Below, one piece after another: positions 1 to 64,000 of a DNA stretch of 64,000 nucleotides. The translations under genes and the position numbers were made by a program. The stretch is from Paracoccaceae bacterium. GTDB lineage: Bacteria; Pseudomonadota; Alphaproteobacteria; Rhodobacterales; Rhodobacteraceae. Every line of letters starts with the position of its first letter. Within the stretch, counting starts at the first letter, position 1. Location of the stretch: positions 1 to 64,000 of the forward strand of contig JABBAP010000024.1 of assembly GCA_018607905.1 (NCBI GenBank), written 5' to 3'. The notes below the pieces were generated by a model. The model saw nothing but the letters and a program-made list of their open reading frames with translations. It was not told the DNA's origin and searched no databases.

Positions 1-329
1 TTGGCGGCCAGAAACATTTGTCGGCCAGTGAAAGCATGGATGAGGTCGGAAATGACCAGGGGCCAGTGAATGCGTTATGGCGGGCATTGGAACGGGATTT
101 GGGGCCGTACCAAAGCATCATTGATGACATGCATTTGGTTGATTTCAAGGTGCGTATCACGGGCAGCGGGACCGAAGCGGTTACGCGTGTTGTGATCGAC
201 AGCCAAGATGGTGACGGGCAGCGCTGGTCCACGGTTGGGGTATCAGCCAACATCGTAGATGCGAGTTTTGAGGCGTTGACCGATGCCATTAACTGGAAGT
301 TGTTGCGCGATGGCGCTGTGACGGCCTAG
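1..329 (+). CDS. cimA: Citramalate synthase, C-terminal end (5' cut by window)
   Basis: The reading frame is open from the first bases, so the gene starts outside the window. The visible residues form the C-terminal regulatory domain shared by citramalate synthase and 2-isopropylmalate synthase: a GPVNALWRALE segment, then LVDFKVRI, GTEAVTRVVID, WSTVGVSANIVDAS and a closing ALTDAINWKL. In this family the domain binds the end-product amino acid. CimA joins pyruvate and acetyl-CoA to (R)-citramalate on the threonine-independent route to isoleucine. The spelling VDFKVRI and GVSANI fits CimA better than LeuA, but the catalytic TIM barrel is outside, so LeuA-type activity cannot be excluded. A TTG at 18 could be misread as a start. 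Confidence 0.85.
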   Translation, partial: GGQKHLSASESMDEVGNDQGPVNALWRALERDLGPYQSIIDDMHLVDFKVRITGSGTEAVTRVVIDSQDGDGQRWSTVGVSANIVDASFEALTDAINWKLLRDGAVTA

Positions 330-392
330 ATTTTGCGCAGTCCTGCGATGTTAACGGGGTTGAGCCTGCTGACGCCTTTGTTTTGAAAATGG

Positions 393-425
393 GCCCTGCC
401 GAGGTTGGCGGGCTGAGATTTTTTC
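393..425 (+). terminator. Probable rho-independent terminator after cimA
   Basis: A stem GCCC(T)GCC pairs with GGCGGGC around a six-base loop, with one bulged T, followed by TGAGATTTTTTC. Its position 60 bases beyond the cimA stop fits transcript release before the sugE promoter. Confidence 0.5.
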
Positions 426-428
426 TTT

Positions 429-478
429 GTAACCTTGACGTTACTTTTGTGAGTCCTTAAATGTAACCTCAACGTTAC
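429..478 (+). promoter_or_regulatory. Promoter with two GTAAC-N6-GTTAC palindromes upstream of sugE
   Basis: Two near-identical palindromes, GTAAC-N6-GTTAC, lie at 429-444 and 463-478, 34 bases apart. A promoter-like TTGACG at 435-440 sits inside the first and TTAAAT at 457-462 lies just before the second (16-base spacer). A repressor bound to both would cover the promoter, so the pair reads as tandem operators controlling sugE and the genes after it. The regulator is not identified; palindromes of this size are typical of TetR-like dimers. No guanidine riboswitch was seen. Confidence 0.55.
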
Positions 479-493
479 ATAAGGGCATGCGCG

Positions 494-808
494 ATGGTTT
501 GGTTTATATTGTTGATTTCGGGACTGTTAGAGGTTGTTTGGGCCACGGCAATGAAGGCGTCGGATGGTTTTACGAAAGTGGGGCCGAGCATCTTGACCGG
601 TGTTGCTGCATTCTTTGGGTTTTGGTTACTGGCGTATGCAATGAAGCATCTGCCGCTTAGCACAGCGTATCCCGTTTGGGTGGGTATTGGCGCCGTCGGC
701 ACGTTTATCTTTGGGGTGATCTGGTTTGGTGAACCTGCCAGCATCTTGCGGGTGGCCAGCGTGGCGTTAATTTTAACTGGGATTATTGGCTTAAAGGTGG
801 CGTCATGA
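494..808 (+). CDS. sugE: Small multidrug resistance protein, SugE/Gdx type
   Basis: A 104-residue, four-helix membrane protein of the SMR family. The first helix has the family glutamate in GLLEVVWATAMK, which in SugE/Gdx proteins couples proton entry to export of guanidinium or quaternary cations. The WVGIGAVGTF stretch and the GIIGLK ending follow SugE rather than EmrE. SMR proteins work as antiparallel dimers; only one subunit is encoded here, so a homodimer is likely. The start has AAGGG eight bases upstream. The stop overlaps the next gene by ATGA, so translation is probably coupled. Control is probably through the tandem palindromes upstream. Confidence 0.88.
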   Translation: MVWFILLISGLLEVVWATAMKASDGFTKVGPSILTGVAAFFGFWLLAYAMKHLPLSTAYPVWVGIGAVGTFIFGVIWFGEPASILRVASVALILTGIIGLKVAS

Positions 809-1206
809 ACGGGGAAACGCTGGTTCGATTGCGTGGGATTTTGATGGGCGGAGCAGGGTTTGTTTGTCTGTGTTACGCGGTTCTTGCACTGATCATGGCG
901 CGGCCTGATCCTGTGTACCCGTTTATCCCGGGGATCGCTGGCGTTGTGGCCAGCATCGCAATTTTTGCCGCGTTTTGGCAGGCCAGCAGCGGTTCGCGAA
1001 AGCAAGCATCTGACGAGACGTTCAAGATGGAAATGAACCAAGCTGCGAAGATCGGGTTTTGGGTCGCAGTGGCTATGTATCCTGGGTTTGCACCGTTTTT
1101 GGCCTGGGAATTGACGACGTTTGAAGTGATCTATGCCGTGATGGGAACCTTAACAGCGGCGGCATTTTTGCTGTCGTTTGCATTCATCAGCTTGCGGGGG
1201 CTTTGA
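805..1206 (+). CDS. Four-helix membrane protein of unknown function
   Basis: 133 residues with about four hydrophobic segments (roughly 12-32, 40-58, 84-103 and 110-130) separated by a short charged loop near residues 60-80 (SSGSRKQASDETFK). No catalytic motif was recognised. It overlaps sugE by ATGA and the XRE regulator by one base, so the three form one transcript. Small membrane proteins paired with a compact XRE repressor are common and the pair may form a signalling unit, but that is inference. Confidence 0.7.
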   Translation: MNGETLVRLRGILMGGAGFVCLCYAVLALIMARPDPVYPFIPGIAGVVASIAIFAAFWQASSGSRKQASDETFKMEMNQAAKIGFWVAVAMYPGFAPFLAWELTTFEVIYAVMGTLTAAAFLLSFAFISLRGL

Positions 1207-1412
1207 TGCCAAAATTGCGCAACCACCTAAAGGAATTGCGCAGCGCTGCTGGCTTGACACAAGCGCAGTTGGCGCAAGCGGTGGGCGTGTCGCGCAAAAC
1301 AATCAACACGATCGAAAATAGGATTTTTGTACCAAGCACGGTGCTTTCCCTACAAATTGCAGCGGAATTGAAGGTTTCGGTGCATGACGTTTTTGAATTG
1401 GAAGAGGAATAA
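1206..1412 (+). CDS. Compact XRE-family helix-turn-helix regulator
   Basis: 68 residues, nearly all of it one XRE/Cro helix-turn-helix. LTQAQLAQAVGVSRKTINTI gives helices 2 and 3, followed by NRIFVPSTVLSLQIAAEL and a short acidic tail FELEEE. Proteins of this size (YozG-like) bind DNA as dimers with no separate ligand domain. The start is the ATG at 1206, overlapping the preceding stop by one base; a TTG at 1203 would add only one residue. It may autoregulate its operon, but whether it binds the palindromes at 429-478 cannot be told. Confidence 0.85.
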   Translation: MPKLRNHLKELRSAAGLTQAQLAQAVGVSRKTINTIENRIFVPSTVLSLQIAAELKVSVHDVFELEEE

Positions 1413-1416
1413 AGTG

Positions 1417-2379
1417 ATGGGCACTGTGTTAAAGGTTTTGCGGTTTGCTGCGATTTCAGCTGGGATTTATCTGTTGATTGCTGGTGGATTGATCCTGTCG
1501 CAATGGCCCGTGGGTAAAGTTGAGGGCGAGGGGCTTGCGTTTGAAAAGTTGGTGTTTGATCACGTTGCAATTAAGCCTGAAAGGTACACCGCGCGTGATG
1601 GAACAACGATGAATGTGCGGGTTCGCGGCGGTGACGGCCCGTTGGTTGTAATCGTGCATGGATCTGGCGGGCACGGCGGTGGTTATGATTGGTTGGCAGA
1701 GCAAATTAGCCTGACGGGTGCAGAAGTTTTGCTCCCTGATTTGCGCGGACATTTTGGTGCGGATGGCCGCAGCGGTGACGTGGATTACATCGGGCAGTAC
1801 GAAGACGATTTGGCTGATTTGATCGCAAAATACCGCGCTGAAGGGCAAAAAGTTGTTATGGTTGGGCATTCGTCTGGCGGCGGATTGGTGACGCGATTTG
1901 CGGGCGGAGACCATGGCGAGATGCTGGACGGAGCAATTCTGCTCGCGCCTTTTCTAAAATATAATGCGCCAACGATGCGGGAAAATGCAGGCGGGTGGGG
2001 CCATGTCTTAACACGCCGTATGATTGGTCTTTCGATGTTGAACAATGTCGGGATTACCTTGGCCAATGGTGCAACTGTGCTTCAGTTTAACCTTCCTGAA
2101 GGGCGATTGGCTGAAACCATGACGGGGGCGTATTCTTATCGGTTAAACACGTCTTATGCACCGCGTGCGGATTATTTTGCGGATATCGCTGCGTTACCGA
2201 AATTTAAACTGATCGTTGGCGCAGATGACGAAGCGTTCAGGGCGCAGGAATATAAAACTTTGATGACGGGCGTGACAGACAAGGGCAGCTATCATGTTTT
2301 GGATGGCGTTTCGCACTTGGATGTGTTTTTGCAGGATCAAACAGCGGCTTTGATCGCAGAGTTCTTAGGCGGGGTTTAA
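1417..2379 (+). CDS. Membrane-anchored alpha/beta hydrolase (serine hydrolase)
   Basis: 320 residues. Residues 8-29 form a signal anchor, so the catalytic part should lie in the periplasm or at the membrane face. HGSGGHGGGYDWLAE (from residue 81) is the oxyanion-hole loop. GHSSGG places the nucleophile at Ser152, VGADDEAF supplies a likely acid and GVSHLDVF the histidine. The fold resembles lysophospholipase and monoglyceride-lipase types; the substrate is unknown. The ATG at 1417 is chosen because AGAGGAATAAAG precedes it; an in-frame ATG at 1384 lies within the upstream regulator gene. The stop overlaps the next start as TAATG. Confidence 0.82.
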   Translation: MGTVLKVLRFAAISAGIYLLIAGGLILSQWPVGKVEGEGLAFEKLVFDHVAIKPERYTARDGTTMNVRVRGGDGPLVVIVHGSGGHGGGYDWLAEQISLTGAEVLLPDLRGHFGADGRSGDVDYIGQYEDDLADLIAKYRAEGQKVVMVGHSSGGGLVTRFAGGDHGEMLDGAILLAPFLKYNAPTMRENAGGWGHVLTRRMIGLSMLNNVGITLANGATVLQFNLPEGRLAETMTGAYSYRLNTSYAPRADYFADIAALPKFKLIVGADDEAFRAQEYKTLMTGVTDKGSYHVLDGVSHLDVFLQDQTAALIAEFLGGV

Positions 2380-3164
2380 TGCAAAGCGAGATTTCCCAAG
2401 ATATTGCGCAATGCGCGCAAACGGTTCGAACGGGTGATCCTGATCGGTTTCTAAGTGCGATGACCGCCAGCGGCGAAACGCGCGACGCGTTGATGGTTTT
2501 GTATGCCTTTAACGTCGAGGTGTCGCGTGCGCCTTGGGTGACGGCAGAACCGATGATCGCGGAAATGCGGTTGCAGTGGTGGTTTGATGCTATCGAGGAA
2601 ATCTTTGAGGGTGGGGCGGTTCGCCGACATCAAGTTGTTACGCCGCTAGCTGAATTGGTGCGGCGAACGGGATTGCGCCGTGATTGGTTGCATGGGATCG
2701 TTGGCGCGCGCCAGTGGGATATTTACAAAGAGCCCCATGCAGATGGGGATGCGTTGGACGGATATTTAAGCGCAACAGGTGGTGGCTTGATGGGTTTGGC
2801 TGTTGCGTCCTGCGGCGGAGACGGGGACGCAGCGTATGAATATGGCGCGGGATGTGCGGTTGCACGATTGTTGCTGGCTGTTCCTGCGTTGGAACAAGCC
2901 GCGCGCTATCCTTTGGTGGATGGCACGACGACGGGTATCAAAACGCTGGCAGAGGCAGGTTTGGCACGCGCTGAGGCAGCCCGTCGAATGATGGGCAAGC
3001 CTTCGAAGGGCGCGCGGGCTGCGCTGCGTGCCGACTGGGTCGCGCGAGGAATTTTGAAGCAAGCCGTGCGAGACCCTGCGTTGGTTGCGGCAGGTGGTTT
3101 GGGGATGTCAGATGCCGGCAAAAAATTGCGGCTGATTTGGATGTCTGCTTTGGGAAGATATTAG
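2379..3164 (+). CDS. Squalene/phytoene synthase family protein, NDUFAF6-like
   Basis: 261 residues of the all-helical isoprenoid synthase fold. Segments such as LYAFNVEVSRAPWV, EMRLQWWFDAIEEIF and ATGGGLMGLA match the family. The two aspartate-rich DxxxD motifs that bind magnesium-diphosphate in real phytoene or squalene synthases are not present. Homologues without these motifs, typified by mitochondrial NDUFAF6, act in respiratory complex I assembly rather than isoprenoid synthesis. That role is inferred here; carotenoid synthesis is unlikely, as no crt genes are near. It overlaps the hydrolase upstream (TAATG). Confidence 0.72.
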   Translation: MQSEISQDIAQCAQTVRTGDPDRFLSAMTASGETRDALMVLYAFNVEVSRAPWVTAEPMIAEMRLQWWFDAIEEIFEGGAVRRHQVVTPLAELVRRTGLRRDWLHGIVGARQWDIYKEPHADGDALDGYLSATGGGLMGLAVASCGGDGDAAYEYGAGCAVARLLLAVPALEQAARYPLVDGTTTGIKTLAEAGLARAEAARRMMGKPSKGARAALRADWVARGILKQAVRDPALVAAGGLGMSDAGKKLRLIWMSALGRY

Positions 3165-3184
3165 ATATCTAAGGAACATTGAAG

Positions 3185-3781
3185 CTATTTTAGGGTTGCT
3201 TTGATGCCATCTAATTCGGGCTGCCAGTTGCGGAGTGCTTTGGTGGCTTTTTTCATGAGTTTTGCTTCGCGACCACGTAAATTTCCGATGATGAGGTTTT
3301 GGGATTCTGTCAGATCGGTAAAGATCGCAGTTGCAAAGGCGCGGGTGTTTTGGGTCATATAGCCTGACCAACCTGCATCTGCAGCGCCTTGCAATTGGAT
3401 AAGGCCAAAGCCGTGAATAATGCAGTGCAGATCGGTTGCAAGTTCGTGCGCCCCTTCGCCCCCTGGAAGTGTTTCAACATGCGGTTCGAGTTTGGCGTGC
3501 ATAAGTTCATGGGCCAACATCGAAATGAAATCGAGCGGCTTGCCCATCACCAATGGGTTGTAGGTGATCAGAGGTTCGACATCATCGTGAAAGTATTGGC
3601 CAGCAATCATACTGGTTTGGCCATGTTCAAAGCTATGCTCGGGAGCAAGTTGAGGGATTGGTTCGAGCCTAATTTTCAGATGATTAAGGTGCAGGAGCCG
3701 TTTAACGTCATTGAAAACACCGAGGGCTGAGGCGTGATCGCCGCCACCTTTTGCCGTGAAATAATCTTTGGTTGGGCGCAC
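3185..3781 (-). CDS. HExxH metallopeptidase-like protein of unknown function
   Basis: About 198 residues. SMLAHELMHAKLEPH carries an HExxH zinc motif, and 20 residues on HELATDLHCIIHGFG could supply the third ligand, as in gluzincin-like peptidases. No signal peptide or membrane helix, so probably cytoplasmic. The only usual start is GTG at 3781, with no clear ribosome site. The frame stays open upstream to a stop at 3836-3838 and reads INHYGPAFWQSPSSLV, which looks like real protein. The true start could be an unusual codon such as ATA at 3826, or a start may have been lost. The family was not recognised. Confidence 0.6.
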   Translation of the reverse strand: MRPTKDYFTAKGGGDHASALGVFNDVKRLLHLNHLKIRLEPIPQLAPEHSFEHGQTSMIAGQYFHDDVEPLITYNPLVMGKPLDFISMLAHELMHAKLEPHVETLPGGEGAHELATDLHCIIHGFGLIQLQGAADAGWSGYMTQNTRAFATAIFTDLTESQNLIIGNLRGREAKLMKKATKALRNWQPELDGIKATLK

Positions 3782-3895
3782 GAGGCTGCTTGGGCTTTGC
3801 CAAAACGCGGGGCCGTAGTGATTTATTGCCCAAGCCTAGTTGTCGAACACCCAAAGGGCGAGGTCTTCACTTATGAAATTTGTTTTCCAGAACAT

Positions 3896-5116
3896 TTATG
3901 CTTTTTTGCGGGTAATCATCGAAAGCCAAACAAGCGAGCCGAACGCGAGCGCCAAGAAGGGGACCATCGCGTAGTTTACGGCGTTCCAGCCTTCAACAGG
4001 ATTGCCGCCAGAGCAGTTCATCAGGCCCCCTGACGCCAGTGATGCGATGGTCACGAGGCCAAAGACGAGGAAGTCGTTCATGCCTTGGACGGGACCGCGT
4101 TCATCGGCGGTATGGGCGGTGGCAAGCATGGCGGTTGCGCCGATGAAGCCGAAGTTCCAGCCGATACCAAGCAGGATCAACGCGATGTAAAAGTTCGAAA
4201 GATCGACGCCAGAGAGCGCGACAACACCTGCGCCCATGAGGATAAACAGGCCTGCGCCCATGACCCGTTCAACGCCGAAACGCGCGATGATGTGGCCTGT
4301 GAAAAAGCTAGGAACAAACATCGCAAGGACGTGGGCGGTTACGATATGACCAGCCGTGTCTTTGGAGAACCCGCACCCAACGACGGCCAAGGGCGTGGAG
4401 GTCATCACGAGGTTCATCAGGGAATACGACACCATCGCGCAAATCACTGCGGTCGCGATACGGGGGGATTTTAGCAGCTCAAGGCGGGAGCGGCCTGAAT
4501 ATGGGCCTGCTGTTGTGTGTTTTGCTGTGCCTGAGATCAACATCGGGAAGATGACAAAGCCGATGCAATTTAGCACGAATGCGGCGGCATAAACGCCCAT
4601 GAACGGGACGACCAGTGCATCAAATGTGGCAGAGCCGAGTTGCGGGCCGATCACAGCCGACGCGAGGCCTGCAGCCATGACATATGAGATGGCTTTGGGG
4701 CGGTAATCGTCTGAGGCGGCGTCTGAGGCGGCAAAGCGATAAAAGCCGTGCGCGGACATGTAAATGCCCGTGAAATAAGAGCCGAGTAGCAGCAGTGGAA
4801 AGGAACTAATGTAAATTGCGATGGCCGATAGCAGTGCGCCAGTGGCACCGCCTGCAGCACCGAGCATGAAGCCTTTGGTGCGCCCAAAACGTGCCATGAA
4901 AGCAGAGAGCCACGGTGCGGTTGTCATGGAGCCAAAGACGATAAGTGAGATCGGCAGCGTTGCAAAGCAGATGTTAGATGCGAGTTGCTGCCCTGCGAGA
5001 CCTGAAAACGTAAACAGGAGCGGCATTTGCGCGCCAAGGACGGCCTGGGCGATGATCAGGATCAGCACATTGCGCTTGGCGATTTGGTCTTGGGTCATGT
5101 TTGCAGCATTGGTCAT
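3896..5116 (-). CDS. Major facilitator superfamily transporter
   Basis: 406 residues with about twelve hydrophobic segments. The cytoplasmic loop after helix 2 reads MARFGRTKGFMLGA, a form of the MFS loop 2-3 motif, and GHIIARFGVERVMGAG is its repeat in the second half. The closest recalled group is a YajR-like set of bacterial MFS proteins; substrate unknown. A second in-frame ATG (residue 7) could be the real start, as neither has a strong ribosome site. It reads toward the metallopeptidase-like gene 114 bases downstream on the same strand. Confidence 0.82.
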   Translation of the reverse strand: MTNAANMTQDQIAKRNVLILIIAQAVLGAQMPLLFTFSGLAGQQLASNICFATLPISLIVFGSMTTAPWLSAFMARFGRTKGFMLGAAGGATGALLSAIAIYISSFPLLLLGSYFTGIYMSAHGFYRFAASDAASDDYRPKAISYVMAAGLASAVIGPQLGSATFDALVVPFMGVYAAAFVLNCIGFVIFPMLISGTAKHTTAGPYSGRSRLELLKSPRIATAVICAMVSYSLMNLVMTSTPLAVVGCGFSKDTAGHIVTAHVLAMFVPSFFTGHIIARFGVERVMGAGLFILMGAGVVALSGVDLSNFYIALILLGIGWNFGFIGATAMLATAHTADERGPVQGMNDFLVFGLVTIASLASGGLMNCSGGNPVEGWNAVNYAMVPFLALAFGSLVWLSMITRKKA

Positions 5117-5179
5117 GAGGTAATCGGTAGTGGGGATTGGGGGGCAAGGGCAAGGGGAATGTTTGTGACGTTGGGGTTT

Positions 5180-5201
5180 GGATATTTTTGGCCAGAAGAA
5201 G
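5180..5201. repeat. Dispersed GGATATTTTTGG...AGAAGAAG motif, copy 1
   Basis: The intergenic space reads GGATATTTTTGG followed by CCAGAAGAAG. A related string lies at 11200-11223, and a weaker match overlaps the end of the tusA-like gene near 60511-60536. Similar strings are familiar from intergenic DNA of other Rhodobacterales by recall; no function is known to me. Confidence 0.4.
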
Positions 5202-5305
5202 CATGGGGGGTCGGTGACCAGAACAATTCGGTGGGACTTTGGCGCAGAACAATGTTAGGTTGAATTTACGTATTGATTTTGAAGTTTTGTCAAAAGGGAT
5301 TTTTC

Positions 5306-5911
5306 GTGGAGGTGGTGGTTTTTTTCATTTTGAGCTTTGTCGTCCTTGCGATCATTTTTTCAAATACGCAGAGAGACAATCGCCGGAGTAAACGACGTAT
5401 TCCGCCTAAATTTCGGCCTAACCCCCAGTATAGAAAGCGCGTCAAACGACAGGTCTTTGACAACAAAAGTGCAACGCCGTTGCCTTTGCCAAGAGTTTTA
5501 GAAGGGTTTGCGCGTATTATTGACGGCGATAGCCTGATCATCAACAAAACTCAGGTGAGATTGTATGGGGTAGACGCGCCAGAGTTGAACCATCCCTACG
5601 GGCAAAAGGCGAAATGGGCTTTGATCCATATGTGCAAAGGTCAGAAAATTCGGGCGGAAGTTACTGAAATAGATAGCTATGGGCGAACGGTCGCGCTTTG
5701 CTTTACGGAAGAAGGCAGGGATATTTCCGCAGAAATGGTTCGTCAGGGATTGGCGATTGATTGGCCGAAATTTTCTGGAGGTGTGTATCACAAACTGGAG
5801 CCTAAAGGTGTTCGCAAAAAACTCTGGTTGGCTGATGCACGGCAGCACGGTCGCATGCATATTTGGGAGCAGTTTGAAGCCCGTCAAAAAGCGAAATTAG
5901 ACGCGAAATAG
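5306..5911 (+). CDS. Membrane-anchored thermonuclease-family (SNase-like) protein
   Basis: 201 residues. An N-terminal helix (residues 2-19) is followed by a basic stretch (RRSKRRIPPKFRP) and then an SNase-fold domain from about residue 65: ARIIDGDSLIINK, VRLYGVDAPELNHPYG and DSYGRTVA supply the calcium-binding aspartates and active-site arginines of the family. Such proteins cleave DNA or RNA with calcium. The basic segment next to the membrane could hold nucleic acid. GTG at 5306 is chosen as start because AAGGGA lies six bases upstream; a TTG at 5273 would insert polar residues ahead of the membrane helix. Confidence 0.82.
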   Translation: MEVVVFFILSFVVLAIIFSNTQRDNRRSKRRIPPKFRPNPQYRKRVKRQVFDNKSATPLPLPRVLEGFARIIDGDSLIINKTQVRLYGVDAPELNHPYGQKAKWALIHMCKGQKIRAEVTEIDSYGRTVALCFTEEGRDISAEMVRQGLAIDWPKFSGGVYHKLEPKGVRKKLWLADARQHGRMHIWEQFEARQKAKLDAK

Positions 5912-5923
5912 GGGATGTGATTC

Positions 5924-7183
5924 TCAGTCAGGCGCAATCACATGTGCAAACGAGCCTGAGATTTTGCCGTTTTGTAGGCCCATGTCTGGGAGGGATGTGC
6001 CTTCGGCGTCGGTGGTTCTGAATAACGGTTTTCCGTCTGCTTTCAATGTTGTGGCGTAGTGAAATTCGTGGGCTTTCAGAGGTGTGGTCCACTGGCCACC
6101 ATTGGGGGTGAGGTTTCGATATCCTAGGTGCAATTTGCGTTTGGCGAAACTGGTTTCGAGCGATAGCAGGCCTGCCATTTTATGGCGGGTTCCGTCAGCA
6201 TTGATCAGACCTTCGCCGAGCATCATGTAACCGCCGCATTCGCCATAGATGGAGGGGGATGTGCGCAAGCCATTTAGGAAAACTTCATTTGCGGCGAGTT
6301 TGCCTGCGTGAAGTTCAGGATAACCGCCGGGTAGGAATACAAGATCACAAGGCGGAGGTGGTTCGTTCGCGAGCGGCGAGAAAGTTTGAATTTCTGCACC
6401 TGCCGCGTGCCAGCCTTGCAGCAAATGGGGGTAGGCAAAGGCAAAGGCGGTGTCAGATGCGACGGAAATGCGCTGGGCGGGTGGCGGCAAGATCGTTGCT
6501 GGCGCTTTGGACTGAATTTGTTGTGTGGCCAGCGCGAAAAGGGCGTCGATATCGACGGAGGTTTCCACGATATCAGCTGCTTGGTCGAGAAACGCGTTTA
6601 AATCGGGGTGTTCACTGGCCTGGATCAATCCCAGATGGCGCGAGGGGGTTTGCAGATTTGGTTGGCGTAAGATCGAACCGAGAATTGGGATGTTCAGCGG
6701 TTCAAGCGCAATGCGGACCATGCGTTCGTGACGTGGCGATCCGACTTTGTTCAATATCAAGCCCGCGATGTTTATCGTAGGATCGAGGGTGGCGAAACCG
6801 TGCGCGATTGCGGCGGCGGATTGTGCTTGGTGGCTGATATCTAGGATCAGGATAACTGGCAGGTTTAGAATGCGCGCAAGGTCAGCTGTCGCGCCTTTGC
6901 CGTTGGGAGGTGCGCCGTCGAAAAGGCCCATTGCGCCCTCGATCAGGAGGGTTTCGTCGCCCTCTGCGAGGTTGCGGATTGTGTCTGGCGTCATGGCCCA
7001 AGCATCGAGGTTTAGGCATTCGGCCCCAGAGGCCGCCGCGTGAAAGCGCGGGTCAATATAATCGGGGCCAGATTTGGCAGAACGAATGGGCACGCCGCGA
7101 TTGTAGAGAGCGCGCAACAGGCCAAGTGTAATGGTGGTTTTGCCGCTGGCAGAGCCGGGGGCAGAGAGGATCAGGCCCGGCAT
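5924..7183 (-). CDS. cobB: Cobyrinate / hydrogenobyrinate a,c-diamide synthase
   Basis: 419 residues. The N-terminal domain has the P-loop APGSASGKTT near residue 10 and a dethiobiotin-synthase-like ATPase fold (SGPDYIDPRFH, EGAMGLFDG). The C-terminal domain is a class I glutamine amidotransferase with the nucleophile cysteine in YGECGGYM and a histidine in AHEFHYA. The enzyme amidates the a and c side chains of the corrin ring using ATP and glutamine. The start at 7183 overlaps the cobA stop (TAATG), so the two are translationally coupled; longer in-frame extensions lie within cobA. Confidence 0.93.
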   Translation of the reverse strand: MPGLILSAPGSASGKTTITLGLLRALYNRGVPIRSAKSGPDYIDPRFHAAASGAECLNLDAWAMTPDTIRNLAEGDETLLIEGAMGLFDGAPPNGKGATADLARILNLPVILILDISHQAQSAAAIAHGFATLDPTINIAGLILNKVGSPRHERMVRIALEPLNIPILGSILRQPNLQTPSRHLGLIQASEHPDLNAFLDQAADIVETSVDIDALFALATQQIQSKAPATILPPPAQRISVASDTAFAFAYPHLLQGWHAAGAEIQTFSPLANEPPPPCDLVFLPGGYPELHAGKLAANEVFLNGLRTSPSIYGECGGYMMLGEGLINADGTRHKMAGLLSLETSFAKRKLHLGYRNLTPNGGQWTTPLKAHEFHYATTLKADGKPLFRTTDAEGTSLPDMGLQNGKISGSFAHVIAPD

Positions 7184-8034
7184 TAGCCTGTTTCGGCTGG
7201 TCGGCCGCGACCGAGCGGATCGGTGTTTCGCGGTGCTTCGCCTTTGGCCATCGAGGCCCAATCGAGTGTTTGGCGCATGAGAACAGATTTGCCGACGCAG
7301 ACGATTGCTGGCGGGGTCAGGCTGAATTTTTTGATATCGGCGACCATCGTGGCGAGGGTGGTTTCGAGGACTTTTTGATCGGGAGTGGTGGCCGATGTAA
7401 CAACGGCGCAGGGCTCATCTGGGGCGCGACCAGCGGCAAGCAATTCGCCGGTGATACGCTCCATGTGTTTCATACCCATGTAGATCACGAGGACTTGGGA
7501 GCCGTCGGAAATGGCTTTCCAGTTGAGCGAGGAAGGTGTTTCGCCTGATTGATCGTGGCCCGTTACGAAGGTGACAGATTGGTTCACGTCGCGGTGGGTG
7601 ACGGGAATGCCCGCATAGGCAAGGCCGCCAATACCTGCGGAAATGCCCGGAATGATGCGGATGGGGATGCCATGTTGAACGAGGGTTTGGCCCTCTTCTC
7701 CGCCGCGACCAAACACGAATGGATCGCCGCCCTTGAGGCGCAGAACACGTTTGCCCTGTTTGGCAAGCTCGACAAGGCGCAGCGAGATATCGCGTTGTTT
7801 TGCCGAGGGTTTTCCGCCGCGTTTGCCTGCGTATTCTAGCGTTGTAGTCGGACCAGCCCATTCGAGAATGCGTTTATCAACGAGGGCATCATAAACAATA
7901 ACATCCGCTTGGCGCAGGGCATTAAGTGCGTGCAAAGTTAGCAAACCAGGATCGCCTGGGCCCGCACCACAAAGCCAGACCCAACCTTGTTCCAAGGTGG
8001 GCCAATCGCTGTTGGGAAGAGGATTCGTTGTCAT
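7183..8034 (-). CDS. cobA: Uroporphyrinogen-III C-methyltransferase
   Basis: 283 residues. WLCGAGPGDPGLLTL and VYDALVDKRIL start the SAM-binding tetrapyrrole methylase fold, followed by KRGGKPSAKQ, LRLKGGDPFVFGRGGEE and GISAGIGGLAYAGIPVTHR, the signature stretches of SUMT. It methylates uroporphyrinogen III at C2 and C7 to precorrin-2, the branch point to cobalamin and siroheme. There is no fused CysG-type dehydrogenase domain. The ATG at 8034 is preferred; the frame extends upstream without homology. It is divergent from cbiD across about 100 bases. Confidence 0.95.
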   Translation of the reverse strand: MTTNPLPNSDWPTLEQGWVWLCGAGPGDPGLLTLHALNALRQADVIVYDALVDKRILEWAGPTTTLEYAGKRGGKPSAKQRDISLRLVELAKQGKRVLRLKGGDPFVFGRGGEEGQTLVQHGIPIRIIPGISAGIGGLAYAGIPVTHRDVNQSVTFVTGHDQSGETPSSLNWKAISDGSQVLVIYMGMKHMERITGELLAAGRAPDEPCAVVTSATTPDQKVLETTLATMVADIKKFSLTPPAIVCVGKSVLMRQTLDWASMAKGEAPRNTDPLGRGRPAETG

Positions 8035-8131
8035 AGGTTTGTTATGTACCGATCTGCTGACGTTTCCAAGCAAATACACGACGTAATTTGAGCCGTTGGC
8101 GTCAGGATTTTTCACGCCTATAATCAGCGCG

Positions 8132-9187
8132 ATGACACGCAAACCAACAGGAGATTTGCGCCGTGGTTGGACCACAGGCGCCTGCGCCACCGCCGCTGTA
8201 AAAGCGGGGTTGATGGCGCTGTGGGGGACCGGATTTCCGCGTGAAGTTGGGATCACTTTGCCACGCGGTGAGATGCCAGTATTTCCGTTGGCGCATCAAG
8301 AGCTGGGGGATGGTTGGGCGGAAGTCGGAATAACAAAAGATGCGGGTGATGACCCTGATGTGACGCACGGTGCGTTGATTGTGGCGCGTGTTACGGCCAG
8401 CGCGGACGGCGTTGTTTTTAAGGCAGGCGAAGGTGTTGGAATTGTGACAAAGGCAGGGTTGCCGATCGGCGTTGGGGAACCAGCGATCAATCCAGTTCCG
8501 CGTGAAATGATGTGTGGTGTCGTGGCAGAAATGGCTGCGGTTTATGGTGTTTCTGGGGATATAGAGATTACGGTTTCTGTTCCAGGAGGAGCAGAGATTG
8601 CGTTGAAGACTTGGAACCCTCGGTTGGGGATCAAGGGCGGGCTTTCGATCCTTGGAACCACTGGCGTTGTGCGGCCATTTTCCTGTGCGGCGTGGATTGC
8701 GAGCATTCATCGTGGTGTGGATGTGGCGCGCGCAGGTGGGCAAGATCATGTCGCGGGCTGTACTGGTTCGACGTCCGAACGTGTGGTGCAGGAAATGTTT
8801 GGGTTGCCAGAGCATGCGATGTTGGACATGGGAGATTTTGCAGGCGGATTATTGAAATATTTGCGCAAACACCCTGTGCCACGCATTACGATTGGTGGCG
8901 GAATTGGCAAGATCACCAAGCTGGCATTGGGCGCGGTTGATTTACATTCGTCGCGCAGCCAAGTGGATTTTGTGGCATTGAACGGCGTGGCGGAGCGGCT
9001 GGGGCTGGCGGATGTTTCGGGGGCGAATACGGCATTGGAAGCGATTGAGATTGCAGGTGTTGAGCTGGCGCAAGAAATTGCGGCGATGGCTAAGGCTGCG
9101 GTTTTGGCGCAGCTGCGTGGAGCCGAGGTTGCCGTGGATATTGTGGTGATTGACCGCGCTGGAAATGTGCTTGGGCAAGCGGACTGA
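8132..9187 (+). CDS. cbiD: Cobalt-precorrin-5B C1-methyltransferase
   Basis: 351 residues beginning LRRGWTTGACATAAVKAG, the CbiD signature, with ITLPRGE and the central KGGLSILGTTGVVRPF also diagnostic. CbiD methylates C1 of the contracting corrin ring using SAM. CbiD is usually assigned to the early-cobalt route, while CobB and CobK names come from the aerobic route; such mixtures occur in Rhodobacterales. The ATG at 8132 lacks a strong ribosome site but matches the family N-terminus; TTG at 8096 would add twelve unrelated residues. The stop overlaps cobK (TGATG). Confidence 0.93.
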   Translation: MTRKPTGDLRRGWTTGACATAAVKAGLMALWGTGFPREVGITLPRGEMPVFPLAHQELGDGWAEVGITKDAGDDPDVTHGALIVARVTASADGVVFKAGEGVGIVTKAGLPIGVGEPAINPVPREMMCGVVAEMAAVYGVSGDIEITVSVPGGAEIALKTWNPRLGIKGGLSILGTTGVVRPFSCAAWIASIHRGVDVARAGGQDHVAGCTGSTSERVVQEMFGLPEHAMLDMGDFAGGLLKYLRKHPVPRITIGGGIGKITKLALGAVDLHSSRSQVDFVALNGVAERLGLADVSGANTALEAIEIAGVELAQEIAAMAKAAVLAQLRGAEVAVDIVVIDRAGNVLGQAD

Positions 9188-9909
9188 TGCGGGTTTTGGT
9201 GTTAGCAGGAACGTCAGAGGCGCGAGCACTGATTGGTGAAATATCTGGAAAACATGACATTGTGGCATCATTGGCTGGCGTAACGCGCGAACCGATTGAT
9301 TTGGGGTGCGAGACGCGCGTCGGTGGGTTTGGCGGTGTTGATGGATTAGCCGAATATCTACGCGCTGAGAGGATTGATGCGGTTGTGGATGGCACGCATC
9401 CGTTTGCGGCGCAGATGACTTGGAATGGCGCCGAGGCGTGTAAGCGCGTTGGTGTGCGGCACGTGATTTTGCAACGGCGTGGCTGGAAGCCGAAAGACGG
9501 CGATGATTGGCGGTTTGTCGCGCAATTTGAAGAGGTCGCTGACATTATCCCGCAAAGCGCGACGGTGTTTTTGGGGACGGGCCGGCAAACGCTCGATCAG
9601 TTTTCAGGGTTAACGGGCAGACGATTGTTGTGTCGTGTTATTGATCCACCACAACGGGATTTTCCGTTTGAAGGTGGGAAATTTGTGGTCGGGCGGCCGC
9701 CATTTTCCGTCGAAGAGGAAGTGTCGTTTTTTAAGCGTGAAAAAATAGATTGGCTTGTGGTGAAAAACGCTGGTGGGGAGCGATCAAGCAGCAAATTGGA
9801 TGCAGCGCGGCTGTTGGGATTGCCTGTGGTGATGCAAAAACGACCAAAACGGCCTGGGGGCGTTGTTGTTTGGTCGGTCAAAGATTGTGTGGCGTGGTTG
9901 GACGCATGA
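9187..9909 (+). CDS. cobK: Precorrin-6A reductase
   Basis: 240 residues. VLVLAGTSEARALIGEI at the start is the NADPH-binding loop of CobK/CbiJ. DAVVDGTHPFAAQMT, the central TVFLGTGRQTLDQF and the late VVKNAGGERSSSKLDAARL are family hallmarks. It reduces precorrin-6A (or its cobalt form) with NADPH. Overlaps of one base with cbiD and four bases (ATGA) with the glycosylase downstream show a tight operon. Confidence 0.92.
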   Translation: MRVLVLAGTSEARALIGEISGKHDIVASLAGVTREPIDLGCETRVGGFGGVDGLAEYLRAERIDAVVDGTHPFAAQMTWNGAEACKRVGVRHVILQRRGWKPKDGDDWRFVAQFEEVADIIPQSATVFLGTGRQTLDQFSGLTGRRLLCRVIDPPQRDFPFEGGKFVVGRPPFSVEEEVSFFKREKIDWLVVKNAGGERSSSKLDAARLLGLPVVMQKRPKRPGGVVVWSVKDCVAWLDA

Positions 9910-10529
9910 GGATTATCGAAACAGATGCAGATGTAGCAGAAGGTGCGGCTTGGTTAGCGGCGTTTGATCCACGATTTGCAGAGGCGTTAAAAGAGACTGG
10001 ACCGCTGCCGCTGCGCAGGCGCAGCGATGGGTTTGAGGCGTTGTTGAGTGCGGTTGTTGGTCAGCAAGTTTCGATTGCCTCTGCAAGTGCGATTTGGGCG
10101 CGGGTAGAGGCGGCTGGATTTCATATTCAAAGCAATGTGGCGATGGCATCTGAGGCGGATTTGCAAGGCGTTGGATTGTCACGACCCAAAGTTAGGTATG
10201 CAAAGGCATTGGCTGATAACGAATTAGATTACAGCAGTTTACGAGCGATGTCTGATGATTCTGTGATTGCAGAGTTGTGCAAAATATTGGGGATCGGGAC
10301 CTGGACAGCCGAGGTTTATGCGTTGTCATCACTGGGGCGTTCTGATGTGTTTCCGAACGGTGATTTGGCACTGCAAGAGGCAGCCAAAGTTTTGTTTGAA
10401 TTGGACGTGCGACCGAATGAAAAACAGATGAAAGCGATTGCCGTGGATTGGTCCCCCTGGCGCGCGGTTGCGGCACGGCTGTTATGGGCGTACTACCGCG
10501 TGATTAAAAATAGAGAAGGAATACGCTGA
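9906..10529 (+). CDS. DNA-3-methyladenine glycosylase II family (AlkA-like)
   Basis: 207 residues of the helix-hairpin-helix GPD glycosylase fold. FEALLSAVVGQQVSIASASA is the start of the DNA-binding domain, LCKILGIGTWTAEVYAL is the hairpin, and FPNGDLALQEA contains the catalytic aspartate of the family. The protein lacks the N-terminal AlkA domain of E. coli, as in many short bacterial AlkA homologues. It removes alkylated purines in base excision repair. The start at 9906 overlaps the cobK stop; an upstream extension would lie inside cobK. No functional link to cobalamin is evident. Confidence 0.88.
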   Translation: MRIIETDADVAEGAAWLAAFDPRFAEALKETGPLPLRRRSDGFEALLSAVVGQQVSIASASAIWARVEAAGFHIQSNVAMASEADLQGVGLSRPKVRYAKALADNELDYSSLRAMSDDSVIAELCKILGIGTWTAEVYALSSLGRSDVFPNGDLALQEAAKVLFELDVRPNEKQMKAIAVDWSPWRAVAARLLWAYYRVIKNREGIR

Positions 10530-11194
10530 TGGCGCTTTTGGAAAGTGGGCGTAAGGCCCCGAAATCGGGTGTGGTGAAATCGCTGGTGGTTTTCGTGCAT
10601 GGCTATGGTGCGGATGGAAATGACCTTTTGTCGCTGGGTGATCCATTGGCAGAGCACATGCCTGATACAGTTTTTTACGCGCCTAATGCGCCAAATAAGT
10701 GTCAGATGAACCCTGCGGGTTTTGAATGGTTTCCGATCCCACGTATGGATGGATCAACGGAGGAAGCTGCACAGGCGGGCATGGATGAAGCCAGTATTTT
10801 GCTGGATGATTGGCTTAGCGAGACGATGAAAGCCGAGGGTGTGACGGGCGCGCAAACGATGCTGGTTGGGTTTTCACAAGGAACGATGATTAGCTTGCAT
10901 GTTGGCCCGCGCCGCAGTGAGGCTTTGGCTGGTATCGTCGGATTTTCGGGTCGTTTGCTGCAGCCCGAAGCCTTGGGCGATGTGCAATCAAAACCGCCGA
11001 TTTTGCTGATCCACGGCGATGTCGATGATGTGGTTCCACCCGTTTCTATGCCCGAGGCCGCCGAGGCGCTGACAGGTGTGGGGTTTGAAGTATTTACGCA
11101 TGTTTCCAAGGGTACTGGGCATGGTATTGCGCCTGACGGATTGGGGTTGGCGTTGCAGTTTATGATTGAGAAGTTCGGTAAAGCTGCGGCATAG
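10529..11194 (+). CDS. Carboxylesterase/phospholipase family alpha/beta hydrolase (YpfH-like)
   Basis: 221 residues. VVFVHGYGADGNDLLSL forms the oxyanion loop, LVGFSQGTMIS carries the serine nucleophile, HGDVDDVVPP the aspartate and KGTGHGIAPDG the histidine. The layout matches the small cytosolic esterases of the carboxylesterase/phospholipase family (YpfH and related acyl-protein thioesterase-like proteins). Natural substrate unknown. It begins with TGATG overlap after the glycosylase and closes the cbiD operon. Confidence 0.85.
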   Translation: MALLESGRKAPKSGVVKSLVVFVHGYGADGNDLLSLGDPLAEHMPDTVFYAPNAPNKCQMNPAGFEWFPIPRMDGSTEEAAQAGMDEASILLDDWLSETMKAEGVTGAQTMLVGFSQGTMISLHVGPRRSEALAGIVGFSGRLLQPEALGDVQSKPPILLIHGDVDDVVPPVSMPEAAEALTGVGFEVFTHVSKGTGHGIAPDGLGLALQFMIEKFGKAAA

Positions 11195-11199
11195 GGCGC

Positions 11200-11223
11200 G
11201 GGTATTTTTTGGAACAAAGAAAC
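11200..11223. repeat. Dispersed GGGTATTTTTTGG motif, copy 2
   Basis: Between the convergent esterase and nitrilase genes the sequence reads GGGTATTTTTTGG then AACAAAGAAAC. It resembles the string at 5180-5201. The 44-base gap otherwise holds no clear terminator, so the motif may mark the operon end. Confidence 0.35.
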
Positions 11224-11238
11224 AAAAGCATCGCGTTT

Positions 11239-12060
11239 TTAGAGCGCGGTGTAATCTGCGTGACGGTCGCCTAGAAATGTGTAGTTTTTGCGTGTTTTAA
11301 CGATCGTTTGGCGGTCTATTGTTATGTGTTTGAGCATTTCTGCGCGCGCTGGAAACTGTGTAGGGGGTGTTAATTCGTCCATCCACGGAGGGCAAAACAG
11401 GGACTCGCCGTAATTCTTGCCTGCGCGGTTTAGGCTGAGAAGGTAAATTTGGTTTTCCATCGCGCGGGTTTGGGCGAAGGGGTGCCATGTTGCAAAACTC
11501 TCGTCGCGGAAATACGCGCCGCAGTGCAAAATCACATCGACGTTGTGGGTGAGCGTTAGGGTGCGGCAAAGTTCTGGGATGCGGATGTCGTAGCAAATGA
11601 TTGGCGCAAGCTTGATGCCATTTACAGTGAAGGTGAAGATGTGACCGCCAGCGGTGAAATAATCTTTTTCCATGCCAGCGCCGTAATGGCAGAGGTGCAG
11701 TTTGTCGTAATGGCCGATCAGTTTTCCATCTGGGCAAACGGCAGCGGTTGAGATGAAGTTGTGCCCTTCGGCGTGGCGGGCAAACCCGTATACGACATGG
11801 CACTTGTGTTTTTGGGCCAAGGTAGACCATTTTTGAAAAGATGGCCCGTCAAGCGGTTCAGCTAGGGTTTCGAGTTCATCGAAAGTTGCACGGGCGTAAT
11901 CGAGGGATGCAAGTTCAGGTAGGACGACGACGTCGGTCGGAGTGTTTGCAAGTTCGGCGTCAACCTTCTTGACCATAACATCGAGGTGGGCATCCCGTTC
12001 GCGCAGTGTCGTCATCGGGGGAACATTAATTTGACAGGCGAGCAGGCGCAGGGACGTCAT
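11239..12060 (-). CDS. Carbon-nitrogen hydrolase (nitrilase superfamily)
   Basis: 273 residues with the full catalytic triad of the superfamily: Glu in VVLPELASLDYA, Lys in GHYDKLHLCHYG and Cys in APIICYDIRIPEL. The enzyme should cleave a C-N bond of an amide or carbamoyl compound. Which branch (omega-amidase, N-carbamoyl hydrolase or other) cannot be told from the motifs. Its ATG overlaps the stop of the glutathione transferase gene by four bases, so the two are co-translated; a link to deamination of damaged glutathione is possible but only a guess. Confidence 0.85.
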   Translation of the reverse strand: MTSLRLLACQINVPPMTTLRERDAHLDVMVKKVDAELANTPTDVVVLPELASLDYARATFDELETLAEPLDGPSFQKWSTLAQKHKCHVVYGFARHAEGHNFISTAAVCPDGKLIGHYDKLHLCHYGAGMEKDYFTAGGHIFTFTVNGIKLAPIICYDIRIPELCRTLTLTHNVDVILHCGAYFRDESFATWHPFAQTRAMENQIYLLSLNRAGKNYGESLFCPPWMDELTPPTQFPARAEMLKHITIDRQTIVKTRKNYTFLGDRHADYTAL

Positions 12061-12755
12061 TTGGTCTTAAAAAGATTGGATTGGGCGTCTTTGCCACGAT
12101 TATCGGAGCGCAATTCTGCGTGCAGGGCGCGGCCTTGTTGAACGGCGGGGCGTGCGGCGACACGGTCTAACCATGCGGCAAGGTTTGGTTTGTCGCCCAA
12201 GGTTTGTTCTTGGCCTTCCCACAGGCTTGCCCAAGGCCAGATGGCCATATCTGCGATGGAATAGTCACCGCAAATGTATTTTTGGCCTGCGAGCTGGCGA
12301 TCCAATACGCCATAAAGTCGAGCCGTTTCAGCGCGGTAGCGATCTTTGGCGTACGGGATATCTTGGGGTGGCTCCATGTGAGGAGCGTATTTAATAAAGT
12401 GGTGGCACTGCCCAGCCATCGGGCCAACACCCCCCATTTGCCACATAAGCCATTGGTCTACGTCAATGCGATTGCGTTCAGAGTTGCCACCGAATTTACC
12501 TGTTTTGCGGGCAAGGTATTGCAAGATGGTGCCAGATTCGAAGATGGAAATCGGATCACCGTCTGGCCCTTGGGGATCGGTGATGGCCGGCATTCGGTTG
12601 TTTGGGGCGATCTTTAGGAATTCAGGTGCAAATTGATCACCTTTGCCGATATTGATGAGGTGGGTTTTGTAGGGCAGGTCGAATTCTTCTAGCGCGATGG
12701 AAATTTTCCAGCCGTTTGGGGTTGGCCAATAATAAAGGTCGATGGCGTCTTGCAT
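12057..12755 (-). CDS. Glutathione S-transferase, YfcG/YghU (nu-class) type
   Basis: 232 residues. The N-terminal thioredoxin-like domain begins IDLYYWPTPNGWKISIALEE and contains KIAPNNRMPAI (cis-proline) and IFESGTILQYLA, which bind glutathione. The C-terminal helical domain contains HHFIKYAP and YSIADMAIWPW. This follows E. coli YfcG closely, a disulfide-bond oxidoreductase that uses glutathione. The ATG at 12755 is picked because AGGAGA lies five bases upstream. It is divergent from the FAD oxidoreductase gene at 12883. Confidence 0.9.
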   Translation of the reverse strand: MQDAIDLYYWPTPNGWKISIALEEFDLPYKTHLINIGKGDQFAPEFLKIAPNNRMPAITDPQGPDGDPISIFESGTILQYLARKTGKFGGNSERNRIDVDQWLMWQMGGVGPMAGQCHHFIKYAPHMEPPQDIPYAKDRYRAETARLYGVLDRQLAGQKYICGDYSIADMAIWPWASLWEGQEQTLGDKPNLAAWLDRVAARPAVQQGRALHAELRSDNRGKDAQSNLFKTK

Positions 12756-12882
12756 TGCATTCTCCTGTGTTGGGGCCAAGGTGGCGGCGGGTGATGCGAA
12801 CTGCAAGCGAGAAGTGAGTTTGCCTAGCGGGTTGCTGCCTTTCGAACGGCGTGGTGGTGTGAAGCGATGCAGGAGACGTGGA

Positions 12883-14052
12883 ATGTATGATGTGATTGTG
12901 ATCGGTGCGGGTATGATGGGAAGTGCGGCCGCGCGACATCTGGCTGATATGGGAGCGAAAACTTTGCTGGTGGGGCCGAATGAACCCGGATGTAAAGAGA
13001 CCCATACCGGTGTGTTTGCGAGCCATTATGATCAGGCGCGCATTACACGTCGTTTGGACTGCAAACCTGATTGGGCGCGGTTTTCTGGCAGATCTATCGC
13101 GCGGTACGGCGAAATCGAACAGGCTGGTGGGCAGGCGTTTTTTCACCCAGTTGGGGCGATGATCGCTGGGCCTGAAACGGGTGAGGGCGCTTGGTTGATA
13201 AATGGCGCGCGAAAGGTGGCGGCGGATCAAGACATACCGTTTGAAGATTTGAAAGGGGAGGCGTTGCAAGAGCAGTTTCCATTCTTTGATTTCCCTCAAG
13301 GTGTTGTTGGATTGTATGAGACGGGAACAGGTGGATGGATCAATCCGCGTGAACTTGTGGCAGCCGAAATTTCAGCGGCAAGCGCAAGTGGTGCCGATGT
13401 GTACCGTGATGCCGTTGTGGACGTTGATTATAGTGCCGACAGTGTAAGTGTTACGTGTTCTGACGGGGCGCGTTTCGAGGGGGGGAGGATTGTGGTGGCT
13501 TGCGGGCCATTTTCGAAAATGGAGGGTTTGTTGATCGATCCAATTCCTATGAAGGTTTACGCACGAACCATTGCGTTTTTGGAAATTGGTGACAAGGAGG
13601 CAGCGCGACTGAAGACGATGCCATCGTTGATTTATATGCCACCTGATTTGTCTTATGAGCCGTATGTTCTGCCACCTGTGCGGTACCCAGATGGGAAAAT
13701 ATATCTGAAAATTGGTGGTGATCCTGTTGATATTCAATTGGAAACTGTGCTCGAAATGAAGGACTGGTTTCGCGGCCCAGGAAACAGCGATGTCGCGTCG
13801 TTTTTGGCGGATAAACTGATGGGGTTAATGCCTGGGTTGGAATGTCGTTCAGTGACCTATGCCAGTTGTGCGACGTCTTTCACGCCGTCCGGTGGGCCGC
13901 TGATTCATGCGCAGTCAGATCAATGTGTGGTTTTGACCGCTGGCAATGGCGCGGGGGCAAAATGCGCGGATGAGTTGGGGCGTTTGGGTGCGTTAGTCGC
14001 CACGGAGCAAGACCTTTCGGGCGAGGGATACGAATGTGATTTCAAAACTTAA
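12883..14052 (+). CDS. FAD-dependent amine/amino acid oxidoreductase (DAO family)
   Basis: 389 residues. The dinucleotide motif VIVIGAGMMGSAAARHLADM opens the protein, and the C-terminal TPSGGPLIHAQ with LTAGNGAGAKCADELGRL is the second FAD contact region of the DAO superfamily. Overall order resembles monomeric sarcosine oxidase and N-methyl amino acid oxidases; substrate unknown. The start is the ATG at 12883 with AGGAGA seven bases upstream. The longer frame upstream overlaps the divergent glutathione transferase gene. Confidence 0.8.
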   Translation: MYDVIVIGAGMMGSAAARHLADMGAKTLLVGPNEPGCKETHTGVFASHYDQARITRRLDCKPDWARFSGRSIARYGEIEQAGGQAFFHPVGAMIAGPETGEGAWLINGARKVAADQDIPFEDLKGEALQEQFPFFDFPQGVVGLYETGTGGWINPRELVAAEISAASASGADVYRDAVVDVDYSADSVSVTCSDGARFEGGRIVVACGPFSKMEGLLIDPIPMKVYARTIAFLEIGDKEAARLKTMPSLIYMPPDLSYEPYVLPPVRYPDGKIYLKIGGDPVDIQLETVLEMKDWFRGPGNSDVASFLADKLMGLMPGLECRSVTYASCATSFTPSGGPLIHAQSDQCVVLTAGNGAGAKCADELGRLGALVATEQDLSGEGYECDFKT

Positions 14053-14102
14053 TACAAATTTTGGAGGATTGACGGCTATCATTGGCTGTCGTATTAAAAA
14101 CT

Positions 14103-14183
14103 CAGTGGCGATTTGTAACCGGATTGTGGGCCACTTTAATCAAACGTTTCAGCGTGTGTTGAAAGGTTTTTCCACTAAAAGGT
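14103..14183 (+). promoter_or_regulatory. SAM-II-type riboswitch aptamer ahead of metZ
   Basis: P1 pairs AGTGGC (14104-14109) with GCCACT (14130-14135). The loop starts GATTTG and contains ACCGGATTG, closely following the SAM-II (metA) consensus. The 3' element CTAAAAGG (14175-14182) can reach back to the ACC of the loop to close the pseudoknot. Between P1 and that element an extra hairpin, AAACGTTTCA (14142-14151) with TGAAAGGTTT (14160-14169), fills the variable loop. SAM binding would turn down metZ. It is followed by a strong terminator. Identified by eye; a covariance model was not run. Confidence 0.78.
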
Positions 14184-14203
14184 CGAGGGCAGAAGCATTC
14201 GCA

Positions 14204-14233
14204 CCCCGATCGTCGTTACGGTTGGGGTTTTTT
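14204..14233 (+). terminator. Intrinsic terminator between riboswitch and metZ
   Basis: A 10-pair stem (14204-14213 with 14218-14227, including G-T pairs) closes a CGTT loop and is followed by six T. It lies 44 bases before the metZ start. Two readings are possible: it ends the upstream oxidoreductase transcript, or it works with the SAM-II aptamer as an attenuator. Confidence 0.75.
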
Positions 14234-14276
14234 GTTGGGCTGCCCCTTTTCGGCCCCGTATTAAAGGATGTGGGCG

Positions 14277-15452
14277 ATGGAAAATTGGTCAGCAAAAACG
14301 AAATTGGTGCATGCGGGCGCGAAGCGGTCGCAATATGGGGAATTGTCCGAGGCGCTCTATCTGACGCAAGGGTTTTTGTATGAAAGTGCGGAGCAAGCCG
14401 AAGCGCGGTTCATCGAAAGCGGCGAGGATGAGTTCATTTATGCCCGTTATGGTAACCCGACTGTGCGGATGTTCGAGGAACGGATTTCGGTGCTGGAAGG
14501 GGCTGAGGATGCCTTTGCAACTGCATCGGGTATGGCGGCTGTCAACGGGGCGCTGATGGCGTTGTTGGGTGCCGGAGATCATATGGTCGCCGCGCGGGCA
14601 TTGTTTGGATCATGCCTGTTTATTGTGGAGGATATCCTGCCGCGATTTGGGGTCGAAGTGACGCTTGTTGATGGTACTGATTTGGATGCTTGGCGCGCGG
14701 CTGTGCGGCCTGACACCAAGGTTGTTTTTCTAGAGAGCATTTCGAATCCGACATTAGAAGTTATTGATATCAAAAACGTTTCTAAAATTGCTCACGACGT
14801 TGGCGCGGTGGTTGTGGTGGACAATGTGTTTGCGACACCTGTGTTTCAGCAATCTTTCGATTTGGGTGCGGATGTGGTGATTTATTCGGCGACAAAACAC
14901 ATCGACGGGCAGGGGCGTTGTTTGGGCGGTGTTGTTTTGGGTAGCCGTGAATTTATCAAAGGCCCGTTGCAAACGTATCTAAAACACACGGGCGCGGCGA
15001 TGAGCCCGTTTAATGCCTGGGTCATGGTTAAGGGGCTGGAAACGATTGTGTTGCGGTGTGAAGCACAAGCAACCACATCTGAGTTTTTGGTAACTGAACT
15101 GGAAGGGCATGCTCGTTTGAACCGTGTGGCCTATCCGTTTGCAAATAGCCACCCGCAACAAGCCTTAGCGAAGGCACAGATGACGCGGGGCGGGACCGTG
15201 ATTTCGCTTGATATCAAAGGGGGCAAAGACGCGGCATTTAAGTTTTTGAATGCGCTGCAGATTGTGCGAATTTCTAACAATTTAGGTGATGCCAAGAGCC
15301 TTGTGACGCATCCCGCCACAACGACTCATCAGCGATTGAGCGATAATCAGCGAGGCTCTTTGGGTATTTCGGACGGTTTGGTGCGTATTTCTGTCGGTTT
15401 GGAAGACCAACATGATCTTTTGGCTGATATCAGAGGGGCGTTGTCTGCCTGA
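14277..15452 (+). CDS. metZ: O-succinylhomoserine sulfhydrylase
   Basis: 391 residues of the Cys/Met PLP enzyme family. YARYGNPTVRMFEERIS near the start, ATASGMAAV, ESISNPTLEV, VVVDNVFATP and SATKHIDGQGR (PLP lysine) are diagnostic, and the GRCLGGVVLG ending of that block is typical of MetZ. It makes homocysteine from O-succinylhomoserine and sulfide. ATG at 14277 has AAAGGA nine bases upstream; the ATG at 14268 lies within that ribosome site. A SAM-II-like aptamer and terminator precede it, which independently fits methionine synthesis. Confidence 0.92.
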   Translation: MENWSAKTKLVHAGAKRSQYGELSEALYLTQGFLYESAEQAEARFIESGEDEFIYARYGNPTVRMFEERISVLEGAEDAFATASGMAAVNGALMALLGAGDHMVAARALFGSCLFIVEDILPRFGVEVTLVDGTDLDAWRAAVRPDTKVVFLESISNPTLEVIDIKNVSKIAHDVGAVVVVDNVFATPVFQQSFDLGADVVIYSATKHIDGQGRCLGGVVLGSREFIKGPLQTYLKHTGAAMSPFNAWVMVKGLETIVLRCEAQATTSEFLVTELEGHARLNRVAYPFANSHPQQALAKAQMTRGGTVISLDIKGGKDAAFKFLNALQIVRISNNLGDAKSLVTHPATTTHQRLSDNQRGSLGISDGLVRISVGLEDQHDLLADIRGALSA

Positions 15453-15537
15453 CCTTATGAAAATCGCGAAATGGGTGGTAATTTACCCTCGTGACGCCAT
15501 ATAAAGGGCATCCACGGTTAAACCAAAGGGGTAATTC

Positions 15538-16665
15538 ATGAACATTCATGACCCGGAAATAGAGACCGAAATTCATTCTGAGGGCAATCCTGCTCCGACA
15601 GAACAAGAAGCAAGAGATGCGCTGGCTGTTTTGCGGCGTTGGGCGTCCGAAACTGATGCGACTGCTTTTGCGAATTTGGCACCGATTGATGCAGCGGGTG
15701 CTTTGGCGCGCGGCTTAGGTGTTGATTATCCAGCGTTTTCAAATGTGTACGCAGATGATTTGACGGTTGATAAAGCCTATATCGCGGGCCTACCTGATTT
15801 GCAGAATGGACCTGCCAGCCTGATCCGTGGGGCAAAAACGGCGATCCAGCATGTGGGGATCTCCAATTTTCGACTGCCTTTGCGGTATTTGACCCGCGAC
15901 AAGGGTGAAATGCAGTTGGAAACCTCGGTCACAGGATCCGTTTCGTTGGAAGAAAATAAGAAGGGCATCAATATGAGCCGCATTATGCGGTCTTTTTATG
16001 CCCATGCGGAAAGCGTGTTTAGCTTTGACGTGATGGATGCCGCACTTGGTGATTATGTCACGGATTTGGACAGTCTGGATGCGCGTATCCAGATGCGCCT
16101 GTCATTTCCGATGAAAAAACAATCCCTTCGATCAGGTCTTGCAGGGTATCAGTATTACGATATCGCGTTGGAAAGCACGTATCGCAACGGCGTAAAGACG
16201 CGGATTTTGCATTTGGATTATGTGTATTCCAGCACCTGTCCGTGTTCACTGGAATTGTCGGAGCATGCGCGGCGCACCCGCGGCCAGTTAGCTACACCTC
16301 ATTCACAGCGGTCCGTAGCGCGTGTGTCTGTTGAGGTATTAGCTGGCGAAGTCCTTTGGTTTGAGGATCTTGTTGCCCTTTGCAATGAAGCCGTACCGAC
16401 CGAAACACAGGTCATGGTAAAGCGAGAAGATGAGCAAGCGTTTGCGGAGTTGAATGCAGCCAATCCGATCTTTGTCGAAGATGCTGTTCGGCTGTTTTAC
16501 CAATCGTTGGCGACAGATCCGCGTGTTGGTGATTTCCGTGTCGTTGCGAGCCACCAAGAAAGCCTGCACAGCCATGATGCGATTTCTGTTCTGTGTCGGG
16601 GTGAAATGTTCGAGCAATCGAGTTTTGATCCCAAGATGTTCGAAACGCTGATCCATCGAGGTTAA
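15538..16665 (+). CDS. folE2: GTP cyclohydrolase I, type 2 (FolE2)
   Basis: 375 residues. The pattern QHVGISNFRLPL, TSVTGSVSLEENKKGINMSR and the catalytic STCPCSLELSEHAR with HSQRS is unique to FolE2 (GCYH-IB). It converts GTP to dihydroneopterin triphosphate, the first step of folate (and queuosine) synthesis, and can use metals other than zinc. folB and folP lie 15-18 kb away, so folate genes are split. AAGGGG precedes the ATG. No Zur-like operator was seen upstream, although folE2 is under zinc control in some bacteria. Confidence 0.95.
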   Translation: MNIHDPEIETEIHSEGNPAPTEQEARDALAVLRRWASETDATAFANLAPIDAAGALARGLGVDYPAFSNVYADDLTVDKAYIAGLPDLQNGPASLIRGAKTAIQHVGISNFRLPLRYLTRDKGEMQLETSVTGSVSLEENKKGINMSRIMRSFYAHAESVFSFDVMDAALGDYVTDLDSLDARIQMRLSFPMKKQSLRSGLAGYQYYDIALESTYRNGVKTRILHLDYVYSSTCPCSLELSEHARRTRGQLATPHSQRSVARVSVEVLAGEVLWFEDLVALCNEAVPTETQVMVKREDEQAFAELNAANPIFVEDAVRLFYQSLATDPRVGDFRVVASHQESLHSHDAISVLCRGEMFEQSSFDPKMFETLIHRG

Positions 16666-16714
16666 CCGCTAACTCTGCTTGACAGTTTGCATGGGGAGCG
16701 CCAAGCCTTGCCTC

Positions 16715-18163
16715 ATGTTTGATTTACGTCCTGCAATCTATGTGATTGCCCTGTTGGTTGTGGCGCTTGGCGGGACGATGGTTCTGCCAATGGCGATAGA
16801 CATTTATGACGGCAATGGCGAATGGTGGGTCTTTGGTCTTTCTGGATTGCTTACTGTCATTTCTGGCGGAACTATTGCGCTGGCATGTTCCAACAGCAAC
16901 ACGGGTGGCTTGACCATTCAACAGACGTTCATTTTGACAACAGGTGTTTGGGTGGTTTTGCCTGTCTTTGGCGCGCTTCCGTTTTGGATAGGTGCGACCG
17001 ACGCGCGTCTAGTTGATGGGTTCTTTGAGGCGATGTCTGCATTGACCACCACCGGTTCAACGGTGTTCTCTGGGCTGTCGGATTTACCACGGGGAATATT
17101 GTTGTGGCGTGGCTTGATGCAATGGTTTGGTGGCATCGGTATTATTGTTGTTGCGATGGTGTTTTTGCCAGTTTTGCGTGTTGGTGGGATGCATTTGTTC
17201 CGCACCGAAGGTTTCGATACGATGGGGAAAATTCTACCCCAAGCCGCCCAGATAGCGCGGTCGATTTGGTCAATTTACTTAGGGCTGACGATTGCGTGCA
17301 TGATTGCCTATTCCGTGGCTGGGTTAGGGTTGTTTGATGCGCTGGTGCATTCGATGACAACCATCGCCACGGGCGGATTTGCAAATTACGACACCAGTTT
17401 TGCCCAGCTTGGTGCCGGGGTTGAATATGTAGGTGTTGTTTTTATGCTGGCAGCGGCTTTACCGTTTGTTCGATATGTCCAACTTTTGAATGGATCTATG
17501 GCACCTTTGTTTTCTGATAGTCAGGTACGTGTATTTCTTATGTGCGTTCTTGTGGTGATATTTATTCTTTTTTTGTGGAATTGGGCGTTTGTGTCATCCG
17601 ATCTAGAACGATCATTTCGCAAGTCTTTGTTCAACGGGGTGTCGATCATAACGGGCACTGGATATGCTTCTGATAACTATAGTCGATGGGGTGATTTCCC
17701 GGTCACGCTGTTTTTTATGATTGGGTTGATTGGCGGGTGTGCGGGATCAACAACCTGTTCGATCAAGGTATTCCGGTTTCAATTGTTGTTTGCGTCGATT
17801 TCCGCGCAAATCCGACGATTGCACAGCCCGAACGGCGTGTTTTCCCCCAAATACAATAAACGATCTGTGCCTGACGATGTTATGTCGTCGGTGATGGCAT
17901 TTTTCATGTTCTTTTTGCTGTCGCTTGCGGTGCTGTCCGTTGCGTTGGGAATGACTGGACTGGATACGATTACCGCCATTTCAGGCGCGGCGACTGCCTT
18001 GGCAAATGTTGGCCCTGGACTGGGGCCAGACATTGGGCCTGCGGGGAACTTTGGTGGATTGAACGACGCGGCAAAATGGTTGCTGGCGACTGGGATGTTG
18101 ATTGGGCGGTTGGAGTTGATGGCCGTTTTTGTACTATTTACGGCGAATTTCTGGAGAAATTAA
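16715..18163 (+). CDS. trkH: Potassium uptake channel subunit TrkH
   Basis: About 482 residues, the usual TrkH length, with ten or more membrane helices in four pore repeats. Repeats carry selectivity-filter-like strings: ALTTTGSTVFSGL, TTIATGGFANYD, SIITGTGYASDNY and GAATALANVGPGLG. TrkH imports potassium under control of TrkA, which is not in the window. The start is uncertain: ATG at 16715 gives the family N-terminus MFDLRPAIYVI, while ATG at 16691 or TTG at 16679 would add 8 or 12 residues. The stop directly abuts the next ATG, so it shares a transcript with the decarboxylase. Confidence 0.92.
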   Translation: MFDLRPAIYVIALLVVALGGTMVLPMAIDIYDGNGEWWVFGLSGLLTVISGGTIALACSNSNTGGLTIQQTFILTTGVWVVLPVFGALPFWIGATDARLVDGFFEAMSALTTTGSTVFSGLSDLPRGILLWRGLMQWFGGIGIIVVAMVFLPVLRVGGMHLFRTEGFDTMGKILPQAAQIARSIWSIYLGLTIACMIAYSVAGLGLFDALVHSMTTIATGGFANYDTSFAQLGAGVEYVGVVFMLAAALPFVRYVQLLNGSMAPLFSDSQVRVFLMCVLVVIFILFLWNWAFVSSDLERSFRKSLFNGVSIITGTGYASDNYSRWGDFPVTLFFMIGLIGGCAGSTTCSIKVFRFQLLFASISAQIRRLHSPNGVFSPKYNKRSVPDDVMSSVMAFFMFFLLSLAVLSVALGMTGLDTITAISGAATALANVGPGLGPDIGPAGNFGGLNDAAKWLLATGMLIGRLELMAVFVLFTANFWRN

Positions 18164-19762
18164 ATGAAGAGACCTTTGGGTGCGCAAATCTCGCATATGT
18201 TGAAAGATCGTGGTGTAGATACGATTTTTGGCATCCCAGGTGTACATAACGTTGAGATGTATCGTGGGATCGAAGAGGCGGGTATCACCCATGTTTTGGC
18301 GCGCCACGAACAGGGTGCCGGGTTCATGGCTGATGGATACGCGCGTGCGACGGGGAAACCTGGCGTGGCGTATGTAATTACGGGGCCGGGCCTGTGCAAT
18401 ATCATGACGCCGATGGGGCAGGCGTACAGCGATAGTGTGCCGATGCTGGTGATTTCATCGTGTTTGGATGAGGTAGCCGCAAAACGGGGTCAGTTGCACC
18501 AGATGAAGGATCAGCGTGCAGCGGCTGAAGCTGTTTGTGATTGGTCTGAGGAAGCAAAGACGGCGGATGCAGCGTATCAGTTGATTGATCGGGCGCTGGT
18601 GGAGTTTGAAACCCAAAGACCCCGTTCAAAACATATTCAGGTGCCGATTGCGGTGTTGAAATCACAGGCGGACCCCGCGTGTTCGATTGATGTTTGGGAG
18701 CGGCATCCCGCGATTGACAGGCGCGATGATTCTTATGCAGTGACTGTTACTGCCCAAGCATTGATACAGGCAAAACGCCCGATTATTGTTTATGGGGGTG
18801 GAGCCAAAGGCATGGGGCCAAAGCTGCCAACGAAATTGGCGAGGCTTGCTGGCGCAGTTACTTTCACAAGTTATGCAGGGCGTGGATTGGTTGAAGCAGA
18901 TTATCCGTTGTCATGCGGCGCGGCATTGTCGCGTGCCGATAGCGTAGCGGTATTTGAGCAAGCGGATTTGGTTGTAATCGCGGGCAGTGATTTGGCCGAA
19001 GTGGATGTGTGGCGTGATGAATTGGGGCATAACTGCCGAACCATTCGATTGAATATAGATCCAGAGAACCTGTCGGCTTTGCATAAGACCGAGCTGAGTG
19101 CATTTTGCTGTGACGCACATTCAACGCTTGAAGGTGTTTCCGAGGCATTGGAGGGGCATGTTGCACAGTCGGAATGGGTTGCCGATGAAATTAAGGCTTT
19201 GCGGCAACGGTGGAGAAACGAGGTCGATAGTGACCGTCAGGGGATTGTTCCTATTGCAGATGCCTTGCGGGCGGCGTTGCCTGAAGACACCACAATATAT
19301 TCGGACATGACGCAGTTCGCGTATGTGGCCAAAGATATTTGGGATATGGATAAACCCGATATGTGGCATCACCCTTACGGCTTCGGCACGCTTGGCTATG
19401 CGTTGCCAGCTGCGATTGGAGGCAAAATCGGGGTCGGGGATGCGCCTGTGATCGCTATCGCGGGGGATTATGGGTTTCAGTATACGGTGCAGGAATTGGG
19501 CGTTGCAGTGGAGTTGGGGTTAAGCCTGCCGATTATCCTTTGGGACAATGGCAAGCTGAAAGAGATCGAAGATTGCATGGTGAATTCGCAAATTGCACCT
19601 AATGCGGTACAGGCGTTGAACCCGAATTTCTGTAAGTTAGCAGAGGCTTGGGGGGCGAATTCTGCGCATCCAAAAACACTTGTTGAGATGCAAGATGCAG
19701 TGAAATTGGCTTTTAAGGCAGGTGGCCCAACGCTGATTTACGTAACGCCTGAGATACTCTGA
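18164..19762 (+). CDS. Thiamine-diphosphate decarboxylase, probable 5-guanidino-2-oxopentanoate decarboxylase
   Basis: 532 residues of the acetolactate-synthase-like superfamily. IFGIPGVHNVEMY and ARHEQGAGFMADGYARATG give the N-terminal pyrimidine domain with its catalytic glutamate. The C-terminal cofactor domain has GDYGFQYTVQELG, with WDNGKLKEIE ending the metal-diphosphate motif. The sequence recalls the Rhodobacterales proteins named 5-guanidino-2-oxopentanoate decarboxylase (AruI-like), which act on 2-ketoarginine. The substrate is inferred from overall likeness, and other 2-oxo acids remain possible. No arginine transaminase is nearby. The ATG follows the trkH stop with no gap. Confidence 0.72.
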   Translation: MKRPLGAQISHMLKDRGVDTIFGIPGVHNVEMYRGIEEAGITHVLARHEQGAGFMADGYARATGKPGVAYVITGPGLCNIMTPMGQAYSDSVPMLVISSCLDEVAAKRGQLHQMKDQRAAAEAVCDWSEEAKTADAAYQLIDRALVEFETQRPRSKHIQVPIAVLKSQADPACSIDVWERHPAIDRRDDSYAVTVTAQALIQAKRPIIVYGGGAKGMGPKLPTKLARLAGAVTFTSYAGRGLVEADYPLSCGAALSRADSVAVFEQADLVVIAGSDLAEVDVWRDELGHNCRTIRLNIDPENLSALHKTELSAFCCDAHSTLEGVSEALEGHVAQSEWVADEIKALRQRWRNEVDSDRQGIVPIADALRAALPEDTTIYSDMTQFAYVAKDIWDMDKPDMWHHPYGFGTLGYALPAAIGGKIGVGDAPVIAIAGDYGFQYTVQELGVAVELGLSLPIILWDNGKLKEIEDCMVNSQIAPNAVQALNPNFCKLAEAWGANSAHPKTLVEMQDAVKLAFKAGGPTLIYVTPEIL

Positions 19763-19879
19763 CGTTCGTTTTTTCTGAAGGTATGTTTTGATTTCGGGCG
19801 GGTTTGATCGAATTTCATTGTTTGCCTTCGGGTTTTTCGAACATAAGGGCGCAGAGAAACCCCTTAAGAAAGTCTGACA

Positions 19880-20386
19880 ATGGACGTGAACGACAAGATT
19901 GTTGCCGATCTGGTGAAGAATAAGGTCGAGTTTATCACCACTGTGCCGTGCAAACAGCTGGCTGGTGTGATTGACGCGGTTGAAGCCAGCCCTGATATTT
20001 TCCACATCCCTTCCAATAAGGAAGATGAGGGTATGGGCCTGTGTGCGGGTGCATTTATGGGCGGAAAACGCCCTGCGATCATCATGCAGAACACGGCGAT
20101 TGGGGTCACGATCAACACGCTTGCGACCCTGACCCAATACTACCGTATGCCACTGCCGATGCTGATTTCATATCGTGGTGAATTGCGTGAACCAGTGGCG
20201 TGCCAGGTTGAAATGGCGGTTCACACGAAAGCGTTGCTGAACCAGTTGAATATCCCGACTTATCATTTCCACAAGGAATCTGATGTCGAAGAATTCGATG
20301 CGATCCTGCAATACACTTTCATGTGCAATAAACCTGTGGCGATCCTGACGGATGCGTCTTTCTGGGGAGGCTATGGCGACCAATGA
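19880..20386 (+). CDS. comD: Sulfopyruvate decarboxylase, alpha subunit
   Basis: 168 residues forming only the pyrimidine-binding half of a thiamine-diphosphate enzyme. TTVPCKQLAGVIDAV, the catalytic glutamate region SNKEDEGMGLCAGAFMGGKR and IIMQNTAIGVTINTLATL match ComD/sulfopyruvate decarboxylase. With ComE it converts 3-sulfopyruvate to sulfoacetaldehyde, which marine bacteria reach while degrading sulfolactate or dihydroxypropanesulfonate. The related phosphonopyruvate decarboxylase has both halves in one chain, so the split supports ComDE. It overlaps comE by ATGA. Confidence 0.85.
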   Translation: MDVNDKIVADLVKNKVEFITTVPCKQLAGVIDAVEASPDIFHIPSNKEDEGMGLCAGAFMGGKRPAIIMQNTAIGVTINTLATLTQYYRMPLPMLISYRGELREPVACQVEMAVHTKALLNQLNIPTYHFHKESDVEEFDAILQYTFMCNKPVAILTDASFWGGYGDQ

Positions 20387-20937
20387 TACGTTCTGAAATC
20401 CTGCGCGAAATCGCGCCAATCCTTCGTGACCAATTGGTTGTTTGTAACATCGGGCTTCCATCCCAAGAGCTGCATTTGATCGACGATCAACCGACCAACT
20501 TTTATATGTTGGGGACTATGGGTCTATCTTCTTCAATTGGTCTTGGACTTGCGTTGTCACAGCCCAAAACGGTTATTTCCATTGATGGGGATGGGTCTGT
20601 ACTAACAAACATGGGCACATTGCCGACTATCGCGAACAACGTTGCCGACAACTATATCCTGATGATCATCGACAACGGGTCGTATGGCTCTACAGGCGAT
20701 CAACCGACATACGCGGGCAAGAAAACCAAGCTGGAAAAAGTAGCCGAAGCCTGTGGTTGTGAAAATGTTGTTGTGTGTCAGGACGTTGACACCGGCAAAA
20801 CGCTGCAAGCCGCGATTGATAGCAAGCAGATGACAATCATCGTGGTGAAATGTGATAGTGGCAACATTAAGCTGCCTGTGATCACAATGGACCCAGTTGT
20901 GATCCGAGATCGGTTTATGAAATCTGTTTCTGCTTAA
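20383..20937 (+). CDS. comE: Sulfopyruvate decarboxylase, beta subunit
   Basis: 184 residues, the diphosphate-binding half. SIDGDGSVLTNMGTLPTIAN with MIIDNGSYGSTGDQP gives the GDG...NN thiamine-diphosphate motif. LGTMGLSSSIGLGLALSQ is the usual preceding stretch. It pairs with the alpha chain encoded immediately before. No sulfoacetaldehyde acetyltransferase (xsc), sulfolactate dehydrogenase or sulfonate transporter is in the window, so the rest of the pathway must be elsewhere. A strong terminator follows. Confidence 0.87.
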   Translation: MIRSEILREIAPILRDQLVVCNIGLPSQELHLIDDQPTNFYMLGTMGLSSSIGLGLALSQPKTVISIDGDGSVLTNMGTLPTIANNVADNYILMIIDNGSYGSTGDQPTYAGKKTKLEKVAEACGCENVVVCQDVDTGKTLQAAIDSKQMTIIVVKCDSGNIKLPVITMDPVVIRDRFMKSVSA

Positions 20938-20944
20938 AGTTAGT

Positions 20945-20977
20945 GCCGCCCAAGCTGTTGTTTGGGCGGCTATTTTT
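20945..20977 (+). terminator. Rho-independent terminator after comDE
   Basis: GCCGCCCAA (20945-20953) pairs with TTGGGCGGC (20962-20970) around an eight-base loop, followed by TATTTTTT. The end of the convergent RTX gene touches it. Confidence 0.85.
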
Positions 20978-22050
20978 TACAGGATGTCGATTGAATCCAC
21001 GAAGGCGAGTTCGCCTGCTGCGGTGGAGATATTGACACCATCCAAGCTGATGACACCACCGTCGTGCGTAACAAGTACTTGGTTCCCAACCGTAGTCACT
21101 GTGATACCATTTGTGCCGAGAATACGCAGGGTGTCTTGGGATACGTTGTAATCTTCGATGAGGTCAGCGCCTGAGGATGTGTCGAAGATAAAGACGTCTG
21201 CGCCACCGCCACCTTTGAGCGTGTCGCTGCCTTCACCGCCGTACAAGCTGTCTGACCCGCTGCCACCTTTTAAGTAGTCATCGCCAGCGTCGCCGTACAT
21301 TTTGTCGTTTTTGTTACCGCCGTAGAGGAAGTCGTCCCCCTCACCGCCATACATAAGATCATGCCCTTGTTGCCCTTTGAGGATATCATCCCCTTCGCCG
21401 CCATAAAGGCTATCGCCCCCAGAGCCGCCCTTTAGCAGATCATCGCCGTCGCCGCCGTATAGCTTGTCGCGGTGCGCGCCACCGAAAACGCGATCATTTC
21501 CTGTTCCGCCAAAGAGCTGGTCCCTTCCGTCGCCGCCATACAGCGTGTCATTGCCCGCGCCGAGATCAAATATATCGTCACCACCCAAGAGATAGGCGAT
21601 GTCGTCGCCGGAAGGGGGAATTGCATAACCTTCGGCTGAGGTTTGGTCTGCGGTTAAGACCTGCGCACCGTCGGTGCCTTGGAACACCCAATCCGTTTGT
21701 AGGAACAGCGTTTCCAATGCGAATGGATTGCTACCATTCAATTCGGCCAGAAAAGCGTTGGTCAGATCGAGGTTGTCGATAGAGAGATTGCTGATGGTAC
21801 CGGCGATTGAACCAGCTTCCAAGATTGTCAGCGTTGTGAGTGTGCCGCCCGTTAAAAGGGACTGTCCGTTCATGACCGTGTATTCGAATGCCGTGCCTTC
21901 AAAGACGTAGGATCGCCCAGCACGGTCCACTTGATACGTGGTGGCGTCCTGTTGGGTGATTGATCCGCCATAAGCGGCCGTTGCAAAGAGGTTGAGAAAA
22001 TCTGAAAACCCTAAAGAAGAAGTTGCATTGTATGAAAATGTATAAGCCAT
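20977..22050 (-). CDS. RTX-type calcium-binding protein, probable type I secretion substrate
   Basis: About 357 residues with no signal peptide. The N-terminal half (to about residue 150) is not recognised. Residues about 150-300 contain a run of glycine/aspartate nonapeptides such as GGDGRDQLF, GGTGNDRVF and GGEGDDFLY that build calcium-bound parallel beta rolls. The C-terminal tail, with ADVFIFDTSSGADLIEDY before the end, is the usual type I secretion region. No secretion ABC transporter is nearby. ATG at 22050 (GGTGGA upstream) is preferred to an in-frame TTG at 22098. Function unknown. Confidence 0.82.
   Translation of the reverse strand: MAYTFSYNATSSLGFSDFLNLFATAAYGGSITQQDATTYQVDRAGRSYVFEGTAFEYTVMNGQSLLTGGTLTTLTILEAGSIAGTISNLSIDNLDLTNAFLAELNGSNPFALETLFLQTDWVFQGTDGAQVLTADQTSAEGYAIPPSGDDIAYLLGGDDIFDLGAGNDTLYGGDGRDQLFGGTGNDRVFGGAHRDKLYGGDGDDLLKGGSGGDSLYGGEGDDILKGQQGHDLMYGGEGDDFLYGGNKNDKMYGDAGDDYLKGGSGSDSLYGGEGSDTLKGGGGADVFIFDTSSGADLIEDYNVSQDTLRILGTNGITVTTVGNQVLVTHDGGVISLDGVNISTAAGELAFVDSIDIL
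21180..21600 (-). repeat. Glycine-rich nonapeptide repeat block in RTX gene
   Basis: At DNA level this block is an imperfect tandem array of 27-base units encoding GGxGxDxLx, seen on the + strand as recurring GCCGCCATA and CATCGCC strings. It can be a recombination hotspot and copy number may vary between strains. Confidence 0.75.
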
Positions 22051-22242
22051 TGGTCCACCGAAATTATTTGCGTCGAACCTGCCAGCTACATCACTCAAAT
22101 TCTACCACTTAATTTGCCATTCTTGGAAACAACCGGTTTTTAGGTTGCGACCATGGTGTGCAATTGTGCAGTTGGAATTGACCCCGTTGCGTGCATTCCA
22201 TATGGAGGGCGCAGTAAAAACAAGCCCTTCAAGGATGCTGTG

Positions 22243-23190
22243 ATGTCTGTGGTGGAAAAATCCAAACCAAAGTCGTTTCAAGAGATTATTTTGCGTTTGC
22301 AGGCCTATTGGGCCGCAAAAGGGTGCGCTGTGATGCAACCCTACGACATGGAAGTCGGGGCGGGAACATTCCACCCCGCGACTACTTTGCGTTCACTTGG
22401 ACCCAAAAGTTGGGCCGCTGCCTATGTTCAGCCGTCACGCCGCCCAACGGACGGGCGTTACGGGGAGAACCCGAACCGGTTGCAGCATTACTATCAATAT
22501 CAGGTATTGATCAAACCAAGCCCGCCAGACTTGCAGGCACTTTACCTTGGGTCGCTTGAGGCCATTGGAATCGATATGGATTTGCACGATATCCGATTCG
22601 TTGAAGACGATTGGGAATCACCGACACTTGGCGCTTGGGGCTTAGGTTGGGAGGTTTGGTGCGATGGGATGGAAGTGTCGCAGTTTACGTATTTCCAACA
22701 AGTTGGTGGCCAAGATTGCAAACCCGTTTCGGGCGAGTTGACGTACGGTTTGGAGCGGTTGGCGATTTACATCTTGGGTGTGGATCATGTGATGGACATG
22801 CCGTTCAACGATCCAGACGCGCCAATCCCGTTAAGTTACGGGGATGTGTTCAAGCAGACAGAACAAGAATACAGCCGTTGGAATTTCGACATTGCTGACA
22901 CGGAAACGCTGTTGAAGCATTTCGAAGATGCGGAAGCGGAATGTCAGCGGATTCTTGATGCGCCGTATGATGATCCAAAAACCGGCAAACGTATTGTGAT
23001 GGCGCATCCAGCGTATGATCAATGCATCAAGGCCAGCCATGTATTCAACTTGTTGGATGCGCGGGGCGTAATTTCCGTGACAGAGCGCCAAGCCTATATC
23101 GGGCGCGTGCGGACCCTTTCGAAGAAGTGTGCAGATGCGTTTGTACAGACCGAAGCGGGCGGTTATGTGCCCAAGGCGGCAGCGGGATGA
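22243..23190 (+). CDS. glyQ: Glycyl-tRNA synthetase, alpha subunit
   Basis: 315 residues. [58 protein letters not shown] and [15 protein letters not shown] are the invariant GlyQ segments forming the aminoacylation site of the bacterial alpha2beta2 enzyme. ATG at 22243 with AAGGA seven bases upstream; a longer in-frame extension from 22153 has no homology. glyS follows after one intervening gene, the same arrangement recalled from other Rhodobacterales. Confidence 0.97.
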
Positions 23191-24086
23191 ATGGTAAGTT
23201 GATGGTCGGTGGCATTGTAGCGGTCGCTTTGGCGGCAGGGGCGGGGCTGTGGTATTCGCAGACCTACGCCTATTACGAACAGCAAGACGGGTTAGAAGAA
23301 GTTCTGGCGTTTGGTGATGCGTTTCCTGTCTCGAATTATCGTGGGATAGATGCAGATACATCGCCGTTGAAGTTGCGGGCGTGTTTCACTGTTGATTGGG
23401 ATTATGCGCCGTCTGAAACATACAAGACCGAGGCAGAGCCGTTGACAGCGCCGTCGTGGTTCGATTGTTTTGATGCTGAAGCGATTTCCAAGGATATCGC
23501 TGCGGATAATGCTATCGCGATTTTGGCTGAAAAGAACCAGCCCTTTGGATTTTCGCGCTACATTGCGCAATATCCCGATGGGAACGCTTTTATGTGGCGC
23601 CAGATCAACGAATGCGGCCGTGCGCAATTTGACGGCGATGATTTGCCTGACGGATGCGAGGAGGTTGCTATGGCTATTCCAAAACCTGGGGTGAAAACAC
23701 CCGGTGTCGTTTCTGGGGGCATTGGCCCAATGGATGTGAAGATTGCGTTGACCCCAGTGCATGGTGGTGTGCCAGAGGAAATATTGCTGGATGGGTTATC
23801 CGCGACAAGCGACAATGCGATCCCCGAGAGCCTATGGGCGTGTTTCGAAACTCCGCTTTCTATGGGTTTGTTAACGGAAAGCTATGAAGTGACCGAAGAC
23901 GTGGCACCGACCAATCCTGTGTCGAACTTGCCATGTTTTGATGCAGAAAATGTTGTTGCGGCAATTGCTGGCGGCGAGGCTGTGGCCTTTGTCGGGGAAC
24001 GTGATGTTTGGCCAGGCGTAGATCGCGTCGTGGCTGTTTATCAAGACGGACGCGCGGTGGCGTGGAACCAAAGACGGGCGAATTAA
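23187..24086 (+). CDS. Membrane-anchored protein between glyQ and glyS, with duplicated domain (DUF6446-like)
   Basis: 299 residues: an N-terminal helix (5-22) then two copies of a roughly 90-residue module. Copy 1 carries [17 protein letters not shown] and [11 protein letters not shown]; copy 2 carries [16 protein letters not shown] and [11 protein letters not shown]. The paired cysteines in each copy could be disulfides in the periplasm. I recall this gene, wedged between glyQ and glyS, as a Rhodobacterales family of unknown function (DUF6446), a name given with modest certainty. ATGA overlap with glyQ and one base to glyS show cotranscription with the synthetase. Confidence 0.7.
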
Positions 24087-24087
24087 A

Positions 24088-26265
24088 ATGGCTGATCTGC
24101 TGTTAGAACTGTTTTCCGAAGAGATCCCTGCGCGGATGCAAAAACGTGCGTCACAGGATTTGAAAAAGCTGGTGACGGACGGCCTCGTTGAGGCTGGTTT
24201 GATCTACGAGTCAGCGGGCGCGTTTGTGACGCCGCGCCGTTTGTGCCTGAGCATTACTGGGCTGACGGATCGGTCGCCTGATCTGAAAGAAGAACGCAAA
24301 GGCCCGCGCGTTGATGCGCCTGAGAAGGCGATTGAGGGGTTCTTGCGTGGGGCTGGTGTTAGCAAAGATCAGCTGGAAATTCGCGATGAGAAGAAGGGGC
24401 AAGTTTATTTTTCCTTGATCGAAAAGCCGGGTCGGAATGCAAGCGTGATTATCGCGGATGTTGTGCCAAATGTGGTGCGAAATTTCCCGTGGCCGAAATC
24501 CATGCGCTGGGGTACGGGGACGCTGAAATGGGTGCGGCCCTTACATTCTATCCTGTGTATTTTGCACGACGGCGAGGGCGCAGAAGTTGTGCCGTTTGAT
24601 GTGGATGGAATTGTGTCGGGCGATACCACGCAAGGGCATCGTTTCCACGCGCCAGACACGTTTAAAGTAACTTCTTTTGATCAATATGCGGGCGCGCTGG
24701 CCGATGCGCATGTTGTGCTCGATTCCGAAGAACGGGCAGCGGCGATCTGGAATGATGCGGCGAACGGCGCGTTTGCGCTGGGGCTTGAGGTGGTTGACGA
24801 CAAAGGGCTATTGTCCGAGGTCGCTGGGCTGGTGGAATGGCCTGTTGTGCTGATGGGGGACATTGCCGAGGATTTCCTTGGGCTGCCGCCAGAAGTGTTG
24901 CAGACGTCGATGAAAGAGCATCAGAAGTTTTTCAGCGTGCGGAACCCGAAAACGGAGCGGATTGAGAAGTTCGTGACCGTGGCGAACCGCGAGACCATTG
25001 ATAACGGCGCGACGATTTTGGCCGGTAATCAGAAGGTTCTGTTTGCGCGGTTATCGGATGCGAAGTTCTTTTGGGAAAACGATCTACGGGTTGCGGCCAC
25101 GGGTGGCGAGGCGTGGGTTAAGAAGTTGAAAAATGTGACGTTCCACAACAAGTTGGGATCACAGGCGGATCGGATCGATCGGATTGCGGCACTGGCGCGG
25201 GAAATCGCACCTGTTGTGGGCGCGGATGCGGATGTGGCCAAGGCGGCTGCGCGGTTTGCCAAGGCGGATTTGTCGTCTGAGATGGTGTATGAGTTTCCAG
25301 AGCTGCAGGGGCTGATGGGGCGGTATTATGCGGCGGAGGCTGGGAAATCTGTGGAAGTAGCTGCGGCGGCGCAAGAGCATTATTCGCCGCTAGGGCCATC
25401 AGATGATGTGCCGAGCGCGCCAGTGTCTGTGGCTGTGGCGCTGGCGGATAAGATAGATACGCTGACAGGGTTCTGGGCGATTGATGAGAAACCGACGGGG
25501 AGTAAAGACCCGTTTGCGCTGCGAAGAGCTGCGCTGGGGGTTATTCGGTTGGTTTTGGAGAATGGGGTTCGGGTTGGGTTCAAATCGCGATTGAATGAGC
25601 AACTTTTAGAAGTTTCAGCTGCAGTTGGATACGAGTCACCAGACAACGGAATACGTTACAGAAAACGTATTCTTGAAGAAGGTTTACCGATCACCGGGGA
25701 TGCAAAAAAAGAATGGTTGGAAACGTCTGATGAAAAATCCAAAGATCTCCTCTCGTTCTTCCACGATCGTCTCAAAGTCTATCTTCGGGACAAGGGCATT
25801 TCGCACGACGTGATCGACGCTTGTCTCGCGATGCCGAACAATGATGATTTCACTTTGTTGGTGAAGCGGGCGGAGGCTTTGCAGGGGTTTGTGGGCTCGG
25901 ATGACGGGACCAACCTGCTGCAAGGGTTCAAGCGCGCGAATAATATTTTGTCGCAGGCGGAGGCCAAAGACGGCGTTGAGTATTCCTATGGTGCAGACAT
26001 TAAGTTTGCCGAAACCGACGCCGAGCGCGAATTGTTTGGCGCACTTGATACGGCAGAAGCTGCGATTTCGCCCTCTATGGAAGCCGAAGACTTTGGCGCA
26101 GCGATGACAGCTATGGCTGGGCTGCGTGGCCCGATTGATGCGTTCTTTGAAGCGGTTCAGGTGAACGCCGACAGTGAAACTGTGCGGCGCAATCGTTTGA
26201 ATTTGCTGAGCCGTATTCGCACCGTCATGAGGCAGGTGGCCGACTTTACCAAGGTTGAAGGCTAA
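24088..26265 (+). CDS. glyS: Glycyl-tRNA synthetase, beta subunit
   Basis: 725 residues. LLLELFSEEIPARM at the start, KSMRWGTGTLKWVRPLHSI, LSEVAGLVEWPVVLMGDI and the HD-like central domain (NKLGSQADRIDRIAALAREI, ALADKIDTLTGFWAI, SKDPFALRRAALGVIRL) identify GlyS. The C-terminal segment is the anticodon/tRNA-binding part. A stretch around residues 510-560 is hydrophilic and looks like a lineage-specific insertion. It pairs with GlyQ to charge tRNA-Gly. Confidence 0.96.
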   Translation: MADLLLELFSEEIPARMQKRASQDLKKLVTDGLVEAGLIYESAGAFVTPRRLCLSITGLTDRSPDLKEERKGPRVDAPEKAIEGFLRGAGVSKDQLEIRDEKKGQVYFSLIEKPGRNASVIIADVVPNVVRNFPWPKSMRWGTGTLKWVRPLHSILCILHDGEGAEVVPFDVDGIVSGDTTQGHRFHAPDTFKVTSFDQYAGALADAHVVLDSEERAAAIWNDAANGAFALGLEVVDDKGLLSEVAGLVEWPVVLMGDIAEDFLGLPPEVLQTSMKEHQKFFSVRNPKTERIEKFVTVANRETIDNGATILAGNQKVLFARLSDAKFFWENDLRVAATGGEAWVKKLKNVTFHNKLGSQADRIDRIAALAREIAPVVGADADVAKAAARFAKADLSSEMVYEFPELQGLMGRYYAAEAGKSVEVAAAAQEHYSPLGPSDDVPSAPVSVAVALADKIDTLTGFWAIDEKPTGSKDPFALRRAALGVIRLVLENGVRVGFKSRLNEQLLEVSAAVGYESPDNGIRYRKRILEEGLPITGDAKKEWLETSDEKSKDLLSFFHDRLKVYLRDKGISHDVIDACLAMPNNDDFTLLVKRAEALQGFVGSDDGTNLLQGFKRANNILSQAEAKDGVEYSYGADIKFAETDAERELFGALDTAEAAISPSMEAEDFGAAMTAMAGLRGPIDAFFEAVQVNADSETVRRNRLNLLSRIRTVMRQVADFTKVEG

Positions 26266-26323
26266 GCTGGCTGGGTAACGACCGCCGATAAAATCGGCAG
26301 CGTTTGTTCCCATCTGTTGATTT

Positions 26324-26361
26324 TGCTGCATTGCAGAAACGAATATGTTGCACTTGCAGCA
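26324..26361 (+). promoter_or_regulatory. TTGCA/TGCAA repeats upstream of the PPDK-like gene
   Basis: TGCTGCATTGCAG at 26324-26336 and TTGCACTTGCAGCA at 26348-26361 form an inverted pair (TGCTGCA with TGCAGCA, 24 bases between arms). They lie 46-83 bases before the start codon, where a regulator of gluconeogenic genes could bind. The factor is not identified. Confidence 0.35.
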
Positions 26362-26406
26362 TTTGCCCCCTAGTCTTTCGCAAAACAAAGATGGGATAGG
26401 GATCGC

Positions 26407-28974
26407 ATGACCGATTTCGCGGATATCGCTGAAATCACAGCGACGGCTGAATTGCCTGCGTCCGAATATGGCGTGCGGGCCGAGGCGCTAAACAAATTGT
26501 TGAAGGTTGGCATGCCGATCCCACGTGGATTTGCAATTTCCAAGGCCGCAGTGCAGCGTTTGGCTGTGGGTGATGGGCCTGATTTGAGCGTGTTTGAGGA
26601 CGTTTTAAAACCGGGTGTTTTGTATTCGGTACGCCGTTCTCCTGAGCAGCGCAATTGGGGTGGTCCACGTGCCATTCTAAACATCGGAATGAACGATCAG
26701 ACGCGCGATGTTTTGGCGCGTGACATGGGGTTGGATCGCGCCAACGATATTTATTGCCGGTTCATTCGATCCTACGCGCTTAAGGTGGCGCGGTTGGATG
26801 AGGATGATCTGGAGGAACTGGTAGAAGAAGAATTCACCAATCGCGGACGTGATTTTGGCCGTTTGGCCACCGCATTGTTAGCGTTTTACGAAGACGAGCT
26901 GGATGAGTCGTTTCCACAAGATCCGAATGTGCAGATGCAGCAAGTTTTGCGGGCTGTCGCGCGGATGTGGGAAGGGACCACTGCACGGATTTTGCGCCAA
27001 GCACGGGGCGCGCCGATGGACGCAGGCCTTGGCCTGATTGTGCAGGATATGGCGTGGGCTGCCGGCGAAGGCGAATGTGGCGCTGGGTCTGCGCAATTTA
27101 CATCGTTGGCAACTGGAGAAGCGGGCACGCACGGACGTTATATCAGCGAAACGCATGGCCATGACGCCGTGACGGGGCGCGGAGGTGAGTTGTATTTGGG
27201 CCGGGATGATCGTGGGCTTTCATTGGAAGACGCGGCACCTGATGTGTTCGCGCAATTACGCGCCTTGTCGGCTAAGGCACGGGCTGTGTTAAAAGACGAG
27301 CCATTGTTGCAGTTCGCAGTTCAAGATGGTGCCGTCTGGGTTTTAGATATGCGCCCAGCGGATCGGTCGGGCCGTGCAGAGGTGGAAATTGCTGTTAATT
27401 TGGTGAAAGATGGATTGCTTACGAAGGCAGAGGCGCTACTGGCTGTGACGCCTGGATCATTGACCGAAATGTTGCATCGACAGATTGACCCAAAGGCCGA
27501 ATATTCGGTCCTGTCACATGGGATTGCAGCCAGCCCAGGGGCGAACTCTGGTAAGATTGTGTTCACCGCAGAAGCGGCCCAAGCTAGCGCGTCGCAGGGT
27601 GAAAATTGTATTTTGGTTCGGACCGAAACATCGCCCGAAGACATTCGTGGGATGCATTCTGCGCAGGGTATTTTGACGGCACGGGGCGGGATTACCAGCC
27701 ACGCGGCAGTTATTGCACGCGGACTAGGCCTGCCGTGCATTGTGGGTGCTTCGGATGTGGATATTGATCTTCGTCGTAAACGGTTTGAGCTGCCTGATGG
27801 GCGAAAATTTGGTGAAGGTGACGTGATAACGCTGGATGGTGCGACGGGGGAAGTAATTGAAGGCGCAACCGATTTGGTGGAGCCAGATTTGAGCGGTGCG
27901 TTTAATACGCTGTTGGATTGGACTGACGAGTACCGCAAGCTGGGTGTGCGTGCGAATGCAGACACCCCAAATGATGCGCGCCTTGCGCAGACGTTTCGGG
28001 TTGATGGCATAGGGTTGTGTCGCACAGAGCATATGTTTTTTGAGCCAGGTCGTTTGACCGCGATGCGTGAAATGATTTTTGCGGATCAGGATCAGGACCG
28101 TCAAGCCGCGCTTGACCGGTTGTTGCCAATGCAACGCGCTGATTTTGTTGAGTTATTTGAGACTATGGTTGGGCTACCTGTTTGCATTCGGTTGCTTGAT
28201 CCACCGCTGCACGAATTTTTGCCGCAGTCCTCTAATGAAATCCGTAGTTTGGCTGAGGCGATGGATTTACCGCTGGCCAAGGTGATGGCGCGCGCGGAGG
28301 ATTTGAGCGAATACAATCCAATGTTGGGATTGCGGGGTGTACGTTTGGGGCTAACGGTTCCGGGCATCTACGACATGCAAGCGCGCGCGATTTTTGAAGC
28401 CGCTGCGCAGGTTCAAGAAAGCCACGGGACCCAAATCAAGCCAGAAATTATGGTTCCACTGGTTTCAGCAAACAAAGAAGTCGAGATCGTTAAAGCGCGT
28501 GTGGATGTGGTTGCATCCGAAGTACAAATTGCGACAGGGCAACGTTTGGAATATTCCGTTGGTGTGATGGTTGAAACGCCGCGTGCTGCACTCAAGGCCG
28601 GGCGGATCGCGCAATATTCGGAATTTTTGAGCTTTGGGACCAATGATTTGACGCAGATGACTTACGGGTTGTCACGCGATGACGCGGGGCGATTCATGCG
28701 CGAATACGTGAACCGTGGCGTTTTTGCTGAGGACCCGTTTCATTCGATTGATTTGGACGCAGTTGGTGAGTTGATGACAATTGCAACCAAGCGGGCCAAA
28801 GATGCGCGCCCTGATATTGGGCTGGGGCTGTGCGGTGAGCACGGCGGTGATCCAGCGTCCGTCGCGTTTTGCCATAAAATCGGGTTGGATTACGTTTCGT
28901 GTTCACCCTACCGCGCGCCAGTGGCCCGTTTGGCAGCGGCGCAGGTTGCCATTCTCGAAGGTTTTGATCGCTGA
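26407..28974 (+). CDS. Pyruvate phosphate dikinase-like protein with degenerate ATP-binding domain
   Basis: 855 residues in PPDK order. The swivelling phosphohistidine domain is intact (ARGGITSHAAVIARGLGLP), and so is the C-terminal PEP/pyruvate barrel (GIGLCRTEHMFFEP, FLSFGTNDLTQMTYGLSRDD, GLCGEHGGDP). The N-terminal ATP-grasp part is altered: KGANLAEM is replaced by VRAEALNK, PGMMDTVLNLG by GGPRAILNIG, GVAFTRNPATGE by GSAQFTSLATGE, and the late LQTR by LDMR. ATP use is therefore doubtful, while PEP chemistry or PEP-dependent phosphotransfer may persist. PPDK proper interconverts pyruvate and PEP. It follows glyS by 141 bases and has its own candidate operator. Confidence 0.72.
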   Translation: MTDFADIAEITATAELPASEYGVRAEALNKLLKVGMPIPRGFAISKAAVQRLAVGDGPDLSVFEDVLKPGVLYSVRRSPEQRNWGGPRAILNIGMNDQTRDVLARDMGLDRANDIYCRFIRSYALKVARLDEDDLEELVEEEFTNRGRDFGRLATALLAFYEDELDESFPQDPNVQMQQVLRAVARMWEGTTARILRQARGAPMDAGLGLIVQDMAWAAGEGECGAGSAQFTSLATGEAGTHGRYISETHGHDAVTGRGGELYLGRDDRGLSLEDAAPDVFAQLRALSAKARAVLKDEPLLQFAVQDGAVWVLDMRPADRSGRAEVEIAVNLVKDGLLTKAEALLAVTPGSLTEMLHRQIDPKAEYSVLSHGIAASPGANSGKIVFTAEAAQASASQGENCILVRTETSPEDIRGMHSAQGILTARGGITSHAAVIARGLGLPCIVGASDVDIDLRRKRFELPDGRKFGEGDVITLDGATGEVIEGATDLVEPDLSGAFNTLLDWTDEYRKLGVRANADTPNDARLAQTFRVDGIGLCRTEHMFFEPGRLTAMREMIFADQDQDRQAALDRLLPMQRADFVELFETMVGLPVCIRLLDPPLHEFLPQSSNEIRSLAEAMDLPLAKVMARAEDLSEYNPMLGLRGVRLGLTVPGIYDMQARAIFEAAAQVQESHGTQIKPEIMVPLVSANKEVEIVKARVDVVASEVQIATGQRLEYSVGVMVETPRAALKAGRIAQYSEFLSFGTNDLTQMTYGLSRDDAGRFMREYVNRGVFAEDPFHSIDLDAVGELMTIATKRAKDARPDIGLGLCGEHGGDPASVAFCHKIGLDYVSCSPYRAPVARLAAAQVAILEGFDR

Positions 28975-29134
28975 TTGAAAGTCGCAATCGCGCTCGCGAA
29001 TGATCTTTTTCCAAGCAATTTTCATAAAACTAGGCTTTTGATAGAATTTGGTTTAAGAACCCTCTGTAAGTTTTGGGAAGAAGGACGTGCGAGTTTGGCA
29101 TCTGCCGCTAAATGAGCGCGAGTGAGTACGTGTA

Positions 29135-29854
29135 ATGAAGCTGCTGCCAAATTTGAAATCCGCAAAACTTGCGGTGTATGCCACTATTTTAATGGCCTTT
29201 TGTGCCCCTGCGACGTTTGCTGCGGATGACGCCGCATTTGAACCTGTGAACAAGATTCTGTCTCAAGAACGTCGCTTGCTGATGGCGCTTGGAACGAATC
29301 GGGCCAAAAAAATTGCAGGAATTGGCAGCAAATCTATCGTACGGATAGCAAGTTGGTCAAAGCCGAAGGCCGAAAAAGCTAAAGTTAAGGCTGAAAATGG
29401 CGGTGGTTCTGTGCAGGTGGTTTCTAGCTTTAAGCAACTGAGCAATGAGCCGCGTGCAAAGGGCGGGGCCGAATGGGCTTGCCTTACTGAGGCGCTGTAT
29501 TTTGAGGCCCGTGGTGAAAGTTTCAAAGGAATCTCTGCAGTTGCTGAAGTTATAATAAATCGTCAAAAGTCTTCTCGTTTTCCGAATTCGGTTTGTGCTG
29601 TGATTAGCCAAGGCGTTGGTGGTAAACGTGGCTGCCAGTTTTCATATAAATGTGATGGGAAAGCCGAAGTTTATCACGAGCCGAAGGCCTATGCCCGGGT
29701 CGCAAAAATGGCCAAGTTGAAATTAGAGGGTCGTTTGACGAAAGTGACTGGCGGCGCGTTGTTCTATCATACCACGGCTGTTCGCCCGAGCTGGTCGCGA
29801 AAGTTCCGTCGTACAGCACAAGTTGGTGTACATTTGTTTTACAAACCAAGTTAA
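29135..29854 (+). CDS. Secreted cell wall hydrolase, SleB/CwlJ type
   Basis: 239 residues. A signal peptide (about 1-29, ending ATFA) is followed by a lysine-rich linker, then the SleB-type domain: CLTEALYFEARGES with its catalytic glutamate, AVAEVIINRQ, FPNSVCAVISQ and CQFSYKCDG, ending TGGALFYHT. These domains act as lytic transglycosylases or amidases on peptidoglycan. In non-sporulating Alphaproteobacteria they probably serve wall remodelling. It converges with the CAP-domain gene 12 bases away. Confidence 0.85.
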   Translation: MKLLPNLKSAKLAVYATILMAFCAPATFAADDAAFEPVNKILSQERRLLMALGTNRAKKIAGIGSKSIVRIASWSKPKAEKAKVKAENGGGSVQVVSSFKQLSNEPRAKGGAEWACLTEALYFEARGESFKGISAVAEVIINRQKSSRFPNSVCAVISQGVGGKRGCQFSYKCDGKAEVYHEPKAYARVAKMAKLKLEGRLTKVTGGALFYHTTAVRPSWSRKFRRTAQVGVHLFYKPS

Positions 29855-29866
29855 ACGTCATTTAAA

Positions 29867-30487
29867 TTAGTTACTAAACACCTGCGTAATGTAGATTTTT
29901 CCGCAATTGGGCGCTGTTTCATCAAAAACTAGAGCAGCGGCCATACGCCCTGCATAGCGCGAGTGTATGTTTTGGCGATGCCCTTTTGACGCCATCCACG
30001 ACTTGGTAACGTCTTGTGCAAGGCTCGCGTAAGTGTGTGCAGCTATGGGTTTGCCCGTTTTTGAATTCTTAAATTTGCAAGCGGCCTGATCGACAATGCG
30101 AAATGGTACACGGTTTCCAAATCGATAACGGTTTTGAAGCGCGATGTTCTCCGCCAACCAGCGCCACTTTAAGTTTACGAGTTTCGCGCGCGCTTTTACT
30201 GTGCGCGCATTGTCGGCGCGAGAGTTGTGGCTGAATACTTTGGTTTTGGCCATATTTCGACTGTGAATCAAAGCGGCCTTTCGCAAGGTCGCATGGGTGC
30301 CCAGTGATGCTTTACCCACTTTACAGCGTTCATAGTTTGTGGCCAATAACAGGGCTTGCGTAAAAAGTTTTTGATCTGGTTTTGACGGTATCGTGTCAGA
30401 AAACTTTGAGCCAAAGTTGGGCTCGTCGCAAGCTGACGAGGCGCCTGCGACGGCACAAAAAATAGTGGTAATGGCGAGTTTTTTCAT
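29867..30487 (-). CDS. Secreted CAP/SCP-domain protein
   Basis: 206 residues with a signal peptide ending near ASSAC. The CAP fold is marked by TLRKAALIHSRNMAK, the FSHNSR stretch, AENIALQNR and the late SWMASKGHRQNIHSRYAG. The two histidines and acidic residues of these segments line the shared CAP cavity, sometimes metal binding. Function in bacteria is largely unknown. The cysteine after the signal region (SSAC) resembles a lipobox only weakly. It is convergent with the SleB-like gene. Confidence 0.82.
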   Translation of the reverse strand: MKKLAITTIFCAVAGASSACDEPNFGSKFSDTIPSKPDQKLFTQALLLATNYERCKVGKASLGTHATLRKAALIHSRNMAKTKVFSHNSRADNARTVKARAKLVNLKWRWLAENIALQNRYRFGNRVPFRIVDQAACKFKNSKTGKPIAAHTYASLAQDVTKSWMASKGHRQNIHSRYAGRMAAALVFDETAPNCGKIYITQVFSN

Positions 30488-30594
30488 GAGTTCAGTTTAG
30501 CGTGTTTGTTCGTCGCGTCTATTGAGATGTTAGATTTGGTTGTTTTGTTGGTGTTGCAAGGTTAGATGCAAGGAAATTGGGCACGGAGATGGGC

Positions 30595-31488
30595 ATGGTG
30601 GATGAAACTGAATTGGCGTTTGCCTCTCTGGAAGCACGATCCGTCGCCAGTTCGAAGGGTGAACCGCGCGATCGGATTGCGGTACGTGATTACACTAAAT
30701 CAGTAGAAATTGGGGCGTTTCAGGCCGAACGGGGCGTTACGCAAGGGTTGCGATTTAATGTGGTGCTAGAGGTCGCGCGACATGATGGTGCAGCGAGCGA
30801 CGATGTGGATAACGTGCTATCGTATGATACGATCACCGAAGCGATTGAGGCGGAGTTAGCGGCGGAACGCCTTAACCTGTTAGAGACATTGGCCGAACGG
30901 ATTGCCGCGCATATTTTGGCGCATGCGTTGGCGGTACGGGTGTTTGTGCGGATTGAGAAGACAGAACGTGGTTCTGGGTCTTTGGGCGTGGAAATCGTAC
31001 GGATCAGTGATGACGATAGAACGACATCTGCCGGCGTATTGGTTTGCCCAGTCGTTGTGTTTTTACCAAATACAATTATCGGATCGAACGAACTAGTTGC
31101 TTGGCTGGACAAAGCTGAGGCGATGGATGCTCCAGTTGTTATTTGCGTAGAGCCAGAACGTGCTGCAATTCTGACAGGGCGAGATGAAGCGGATCAGCGG
31201 TTGGTCTTGTTAGCAATCGAGCAGGCGGCGTGGATCTTGGCTGCAAAAGATCAGCGTTGCGTTGTTGTTGGCACGCGAACAGAACTGGATTGGGCAATGA
31301 AAAATGGCCAAATGTCTGTTTGGGCACCGTCCCGGATCGTAATGGATGCGGTGAACCCGCCGGCTGGGAACGATTCTGTTGGCTTGGCGTTGTGGTTTGG
31401 CCGAGAATTTTCTGCGCAACGGGTTTTAGCGTGTGGCGATGTGGGTGATCCGCGTTTAGATGTGGTGCAATCACCAACTGCGATGTAG
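30595..31488 (+). CDS. folB: Dihydroneopterin aldolase with long C-terminal extension
   Basis: 297 residues against about 120 for a plain FolB. Residues 28-137 are FolB-like: DRIAVRDYTKSVEIGAF, NVVLEVARHDG, DNVLSYDTITEAIE and LLETLAERIAAHIL with VRVFVRIEKTE. The remaining 160 residues show an alpha/beta pattern (VVFLPNTIIGSNELVAW, WILAAKDQRCVVVGT) of unknown role. FolB cleaves dihydroneopterin to hydroxymethyl-dihydropterin. ATG at 30595 has GGAG six bases before it; ATG at 30589 and TTG at 30577 also fit the frame. folP lies three genes downstream. Confidence 0.83.
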   Translation: MVDETELAFASLEARSVASSKGEPRDRIAVRDYTKSVEIGAFQAERGVTQGLRFNVVLEVARHDGAASDDVDNVLSYDTITEAIEAELAAERLNLLETLAERIAAHILAHALAVRVFVRIEKTERGSGSLGVEIVRISDDDRTTSAGVLVCPVVVFLPNTIIGSNELVAWLDKAEAMDAPVVICVEPERAAILTGRDEADQRLVLLAIEQAAWILAAKDQRCVVVGTRTELDWAMKNGQMSVWAPSRIVMDAVNPPAGNDSVGLALWFGREFSAQRVLACGDVGDPRLDVVQSPTAM

Positions 31489-31512
31489 CGTAATGCGAAA
31501 AGGGCGCAGGCA

Positions 31513-32709
31513 GTGAAGTTTGATCCAATAAAGTCTGAAAAGAGCTTACTGGCGTTGCTTGCTGGTATCGTGATGTTGGCGCCGTTTGCGATTGATGCGT
31601 ATTTACCTGCTTTGGGAATTATCGCGCGTGATTTGATGGCGTCCGAAGCGGTGATTCAATATTCGATTGGTTCATTTTTGTTTGGAACGGCGCTTGGGCC
31701 GTTGCTTGCGGGCCCGTTAAGTGACGCGATTGGGCGCAGACCTGTGTTGATATTCGGCTTGATTGGCTTCGCAATTTTTTCAGGTGCTTGCGCCTTGGTG
31801 CAAAGCGGTGAAACGCTTGTGGTTTTTCGATTTTTCCAAGCCTTGACAGGGAGCGCATCGCTGTTGGCTGGGCGGGCCTTGATGGCAGATTTATATTCTG
31901 GGGATGAGCTGTCCAAGAAACAATCGATCATTATGATGGTTATGGTAATAGCGCCGATGGTGGCTCCTATATTAGGGGGGTGGGTTTCGGGCAACTGGGG
32001 CTGGCGTTACATCTTTTGGGGCTTGGCGATTGGTGCAGTTGCGGCAGGTATTGTTAGTTTTTTGCGATTGCCTGAAACATTGGCGCAGGAAAGACGCAAT
32101 CCAATGGCTTTGGGTCAGGTTTTGAAAGGGTATTTCAGTATTCTGAAAAACCGTGTCGCGATGATGTATCTATTGGCATTGGCGTTCATGAATGGAGTGT
32201 TCTTTGTGTATGTCGCGGCGACACCGTTTTTGTATATTGAAACATATGGCCTGTCGGTTCAGGGTTATGCGTGGATGTTTGGGGCAGGAGCACTGCTGGC
32301 CGGGATCTCAAATTTTTTGAACATCTTTGTTGTTGGGTTAATTGGATTTCGAGAAACTCTAGTGTGGCAGGGAATGCTCACAATGGTGTGCGGTGTTGTT
32401 CTGTTTTGTGGTGCATTTGGATTATTTGACCGTTGGGCGATTTACGGACCAGGGTTGATGATGATGCCGTTGCTGCATTTAATCGGGAACAATGCGCTCA
32501 CTGGAGTGATGGATCAATTCGATGCGCGCAAGGGAACAGCGTCGGCATTTGCAATGTCTGCGCGATTTGCATTTGGAATGATCGCGGTGGCGATTGTAGG
32601 CGCGTTTCAAGGGTCAGTTGAAACGCGCTATGGGTTGATTCTATTCGTGTTTGCTGCTTTGGCGGGTGTAAGCGCGCAGATGGCCGTGCGCTGGGATAAA
32701 AACGGGTAG
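31513..32709 (+). CDS. Bcr/CflA-type multidrug MFS exporter
   Basis: 398 residues, twelve predicted helices. APFAIDAYLPALGIIARDL in helix 1 and LAGPLSDAIGRRPVLIFGL in loop 2-3 are the Bcr/CflA signature, with APMVAPILGGWV in helix 5 (antiporter motif). Family members export bicyclomycin, chloramphenicol or sulfonamides by proton antiport; the substrate here is unknown. The GTG start lies 25 bases after folB. Its place between folB and folP is notable, because folP is the sulfonamide target. Confidence 0.87.
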   Translation: MKFDPIKSEKSLLALLAGIVMLAPFAIDAYLPALGIIARDLMASEAVIQYSIGSFLFGTALGPLLAGPLSDAIGRRPVLIFGLIGFAIFSGACALVQSGETLVVFRFFQALTGSASLLAGRALMADLYSGDELSKKQSIIMMVMVIAPMVAPILGGWVSGNWGWRYIFWGLAIGAVAAGIVSFLRLPETLAQERRNPMALGQVLKGYFSILKNRVAMMYLLALAFMNGVFFVYVAATPFLYIETYGLSVQGYAWMFGAGALLAGISNFLNIFVVGLIGFRETLVWQGMLTMVCGVVLFCGAFGLFDRWAIYGPGLMMMPLLHLIGNNALTGVMDQFDARKGTASAFAMSARFAFGMIAVAIVGAFQGSVETRYGLILFVFAALAGVSAQMAVRWDKNG

Positions 32710-32713
32710 CTGC

Positions 32714-33169
32714 GTGGATCTAGACGTCACAATTCGGGAAATGCGCGGGTCGGACCAAGACTTGTGGTTGGGGATGTACCGCAAGTTGTGGGCGAACCAT
32801 TCTGACGAAGCATTATTGGCCGAAATTGGGCGCGTTGGTGCATCGTCAAAGCGATCTGCATTTGTCGCTGAATCGCAAGATGGGATTGCTTTGGGCTTTG
32901 CTGAATACGCACTGCGCGACTATGCCAATGGATGCAATTCACAACCTGTGCCGTTTTTAGAAGGTGTATGGGTGGATGATGCGTATCGCGGGCAAGGTAT
33001 TGCGAAAGCTTTGATTGATTTCCTTATAACGCGGGCGGAACGGGCCGGGTTTACCGAATTTGGATCTGATGTAGAACTATCGAATTATTCGTCGCAATTG
33101 ATGCATGAGAGATTGGGGTTCGAGCAAACAGAAAAGGTAATTTATTACCGAAAGGTTTTGGGGTCATGA
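32714..33169 (+). CDS. GNAT acetyltransferase, aminoglycoside 6'-N-acetyltransferase-like
   Basis: 151 residues. GFAEYALRDYANGC, PFLEGVWVDDAYRGQGIAKALI (acetyl-CoA loop) and ELSNYSSQLMHERLGFEQTE follow the AAC(6') branch typified by AAC(6')-Ig, which acetylates aminoglycosides. Chromosomal homologues may have other substrates, so resistance is not implied. GTG start at 32714, four bases after the exporter stop; its stop overlaps folP by ATGA. Confidence 0.78.
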   Translation: MDLDVTIREMRGSDQDLWLGMYRKLWANHSDEALLAEIGRVGASSKRSAFVAESQDGIALGFAEYALRDYANGCNSQPVPFLEGVWVDDAYRGQGIAKALIDFLITRAERAGFTEFGSDVELSNYSSQLMHERLGFEQTEKVIYYRKVLGS

Positions 33170-34170
33170 ACGCCTTTTACTATCGTCCCATCGCGCAGAC
33201 AGATCGGCATCGCTCTGCGGGTGCATTGGCATTGGCTGGCGGGTGGAGTTGGTTCACCCATGTCGAGCGGTTGTCCCGAGAGGCGGCGCCTGAAATTATT
33301 CCAGCGGCGGCTGTTCCAGAAGCCGAGTTGCGCCATTTTGTGAACCGTCGGGGATTGGTTTGTGGGTTGGCAATGGATACGCCACGGATCATGGGGATTT
33401 TGAACGCCACGCCTGACAGCTTTTCGGATGGTGGATTGCACAACAGTTTTGAAGGGGCCGTGAAGCGTGGATTTGAGATGGCTGCAAATGGGGCAGATAT
33501 CTTTGATATCGGGGGCGAAAGTACGCGCCCTGGTGCTGTGTTTGTACCACCAGAAGAGGAAATCGCGCGAACTGTTCCAGTGATCAAAGCGCTGCGTGCT
33601 GGTGGGTTTGATTTGCCGATATCGATTGATACACGTAAAGCGGCAGTTGCGGATGCCGCGTTAAGTGCGGGGGCTGGCATGTTCAACGATGTAACGGCCT
33701 TCACATATGATGAAGACAGCGCATCCGTCGCCGCCAAACATGGCGCATCGGCGTGTTTGATGCATGCTCAGGGCGATCCGAAGACGATGCAGGATGATCC
33801 GCATTATGATAATGTGCTGCTAGATGTTTACGATCATTTAGCGGCGCGTGTGGCGTATGCCGAACGGCACGGAATTGCGCGTGGGCAAATCGTCGTTGAT
33901 GTGGGTATCGGGTTTGGCAAGACGATTGAGCACAATATGGCGTTGATCCGCGGCATGTCGTTGTTTCATGGTTTGGGATGCGTCGTTTTGCTGGGTGTTT
34001 CGCGCAAACGTTTCATCGGCGTGATCGGGAATGCGCAGGAAGCGGCCGACCGAGTGGCAGGGAGCATTGCCCTGGGGCTTGAAGCGGTGCGCCAAGGTGT
34101 GCAGATATTACGGGTGCACGACATAAAAGAGACAAAACAAGCAATTAGCCTGTGGCAAGCCACGCGGTAA
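33166..34170 (+). CDS. folP: Dihydropteroate synthase
   Basis: 334 residues. After an N-terminal extension of about 65 residues comes the TIM barrel: RIMGILNATPDSFSDGG, DIGGESTRPGA, ISIDTRKAAVADAAL and GIGFGKTIEHN, with VLLGVSRKRFIG near the end. It joins p-aminobenzoate to hydroxymethyl-dihydropterin pyrophosphate and is the target of sulfonamides. The extension is not recognised and may be a lineage feature. folB lies upstream in the same run; glmM follows by 18 bases. Confidence 0.95.
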   Translation: MNAFYYRPIAQTDRHRSAGALALAGGWSWFTHVERLSREAAPEIIPAAAVPEAELRHFVNRRGLVCGLAMDTPRIMGILNATPDSFSDGGLHNSFEGAVKRGFEMAANGADIFDIGGESTRPGAVFVPPEEEIARTVPVIKALRAGGFDLPISIDTRKAAVADAALSAGAGMFNDVTAFTYDEDSASVAAKHGASACLMHAQGDPKTMQDDPHYDNVLLDVYDHLAARVAYAERHGIARGQIVVDVGIGFGKTIEHNMALIRGMSLFHGLGCVVLLGVSRKRFIGVIGNAQEAADRVAGSIALGLEAVRQGVQILRVHDIKETKQAISLWQATR

Positions 34171-34188
34171 AGCGGGCGAGGAGAGTAG

Positions 34189-35532
34189 ATGACACGTAAA
34201 TTATTTGGCACCGATGGTGTGCGCGGGCGAGCGAACAGCTATCCGATGACTGCGGATATGGCGCTAAAGTTGGCAGCAGCGGCGGGGCGGTATTTTCGCA
34301 AAGACCAAAAAGAGCATCGCGTTGTGATTGGCAAAGACACTCGGCGATCCAGTTATATGTTTGAGTATGCGATGACAGGTGGATTTACGTCTACTGGGAT
34401 GAATGTTTTCTTGCTCGGGCCTGTGCCGACACCCGCGGTTGGGATGTTAACGCGATCCATGCGGGCAGACGTTGGTGTTATGATTTCTGCGTCGCATAAT
34501 CCACACCATGACAATGGGATCAAGTTTTTCGGGCCAGATGGATACAAACTTTCAGATACTGCGGAGGCCGAGATTGAAGAGCTGGTGATGGGTGAAATTG
34601 ATTTGGCCAAGCCGGAGAATATCGGCAGCGCGAAACGGATTGATGATGCACTGGGTCGATACATCGAATTTGCTAAAACCGCGTTTCCCAATCAGAATCT
34701 GCTGAACGGTTTGAAAGTGGTCGTGGATTGCGCAAATGGGGCCGCATATAAGGCCGCGCCGATTGTGCTGTGGGAGCTGGGCGCAGAGGTTATTACCGTC
34801 GGCGTGACACCAAACGGATTTAACATCAATGATGGGTGCGGGTCGACCTATCCTGACACAGCAGCAGAGGCTGTTGTGGCGCATGGGGCGGATGTGGGGA
34901 TCTGTTTGGATGGTGATGCGGATCGTTTGATGCTGATCGACGAGAAAGGTCAAGTGGCCGATGGCGATCAGATTATGGGTCTAATTGCGCAAAAATGGGC
35001 GTCTGAGGGGCGATTGGCGAACAATACGCTCGTGGCGACTGTGATGTCGAACATGGGACTTGAAAAACACATGGAGGCGCAGGGGCTGAACATGTTGCGC
35101 ACAAATGTGGGTGACCGATATGTCGTGCAGGCTATGCGTGAAGGTGGATTTAACCTTGGTGGAGAGCAATCGGGGCATATTGTCATGCGCGATTTCGTGA
35201 CCACGGGTGATGGATTGATCGCTGGATTGCAGTTTTTGGGAGCGTTGGTGCAATCAGGAAAGAAAGCATCGGAATTGGCGCGCGTATTTGAGCCGTATCC
35301 GCAGATTCTGGAAAACGTGCGCTATGGTGACGGTGCTGATCCAATGGATAGTGCAATTGTGAAGCAGGCAATTGCAGATGGCGAAGCAGCACTTGCGAAG
35401 AACGGACGGTTGTTGATCCGCAAGTCAGGCACCGAACCGTTGGTGCGCGTGATGGGTGAATGTGAAGATGCTGGTCTGTTAAAACAGGTTATTACGGATA
35501 TTGCAGGTGCAGTTCGCGCGGCGGCGCGATAA
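34189..35532 (+). CDS. glmM: Phosphoglucosamine mutase
   Basis: 447 residues. KLFGTDGVRGRANSYPMT, the phosphoserine loop MISASHNPHHDNGIKFFG, the metal loop CLDGDADRLMLID, GGEQSGHIV and the C-terminal IRKSGTEPLVRVM identify GlmM. It converts glucosamine-6-phosphate to glucosamine-1-phosphate for UDP-GlcNAc. folP followed by glmM is a widely conserved order. The stop directly abuts the convergent purD stop, leaving no room for a separate terminator. Confidence 0.97.
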   Translation: MTRKLFGTDGVRGRANSYPMTADMALKLAAAAGRYFRKDQKEHRVVIGKDTRRSSYMFEYAMTGGFTSTGMNVFLLGPVPTPAVGMLTRSMRADVGVMISASHNPHHDNGIKFFGPDGYKLSDTAEAEIEELVMGEIDLAKPENIGSAKRIDDALGRYIEFAKTAFPNQNLLNGLKVVVDCANGAAYKAAPIVLWELGAEVITVGVTPNGFNINDGCGSTYPDTAAEAVVAHGADVGICLDGDADRLMLIDEKGQVADGDQIMGLIAQKWASEGRLANNTLVATVMSNMGLEKHMEAQGLNMLRTNVGDRYVVQAMREGGFNLGGEQSGHIVMRDFVTTGDGLIAGLQFLGALVQSGKKASELARVFEPYPQILENVRYGDGADPMDSAIVKQAIADGEAALAKNGRLLIRKSGTEPLVRVMGECEDAGLLKQVITDIAGAVRAAAR

Positions 35533-36795
35533 TTAGAGCGCGCGCCAACCGATATCTGTGCGGTAGAATCCCTCGGACCAATCAATTTGATCAATAAGAT
35601 CGTAAGCTGCTGCGCGTGCAGCTGCCAATGATTCTCCGCGCGCGGTAACATTTAAGACACGGCCACCCGTTGCAAGGATCTTATCGTTGCTCAATGCGGT
35701 TCCTGCGTGGAAAATCTGCGCTTTAGAGTTTTGCGAAATGGCGCGTAGGCCATTAATCTGCGTGTTTTTCTTATACGCATTTGGATAGCCTTTTGCTGCG
35801 AGCACAACAGTTAACGCGTGATCATCGGCCCAATTTATCTTTGCATCTGCAAGGCGATGTTCAGCACATGCAATTAGGACGTCGAGGGCTTGTGCACCAA
35901 GACGCATCATCAGAACTTGGCATTCTGGGTCGCCAAAGCGCGCGTTATATTCAACGAGACGAGGTTGGCCATCTTTGATCATGAAACCCGCGTAAAGCAC
36001 GCCCTCATATGGGGTGCCGCGTTTGGCCATTTCATCAATCGTGGGTTGGACGATTTCTGCGAGGGCTTTTGCCTGCACGGTTTCGGTAAGAACTGGCGCC
36101 GGGGAGTAAGCGCCCATGCCCCCTGTATTTGGACCTTCGTCGCCGTCGTAGGCGCGTTTGTGGTCTTGGGCTGTACCGATTGGCAAGATGGAGGTGCCGT
36201 CTGACAAGACAAAGAAGGAGGCTTCTTCGCCTGTCATGAATTCTTCGATCACAACTTCTGCGCCGGCTTCGCCAAAAGAGCCGTCGAACATATCGTCCAC
36301 GGCGGCGAGGGCTTCTTGTACTGTCATGGCGACAATAACACCCTTACCAGCGGCGAGGCCGTCGGCTTTGACGACAATCGGTGCGCCTTGTTGGATGATG
36401 TAGGCTCTTGCGGCTTTTGCATCCTTAAAGTGGGCGTAATCTGCGGTTGGTGCGCCTGACGCGTCGCAAATTTCTTTAGTGAAGGCTTTGGAGGCCTCTA
36501 ATTGCGCGGCTTGTGCGGACGGGCCGAACGTGAGGATGTTCGCGGCACGCAGATCGTCGGCTACACCTGCTGCAAGGGGGGCTTCTGGCCCAATTATGCA
36601 GAAGTCGATATTGTGTTCGCCACAAAATGCGACGACATCCCGACCATTATTGATATCGAGCGGCATGCAGTTGGCGATTTGCGCCATGCCTGCATTTCCT
36701 GGCGCGCAAATGAGGTGGTCGCATTTTGGGTTTTGTTTGACGGCCCACGCAAGGCTGTGTTCGCGCCCGCCGCTGCCTAAAATAAGGATGTTCAT
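35533..36795 (-). CDS. purD: Phosphoribosylamine-glycine ligase (GAR synthetase)
   Basis: 420 residues. ILILGSGGREHSLAWA begins the N-domain, IVVKADGLAAGKGVIVA is the ATP-grasp lysine segment, and GEEASFFVLSDGTSI, DHKRAYDGDEGPNTGGMGAYSP and EYNARFGDPECQVLMM are invariant in PurD. It makes glycinamide ribonucleotide in purine synthesis. Stand-alone gene; divergent from xseA across 76 bases. Confidence 0.97.
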   Translation of the reverse strand: MNILILGSGGREHSLAWAVKQNPKCDHLICAPGNAGMAQIANCMPLDINNGRDVVAFCGEHNIDFCIIGPEAPLAAGVADDLRAANILTFGPSAQAAQLEASKAFTKEICDASGAPTADYAHFKDAKAARAYIIQQGAPIVVKADGLAAGKGVIVAMTVQEALAAVDDMFDGSFGEAGAEVVIEEFMTGEEASFFVLSDGTSILPIGTAQDHKRAYDGDEGPNTGGMGAYSPAPVLTETVQAKALAEIVQPTIDEMAKRGTPYEGVLYAGFMIKDGQPRLVEYNARFGDPECQVLMMRLGAQALDVLIACAEHRLADAKINWADDHALTVVLAAKGYPNAYKKNTQINGLRAISQNSKAQIFHAGTALSNDKILATGGRVLNVTARGESLAAARAAAYDLIDQIDWSEGFYRTDIGWRAL

Positions 36796-36871
36796 GACTG
36801 CTCTCCGCTCTTGCCCCAGTGGTTGTGGTTCTTTTATGGTTGGGTGAGCTGAACCGCAAGAGAGTGCGCCA

Positions 36872-38329
36872 ATGTCTGACCTGATTGATGATCCAGAACC
36901 AGGGCAAAATGCCCCTGAGTTTAGCGTTTCTGAAATTTCTGGGGTGGTAAAGCGAACAATTGAGGGACAGTTTTCGTATGTAAGGGTGCGCGGTGAAATT
37001 GGACGTGTGAATCGCTATGCGTCGGGGCATATCTATTACGATCTGAAAGACGAAGGCGCGGTGCTGAATGCGGTGACTTGGAAAGGACAGGCAAGCAAGC
37101 TGTCTGTTCAACCCGAAGAGGGTATGGAAGTTGTAGCGGTGGGAAAGTTGACAAGCTTTCCCAAGCAATCGAAGTACCAAATGAATGTGTTGGAATTGCG
37201 CGTGGCTGGTGTTGGTGCGTTGATGGCCATGTTGGAAAAACGTAAAAAAGCGTTGGCGAGCGAAGGTTTGTTTGATGTCGATCGCAAGAAACCCATACCG
37301 TATTTGCCCGAAGTGATCGGCGTTGTGACGTCGCCTTCTGGGGCGGTAATTCGCGATATTTTGCATCGCCTGAAGGATCGTTTTCCACGAAAGGTATTGA
37401 TCTGGCCTGTGGCTGTTCAAGGGGATCGGTGCGCGCCAGAGGTTTCGGCAGCGATTGACGGTTTCAATAAGATGACTGCGGGTGGCTCGATGCCAAGGCC
37501 TGATTTGATTATTGTTGCGCGGGGTGGTGGCTCGATTGAGGATTTATGGGGCTTTAATGAAGAGGCCGTGGCACGCGCTGCGGCAGCGTCAGATATTCCG
37601 CTGATTTCGGCAGTCGGGCACGAAACCGATACGACGTTGATTGATTATGTTTCAGATCAACGCGCGCCGACCCCAACGGCTGCTGCTGAACTCGCGGTTC
37701 CTGTTCGTTCGGAATTAGTCGCTTGGCTTGCGTCGATGGAAGAACGTCGGGTTCGTGCCTTGAGTGATGGATTGGCACGGCGACAGCAACGATTACGAGA
37801 TCTATCGCGGGCACTGCCGAATCCTGCGGATATTTTGGCAATGCAGGCCCAAAGGCTCGATTTGCTAGGTGGAAGGTTGCCACGCGCATTGCAGACCGTG
37901 ATCGATCAGCGCAAAGCGCAGGTTGTTGAACATGGCGCTGGGCTGCGACCACAAGTCTTGCAGCGGGGCGTGGTCGCGAAAAAAGATACTTTGCAACGGG
38001 TGGGGCGCAATTTTGTCCGTTCATATCAAAGCAAGGTTGAAGGGGAACGGAAACGTTTGAATAATCTGGAACGGCTACGTGAAACTTTGGGGTATCAAGC
38101 GACACTGGAGCGCGGTTATGCAGTGGTTCGAGATGTGGATGGAGTGTTGGTTTCTGATACCGTTGCGGCACAAGCGGCTGCGGGACTGGAAATTCAGTTT
38201 AAGGATGGGCGATTGGCTGTTGGCGCAGGTGCGACTACTATGACGACAGTTGTGCCTACCAAGCCCGAAAAGGCCAAAGTTGCCAAGCCAAAGCCAAAAA
38301 AAGATGAAGGGCAGGGGAGTCTGTTTTAG
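36872..38329 (+). CDS. xseA: Exodeoxyribonuclease VII large subunit
   Basis: 485 residues. An N-terminal OB fold (VRGEIGRVNRYASGHIYYDL) is followed by the catalytic core: IGVVTSPSGAVIRDILHRL, WPVAVQGDRCAPEV, IIVARGGGSIEDLW, SAVGHETDTTLIDYVSDQRA and PTPTAAAELAVP. A coiled-coil region precedes a lysine-rich tail (KAKVAKPKPKKDEG). With XseB, not seen here, it degrades single-stranded DNA. Confidence 0.96.
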   Translation: MSDLIDDPEPGQNAPEFSVSEISGVVKRTIEGQFSYVRVRGEIGRVNRYASGHIYYDLKDEGAVLNAVTWKGQASKLSVQPEEGMEVVAVGKLTSFPKQSKYQMNVLELRVAGVGALMAMLEKRKKALASEGLFDVDRKKPIPYLPEVIGVVTSPSGAVIRDILHRLKDRFPRKVLIWPVAVQGDRCAPEVSAAIDGFNKMTAGGSMPRPDLIIVARGGGSIEDLWGFNEEAVARAAAASDIPLISAVGHETDTTLIDYVSDQRAPTPTAAAELAVPVRSELVAWLASMEERRVRALSDGLARRQQRLRDLSRALPNPADILAMQAQRLDLLGGRLPRALQTVIDQRKAQVVEHGAGLRPQVLQRGVVAKKDTLQRVGRNFVRSYQSKVEGERKRLNNLERLRETLGYQATLERGYAVVRDVDGVLVSDTVAAQAAAGLEIQFKDGRLAVGAGATTMTTVVPTKPEKAKVAKPKPKKDEGQGSLF

Positions 38330-38335
38330 GGCTGT

Positions 38336-38746
38336 CTAAGCGCCCACATCTGGACCCTTGCAATCCAACGGCTTGGTGTCGATGTTGTACATGAAGATGT
38401 CAAAATCAGTCGATGTAGTTCCCTCGGATCTCGCGTAGTAGCTGCCGCCTTTTCTGAAGAAATGCCAGCACGATGGATCGGTATCTAGACCATAATTAAA
38501 ACAGATAAAGTCCTCTTTCACATACCATTCGCCATCAAGGCATTCTTTCGCATTGTTTTGCCAAAGAGAGCGACGGCGGCTGTAAAACTGTTCTGCGCCA
38601 AAAAAGAAACCGTCTTGTGAGAAGTACATAGTTTTGCCTTGAGATAGGCTTTGGAACTCTTTTGCCGAGACTATCGTTTCGCCATTTTCCTGTGCGTTAA
38701 CCGCTAGGCTAATGAAAACGAAAAGGGTCGTGATGAAATTGCGCAA
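38336..38746 (-). CDS. Small secreted protein of unknown function
   Basis: 136 residues with a signal peptide ending near VNAQ. The mature part has a pattern I recall from many Rhodobacterales secreted proteins: a short helix (SAKEFQSLSQGKTMYF), FFFGAEQFYSRRRSLW, then CLDGEWYVKEDFICFNY and SCWHFF with spaced cysteines, ending CKGPDVG. Four cysteines could make two disulfides. No enzymatic motif. Tail-to-tail with xseA, six bases apart. Confidence 0.68.
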   Translation of the reverse strand: MRNFITTLFVFISLAVNAQENGETIVSAKEFQSLSQGKTMYFSQDGFFFGAEQFYSRRRSLWQNNAKECLDGEWYVKEDFICFNYGLDTDPSCWHFFRKGGSYYARSEGTTSTDFDIFMYNIDTKPLDCKGPDVGA

Positions 38747-38814
38747 TTTTTATCAATCATACTGTTTTGCTACTTATGCCAATTGCACCTTTGAGATGCA
38801 ATCAAAGCTGTCAA

Positions 38815-39864
38815 TTACTGTAAATTTCGGTGGCGCATGGCCCATTTAGCCACAAGGGGGTGCATCACTTTGCGCCAACGTGGTGGGTATAGCGCCAAAA
38901 CAGACATGATACCCGGGCTGTAGGGCAATTGCGGTGCGGTTTCTTTTGAATGGATTTGTAAGTCCGTGTAGGGACGATTGGGTTTTGAATGATGATCTGA
39001 GTGTAGAGGCGCGTTTAGTGTTAGGTTTCGGGTGAACCAATGGGGAGAATTCCAGCTATGATGCGGTGCAACGGGTGGGAATTTCCCGTCAGGGCCTTCG
39101 GATCGTGTTAGCCCGTAATGTTGGACGTAATCAGTTACTAGGAGGCCGGCTTGAGATGTGAATGCGAGGGCGAGATATATCGCAAACGCGACCCAACCAG
39201 CGAGACTAGCGATCAAGCCAAGACACAAAAAACTACCCAAGATATAGGTAAAGTATGGGTTTTTTATCGCTACAGCGCGGCTCCCCACATCATGGCCGAG
39301 CCGCTCATTTTCTGCGCTTAAACCCGCAAGGAATGAGCCTCGCCACGCGCGGACAAAAAACCAATAAAAATTTTCGTTATAACGCGCGGTGTTTGGGTCG
39401 TATCGCGTGGCGACATAAGGATGGTGGATTAGACGATGCGAAGAGGCATGATGACCAAACAGAATGGAGATGAAAAGCCATTTGCCAAGTGCGTACGGAA
39501 AACGGCGTGTTCGATGAATAAGCTCGTGACCGACGGCATTTGATACATGCGCAAAATAAATTGCGTATCCGACGAATAGGGCGAATTTTGTAGGTAACGT
39601 AAATGGTTGATAAGCTAGCGACCATACCGCCGTTACCAATAGAGCAAAATGCAAAAGGGCAAGGAATAGTGGGAGGGTGTTTTTGAAAAGATGTTCTATT
39701 TGGGTATCAGGGCGATTTTCGAACAATTCGTCCGCGATATGGCTGACGACACTTAGTATTACGATAGGAAAGGCCGTCCAAAATCCACCAAAGGTAGATG
39801 CGCAAAGCAGCAGTCCTGCTGGCAATAAAGTGACAACAGAAAAGACGCTTACATATCGTAACAT
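38815..39864 (-). CDS. Alkane 1-monooxygenase (AlkB) family membrane hydroxylase
   Basis: About 349 residues with five or more membrane helices and the histidine boxes of the AlkB/fatty-acid desaturase superfamily: HELIHR, HHASSHRLIHHP and HSDHHSKPNRPY, plus DYVQHYGLTR, the AlkB-specific box. The di-iron site would hydroxylate a long hydrocarbon or fatty chain. No rubredoxin or rubredoxin reductase gene is adjacent. The ATG at 39864 gives the expected N-terminus; an upstream TTG at 39921 has a GAGGTGA ribosome site and would add 19 residues, so it cannot be excluded. Confidence 0.85.
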   Translation of the reverse strand: MLRYVSVFSVVTLLPAGLLLCASTFGGFWTAFPIVILSVVSHIADELFENRPDTQIEHLFKNTLPLFLALLHFALLVTAVWSLAYQPFTLPTKFALFVGYAIYFAHVSNAVGHELIHRTRRFPYALGKWLFISILFGHHASSHRLIHHPYVATRYDPNTARYNENFYWFFVRAWRGSFLAGLSAENERLGHDVGSRAVAIKNPYFTYILGSFLCLGLIASLAGWVAFAIYLALAFTSQAGLLVTDYVQHYGLTRSEGPDGKFPPVAPHHSWNSPHWFTRNLTLNAPLHSDHHSKPNRPYTDLQIHSKETAPQLPYSPGIMSVLALYPPRWRKVMHPLVAKWAMRHRNLQ

Positions 39865-40028
39865 GGTGATATCTGGGTGCAGTGTGATGCCACTAGATAC
39901 CCAACAAAGGTTAAGAAACAAGGTTTAAGCTCACCTCAGCGTTATTCCCCTTTATTCTGTCGCTTTTCGGCGTCGCTTGTATGCTGTCGTGTGCGTATAA
40001 ATGGCACAAATTTTAGAAGGTGAACGGC

Positions 40029-41723
40029 ATGGCACTCGATGAGCGTAAAGGTGTTTGGAAATCTGGTAAGGGTAAAGGTCGTCACACGCCTAAGGGGCGG
40101 CAGGTACAAGACGATGCTTTAGTTGAAGTTCAGGCCCTGTTGGGAGATTGTCCACGTCGCAAAGATTTATTGATCGAACATCTTCATTTGATCCAAGATG
40201 ATTTTGGGCATTTGTCTGCCGCGCATTTGGCGGCTTTGGCCGAAGAAATGAAGATGGCGCAAACGGAAGTCTATGAAGTTGCTACGTTTTATGCTCATTT
40301 TGATGTGGTAAAAGAGGGCGAGGCGACGCCACCCAATCTGACTATTCGTGTCTGTGATAGTTTGGCTTGTGAGTTGGCTGGTTCAGAAGAATTGTTGCGT
40401 GATTTGGCTGCGAAATATTCCAGCGGGAAAGATGTGCGGGTTTTACGTGCGCCGTGTATGGGGCGTTGCGATACGGCGCCGACGCTCGAATTGGGTCACA
40501 ATCACGTTGATCATGCGACAGTTGAAAAAGTTGAAGCTGCTATAAAAGCTGATGATACTCACCCCCACATCCCAGAATACGAAGCATTTGATGCATATCA
40601 CGGAGATGGCGGTTACCTAACGCTCGAGGCTTTGCGTGCAGGCTCCAAAACGCCAGACCAGCTACAAGACGAAGTTCTGGAAAGCGGCTTGCGTGGCATG
40701 GGTGGTGCAGGTTTTCCATCAGGCAAGAAATGGTCGTTTGTTCGTATGAACGAAGGGCCGCGATATTTGGCAGTAAACGGCGACGAGGGCGAACCTGGTA
40801 CGTTTAAGGATCGGTATTTCCTAGAACGGGAACCGCATGTTTTCCTTGAGGGGATGTTGATTGCGGCTTGGGCTGTGGAAGCAGATACTTGTTATATTTA
40901 TATGCGCGATGAATATCCGGCGGTTTTGCATATTTTGGCAAAAGAGATTGCAGCCTTGGAAGATGCTGGACTTGTTGAAGCAGGCTACATCGATCTGCGT
41001 CGTGGTGCGGGCGCGTATATTTGCGGTGAAGAAAGTGCGATGATTGAATCGATTGAGGGCAAACGTGGTATGCCGCGGCATCGCCCGCCGTTTGTAGCAT
41101 CAGTTGGTATCTTTGGTCAGCCAACTTTGGTGCATAATGTTGAAACACTGTACTGGATTGCCAAGGTTGCACGGTCTGGTCCAAGCATTTTTGGCGATCA
41201 TGGTGTGCACGGGCGCAAAGGAATGCGGAGTTATTCGGTGTCTGGTCGCGTAAAGAATCCGGGTGTGAAAATTGCGCCTGCGGGAACGACGATGCAGGAA
41301 TTGATCGACGATCACAGTGGCGGGATGTTAGATGGGCACGCGTTCAAAGCCTATCAACCTGGGGGGCCATCTGCGGGGCTGTTGCCTGCGAGCATGGCAG
41401 ATATCCCGATGGATTTCGATACGCTGCAGGAATATGGCACGTTTATCGGGTCCGCTGCCATTGTTGTCTTGAGCGATAAAGACAGTGCGCGAGGGGCCGC
41501 CTTGAATATGCTGAAATTCTTTGAGGATGAAAGCTGTGGGCAGTGTACGCCGTGCCGTGTTGGGTGTGAAAAGGCCGTAAAGTTGATGTCGCAGGATAAG
41601 TGGGATCAAGGGCTGTTGGAAGAGCTTTCAGTGGCGATGGTGGATGCTTCGATCTGTGGATTGGGACAGGCTGCGCCAAATCCAATTCGTATGGTAATGA
41701 AGCACTTCCCTGACGAGATTTGA
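40029..41723 (+). CDS. NuoE-NuoF fusion, formate dehydrogenase beta/diaphorase type (orphan)
   Basis: 564 residues. The first 170 are NuoE-like with a 2Fe-2S site (CDSLACELAG then APCMGRCD). The rest is NuoF/FdsB-like: GMGGAGFPSGKKWSF for NADH, NGDEGEPGTFKDR for FMN, YICGEESAMIESIEGKRG, and the 4Fe-4S motif ESCGQCTPCRVGCEKAV. Such fusions serve as the NAD-reducing module of soluble formate dehydrogenases or similar complexes. The expected molybdenum alpha subunit gene is not downstream; a YhhN gene follows at once. Start at 40029 has AGAAGG eight bases upstream; GTG at 40020 is part of that site. Confidence 0.85.
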   Translation: MALDERKGVWKSGKGKGRHTPKGRQVQDDALVEVQALLGDCPRRKDLLIEHLHLIQDDFGHLSAAHLAALAEEMKMAQTEVYEVATFYAHFDVVKEGEATPPNLTIRVCDSLACELAGSEELLRDLAAKYSSGKDVRVLRAPCMGRCDTAPTLELGHNHVDHATVEKVEAAIKADDTHPHIPEYEAFDAYHGDGGYLTLEALRAGSKTPDQLQDEVLESGLRGMGGAGFPSGKKWSFVRMNEGPRYLAVNGDEGEPGTFKDRYFLEREPHVFLEGMLIAAWAVEADTCYIYMRDEYPAVLHILAKEIAALEDAGLVEAGYIDLRRGAGAYICGEESAMIESIEGKRGMPRHRPPFVASVGIFGQPTLVHNVETLYWIAKVARSGPSIFGDHGVHGRKGMRSYSVSGRVKNPGVKIAPAGTTMQELIDDHSGGMLDGHAFKAYQPGGPSAGLLPASMADIPMDFDTLQEYGTFIGSAAIVVLSDKDSARGAALNMLKFFEDESCGQCTPCRVGCEKAVKLMSQDKWDQGLLEELSVAMVDASICGLGQAAPNPIRMVMKHFPDEI

Positions 41724-42400
41724 TCGAGATCGACCATAGAGTTGCCATTGGCGTTATGGTCGCGGCGGCAATTTTTGCGCTGATCTATTGGCTTTGGTTT
41801 TGTTACAAACCAGCCAGCACCGCCAAAACGGTCGTGAAGACGGTGAGCGTTGCTTTATTGGCTTTAGCATCCGTTTTGGTTGGCGGACCGTGGTGGCTGA
41901 CGGCTGCGTTGTGTGCCTGCGCGTTGGGTGATTATCTTTTGGCATTGGATCGCGGCAAAGCGTTTTTGGTAGGTGTTGGGGCCTTTGCGCTAGGGCATCT
42001 TTTTTATATTGGTGGGATTTTGAGTTTTCCGCTGTCGGTTCCTGCGCAATTGGGAACAGAGCCAATCGTGTGGATTGTCGCAGTGCTTATCTGTTTAGCG
42101 ATAGTAATGGCTGTGGTTTTGTTTCGACATGCAGGGGAGATGCGGTTCGCAGTTGTATGCTATGTCCCTGTTATTGCAGGATTAGGTGTTTCTGCACTTT
42201 CATTGGCGCCTCAAGGGCCTGTTGTGTTCGCGCTATTTGGTGCCATGTGTTTTCTTACGTCTGATTTTGTGCTGGCGTTGGAAATGTTCGTGCTGCGGGT
42301 AGGGAACGTTGTGCGCAAAGCCACGCCTTTTGTGATTTGGGGAACTTATTGGAGCGCGCAGCTTTTATTGTTGCTTGGGCTGGCTCTGCCCGTGAAATGA
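41720..42400 (+). CDS. YhhN family membrane protein (lysoplasmalogenase-like)
   Basis: 226 residues, about eight short helices. The pattern WWLTAALCACALGDYLLAL, VGVGAFALGHLFYIGGIL and MCFLTSDFVLALEMF matches YhhN/TMEM86, whose characterised members hydrolyse the vinyl-ether bond of lysoplasmalogens. The family aspartates are present in GDYLLALD and SDFVLALE. The likely start is TTG at 41720, overlapping the previous stop; ATG at 41756 is an alternative. Cotranscribed with the NuoE-NuoF fusion. Confidence 0.82.
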   Translation: MIEIDHRVAIGVMVAAAIFALIYWLWFCYKPASTAKTVVKTVSVALLALASVLVGGPWWLTAALCACALGDYLLALDRGKAFLVGVGAFALGHLFYIGGILSFPLSVPAQLGTEPIVWIVAVLICLAIVMAVVLFRHAGEMRFAVVCYVPVIAGLGVSALSLAPQGPVVFALFGAMCFLTSDFVLALEMFVLRVGNVVRKATPFVIWGTYWSAQLLLLLGLALPVK

Positions 42401-42410
42401 AGGCAATATT

Positions 42411-43286
42411 TTAGTAAATTTTGCTGCCTTTTTTTGCACCTGCCATCATGACTTTGGCCTGCTCTGCACGGATCTCCTCATAGAGTTTCATGCTTTCTTC
42501 GGAGAATAACTCCGATGGCCCTGGGTATGGGGTGAACCCGTCTTTTTCAAAGTTTCCTCGGGCAGGGATTGCATAATCTTTGGCGCCACCTTCTTTTCGC
42601 ATTTTTGCAGAGATGTAGCGGATCGCAACTCCAATACGCCGGTCGTCTGAACAGTTTGTACCAGAGCCGTGGACCGTTAGGCCGTGGTGCAGGCTCATGG
42701 ACCCCGGAGGAAGCTCGACAGCAATTTTGTCTTCTGGTGCCACTTCCACTGTGATTTCTTGACCACGTGAAAGGAGATTTAATTCGTCAAAGCTGTCTTC
42801 GTGATCAAGGATTGCGTTTTTATGGCTGCCCTTAACGAAATCCATGCAACCCGAAGCCGTTGTAGCCGGAGACAATGCCAGCCAAGCGGTGAGAATTTGA
42901 TCCATGTTGCCCATGCCCCAATACGCAAGGTCTTGGTGCATTGTGACAACGTGTTTGGTGTGGGCTTCCTTGGTTAGAAATTCGACCGAGTAGAGCATGA
43001 GGTTCGGGCCAAGAATACCTTCTACTGCGTCAAGGATCGGTGGGTGCAGGCCGATTTCACAGGCAAGAGGCAGGACGACCTGCGAATTGACGCGCTTATA
43101 GGTGTTGAGCGGAAGTGGGAGGCCGTTGTCGAGCCAATCGCGTTCGATAGTCTCGAACTGGCTCCGCCATTTGAGCGTTTGATTAGCGTCCGCAACCTGG
43201 ATCGGAAAAAGATAACCGTCTTGCTGATAGGCGTCTTGTTGTTGCGATGTGAGGCGGCCGTTTTGAAGGGGTAATCGATCCAGCAT
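42411..43286 (-). CDS. Phytanoyl-CoA dioxygenase (PhyH) family protein
   Basis: 291 residues. MHQDLAYWGM supplies the HxD pair and SLHHGLTVHGSG the distal histidine of the iron site; IGVAIRYIS carries the 2-oxoglutarate arginine. The family hydroxylates varied substrates, from phytanoyl-CoA to ectoine and small metabolites. The residue order around DWLDNGLPLPLNTYKRVN is shared with uncharacterised bacterial PhyH proteins. An aldehyde dehydrogenase gene lies 141 bases upstream on the same strand and may handle the oxidised product. AGGAT precedes the start. Confidence 0.83.
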   Translation of the reverse strand: MLDRLPLQNGRLTSQQQDAYQQDGYLFPIQVADANQTLKWRSQFETIERDWLDNGLPLPLNTYKRVNSQVVLPLACEIGLHPPILDAVEGILGPNLMLYSVEFLTKEAHTKHVVTMHQDLAYWGMGNMDQILTAWLALSPATTASGCMDFVKGSHKNAILDHEDSFDELNLLSRGQEITVEVAPEDKIAVELPPGSMSLHHGLTVHGSGTNCSDDRRIGVAIRYISAKMRKEGGAKDYAIPARGNFEKDGFTPYPGPSELFSEESMKLYEEIRAEQAKVMMAGAKKGSKIY

Positions 43287-43427
43287 GATAAATCCTGTCG
43301 TTCGTTCTCTTCAGATAAACGCAGGGAGTTTTTGCTGACTATTTCAAAAACGACATGAATGTCTTTTCTGAAACATGGGGCGACCCGCGCAAGAATTGTT
43401 TGCGCAGGTCATGCTTGTTCGTGGCTA

Positions 43428-44864
43428 TTAAACGCCGATTTCAGAGATGAATTTCGTGCGTTGGTATGCTTGAAGGCCTTCCTCGCCGCCCTCAGTCCCG
43501 TAGCCAGAATGGTTTACACCGCCAAATGGGGTTTCTGGCGTTGCAATGCCGAAGTGGTTTACGCCAAACATGCCGACGTTGATACGATCACCGAGTTCTT
43601 GGGACAATGCACCGTTGGACGTAAAGGCATAGCCAGCAAGGCCGTATTCGAGCTTGTTGGCGCGTTCAATCACGTCTTCTTTGTCAGAGAAGGATGTTAT
43701 TGGAGCGACTGGCCCGAAAGGTTCTTCGTTCATGATTTTGGCGTCTTCTGGTACGCCTTTTAAAACGGTAGGTTTGTAGAAAAAGCCTTCGTTGCCAAGG
43801 CGTGAACCGCCAGCGAGAAGTTCTGCGCCGTGAAAGATGGCATCATCTACAAGGTCTTGCATCACATCCAAACGGCGTGCGCCGATCAGTGGGCCCATTT
43901 GCGTGCCCTCAACGATGCCTTGGCCGATGACTACCTCTTTGGCGTGGGCGGCCATGCGTTCTGCGAATTCATCGTAAGCCCCATCTTCGACGTAAAAACG
44001 CGTTGGAGATATGCAAACTTGGCCTGCGTTGCGGAATTTTGTGCCAGCGCACATTTTTGCGGCGGCTTCTATGTTGGCGTCTTTGAAGACCATGACAGGA
44101 GCATGACCACCGAGCTCCATGGTGCAGCGGATCATACGTTTTGCCGCTTGTGCCTGAAGCAGCATGCCGACGGGTGTTGAACCGGTGAAAGACAGTTTCT
44201 TGATAATTGGACTGTCTAGGAGGTAGCTAGACACCTCGGCTGGCTTACCCCAAACGAGGTTGAGAACACCGTTTGGTAGGCCTGCGTCCTGAAAGCAACG
44301 GGTCATCGCGATTGCAGCTGATGGCGTTTCTTCGGATGCTTTCATGATGACAGAGCAGCCAGCGGCAAGGCCGTTGCCAAGTTTTCGCATTACGTTTGAA
44401 GCGGGGAAGTTCCAAGCCACAAACGCGGCGACGGGGCCGACAGGTTCTTTGACCATCATTTGGCGTTGGCCAGCCATGCGTGCAGGGATTAAGCGACCAT
44501 AGGCACGTTTGCCTTGCTCTGCGTCCCACCGAAGGCAACCAATCACGAAATCCATTTCGAGCGAGGCTTCACCTTGGGGTTTGCCCATATCAAGAGCGAT
44601 ATTTTTGGCGATTTCCGATTTCCGCTCTTCCATAAGGTCGGCGGCTTTGTTCAGAATGACTTGGCGAGCGATGGGCGTTGTTGCGCGCCAGATTTTGAAA
44701 CCTTTGTCTGAAGACGCAAGTGCGGCATCAAGATCCGCCTTTGAGGCGTGTGGAAGATGGCCTAATACCTCTTCTGTAGCGGGGTTGATGACGGGTTCGG
44801 TGATTCCCGATGTTCCGTCTGTCCATTTACCATCGATAAAAAGCTGTAGAGTTTCGTAGGCCAT
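43428..44864 (-). CDS. NAD(P)-dependent aldehyde dehydrogenase, succinate-semialdehyde type
   Basis: 478 residues. The cofactor segment FVAWNFPASNVMRKLGNGLAA, LSFTGSTPVGMLL, the catalytic glutamate in TMELGGHAPVMVF and the catalytic cysteine in FRNAGQVCISPTRFYV identify an ALDH. NEEPFGPVAPITSF and the ending close to GYGTEGGEEGL resemble GabD-type and related semialdehyde dehydrogenases. The exact substrate is unknown. It probably works with the PhyH dioxygenase downstream. Confidence 0.87.
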   Translation of the reverse strand: MAYETLQLFIDGKWTDGTSGITEPVINPATEEVLGHLPHASKADLDAALASSDKGFKIWRATTPIARQVILNKAADLMEERKSEIAKNIALDMGKPQGEASLEMDFVIGCLRWDAEQGKRAYGRLIPARMAGQRQMMVKEPVGPVAAFVAWNFPASNVMRKLGNGLAAGCSVIMKASEETPSAAIAMTRCFQDAGLPNGVLNLVWGKPAEVSSYLLDSPIIKKLSFTGSTPVGMLLQAQAAKRMIRCTMELGGHAPVMVFKDANIEAAAKMCAGTKFRNAGQVCISPTRFYVEDGAYDEFAERMAAHAKEVVIGQGIVEGTQMGPLIGARRLDVMQDLVDDAIFHGAELLAGGSRLGNEGFFYKPTVLKGVPEDAKIMNEEPFGPVAPITSFSDKEDVIERANKLEYGLAGYAFTSNGALSQELGDRINVGMFGVNHFGIATPETPFGGVNHSGYGTEGGEEGLQAYQRTKFISEIGV

Positions 44865-44980
44865 GTCGCACCTTTTTGTTAGCGTTTATGCGCTTTAGCC
44901 ACGAATAAGCGGTTGCGACAATGGAAAAAATTCTAATCTTTGCATGAATTCGCCAAAAGAAAAGGTGGATTGGAAACCAT

Positions 44981-45008
44981 TTGCGTTGGCGATAACTTGT
45001 GCTATAGC
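44981..45008 (+). promoter_or_regulatory. Candidate promoter for acpP
   Basis: TTGCGT at 44981-44986 and TATAGC at 45003-45008 are separated by 16 bases. The resulting leader of about 110 bases contains a hairpin TTTGAAG-TGCC-CTTCAAA at 45060-45077. The remainder of this 261-base gap holds nothing else recognisable. Confidence 0.45.
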
Positions 45009-45125
45009 GCGGCGAGAGTTAACCGATGGGGCTGTCGGGCTTGTTTCTATTCCCCATCTTTTGAAGTGCCCTTCAAAGGGCCAATGCGTAAAGCCAAGCT
45101 TTCGCGAAATATGAGGACTTGAAAC

Positions 45126-45359
45126 ATGAGCGACGTATCAGATCGTGTAAAGAAAATCGTTGTTGAGCACCTGAGTGTTGACGAAGACAAAGTTATTGAA
45201 GGCGCATCCTTCATCGATGATCTGGGTGCAGACAGCCTAGATACAGTTGAGCTGGTTATGGCGTTCGAGGAAGAATTTGGAATTGAAATCCCAGACGACG
45301 CTGCTGAGACTATCCAGTCTTTTGGCGACGCAGTGAAGTTCATCACCGAAGCTTCCTAA
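45126..45359 (+). CDS. acpP: Acyl carrier protein
   Basis: 77 residues, strongly acidic. [20 protein letters not shown] carries the serine (DSLD) that receives phosphopantetheine, and [17 protein letters not shown] closes the four-helix fold. It shuttles acyl chains in fatty acid synthesis. fabF follows after a terminator. The fabD/fabG genes often found just upstream in relatives are absent here. Confidence 0.97.
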
Positions 45360-45385
45360 ATCCTGTTTCAGGACTGAAAAGTTAA

Positions 45386-45414
45386 AACGCGGTTCCGTTC
45401 GGGACCGCGTTTTG
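45386..45414 (+). terminator. Rho-independent terminator after acpP
   Basis: AACGCGGTTCC (45386-45396) pairs with GGGACCGCGTT (45401-45411) around GTTC, followed by TTTG. It lets most acpP mRNA end before fabF, which fits the high demand for ACP. Confidence 0.8.
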
Positions 45415-45505
45415 CGTTGGGGCATCGGATGCGCGAACACTTGCCCCTTAGGGATGCACCCTGTAGGTAGAAGAGAACGAAAAGAACCAGAATATGAGGG
45501 CTGTT

Positions 45506-46765
45506 ATGCGTCGGGTTGTTGTCACAGGTTTAGGTATGGTTTCTCCGCTTGCCTGCGGTGTTGAAGAAACGTGGAAACGGCTGTTGGCTGGTGAAAGTGC
45601 GGCTGGCCCAATCACACGTTTTGATGCGGATCACTTGGCCACCAACTACGCCTGCGAAATTCCACGTGGTGATGGTTCTGATGGTACGTTTAATCCAGAC
45701 GATTGGATGGCGCCCAAAGAACAGCGTAAGGTCGACGATTTTATTTTGTACGGCATTGCAGCAGCGACACAAGCGGTTGAAGACAGCGGATGGAAGCCTG
45801 AAACGGATGACGAGCAATATCGCACTGGGGTTTTGATCGGGTCTGGTATCGGTGGCTTGGACAGCATCGCAAAGACTGCGATCACGTTGAAAGAAAAAGG
45901 ACCGCGACGGGTTTCTCCTTTCTTTATTCCAGGCGCATTGATTAACCTCGTTTCGGGACAAGTTTCTATCAAGTATGGTTTTAAAGGGCCAAATCATTCA
46001 GTAGTGACAGCCTGTTCCACAGGTGCCCACGCCATTGGGGATGCGAGTCGTATTATTGGGCTGGGCGATGCGGATGTAATGGTAGCCGGTGGAGCCGAGG
46101 GTGCGATTTGCGAAATTGGTATGGCTGGTTTCAATGCATGCAAGGCATTGAGCACGAAACGCACCGATGATCCAAAAGCTGCAAGCCGCCCCTATGATGA
46201 AGACCGTGACGGGTTTGTGATGGGCGAGGGTGCTGGTATTGTTGTTCTGGAAGAATACGAACATGCAAAGGCCCGTGGCGCAAGGATTTATGCCGAAGTT
46301 TTGGGCTATGGCATGTCTGGCGATGCATATCACATTACTGCTCCATCTGAAGATGGCGATGGTGGGTTCCGCGCGATGCAAGCTGCTCTGAAACGGGCTG
46401 GACTGGAGCCAAAGGACATTGATTACATCAATGCACACGGAACATCGACAATGGCTGACACAATTGAACTGGGCGCCGTTGAACGAATGCTCGGTGAACA
46501 TGTTGGGACGACGACAATGTCATCGACAAAATCGTCTATCGGGCACTTGCTTGGTGCAGCGGGTTCGGTTGAGGCAATTTTCTGCATTCTTGCGCTGCGC
46601 GATCAAATCGCGCCGCCAACAATCAATCTGGACAATCCTGCGGTTGAAACGGAATTGGACCTTGCGCCGAATTCCGCCCGTGAGCGCGAGATCAATGTGG
46701 CGCTGTCGAACTCGTTTGGGTTTGGTGGTACGAACGCTTCGTTGGTTATTGGACGCGCAACATAA
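45506..46765 (+). CDS. fabF: 3-oxoacyl-ACP synthase II
   Basis: 419 residues. RRVVVTGLGMVSPLACGVEE begins the protein. The catalytic triad is Cys in TACSTGAHAIGDA, His in NAHGTSTMADTIE and His in SSTKSSIGHLLGAAG, with NSFGFGGTNASLV at the end. It elongates acyl-ACP, especially to long unsaturated chains. ATG at 45506 fits the family start and has GAGGG five bases upstream; ATG at 45494 would add four residues. Confidence 0.96.
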   Translation: MRRVVVTGLGMVSPLACGVEETWKRLLAGESAAGPITRFDADHLATNYACEIPRGDGSDGTFNPDDWMAPKEQRKVDDFILYGIAAATQAVEDSGWKPETDDEQYRTGVLIGSGIGGLDSIAKTAITLKEKGPRRVSPFFIPGALINLVSGQVSIKYGFKGPNHSVVTACSTGAHAIGDASRIIGLGDADVMVAGGAEGAICEIGMAGFNACKALSTKRTDDPKAASRPYDEDRDGFVMGEGAGIVVLEEYEHAKARGARIYAEVLGYGMSGDAYHITAPSEDGDGGFRAMQAALKRAGLEPKDIDYINAHGTSTMADTIELGAVERMLGEHVGTTTMSSTKSSIGHLLGAAGSVEAIFCILALRDQIAPPTINLDNPAVETELDLAPNSAREREINVALSNSFGFGGTNASLVIGRAT

Positions 46766-46815
46766 GCTCGTAAATAACTTTTGATACCGAGCGGTAAATA
46801 GCGGAAAGCGTTTAA

Positions 46816-47985
46816 ATGGCACGACATATTGCGGCGAACTTTGTCAATTTAATGATCGTCTTGCTGGTGGCAGCAGGTGGGCTATTCTATTGGGCAAAAG
46901 GCGAGTTTAACAATTCAGGGCCATTAAAAAGCGCATTGTTCGTTGAAGTGCCCCGAGGTGGCTCCATGTCTCGCCTTGCGGCCGAGCTGGAAGAGCAGGG
47001 GGCTGTAAGTCACGCGATGATTATGCGTGTGGCGGCAAATTATAATGGCCAGGCAGAGAAGCTGAAATTTGGGAACTACGAAATTCCAGCGGGCGCTTCG
47101 ATGGCGGAAATTTTGAATATCGTCACGAAGAGCACACGCAGCGTGTTTCAATACCGCCTAACTTACACCATCGGGATCAAATCAGCGAACCTTCGGTTGG
47201 AAAAGCGGGAGGGCGAGAAATTTGAACGTGTTGCTGCTTTTGCTTCGGGTGAAGAATTACCGCAAGAGTATGTTGCGCTCGTGGATGCAAAGACGCCGAT
47301 AAACTATCGTATTACTGCGGCGGAGGGTGCCACATCATGGCAGATCGTTGAAATGTTAAACCAGACAGATTTCTTGGGCGGTAAAGTTGAAAGTATCCCA
47401 CCAGAAGGCATGCTGGCACCAAACACATACGAAGTGCGTCGTGGTACATTAGTTTCGGAAGTTCTCGACCAGATGTTTTCCGCACAAAAGAGAATTTTGG
47501 CTGAGGAATGGGAGAAACGCGCGCCTAACTTGCCATTCGATACCCCAGAAGCTGCGCTTGCTTTGGCCTCTATCATCGAGAAAGAAACAAGTGTAGCTGA
47601 GGAACGGCCAGAAGTGGCCGCAGTTTTTGTGAATCGTTTGAACAAGGGCATGAAGTTGCAGATGGACTCGACTGTCGAATACGGGTTGACGAATGGGCAA
47701 GGCTTTTTGAATCGTGGTTTGCGTCGCAGTGAGCTATCCAAGAAAACACCATACAACACGTACATTATTGATGGATTGCCCCCAGGCCCAATCGGGAACC
47801 CACGACGCGATGCCATCAGGGCGACGTTGAATCCGAACATATCGAACAATGTGTTCTTTGTTGCGGACGGAACTGGGGGCCACGCATTTGCGGAAACATT
47901 GGTAGAACACAACGCAAATGTTGCCAAATGGCGTAAGATTGAAGCGGAAAAGAGACGTCAGCAGCAACAGAACAGTAGCGATTAG
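46816..47985 (+). CDS. mltG: Endolytic murein transglycosylase MltG
   Basis: 389 residues. One N-terminal helix (about 10-26) anchors a periplasmic part. The YceG domain has EGMLAPNTYEV, ASIIEKETSVAEERPEVAAV with the catalytic glutamate, FVNRLNKGMKLQMDSTVEYG and NTYIIDGLPPGPIGNP. It cuts nascent glycan strands and sets their length. fabF-mltG next to the GTA cluster is, as I recall, the usual Rhodobacterales neighbourhood. Confidence 0.95.
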   Translation: MARHIAANFVNLMIVLLVAAGGLFYWAKGEFNNSGPLKSALFVEVPRGGSMSRLAAELEEQGAVSHAMIMRVAANYNGQAEKLKFGNYEIPAGASMAEILNIVTKSTRSVFQYRLTYTIGIKSANLRLEKREGEKFERVAAFASGEELPQEYVALVDAKTPINYRITAAEGATSWQIVEMLNQTDFLGGKVESIPPEGMLAPNTYEVRRGTLVSEVLDQMFSAQKRILAEEWEKRAPNLPFDTPEAALALASIIEKETSVAEERPEVAAVFVNRLNKGMKLQMDSTVEYGLTNGQGFLNRGLRRSELSKKTPYNTYIIDGLPPGPIGNPRRDAIRATLNPNISNNVFFVADGTGGHAFAETLVEHNANVAKWRKIEAEKRRQQQQNSSD

Positions 47986-48074
47986 AGACGGTGCGTTCGC
48001 TGAATAAGTTATACTAACCAATATGTTACGTCGAGTGTTGCGTGTAAAGTGTTGCGTTGGTTGTGCGCGTTTCG

Positions 48075-48165
48075 TTGACAAAGCGAACGGACGCGGGTAT
48101 ACCTTTATACAAGATGGAAGAACTGGGTAACGACCTTAGCTGTAATGGCTTTAGGTCGTTTTTTG
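48075..48165 (+). ncRNA. Candidate small RNA gene (promoter plus terminator) between mltG and the GTA remnant
   Basis: TTGACA (48075-48080) and TATACC (48098-48103) are spaced by 17 bases, the best promoter-like pair seen in the window. About 25 bases further, AACGACCT (48129-48136) pairs with AGGTCGTT (48153-48160), with an inner AGC/GCT helix and a T-run of six to seven. A transcript from about 48110 to 48165 would be near 55 bases. A 31-codon frame from ATG 48115 runs through it but looks accidental. It may be an sRNA, or a leader attenuator of the GTA remnant. Confidence 0.4.
48129..48165 (+). terminator. Strong hairpin and T-run upstream of GTA gene 1
   Basis: Eight-pair outer stem with a short inner stem and TTTTTTG. 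It should stop transcription from mltG or from the promoter at 48075 before the GTA remnant, unless antitermination occurs. Confidence 0.75.
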
Positions 48166-48208
48166 TTTCAATCGTCGCGGGAACATTTCCGCATGGAATC
48201 CTAAACCT

Positions 48209-48535
48209 ATGAAAAGAACTGAAGATGCAAATGGGCAAGCTTTGCCTTTGTTACTGCGTGCTGCGCAAATCGAGTTGATAGAGCGGCGAAAAATGCTCCT
48301 GAGTGCTTTGTCGTCAAAGAGACCCCGGCATGCGTTTACCTCAACTGCAGATCTACTTGCCCACGTAAAAGAGTACAGCGCAGCATTTCTGAAACTTACG
48401 TCTTTTGAGGAACAAATTGACCGAGATAGCAAATCCTTGCGTAACGCCGTCCATGGAAATGCAGATCGCGTTGAAGACTCAAGACAAGAAGTCGTTGATC
48501 GAATTGCTCGGTTCCGTGAGCGAAGCGGAAACTAA
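48209..48535 (+). CDS. GTA gene 1 homologue (putative small terminase subunit)
   Basis: 108 residues, rich in helix. Position, length and overlap with the terminase-derived gene match gene 1 of the Rhodobacter capsulatus GTA cluster, proposed to be the small terminase. Visible segments are LPLLLRAAQIELIERRKMLL and ADLLAHVKEYSAAFLKL, with a charged C-terminus (RQEVVDRIARFRERS). No helix-turn-helix is obvious. Identity rests mainly on context, so confidence is moderate. Its job, selecting DNA for packaging, cannot proceed without an intact large subunit. Confidence 0.6.
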   Translation: MKRTEDANGQALPLLLRAAQIELIERRKMLLSALSSKRPRHAFTSTADLLAHVKEYSAAFLKLTSFEEQIDRDSKSLRNAVHGNADRVEDSRQEVVDRIARFRERSGN

Positions 48536-50921
48536 CGCCTTTTTTAAAAAACTGAGTGATGAAACGCTTATAACGCTTCCCTATCTTTTTGAGTTTTGGG
48601 CTTTGCCACATCAACTTGAGCCGCCCGGGGATTGGGCCACTTGGGTTGTACTTGGCGGGCGAGGTGCCGGTAAAACACGGGCCGGCGCTGAGTGGATACG
48701 TTCAAAGGTAGAGGGTGGCGAATTTTCGGAACCTGGTAAACAAAAACGCGTGGCGTTGATTGGCGAGACATTGGATCAAGTTCGCGAGGTTATGGTGTTT
48801 GGTGATAGTGGGATAATAGCCAGTAGCCTGCCTGAGCGACGACCTGAATGGCACGCTGGAAGGCGCGCATTGATCTGGCCAAACGGTTCTGAAGCCTGGG
48901 CAATGTCTGCTAGTAGTCCTGAAAATCTGCGTGGGCCACAGTTTGATTGCGTTTGGGCCGATGAATTTGGCTGCCCTGCGATCAACAAAGGTGCAAATCA
49001 ACCAAACGTGTTTTACGATCCGAAATCATCTGAATCAGCTCTGCCGTTCTTTTCAGATGGATCCGTAGATACATTAATGCAGCTGCAATATTTGCGCGCG
49101 ACATTTTCTCACTGGCAAGATGCCCAAAATAACCCACAATCGGAAATCTATTTTGGCCCGATGGTCGATTTGGATAACAGTCATGTCTGGGCTTGGGATG
49201 CACGGCCATGGCCAGATTTCCCAAATAGGCTGAATGTTTGGAGCGATGGTGAAAACCATGCGCGAGGACATTGGATCACCGGCCGGTTTGCCGAACAATC
49301 TTTGGCAGCAATCGTATCCGAGCTTTGCGAGATTTCGGGGCTGTTAGATATTGACGTATCTGAGCTGTATGGCTCGACCATTGGGTTTGCGATGAAAACC
49401 GTGGAAACGGGGCGCGCAAGCCTCCAACCTTTGATGTTAGCATTTGATTTTTCCAGTAGAGAAGTCGACGGTAAATTGGTTTTCACAAACCGGAGTGAAC
49501 GGATCGAATATACGGCTTTGCCTGCGAATTTAGCAATTTTAGGCACTGATCCTGTGGTTGGTAAAACACGGGCACCTGAGGCTGAAACAGTAGGGCGGGT
49601 ACGTGTGTCGTATTGGGATGAGACACGTGACTATCAAACTGGAACGTCGGAGTTCATTCTTGCCGATGATGACAGTAAGGCAACATCGCATGTGGAATTG
49701 CCTGTTACGTTGCGCCCTGGACAGGGTGCAAATTTAGCAAGTCAATGGCTGGTGTCTGCACGGGTTTCGCGTGATGAGCTAAAAATTGCGCTGCCGATGG
49801 CGCAGCAACAGATTGTTCCCGGGGATGTGATTAAGCTGGAAGACGGTGCGACGGGGGGCACCTATCGTGTTGAGCGTATCGAGGAGCAAGGCGCGCGATC
49901 CATCGAAGCCGTGCGTGTTGAGCAATCTGTTTATAAACAGAAAGATATTGGCTCGACAGTCGGTACAATTTCAGACGTTAGGCCCGCACGATCCGTTTTA
50001 TTCCGTTTTCTTGATCTACCTTTGCTGCAATCAACGCAAACTTCGGTTGGGCCGCATTTTGCAGCCACAGCTTCGCCGTGGCCTGGTGGTGTAGCAGCAT
50101 ATCAATCCGCGAGCGATGATGGCTATGTTTTGAACACTGTGCTCGAAGCGCCAGTTCAATTTGGCACAACGCAAACTGCATTGAAAACCCCATGTATCGG
50201 ACGGTGGGTCGAAGGGGATGGTGTCGATATTCAGCTTTCTCAAGGTGCGCTGCAAAGTCGGTCAAAATTGGATGTATTAAACGGTGCAAATGTAGCCGCA
50301 ATTGGTGACGGATCGAGTGATGGATGGGAGCTTTTCCAGTATCGCGAGGCCGAATTGTTGGGAGATGGCGCTTATCGTTTGCATGGCTTGTTGCGCGGTC
50401 AATTGGGCAGTGATGCGGAAATTAAAGGACATTGGCCAGCTGGGTCCGAAATCGTATTTTTGAACGAAACACCTACGCAGATTAATCTGATCGATGCGGA
50501 TCGCGGACTTGAGCGATATTATCGTGTGGGGCCCGTGAATAAACCCGTTAGCGATGCGGTTTATACGACACGGACCGAGGCATTCGATTTGATCGCTTTG
50601 CGGCCCTTGTCGCCAGTACATTTATCTGTGCGTGAAATGAGTGGTGAGGTAACTATAAGTTGGATCCGCAGAACGCGGATTGATGGAGACAGTTGGCAAG
50701 GAACCGATGTTCCATTGGGGGAAACAACCGAGAGTTACGAAATCGCTGTTCTTTCATCGGGTGTTGAGGTTCGCCGTGAAACGGTAACTTTAACAAGCTG
50801 GGTATATACGGCCGCCAATCAAACGGCTGATGGAGTGGTGGGTGAAGTAACGGTAAATATTGCTCAGGTTTCTGAGCGATTTGGCCAAGGGGCGTCTGCA
50901 AGTACGTCTTTCATAGTATAA
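48453..50921 (+). pseudogene. GTA chimera: terminase N-terminus fused in frame to tail/host-specificity protein C-terminus
   Basis: One open frame of 822 codons. Residues 40-168 are the GTA large terminase ATPase: LPYLFEFWALPHQL, the P-loop LGGRGAGKTRAGAEW (68-82) and SPENLRGPQFDCVWADE (Walker B). From about residue 168 the sequence becomes GTA gene 15: EFGCPAINKGANQPNVF, DPKSSESALPFF, then the long beta-rich phage-tail region (HVWAWDARPWPDFP, ITGRFAEQSLAAIV, HGLLRGQLGSD). Lost are the terminase nuclease domain, genes 3-14 (portal, capsid, tail) and the front of gene 15. Start uncertain (ATG 48453 or 48405, GTG 48516). The intact frame is surprising for a relic. Confidence 0.82.
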
Positions 50922-50932
50922 AAGGTGCCGTT

Positions 50933-51229
50933 TTGAGAGCCGTTTTACACCAAGACATTGTTTCTTTGGCTACCTGTCTAATGGAGCAACCCGTTAACGA
51001 ACGTGCGCCATTTGCCGCGCTACAAATAAAACTTGCCCATGCGGCAGACCGGTATCGTTCGCGCTTCGGCAAAGCACATACTGTTTTTGGCAACGGCACC
51101 TTGGCGTCTTGTTGCGCCAAACAGCGGCGAAGCGTCGAAAAGCGGTTGGATGATGCGGAGTATGCAGATTGTATGATCAAAGCGTTGGAGGCTGTTGTCG
51201 AGTTTCGGAATGAGCACAAATTTGTTTAA
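50933..51229 (+). CDS. Small conserved protein following the GTA cluster (DUF7742-like)
   Basis: 98 residues, TTG start with AAGGTG five bases upstream. Segments HQDIVSLATCLMEQP, RSRFGKAHTVFGNGTLASCC and DDAEYADCMIKALEAVV match a Rhodobacterales family recalled at this position after GTA gene 15 (DUF7742, name uncertain). It lacks membrane or signal sequences. Its retention next to the collapsed cluster may mean a role outside GTA, or simply that the deletion did not reach it. Confidence 0.6.
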   Translation: MRAVLHQDIVSLATCLMEQPVNERAPFAALQIKLAHAADRYRSRFGKAHTVFGNGTLASCCAKQRRSVEKRLDDAEYADCMIKALEAVVEFRNEHKFV

Positions 51230-51254
51230 TGGATACGCTACTCGTCGCATCAAA

Positions 51255-51302
51255 TTGGAGTTTTGAAATCAATCTTTGTGATTAGCATGATCAAAACTCC
51301 AA
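51255..51302. repeat. Perfect 12-base inverted repeat upstream of cysE
   Basis: TTGGAGTTTTGA (51255-51266) and TCAAAACTCCAA (51291-51302) are exact inverse copies separated by 24 bases. They may be two half-sites of a regulator of cysE, or a long-loop terminator for the preceding gene; the AATTGTTTT that follows is a poor T-run. Confidence 0.55.
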
Positions 51303-51366
51303 AATTGTTTTCCGTCATTGCTTAGGGTAATAAGGGTGCAACACGTCCAATTGCAGAGGTCACAAG

Positions 51367-52173
51367 ATGACACAAAAAGCCGTAAACATAACTGAACTCG
51401 ATCCAGTCTGGTCACGCATCCGTTTGGATGCTGCCGAAATGATTGAGAATGAGCCAATCATGGGGGGATTGGTTCATTCCGGTGTGCTCCATCATTCCTC
51501 GCTAGAAAATGCCCTGAGCTATCGGATGGCGCTCAAGATGTCGTCGGACGAAATGCCAACGCAAATTCTGCGCGAATTGATTGATGAAGCCTATGCAGAC
51601 GACCATGCGTTGGGTGACGCTGCACGAGCGGATCTTACAGCGGTGTTTGAGCGAGATCCTGCGTGCCACCGATTGATTCAACCAATTCTGTTTTTCAAAG
51701 GCTTTCAAGCGGTTCAAGCCTACCGCGTAGCCCATTGGTTATGGGTAAATGGGCGTCACGCAATGGCACAATTCGTGCAGATGCGTTCGTCCGAAGTGTT
51801 CGGTGTGGATATCCATCCAGGTGCCGTTGTGGGGCGAGGCATAATGATTGATCATGCCCATTCGATTGTGATCGGTGAAACCGCGGTCGTTGGTGACAAT
51901 GTTTCAATGCTACACTCTGTTACTCTTGGGGGTACAGGTAAAGCGGATGGCGATCGGCACCCAAAGATCGAAAATGGCGTTTTGATTGGTGCTGGGGCAA
52001 AGGTTCTGGGCAATATTCGAATAGGATATTGCAGTAGAATTGCTGCAGGCTCGGTGGTTTTACAGGAAATTCCACCGTGTAAAACAGTCGCTGGTGTCCC
52101 TGCAAAAATTGTTGGGGAAGCCGGATGTTCGCAGCCATCTCAATCTATGGATCAGTTGCTTAACTACCAATGA
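51367..52173 (+). CDS. cysE: Serine O-acetyltransferase
   Basis: 268 residues. An N-terminal helical domain (PVWSRIRLDAAEMIENEPI) leads into a left-handed beta helix: GVDIHPGAVVGRGIMIDHAH with the catalytic Asp/His, GETAVVGDNVSMLHSVTLGG, RHPKIENGVLIGAGAKVLGN and the usual VLQEIPPC before the tail. It acetylates serine with acetyl-CoA for cysteine synthesis and is normally inhibited by cysteine. GAGGT precedes the ATG. It forms the right boundary of the GTA locus. Confidence 0.95.
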   Translation: MTQKAVNITELDPVWSRIRLDAAEMIENEPIMGGLVHSGVLHHSSLENALSYRMALKMSSDEMPTQILRELIDEAYADDHALGDAARADLTAVFERDPACHRLIQPILFFKGFQAVQAYRVAHWLWVNGRHAMAQFVQMRSSEVFGVDIHPGAVVGRGIMIDHAHSIVIGETAVVGDNVSMLHSVTLGGTGKADGDRHPKIENGVLIGAGAKVLGNIRIGYCSRIAAGSVVLQEIPPCKTVAGVPAKIVGEAGCSQPSQSMDQLLNYQ

Positions 52174-52192
52174 GCAAGATTTATTGGCAAAG

Positions 52193-52744
52193 TTAGTTCT
52201 TTAACTTGCTAAAATCACTGTGCGAAATCAAACCAAACTCCTCGGCTGTGGCGAGTGCCACAATGGAGGAGTCTACATTGTATTTTCTTTGGTAGAGTTT
52301 GATTGCAATCTTGGTTTGTTCGTCTGTCCATCCAGTCAAACTTCCAGAATAGAAACCGCGTGCTTTTAATGCGCGCTGGACACTTTGCACAAATTTTTCT
52401 GTATAGTTATGAGGGCAAACTGCTGGAAACCATTGCTCTTTACGTGGAGAAACAATTTTGCGCACTGTTACCGTAGCAAATGTTGCTTCACGAATTACCG
52501 TTGTTTTACCTGTCGCAAGGTCAACGGCTAGGCGCGCGGGCGTAAGTGGGGTTTTTTCTGTTACAGTTTCAATAATGGCTGGCGTAAATTCATACCCAAA
52601 GCAATCTACCAAAGCCGCATTGAATGGCAGTCTAGGGTGATTTGGATGCGTAAGTTTAGACACGATTTGACCGCCGTGTGACATGGACGCACAAGTCAGT
52701 AGCGCCGTAACGGCGAAGGCTATAATATGTCTACTCAGGGCCAT
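52193..52744 (-). CDS. Secreted protein with peptidoglycan-binding-like domain
   Basis: 183 residues with a signal peptide (about 1-25). The C-terminal third, FVQSVQRALKARGFYSGSL with GWTDEQTKIAIKLYQRKY, is a PG_binding_1 three-helix domain. The middle part (FGYEFTPAIIETVTEKTPL, with a VDCFGYEF cysteine) is unrecognised. It probably sits at the cell wall; no catalytic domain is present. Convergent with cysE. Confidence 0.72.
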   Translation of the reverse strand: MALSRHIIAFAVTALLTCASMSHGGQIVSKLTHPNHPRLPFNAALVDCFGYEFTPAIIETVTEKTPLTPARLAVDLATGKTTVIREATFATVTVRKIVSPRKEQWFPAVCPHNYTEKFVQSVQRALKARGFYSGSLTGWTDEQTKIAIKLYQRKYNVDSSIVALATAEEFGLISHSDFSKLKN

Positions 52745-52921
52745 TTTTTGGTCTCGTTTGTTGAGAACCTAAGTACTTTACCCGTCAAAACAAGATTTGT
52801 AATCAATCAACCCACTTTTGGGCGGATTGTGTTGCATCCCCGTTTGCGTGCCATTTGGTATGATTCAGCATGGATGAGGAATGTACAAAGTGTTGAACCC
52901 TCCCTTTTTTCGTGTCGATTT

Positions 52922-52936
52922 ATTGGAAATTCCAAT
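52922..52936. promoter_or_regulatory. Palindrome ATTGGAA-A-TTCCAAT upstream of ferredoxin
   Basis: A perfect 7-base dyad with a single central base, about 110 bases before the ferredoxin ATG, in a 295-base gap that otherwise holds no recognisable element. It could be an operator; no family assigned. Confidence 0.3.
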
Positions 52937-52997
52937 TTCTCCTGACGCTATGGAATGATTGCGGCAAAAAAACACTGGCGGCAATTTCTTGTAGTGA

Positions 52998-54081
<1,084 letters not shown>

Positions 54082-54085
<4 letters not shown>

Positions 54086-54996
54086 GCCTTTCGGTTCCAC
54101 TTGAATTGGCTGATTGCGACGCCGATTAGGATCAAGCCCAAGGCCCAAATAAACTGTGCCGGTAAGGTTTCTCCTAACAACACCACCCCAAAAACAACTG
54201 CCCATAATGGAACTTGATAATTCACGAGGCTAAGGAAACTTGGCCCTGCGGAATTGATCACCGTTACCAACATTATCGTGGCCAATGCTGTGGTGAACAG
54301 GCCTAGAAATGCCACACCTAATATTGCAGTCATTGATGCTGCCGCAGGTATCCCTTCCACCATTATGGCGATGGGCAGCATGATCGCCGACGCCAGCACC
54401 AATCCAGCTGATGCAAATCCCATCGTGGATACAGGCGGGCACAAACGTGTGATGATGGAACCGATGGCATAACAACAGGCAGCGCCAACACAAGCGAGCC
54501 GCGCAATTGGTTCCCAATCCCGGCCCGATAGCTGGAACGCATCTAGCCCAATCAACACAATAGTTCCCACAAACCCAATGGCAAACCCGATCACTTTGCG
54601 CATTCCCATGCGGTCTCCCGCCACCAAAAAGTGTGCCATTGGCAAGACCAGCAACGGCACAACGGCCATCGTGATCCCAGCAAATCCGCTTGTTACATAA
54701 ACCTGCCCCCAGGCCAGCAGAGTAAACGGAACCGCATTCGTGAAAATGGCCATCCCCAAGGCATGTACCCATATTCGCTTACCATCCGGCGCATTCCAGT
54801 TAGGCAGCCTTCGCCCGAGCGCATAAGCCAAACACGTCAGTGTTATCGCGCCAATGCAAATTCGAAACGCCGCGACCCACAAGGGGGGATACCCTGTAAG
54901 TGCGAATTTTGACCCCATAAAGCTGGCGCCCCATACGACGCCAAGAGTCACAAGCAAAAGCCAGTTTTTAAAACCAGGGGTGGGCAGGGTCGTCAT
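54082..54996 (-). CDS. EamA/DMT-family transporter, copy A
   Basis: 304 residues with ten helices in two EamA repeats. GVVWGASFMGSKFALTGYPPLWVAAFRI is the first-repeat pattern; LLAWGQVYVTSGFAGITMAVVPL and CCYAIGSIITRLCPP follow. Probably exports a metabolite. It is clearly paralogous to the transporter at 57433-58350 (RLACVG...CYAIGSIITR shared). Divergent from the cupin gene. Confidence 0.85.
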
Positions 54997-55130
54997 TCGG
55001 ATTTCCAGTATTTGTATCCGCTACCCATATCCTGCCAGTGCGACCACTGCACCTGAATTTCACATGCAAAATGCATTGAATCGATCTGAACTTTCAGACA
55101 CGTTATACCGAACCCATCGGAGGCAGCCGC

Positions 55131-55475
55131 GTGACCAAATCCCCCCCTCGAGTAAACCGCTTTGCTGATCTGCAATTTAGCCCCCGTTTTGAATATGGCG
55201 ACCAAGCGTCCGCCGTTCAAATCTGTGGTCCTGATGATATGTCTGATCTCGGTGCCGGGTTTGGTCGCCTGACGAACGCACGGTTTCCTTGGGCGATCAA
55301 GTACGACGAAATTATCATCGTGCTAGAAGGGGAAGTAACCATTTACACGGATGGTAAGGAGTTAGTTGCGCGAAAACACGATAGTATTTGGTTGCCCAAA
55401 GGAACCGAGCTGGAATACGCTGCCAAAGATGCGCTTATCGCCTTTGCCATCCATCCCGCGAACTGGGCCGAGTGA
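55131..55475 (+). CDS. EutQ-like cupin protein
   Basis: 114 residues. A single cupin barrel: FGRLTNARFPWAIKYDEII, VLEGEVTIYTDGKEL and HDSIWLPKGTELEY, close to the ethanolamine-utilisation protein EutQ and similar cupins. The metal-binding residues are sparse. GTG start with GGAGG seven bases upstream. It overlaps the oxidoreductase by one base (TGATG), so both probably serve one amine pathway. Confidence 0.78.
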   Translation: MTKSPPRVNRFADLQFSPRFEYGDQASAVQICGPDDMSDLGAGFGRLTNARFPWAIKYDEIIIVLEGEVTIYTDGKELVARKHDSIWLPKGTELEYAAKDALIAFAIHPANWAE

Positions 55476-56779
55476 TGCGATTTCCCGTCAATGATCAAAC
55501 CAATGGCTGGGCAAATGCCTTACCACCACGCATTGCGAGCCCCGCTGTAACACAAGATTTACGCGCGGATTGGTTGGTGATTGGCGCGGGATATGCTGGC
55601 ATCGCTGCGGCCAGACGGTTGGCGCAAAACGAACCGAACGCGAAGATCGTGCTAGTTGATGCCTGCGCGGTGGGCGACGGAGCATCAGCTAGAAATTCTG
55701 GGTTTGTCATTGATTTGCCACATAATGTGGGGGCCGACTTACACGATGCAGACGCACAAAACCGTGCTTTACGGCTCGCGCGTGCGGCAACACATGCGCT
55801 AGATACGCTTGTAAATACGCATAAAATTGAATGCCAATGGTCGAAGCAAGGTCAATTTCTGGCCGCACGTTCCATGCAAGGAGAACGGGTTTTGGACGGC
55901 TTTATCCAAGGTTTGGATGCGCTAAATGAGCCTTATACCGACATGCCCGCAGATGATGTGGCGCAGCGAATTGGATCGAGTTATTACCGACGTGCGATCC
56001 ACACACCCGGCACGGTTCTGATGCAACCAGCTGCCCTTGTGCGCGGGCTTGCGAACGCCTTGCCAGACAATGTCGAATTGTATGAAAACAGCCCCGTTAC
56101 GGGTATCGAATACGGCGATATCGTGGCGGCACAAACCAAAGGCGGCACCATTCGTGCTGATGGTGTGGTCCTTGCGGTGAATGGTTTTGCACCCGATTTC
56201 GGGCACTATAAAAATAAACTCTTCTTCATTCATGCCTTTGCGAGCATGACACGCCAATTAAACGATGTGGAACATGCAAGCCTCGGAGCGCCAGACGATT
56301 GGGGGCTTGTCCCTGCAATGGCGTTTGGTGGCCCGACACTTCGCTATACAATGGATCGCCGCCTAACAATGCGCAGCTTTTGGGCGCATTCTCATTCAGG
56401 CCAAGTCACGCAAGTATCCTATGATAAAGCCCGCAAATTACAGGCCAAACAAATCAAGGATCGTTTCCCGAATTTGCCCCCCAACCTGATCACAGATACT
56501 TGGATGGGGCTCATCACCCTCAGTCAAAATTTTGCCCCAGGCTTTGGCCAGCACAGCGCGAATGTATTCACTGCGGTGTGTCAAAACGGGGTAGGGGTCA
56601 CCAAGGGGACAATTTCTGGTTTGCTCGCTGCGGATCTTGCAACGGGGCGCGATAACCCCTTGATGGCGGATATGCTGGGTCTTGGACAGCCGGCGCGGCT
56701 ACCCCCACGTCCGTTCCTTGATCTTGGCGTGCGTGCAAAGATCAAGCTGTGGGAACATCAGCAACGGTTTGAAGCGTAA
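55475..56779 (+). CDS. FAD-dependent oxidoreductase, PuuB-like (gamma-glutamylputrescine oxidase group)
   Basis: 434 residues. ADWLVIGAGYAGIAAARRLA binds FAD; GDGASARNSGFVIDLPHN is the DAO loop before the active site. FTAVCQNGVGVTKGTISGLLAADL is the C-terminal FAD contact. The pattern resembles oxidases acting on secondary amines or gamma-glutamylputrescine. With the cupin upstream and a divergent EamA transporter it forms an amine-use cluster by inference. The start at 55475 overlaps the cupin stop. Confidence 0.8.
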   Translation: MRFPVNDQTNGWANALPPRIASPAVTQDLRADWLVIGAGYAGIAAARRLAQNEPNAKIVLVDACAVGDGASARNSGFVIDLPHNVGADLHDADAQNRALRLARAATHALDTLVNTHKIECQWSKQGQFLAARSMQGERVLDGFIQGLDALNEPYTDMPADDVAQRIGSSYYRRAIHTPGTVLMQPAALVRGLANALPDNVELYENSPVTGIEYGDIVAAQTKGGTIRADGVVLAVNGFAPDFGHYKNKLFFIHAFASMTRQLNDVEHASLGAPDDWGLVPAMAFGGPTLRYTMDRRLTMRSFWAHSHSGQVTQVSYDKARKLQAKQIKDRFPNLPPNLITDTWMGLITLSQNFAPGFGQHSANVFTAVCQNGVGVTKGTISGLLAADLATGRDNPLMADMLGLGQPARLPPRPFLDLGVRAKIKLWEHQQRFEA

Positions 56780-56783
56780 AAGA

Positions 56784-56812
56784 GCGGCCCCATAAGCGCC
56801 GCCCTTATTTTA
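56784..56812. terminator. Weak bidirectional terminator between oxidase and hemerythrin
   Basis: GCGGC (56784-56788) and GCCGC (56798-56802) form a short stem flanked by AAAAG on one side and TTATTTTA on the other, between convergent genes. Confidence 0.4.
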
Positions 56813-57382
56813 TCCTCGCATTTTGTGATGCAGTAGAATGGGAACAATCAAATCCTCTTCGTCAGGCAAATGTCGCCCTAGATAGGATTTAATATCCTCC
56901 ACAGATTTCAAAACCTTACCGGCTTCATCCTTCACTTGATCTGGAGCAAGCGTGGTAAGTTGAATCGCACGATTTGCATGTTTTGTTAGACGGTCTAGCC
57001 CAGCATCCAGCACTTCGTGATCTGCTTCTAACATCTGCAATCCACTTTCAAATCGTGAATCAGCTTTGTTCAACTCGGGAAAATACGACCGATCTTCCCA
57101 TGTGTGATGGCCATGCAAATTGGCGACCAATTGATTGCCAAAATAGCCAAGCCGCCCAGCATAATCCTGCACATCGCTGTCACGATCCAAATAGGCTTGC
57201 GTGTCCTTTTCCACAATATCGGCCAAGCGGCCAAACATAACATGTGCCCCCAACCAATTTTGGATAGAAGCGGCGAAATTCGGATGATCCGGCCAAGCAT
57301 CGCGCGGATAATCACGAAGCAGCGTCTGCATCTCAACGGGCAGACCCTGACGGGTTTCTAGATTTTCAAGCATGTCGGACAT
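56810..57382 (-). CDS. Hemerythrin-domain protein
   Basis: 190 residues, mostly helical. HVMFGRLADIVEKDTQAYLD, ANLHGHHTWEDRSYFPELNK, MLEADHEVLDAGLDRL and HLPDEEDLIVPILLHHK supply the histidine and acidic ligands of a di-iron hemerythrin. Roles include binding oxygen or nitric oxide, or iron-stress response; no partner indicates which. Ends inside a shared terminator. Confidence 0.82.
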   Translation of the reverse strand: MSDMLENLETRQGLPVEMQTLLRDYPRDAWPDHPNFAASIQNWLGAHVMFGRLADIVEKDTQAYLDRDSDVQDYAGRLGYFGNQLVANLHGHHTWEDRSYFPELNKADSRFESGLQMLEADHEVLDAGLDRLTKHANRAIQLTTLAPDQVKDEAGKVLKSVEDIKSYLGRHLPDEEDLIVPILLHHKMRG

Positions 57383-57432
57383 GTAGGAATGGCCCCTTCT
57401 TAAACAACCCCAGCAAACGCATGGCGGCTATG

Positions 57433-58350
57433 TCAGCGCGCAAACATCGCTAGCAACGCGCGGCTTTGGCTGAGCCCGATCCCGCACAAAATCAGCAACA
57501 TGCCAATCACCATCGTTCCCGAAATTTGTTCTCCGAGGATCAACATCCCAAAGATCACCGACCACACGGGCACCATATAACTTGTCAGGCTCATGAACAC
57601 GGAACCTGCGGATTTGATGATGTTCACGCGCAAAATTGCCCCAACCGCCGTCGGGATAAGGGCTGCGTAAATCAACGCGTAACCCGGGGTGTTCATCAAG
57701 CTTGCTGGCGCACCTTCCGCCCAAAAGGCAATCGGTACCAAGATCAAGGTTCCAACCCATAACGTCGCCGCTGCAAAGGCCAGCGGCGGCATCTTGGGGC
57801 TGCGCCGTGTAATGATCGAGCCAATCGCGTAGAGGCACCCACAGCCAATACACGCCAGCCGCCCCCACAGCTCCAAATCTGCACCACTGGCTGAAAACGC
57901 CTTTGGGCCAACTAACACCACAAGCCCGATAAACCCGACGACGAACCCGGCAATACGCCGTGGTCCAATGCCCTCATCGCGTGAAAAAACATAGGCCAAC
58001 GGCAGGATCATCAGGGGTATCGCCCCCATCGCAATCCCGGCAAAGGCCGAAGACACATGCTGCTGCCCCCATGCGAGCAACGCCAATGCGCCAGCGACCG
58101 AAATCACCCCAAACGACAGAATAAACTGCCAAGACCGTGCGCCTGAAATACGGTGCATCCCTTGCCCGAGCAGTGCCCCCAGCACGCTCACAGCAATCGC
58201 CGCCATTCCTACACGGCCCGATGCAACCCACCAAGGGCCAAACCCATCCAGCGCGACCTTCGTGGACAAAAACGCACCCCCCCAAATCACGCCTAGCGCG
58301 ATAATTGAAAGCCAGTTCTTAAGTCCGGGATTGTCAGGGGAAGCAGTCAT
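57433..58350 (-). CDS. EamA/DMT-family transporter, copy B
   Basis: 305 residues, ten helices, two EamA repeats. GVIWGGAFLSTKVALDGFGP, LLAWGQQHVSSAFAGIAMGA and CLYAIGSIITRRSPKMPP run parallel to copy A, and GLKNWLSIIALG mirrors its FKNWLLLVTLG start. Substrate unknown. It follows ilvC on the same strand past a terminator, so it probably has its own expression or read-through. Confidence 0.85.
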   Translation of the reverse strand: MTASPDNPGLKNWLSIIALGVIWGGAFLSTKVALDGFGPWWVASGRVGMAAIAVSVLGALLGQGMHRISGARSWQFILSFGVISVAGALALLAWGQQHVSSAFAGIAMGAIPLMILPLAYVFSRDEGIGPRRIAGFVVGFIGLVVLVGPKAFSASGADLELWGRLACIGCGCLYAIGSIITRRSPKMPPLAFAAATLWVGTLILVPIAFWAEGAPASLMNTPGYALIYAALIPTAVGAILRVNIIKSAGSVFMSLTSYMVPVWSVIFGMLILGEQISGTMVIGMLLILCGIGLSQSRALLAMFAR

Positions 58351-58365
58351 AGGTCTGCAATAAAC

Positions 58366-58395
58366 AAAAAGGGCACCGCCCGCGATGCCCTTTTC
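58366..58395 (-). terminator. Rho-independent terminator after ilvC
   Basis: On the minus strand AAAAGGGCA pairs with TGCCCTTTT around a ten-base loop, followed by TG and then TTTATTG. It lies about 20 bases beyond the ilvC stop. Confidence 0.8.
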
Positions 58396-58416
58396 AATAT
58401 TCGTAAGGTAAGAACC

Positions 58417-59484
<1,068 letters not shown>

Positions 59485-59570
59485 TCACACGAAACGCAGG
59501 GCTATTCGCGCAGGATAAACACACAAATTGATAATTGTTATTCGCCTAAATAGCGTATATCGAATAATTC

Positions 59571-60032
59571 ATGCAAAACGTAGATGATATCGACAGACGG
59601 CTCTTGCGCCTGATGCAGCACGATCCAACCGCCAGCACCGCTGACCTCGCCACACAAGCGGGTCTGACCAAGGCATCCTGTTGGCGCCGTATCGAACGTT
59701 TGGAAACAAATGGGATCATCACGGGCCGCACGATTCAGATCGACCCAAAGGCTTTGGGATACGAGGTCGAAGTGTCGCTGCGCATTACCCTTGATAAAAC
59801 CCAATCCAACGCATTCGACGTCTTCATCGCAGAGGCCCGCAAAATCCCCGAGGTTAACGAAATCCAAACCTTCTTGGGTCGCGTCGACGTGCGCCTCAAC
59901 GTTCTGGCCCGCGATATGGCCCACTACCAAGACATATACCGCACCCGCATCCTCGCGCTCCCCCACATCAACGATATCGAATCCCTCATGCTAATCGCGA
60001 ACCTCAAAAACGCGGAAAGCCTGCCATTATGA
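59571..60032 (+). CDS. Lrp/AsnC-family regulator, first of a tandem pair
   Basis: 153 residues. A winged helix domain (DDIDRRLLRLMQHDP, LATQAGLTKASCWRRIERLE) is followed by the RAM ligand-binding domain (VEVSLRITLDKTQ, RVDVRLNVLARDMAHY). Family members form octamers and sense amino acids. Divergent from ilvC and adjacent to a paralogue; a role in branched-chain amino acid control is suggested by position only. Confidence 0.88.
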   Translation: MQNVDDIDRRLLRLMQHDPTASTADLATQAGLTKASCWRRIERLETNGIITGRTIQIDPKALGYEVEVSLRITLDKTQSNAFDVFIAEARKIPEVNEIQTFLGRVDVRLNVLARDMAHYQDIYRTRILALPHINDIESLMLIANLKNAESLPL

Positions 60033-60042
60033 GGCAAAAACA

Positions 60043-60498
60043 ATGATTGATTTCGACGATACCGACCGCGCTATTCTGCGCACCCTAAACAAAGACGGCT
60101 CCCTAAACGCTGCCGCCGTTGCCAAACGTGTCGGCCTATCCCAACCCGCCTGCTGGCGTCGCATCCGCAAACTCGAGGACGCCCGCGTCATTACAGGACA
60201 CGCCGTTCAACTCAACAAAGAGGCCCTCGGTTTTGGCGTAACGGTCTTTCTCGGCGTCAAACTCGCCACCAAAGGCCGCGTCAGCCTTGAGGCCTTTGAA
60301 CGCGCCGTCATCGCCATCCCCGAAGTCCAAGTCGTGCAACACGTCCTCGGCCTTTACGATTACCGCCTCAAAGTCATCGCGCGCGACATCGCCGACTTTG
60401 AGCGCGTCCTACGCCGCCGCGTCATGACACTACCAGGCGTCGGAAACGTAGAAGCAAACGTCCTGCTGTCCGAAGAAACCCGCCCCATTCGCGTGTGA
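60043..60498 (+). CDS. Lrp/AsnC-family regulator, second of a tandem pair
   Basis: 151 residues with the same plan: DDTDRAILRTLNKDG, VAKRVGLSQPACWRRIRKLE and a RAM domain ending DYRLKVIARDIADFERVLRR. The shared CWRRI-LE helix shows it is a paralogue of the preceding gene, 11 bases away. They may form mixed oligomers. Typical glycine effector-site residues of Lrp are hard to judge by eye. Confidence 0.88.
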   Translation: MIDFDDTDRAILRTLNKDGSLNAAAVAKRVGLSQPACWRRIRKLEDARVITGHAVQLNKEALGFGVTVFLGVKLATKGRVSLEAFERAVIAIPEVQVVQHVLGLYDYRLKVIARDIADFERVLRRRVMTLPGVGNVEANVLLSEETRPIRV

Positions 60499-60509
60499 CG
60501 CTGGCAGAT

Positions 60510-60749
60510 TTAAAGTTTCTTCCGAACAAAATACACATGGGGCAGCGAAACCGTATCGCTCCAGACCAATTCATGCCCCTGTTCCGCACAAAAATGCGGC
60601 ACATCAATCACCGCCGCTGGATCATCTGCAACCATGCGCAGCACTTGCCCAGCATCCAACGCCTTCAGCCGTTTACGGGCCTTTAACACGGGCAGCGGGC
60701 ACAGCAGTCCAGTCGCATCGAGTTCATCATCAAAATCCATCCCCGCCAT
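60510..60749 (-). CDS. TusA-family sulfur carrier protein
   Basis: 79 residues. LDATGLLCPLPVLKARKRL is the TusA/SirA/YedF motif with the cysteine (CPxP) that carries persulfide. QVLRMVADDPAAVIDVPHFC completes the fold. Such proteins pass sulfur for tRNA thiolation or cofactor synthesis. ATG at 60749 or 60740 may be the start. The 3' coding end overlaps a weak copy of the dispersed TATTTT...GAAGAAA motif. Confidence 0.87.
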   Translation of the reverse strand: MAGMDFDDELDATGLLCPLPVLKARKRLKALDAGQVLRMVADDPAAVIDVPHFCAEQGHELVWSDTVSLPHVYFVRKKL

Positions 60750-60832
60750 CTACGTCGCTTTGTTGCCAAAGTCCACGAAAGCGTGAACATTCGCTTGATG
60801 ACGCCGCCACATCCATAGGCTAAGCCTGCATC

Positions 60833-61585
60833 ATGTTTGGAATTGATGTAATCGACGCGGCCCTGTTGCCGTCTTTGCTGGTGGCCCTGCTTGCAGGTAT
60901 CATTTCATTCCTTAGCCCATGCGTTTTGCCGATTGTCCCGCCCTATCTGGCCTATATGGGCGGCATTTCTATGAACGATATGACCGATAGTAAACATTCC
61001 AACCGTCCCGCCATCATCGCCTCCATCTTCTTTGCGATGGGCCTATCCACCGTATTCATTTTCCTAGGCTTCACAACATCACTGCTTGGCCAAATGTTCC
61101 TGCAAAATCAACGGGTTTTTGGTATTGTTGCGGGCCTTGTGATCATCCTCTTCGGCCTACATTTCATCGGTCTGATCCGCATCCCGTTCCTCTACCGCGA
61201 AGCCCGCATTGATGCGGGTGATCAAGGCGGCAGCGCATTCGGCGCCTACGTTCTTGGCCTCGCTTTTGCGTTCGGCTGGACCCCGTGCATCGGGCCAATC
61301 CTTGGCGCAATCTTATCCGTCGCAGCCCAAGAGGGCTCAGTTGCACGGGGCACAATCCTGATGGCTGCTTACGCCCTTGGCCTCGGCCTGCCATTCATTA
61401 TCGCCGCGATCTTCATCAACCGTGCCGTGGGCGTGATGAACCGCTTTAAACGCCACATGGGATTGGTCGAAAAAATAATGGGCGCTCTGCTCATTCTTGT
61501 AGGCCTTGCGCTAATATTTGATCTTTTCTCGCGCTTTTCTTACTGGCTGCTAGAAGTCTTCCCAGCACTGGCATTTGTCGGATAA
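60833..61585 (+). CDS. ccdA: Cytochrome c biogenesis protein CcdA (DsbD-like membrane thiol carrier)
   Basis: 250 residues, six helices. ISFLSPCVLPIVPPYLAYMGG and FGWTPCIGPILGAILSVA carry the paired cysteines that move electrons from cytoplasmic thioredoxin to periplasmic thiol proteins, as needed for heme attachment to cytochrome c. Length fits CcdA rather than full DsbD. Monocistronic in this view; AAGCCTGCATC precedes the start with no strong ribosome site. Confidence 0.92.
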   Translation: MFGIDVIDAALLPSLLVALLAGIISFLSPCVLPIVPPYLAYMGGISMNDMTDSKHSNRPAIIASIFFAMGLSTVFIFLGFTTSLLGQMFLQNQRVFGIVAGLVIILFGLHFIGLIRIPFLYREARIDAGDQGGSAFGAYVLGLAFAFGWTPCIGPILGAILSVAAQEGSVARGTILMAAYALGLGLPFIIAAIFINRAVGVMNRFKRHMGLVEKIMGALLILVGLALIFDLFSRFSYWLLEVFPALAFVG

Positions 61586-61664
61586 CCCCCGCTTTTTCCT
61601 GCCTTACTTTTGCTGAAATTCACGCATATACTGTGCCTGAGTTAGCAGTATCAGGTTCGTGAAT

Positions 61665-62883
61665 ATGCCCAAAGAGGCACGAAAAACCGTTCAAAATCGC
61701 CAAATGTTTTACATTCCTGGCTATGATCCTGTGCCCCCGCGCCGGTACCGAGAGCTGTACCGCAAAGAAGGCGCAGAACAAGCGGCGATCTCTGATTATT
61801 CGCTTGAAATGCGACCAAAGGCCAAAGACGCAAAGAACTTTGGCTGGGGCGTCACAGCCGAAATCGACGGCACCAAAACACACACAAGCCGAGATTTTAT
61901 TCTGGGCTGATATAGTTCAAACCTCAATGAACCAAAACATCGTTGGCACCTATTTGTTGATGGTGCGCACGGCGTGGGAATACATCGGATCAGGCGCGTT
62001 ATTTGGCCTCATGAAGCTTCGTATCGGTCCAGTTCTGGCTGCACTCTATCCTGTCGCAATGTTACTTTTGCAACTTTTTGTCGCGCTATTATTGGGGTTG
62101 TCGTCATTTTACTTGGCCAAAATCTACATTCACTGGGCAGTCGGTTTTGCAGGGAGCGTTGCGGTATTTTACATCATCCTATGGTGGTTCAAACGCAAAG
62201 ATGCCCAGTTGTTTGCCTATTACCTTATGCACGACTACGGCTTTTCCGCGAAATATAAGGGTCAAAATCCGCCCGAATTAGAAGAGCGCATGGCGATTTT
62301 CAATGACCGCATCGCCGATGCCTTGCAATCGGATGTGGATGAAGTCCTGATCGTCGGGCACTCCTCTGGTGCGCATCTGGCGGTGTCCATCCTTGCCGAT
62401 CTTATCAGGCAGGGTAGGGTCCGCGAAAACGGCCCGCGTCTGTCTCTTTTAACCTTAGGCCACGTCATCCCAATGGTCAGTTTTCTGCGCAAAGCGGACC
62501 GTCTGCGCGCGGACCTTAACTTTCTCTGCCAACAAGACGGGCTCGCTTGGGTCGATGTGTCTGCACCAGGGGACGGCGCCACATTCGCGCTATGTGATCC
62601 TGCCGCAGTGACAGGTGTTGCTCCAGAAAACGGCCACAAGCACCCGCTGATCCTATCCGCTGCTTTCTCGCAAACATTGTCCCAAGCAAAGCTAAAAGAG
62701 CTTGGCCGCCGCTTCTTTCGCCTCCACTTTCAATACCTCTGCGCCTTCGATCGTCCGGGTGATTACGACTATTTTAAAGTAACCGCAGGCCCCTTGTTGC
62801 TCGCGGATCGTTTTTCCCATCGCAACCATTCCCCGTCTCGCATCACGCGCGCGGTGAACCCAAACACAAGCATGCTCTTATGA
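61665..62883 (+). pseudogene. Alpha/beta-hydrolase-like membrane protein split by a frameshift
   Basis: Two frames together make one protein. The first (61665-61910) runs MPKEARKTVQNRQMFYIPGY to HTSRDF; the second continues FWADIVQTSMNQNIVGTYLL to the stop at 62883. The break is at TTTT (61895-61898): removal of one T would give RDLFWADIVQ. The second part has two or three helices (MLLLQLFVALLLGLSSFY) then VLIVGHSSGAHLAVSIL, a serine-hydrolase elbow, and ends at an ATGA overlap with the P450 gene. It may be a true mutation or a sequence error; function unknown. Confidence 0.7.
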
Positions 62884-64000
62884 GCGATATCATCCCACCA
62901 AAACCAGCGTCGCGCCCCGATAAGGTCTCTTTTTGGCAGCATGTGCAGCTGTTTCGCAAAGACCTTTTCGCCAGCCAACCAGAGCGGCTGTACAAAGCAT
63001 GGATGGCGGAATTCAAACTGCCATTTTTTCGCAGCTATTTTGTCAACCAACCCGAGTTGGTGAAGAAAATTCTGAACGAAGATCCTGATAACTTCCCTAA
63101 ATCCGATATCATTCGTGGCGCGCTTCATTCCTTGCTCGGTGAGAGCGTTTTTGTGACCAACGGTGAGAAATGGAAACAGCAACGTCGCATTATTGACCCT
63201 GCTTTTGAAGGCGGCCGTTTGCGCGATGTTTTTCCCTCGATGCTTGAGGCAGGGCACGCCGCTGTCCAAAGCATGATGCCGCTTGCCAACGGGCAACCCC
63301 TTGAAATTGAAGAACAATCCTCAAAACTTGCGGCGGATGTCATTTTCCGTACGTTATTTTCCATTCCGATCACCGATGACGATGCAAAAGGTGTGTTTGA
63401 AAATTTTCGCGATTATCAACGCACGCAACCTTTGATGAATTTGGCCAGCTTTTTCAAACTGCCAGATTGGATGCATCTTTTTCAGCGCGCTAGCACCAAG
63501 AAAACCAGCGCCAAAATCCGCGCTTTGCTGAAAAAACTTACCGATGATCGCGCGCTGAAATTGATGCGGGCACGGCCCCCGATGATCTTGCGACTAAAAT
63601 CATGACTACCGCCGACCCGATTACGGGGCAGAAATTTTCTGGCGATGAAATGGTTGATCAGGTCGCGATTTTCTTCCTTGCTGGGCACGAAACATCTGCC
63701 TCTGCGCTGGCATGGGCGCTCTATCTCCTCTCGCTTGATCAATCCGCCCAAGCCCGCGTCGCATCCGAAGCAAAGGCCGCCAGTGCCGAGGGCGATTTCA
63801 CTTTCAAAAATCTGTCCAAAATGCCGTTCACGCGCAATGTTTTCAAAGAAACCCTGCGCCTGTACCCGCCCGTCCCGATGATGGTGCGCGAAAATCTACG
63901 CGAGGAGATTTTTCGCGAACGCCGCATCAAAGTGGGCAGCCAAATTGTACTATCACCGTGGCATTTGGGGCGTCATCAACGGTTTTGGGACAAGCCAGAT
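62880..64000 (+). pseudogene. Cytochrome P450, frameshifted and cut by the window end
   Basis: The first frame (to 63605) gives the P450 N-half: WQHVQLFRKDLF, FFRSYFVNQPELVKKIL, SVFVTNGEKWKQQRRIIDPAF (C-helix). The I helix, VAIFFLAGHETSASALAWAL, and the K helix, FKETLRLYPPVPMMVREN with its ExxR, are in another frame after a run of five C (63576-63580). Adding one C restores ARPPDDLATKIM. The heme cysteine lies beyond the window. It overlaps the preceding hydrolase gene, itself frameshifted. Substrate unknown; an adrenodoxin-type ferredoxin gene lies at 53040. Confidence 0.78.

Follow-up and report, generated by a model that had tools for sequence, protein, structure and literature searches.

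A recurrent, codon-exact fusion of TerL with the C-terminal half of megatron gp15 in collapsed gene transfer agent clusters of the Rhodobacteraceae

What is left when a gene transfer agent (GTA) cluster collapses, and what should be made of a remnant that still reads as one gene? The 64,000 nucleotides of Paracoccaceae DNA analysed here (the window) carry, between mltG and cysE, a single open frame of 838 codons without a stop (48405, a TTG, to 50921, + strand), in which the beginning of the packaging ATPase TerL runs directly into the second half of the baseplate protein gp15. Is this frame an accident of one strain or of one assembly; is it a by-product of the way in which such clusters break; or is it a product that is favoured for as long as it lasts? 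The maintenance of GTAs versus their loss is an open question for which cheater lineages have been predicted, and pseudogenised or lost GTA clusters, with possible cheater lineages among them, are described for alphaproteobacteria in the available portion of one report (PMC10883770). The window resembles those clusters in having lost its particle genes and differs from what is described there in that a single codon-exact, in-frame fusion recurs across genera. No report of a TerL-gp15 fusion was found in the open-licence literature, as far as the accessible text of those papers goes.

The collapsed locus in the window

The features of the locus are as follows; G020 is the closest sister genome, of the same genus.

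46816 to 47985, + strand: mltG, endolytic transglycosylase, left border of the GTA locus (Pfam YceG, E 8e-76; TIGR00247)
48209 to 48535, + strand: g1, small terminase (TerS) homologue, 108 aa, frame intact (46% identity to G020 g1)
48453 to 48965, + strand: TerL-derived part, the N-terminal piece of the ATPase domain up to the Walker B Asp-Glu (Terminase_6N; 82% identity to G020 TerL)
48654 to 48677, + strand: Walker A, GGRGAGKT (read from the sequence)
48963 to 48965, + strand: fusion point, Glu codon GAA, a position common to the TerL Walker B and the gp15 TIM-barrel motif (read from the sequence)
48966 to 50921, + strand: C-terminal half of gp15 (megatron), comprising a stub of the GTA TIM domain and the central and fibre-binding domains (GTA_TIM, Phage-tail_3, Rcc01698_C; NF048004)
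50933 to 51229, + strand: probable g16 homologue (DUF7742), 98 aa (PF24891, E 9.6e-24)
51367 to 52173, + strand: cysE, serine O-acetyltransferase, right border (TIGR01172 over its cut-off; 96% identity to G020)

The fusion frame probably starts at the ATG at 48453 or 48459, its stop codon is 50919-50921, and it contains both GGRGAGKT and WADE, which we take to be the Walker A and Walker B motifs of an ATPase. Across the junction the DNA reads TGG GCC GAT GAA TTT GGC TGC, and the protein reads LRGPQFDCVWADE followed by FGCPAINKG. In the 821-aa piece used for the family searches (window 48456-50918), residues 65-171 match Terminase_6N in its N-terminal half alone (E 3.7e-10; profile positions 2-105 of 215) and residues 161-817 match the GTA megatron model NF048004 (E 1.6e-209), the score of 698.7 bits lying below the curated cut-off of 800 and the match covering only model positions 639-1297 of 1299. 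The Pfam match ends inside the N-terminal model, the C-terminal nuclease domain of TerL being absent, and the second part aligns to RcGTA gp15 residues 641-1299 of 1304 (PDB 6tba chain 8A). With successive terminase and megatron matches in one stopless frame, the in-frame fusion claimed by the original prediction is borne out, as is the assignment of its first part to the terminase and of its second to gp15.

The same locus, gene order and flanking genes are found in the RcGTA cluster of Rhodobacter capsulatus (g1-g15, rcc01682-rcc01698), of which the window retains g1, the first part of TerL, the C-terminal half of gp15, g16 and cysE. Unlike that cluster, the window is short of about 11.3 kb, beginning with the remainder of TerL and ending with the first half of gp15; it has two genes as one frame and belongs to a strain in which particles cannot be made. 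The small terminase gene of RcGTA, g1, is given as 324 bases in the text consulted (PMC6854486); the window's g1 has no HMM match in Pfam, PHROGs or NCBIfam. The DUF7742 frame is identified as g16 by its position, R. capsulatus g16 (rcc01699) being placed directly 3' of g15 and 5' of cysE1 in the relevant section of PMC9552610. The C-terminal 650 residues of the fusion resemble megatron gp15 (6tba/6teh; R4C 8gtc), with 39-46% identity to 18 intact relatives outside the genus. In the domain scheme of Bardy et al., as excerpted (PMC7296036), gp15 comprises iris/penetration (1-46), adhesin-like (47-229), peripheral (230-744), central (745-984) and fibre-binding (985-1304) domains; by these borders the window keeps only about the final hundred residues of the peripheral domain, along with everything that follows, and part of the TerL ATPase domain replaces the iris/penetration and adhesin-like domains and most of the peripheral one.

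Comparison with a sister genome defines what is gone. G020, assembled as one contig, has an intact cluster in which TerL and gp15 are separate genes; its TerL is 82% and its gp15 78% identical to the corresponding parts in the window, and the two points joined in the window stand 11.3 kb apart, which is therefore about the length missing. Might the missing genes have moved elsewhere? The source genome (G000) is available as a draft of 3.17 Mb, split over 76 contigs with a completeness of 95.9%, in which the fusion is the sole match to Terminase_6N and in which a G020 probe for portal, capsid and the C-terminal half of TerL found no match, the controls G020 and G014 both matching; relocation thereby finds no support in the assembled draft. 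With the TerL nuclease half, portal and capsid not found, the claim that this locus cannot package DNA stands, as does the wider description of an RcGTA-type cluster collapsed between mltG and cysE: the parts of g1, terL and g15 are in order, both borders are confirmed, and besides the chimera only g1 and the small follower are left. The same probe gave no match at all in 14 of the 18 fused genomes introduced below, the other four (G102, G124, G175 and G369) having capsid matches of 28-37% elsewhere, as ordinary prophages would give, and G124 one portal match of 22% as well. As far as sequence can show, the collapse is real.

Recurrence of the junction across genera

An accident or assembly collapse confined to the window, as the original prediction had allowed, is not supported, because codon-identical fusions occur in 16 other genera and in a congener. 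In a family survey of 394 genomes, nearly one per genus, the junction piece matched straight through the junction in 17 (the window's and 16 from other genera), and a search of 33 genomes of the window's own genus revealed a fusion at the same place in a second species, G015, for a total of 18 fused genomes in 17 genera. Each of the 17 survey genomes gave one match only, so that at this threshold they have no separate terL or g15. The junction lies at the identical Glu codon in 18 of 18: TerL runs through Asp-Glu and gp15 follows from the residue preceding Gly-Cys, the residue before Glu always being the TerL-type Asp and the residue after it varying as in gp15 (L, F, Y, I, M or T). This codon-exact recurrence is our main result, and its presence in 17 genomes other than the window's is more than chance would give.

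The fused loci also share their surroundings, with cysE downstream in 17 of 18 (the contig of G170 ends before it) and mltG upstream, on the side where the window and G020 have it, in 16 of 18 (not in G102, nor in G015, whose contig begins in g1). Walker A is retained in the 17 fused genomes that were aligned (G369 is absent from the alignment), and the alignment is free of gaps over the junction in 13 fused proteins, both arms being well conserved. The frame is open over its full length in 14 of the 18 (826 to 887 codons from the first start), broken in G015, G344 and G087, the last a single-contig assembly, and runs off the contig in G170. The original prediction named as a contrary case a homologue that forms one protein although its cluster is intact; none of the 27 intact clusters analysed shows this, TerL and gp15 being encoded there by two distinct frames. 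In a class-wide sample, 105 of 385 genomes matched, five of them from this family (the window's and G087 included); no match to the whole junction query occurred in the 100 from other families, an absence that is not significant because only 32 of these have a match on the gp15 side.

How do other collapsed GTA clusters look? Thirty candidate loci were examined, and the 15 that had two recognisable sides gave 15 different junctions. The reading frame is preserved in six of these and lost in nine, against one in three in frame by chance (p=0.59); this number of other junctions is a lower bound, as 313 family genomes with two or more matches lay outside the partial-collapse search. Examples of in-frame joins are TerL-gp15 in G050, portal-gp15 in G241, TerL-follower in G029 and tape measure-cysE in G336; G108, also among the six, has a stop near its join. 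Since these junctions are all different and in frame at the chance rate, clusters appear in general to collapse at random, with the Glu-Glu junction as the exception; for 17 of 32 junctions to fall by chance at one in-frame codon pair, a crude bound is 1e-84. A gp15 remnant left by one of the other collapses is about as likely to have an open frame (11 of 14), which counts against a favoured product. One route of loss thus recurs at the same pair of codons across 17 genera, in genomes that keep a GafA-type gene, beside routes with random-looking junctions.

A few of these other loci deserve separate mention. In G103 about 1 kb of unassigned sequence lies between the two sides of the junction; G026 and G029 belong to the window's genus. 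An mltG-cysE fusion considered for G010 was rejected, the two frames ending separately.

Explanations for the fixed codon

Our preferred reading, to which we assign a probability of roughly 0.4, is that the deletions were largely independent and that the fusion product was favoured. Most deletions would be separate events in lineages that were abandoning the particle, and the excess of the Glu-Glu junction would reflect an advantage of its product for as long as this persists. The independence part of this reading is approached through trees. A g15C tree was built from 15 fused and 27 intact rows, the latter picked from top matches and not at random; G087, G170 and G344, with broken or cut frames, were left out here and in the g15C statistics, and G015 was cut at its frameshift for this tree and for dN/dS. 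In the g15 tree the sister of the window is intact G020 (100/100) and that of G015 is intact G014 (100/99), and the TerL tree gives the same two pairs with support of 100/98 and 97/80. Additionally, fused G136 pairs with intact G206 and fused G102 with G220, while G175 and G409 adjoin G274 and G239; G272 is fused and the other species of its genus is intact. No fewer than 11 switches between the fused and the intact state are needed on the g15C tree, and 13 on a quick tree built from fabF, mltG and cysE, in which G175 and G409 stand beside intact G202. Change counts of this kind cannot separate gain from loss; repeated regain of the same 11 kb is implausible. Independence is not complete, since G124/G168 and G175/G409 are sister fused pairs and G111/G248, between which denser sampling places intact genomes, are still not rejected as one clade (AU p 0.385).

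Has selection maintained the product? By the Nei-Gojobori method, dN/dS between fused pairs is 0.08-0.17 for the TerL part and 0.17-0.29 for the gp15 part, compared with 0.03-0.05 and 0.11-0.16 between intact pairs, several pairs (window/G020 included) being saturated at synonymous sites. The fusions lie near the tips of the tree, with no long-lived fused lineage proven, so the low dN/dS may be left over from before the fusion. Fused copies more often break positions at which the intact ones do not vary (TerL p=0.011, g15C p=0.067, both uncorrected for kinship), so some time must have elapsed after the fusion; the TerL side of this test and of the dN/dS estimate lacks G369 and G133, and the g15C part of the test was run without G087, G170, G344 and G015. 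The g15C branch is longer in some fused genomes (0.98 in G136 vs 0.32 in G206; 1.55 in G369 vs 0.76 in G133) and not in the window's (0.14 in G000 vs 0.15 in G020). The fused copies are young and mildly relaxed. Mostly open frames and the retention of a GafA-type activator gene speak for selection on the product; the tip positions of the fusions and the disorder predicted past the junction speak against it.

Closely behind independent deletion with a favoured product ranks a mutational hotspot without selection, in which short-homology end joining or site-specific cutting between the Glu codons would produce the deletion and the protein would be a by-product; we hold this to be possible, though not to be expected. 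It would account for the use of the same codon each time, a Glu codon (hence at least the letters GA) being present at both sites in all 27 intact clusters measured, and it suits the youth and mild relaxation of the fused copies. Against it, the exact run shared by the two sites is just 2-9 nt (G003 and G016, where the junction motif was unmatched, were left out of this measurement), and when the whole of terL is compared with the whole of g15, between 50 and 5,588 diagonals outscore the junction diagonal in each of the 27, which leaves a long direct repeat or strong homeology unsupported as driver. Nor is there a sign of a conserved DNA site, the choice of codon at invariant residues near both sites being no more uniform than elsewhere, and a neighbouring Trp codon, common to both genes in 15 of the 27, is the point of crossover in none of the 18 fusions.

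Could the joins be present in assemblies only, and not in organisms? An artificial join would be expected to look like these, exact to the codon, free of homology and flanked by native sequence, and the IMG/VR, plasmid and phage collections yielded no independent copy of a fused species. An IMG/VR junction scan returned one chance match to an unrelated phage, and a second returned at least 80 loci, of which the one inspected (L209) is an intact cluster; no TerL-to-gp15 match continued beyond about 20 residues past the junction in the plasmid collection (16 of 16 records) or among the matches listed for the phage collection (20 of 190 records). On the other hand, the joins occur in 18 genomes of 17 genera with assemblies of differing grades, one of them (G087) a single contig; the GTA portal and the C-terminal half of TerL were not found in any of the 18, save for the portal-like match in G124 noted above; and the fused copies carry more substitutions at otherwise invariant positions. 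An artefact of the data is, on balance, improbable.

We consider it less probable still that a fused allele, once formed, spread as a template, entering lineages as short DNA by transformation or as GTA load and deleting the cluster by way of its conserved arms. Such spread would explain both the identical codon and the good conservation of the arms, and it would draw on a bias of transformation toward shorter alleles (described in the consulted part of PMC4774983) and on the load of about 4.5 kb that RcGTA is reported to carry in the material at hand. No donor patch was found, however: for 13 of 15 fused genomes the nearest sequence over the 72 nt that follow the junction comes from an intact genome, a weak test because the pool is richer in intact than in fused rows, and over the same 72 nt identity to the chosen sisters is within the range of intact-intact pairs. 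Finally, descent of all 18 from one ancient fused gene, which the identical junction and its gap-free alignment in 13 proteins would suit, can be dismissed as very improbable: the trees place G000 and G015 each beside an intact sister, a single fused clade is rejected (AU p=0.0006, g15C tree), the window's residues beside the junction are those of G020, and the same 11 kb would have to be regained repeatedly from close relatives.

The predicted product and its genomic setting

What would the product be if the deletions were independent and the fusion favoured? AlphaFold2 with 67 alignment rows (mean pLDDT 76.8, pTM 0.53; a 13-row run was poorer, at 63.2) predicts the TerL part with block means of 83-93 over residues 81-150 and 67-69 over 151-170, residues 40-70, up to the start of the P-loop, being under 50. 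Most of the gp15 half is predicted to be folded, with pLDDT mostly 75-96. Between them, residues 172-205 and parts of 245-278, in the stub after the junction, fall under 50 and are predicted to be disordered, so that a new chimeric fold at the junction is ruled out as far as the AlphaFold2 models go. Foldseek ranked the megatron of phage R4C first and placed RcGTA gp15 fourth, the TM-scores over whole chains being low; the 50 matches listed include no terminase. Neither homology at the DNA level nor a conserved site, a donor patch or a chimeric fold was thus found to explain the fixed codon.

The product may therefore be pictured, on these models, as an initial piece of the TerL ATPase domain that includes Walker A and Walker B and is linked through a disordered stub to the folded baseplate half of gp15; it could serve as a decoy, as a binding protein derived from the baseplate or as the least harmful remnant, and the receptor-binding protein with an ATPase head put forward in the original prediction remains a hypothetical role. 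The fusion would continue to be expressed alongside TerS, presumably controlled by the GTA activator GafA, by cells in which DNA packaging has ceased. A more ambitious reading, that this is a convergent, codon-exact fusion of packaging ATPase and megatron baseplate protein, repeated within the Rhodobacteraceae and kept with TerS under the GTA activator as a GTA-derived function free of particles, strikes us as rather doubtful. If selection has repeatedly picked one chimeric product, this would be a striking case of convergent gene birth from a virus-derived cluster; otherwise, bacteria would have an unrecognised, codon-precise deletion hotspot.

The companions of the fusion can be followed from genome to genome. 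R. capsulatus TerS (g1) is stated to bind the whole ATPase domain of TerL in the consulted text of PMC6854486. A TerS-like frame lies directly upstream of the fusion in all 17 loci with upstream sequence, and in the 18th it is open at the contig edge. For the activator we searched for genes with DUF6456 (PF20057), which we take to be the GafA domain. Such a GafA-type gene is present in 18 of 18 fused and 8 of 8 tested intact genomes, with a full-size frame (369-449 aa) in 16 fused genomes, that is, 16 of the 17 in which it is not cut by a contig end; the frame has an in-frame stop in G087 and is cut in G344. A coupling of broken fusion frames to short GafA frames was considered and rejected (p=0.125), G344 being cut by its contig and G087 having the sole in-frame stop. 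In six other collapses the gene was not found in G010 or G025, is broken in G026, is open as far as the sequence goes in G029 and is full-size in G241 and G280; its frame is thus unbroken in 16 of 17 fused genomes versus 3 of 6 other collapses (p=0.04, the six being hand-picked). In the window's own genome the PF20057 match (G000:C51:194650-195048) belongs to an open frame of 369 aa with 81% identity to that of G020.

Further in-frame fusions at collapsed loci

Gene transfer agent (GTA) collapse has also left other in-frame fusions, listed here by locus and its genome, with coordinates those of the locus (as oriented, where so marked):
L144 (G241), oriented 3728-5383: portal-gp15 fusion
L139 (G050), oriented 1878-3722: TerL-gp15 fusion, joined elsewhere than the main fusion
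L037 (G029), 18470-17019, minus strand: TerL-follower fusion
L036 (G026), 8210-9205: capsid-follower fusion

A second kind of in-frame fusion, in which the partner is a host metabolic gene, is found in G336, where one open frame of 457 codons (L151, oriented 4904-6274) joins a GTA tape-measure fragment to cysE.

Retention and decay of GTA genes

In two collapsed clusters from which the majority of the other GTA genes are absent, gp15 is mostly kept as a long open frame:
L155 (G339), oriented 3306-6581: open frame of 1092 codons
L156 (G352), oriented 3563-6715: open frame of 1051 codons

A single genus, here called g1, spans everything between an intact GTA locus and one that is entirely lost, with several partial collapses in between (e.g. 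L042 in G010, L043 in G025 and L044 in G032), and this series represents a good set for studies of GTA decay. The GafA-type gene is interrupted by an in-frame stop in G087 (L276) and by a frameshift in G026 (L292); the GTA loci of both genomes are decayed too.

A repeat frame outside the GTA locus

Judged by eye, one frame has a putative family assignment:
window 20977-22098, minus strand: RTX-like repeat frame, 373 codons, with repeats rich in glycine and aspartate
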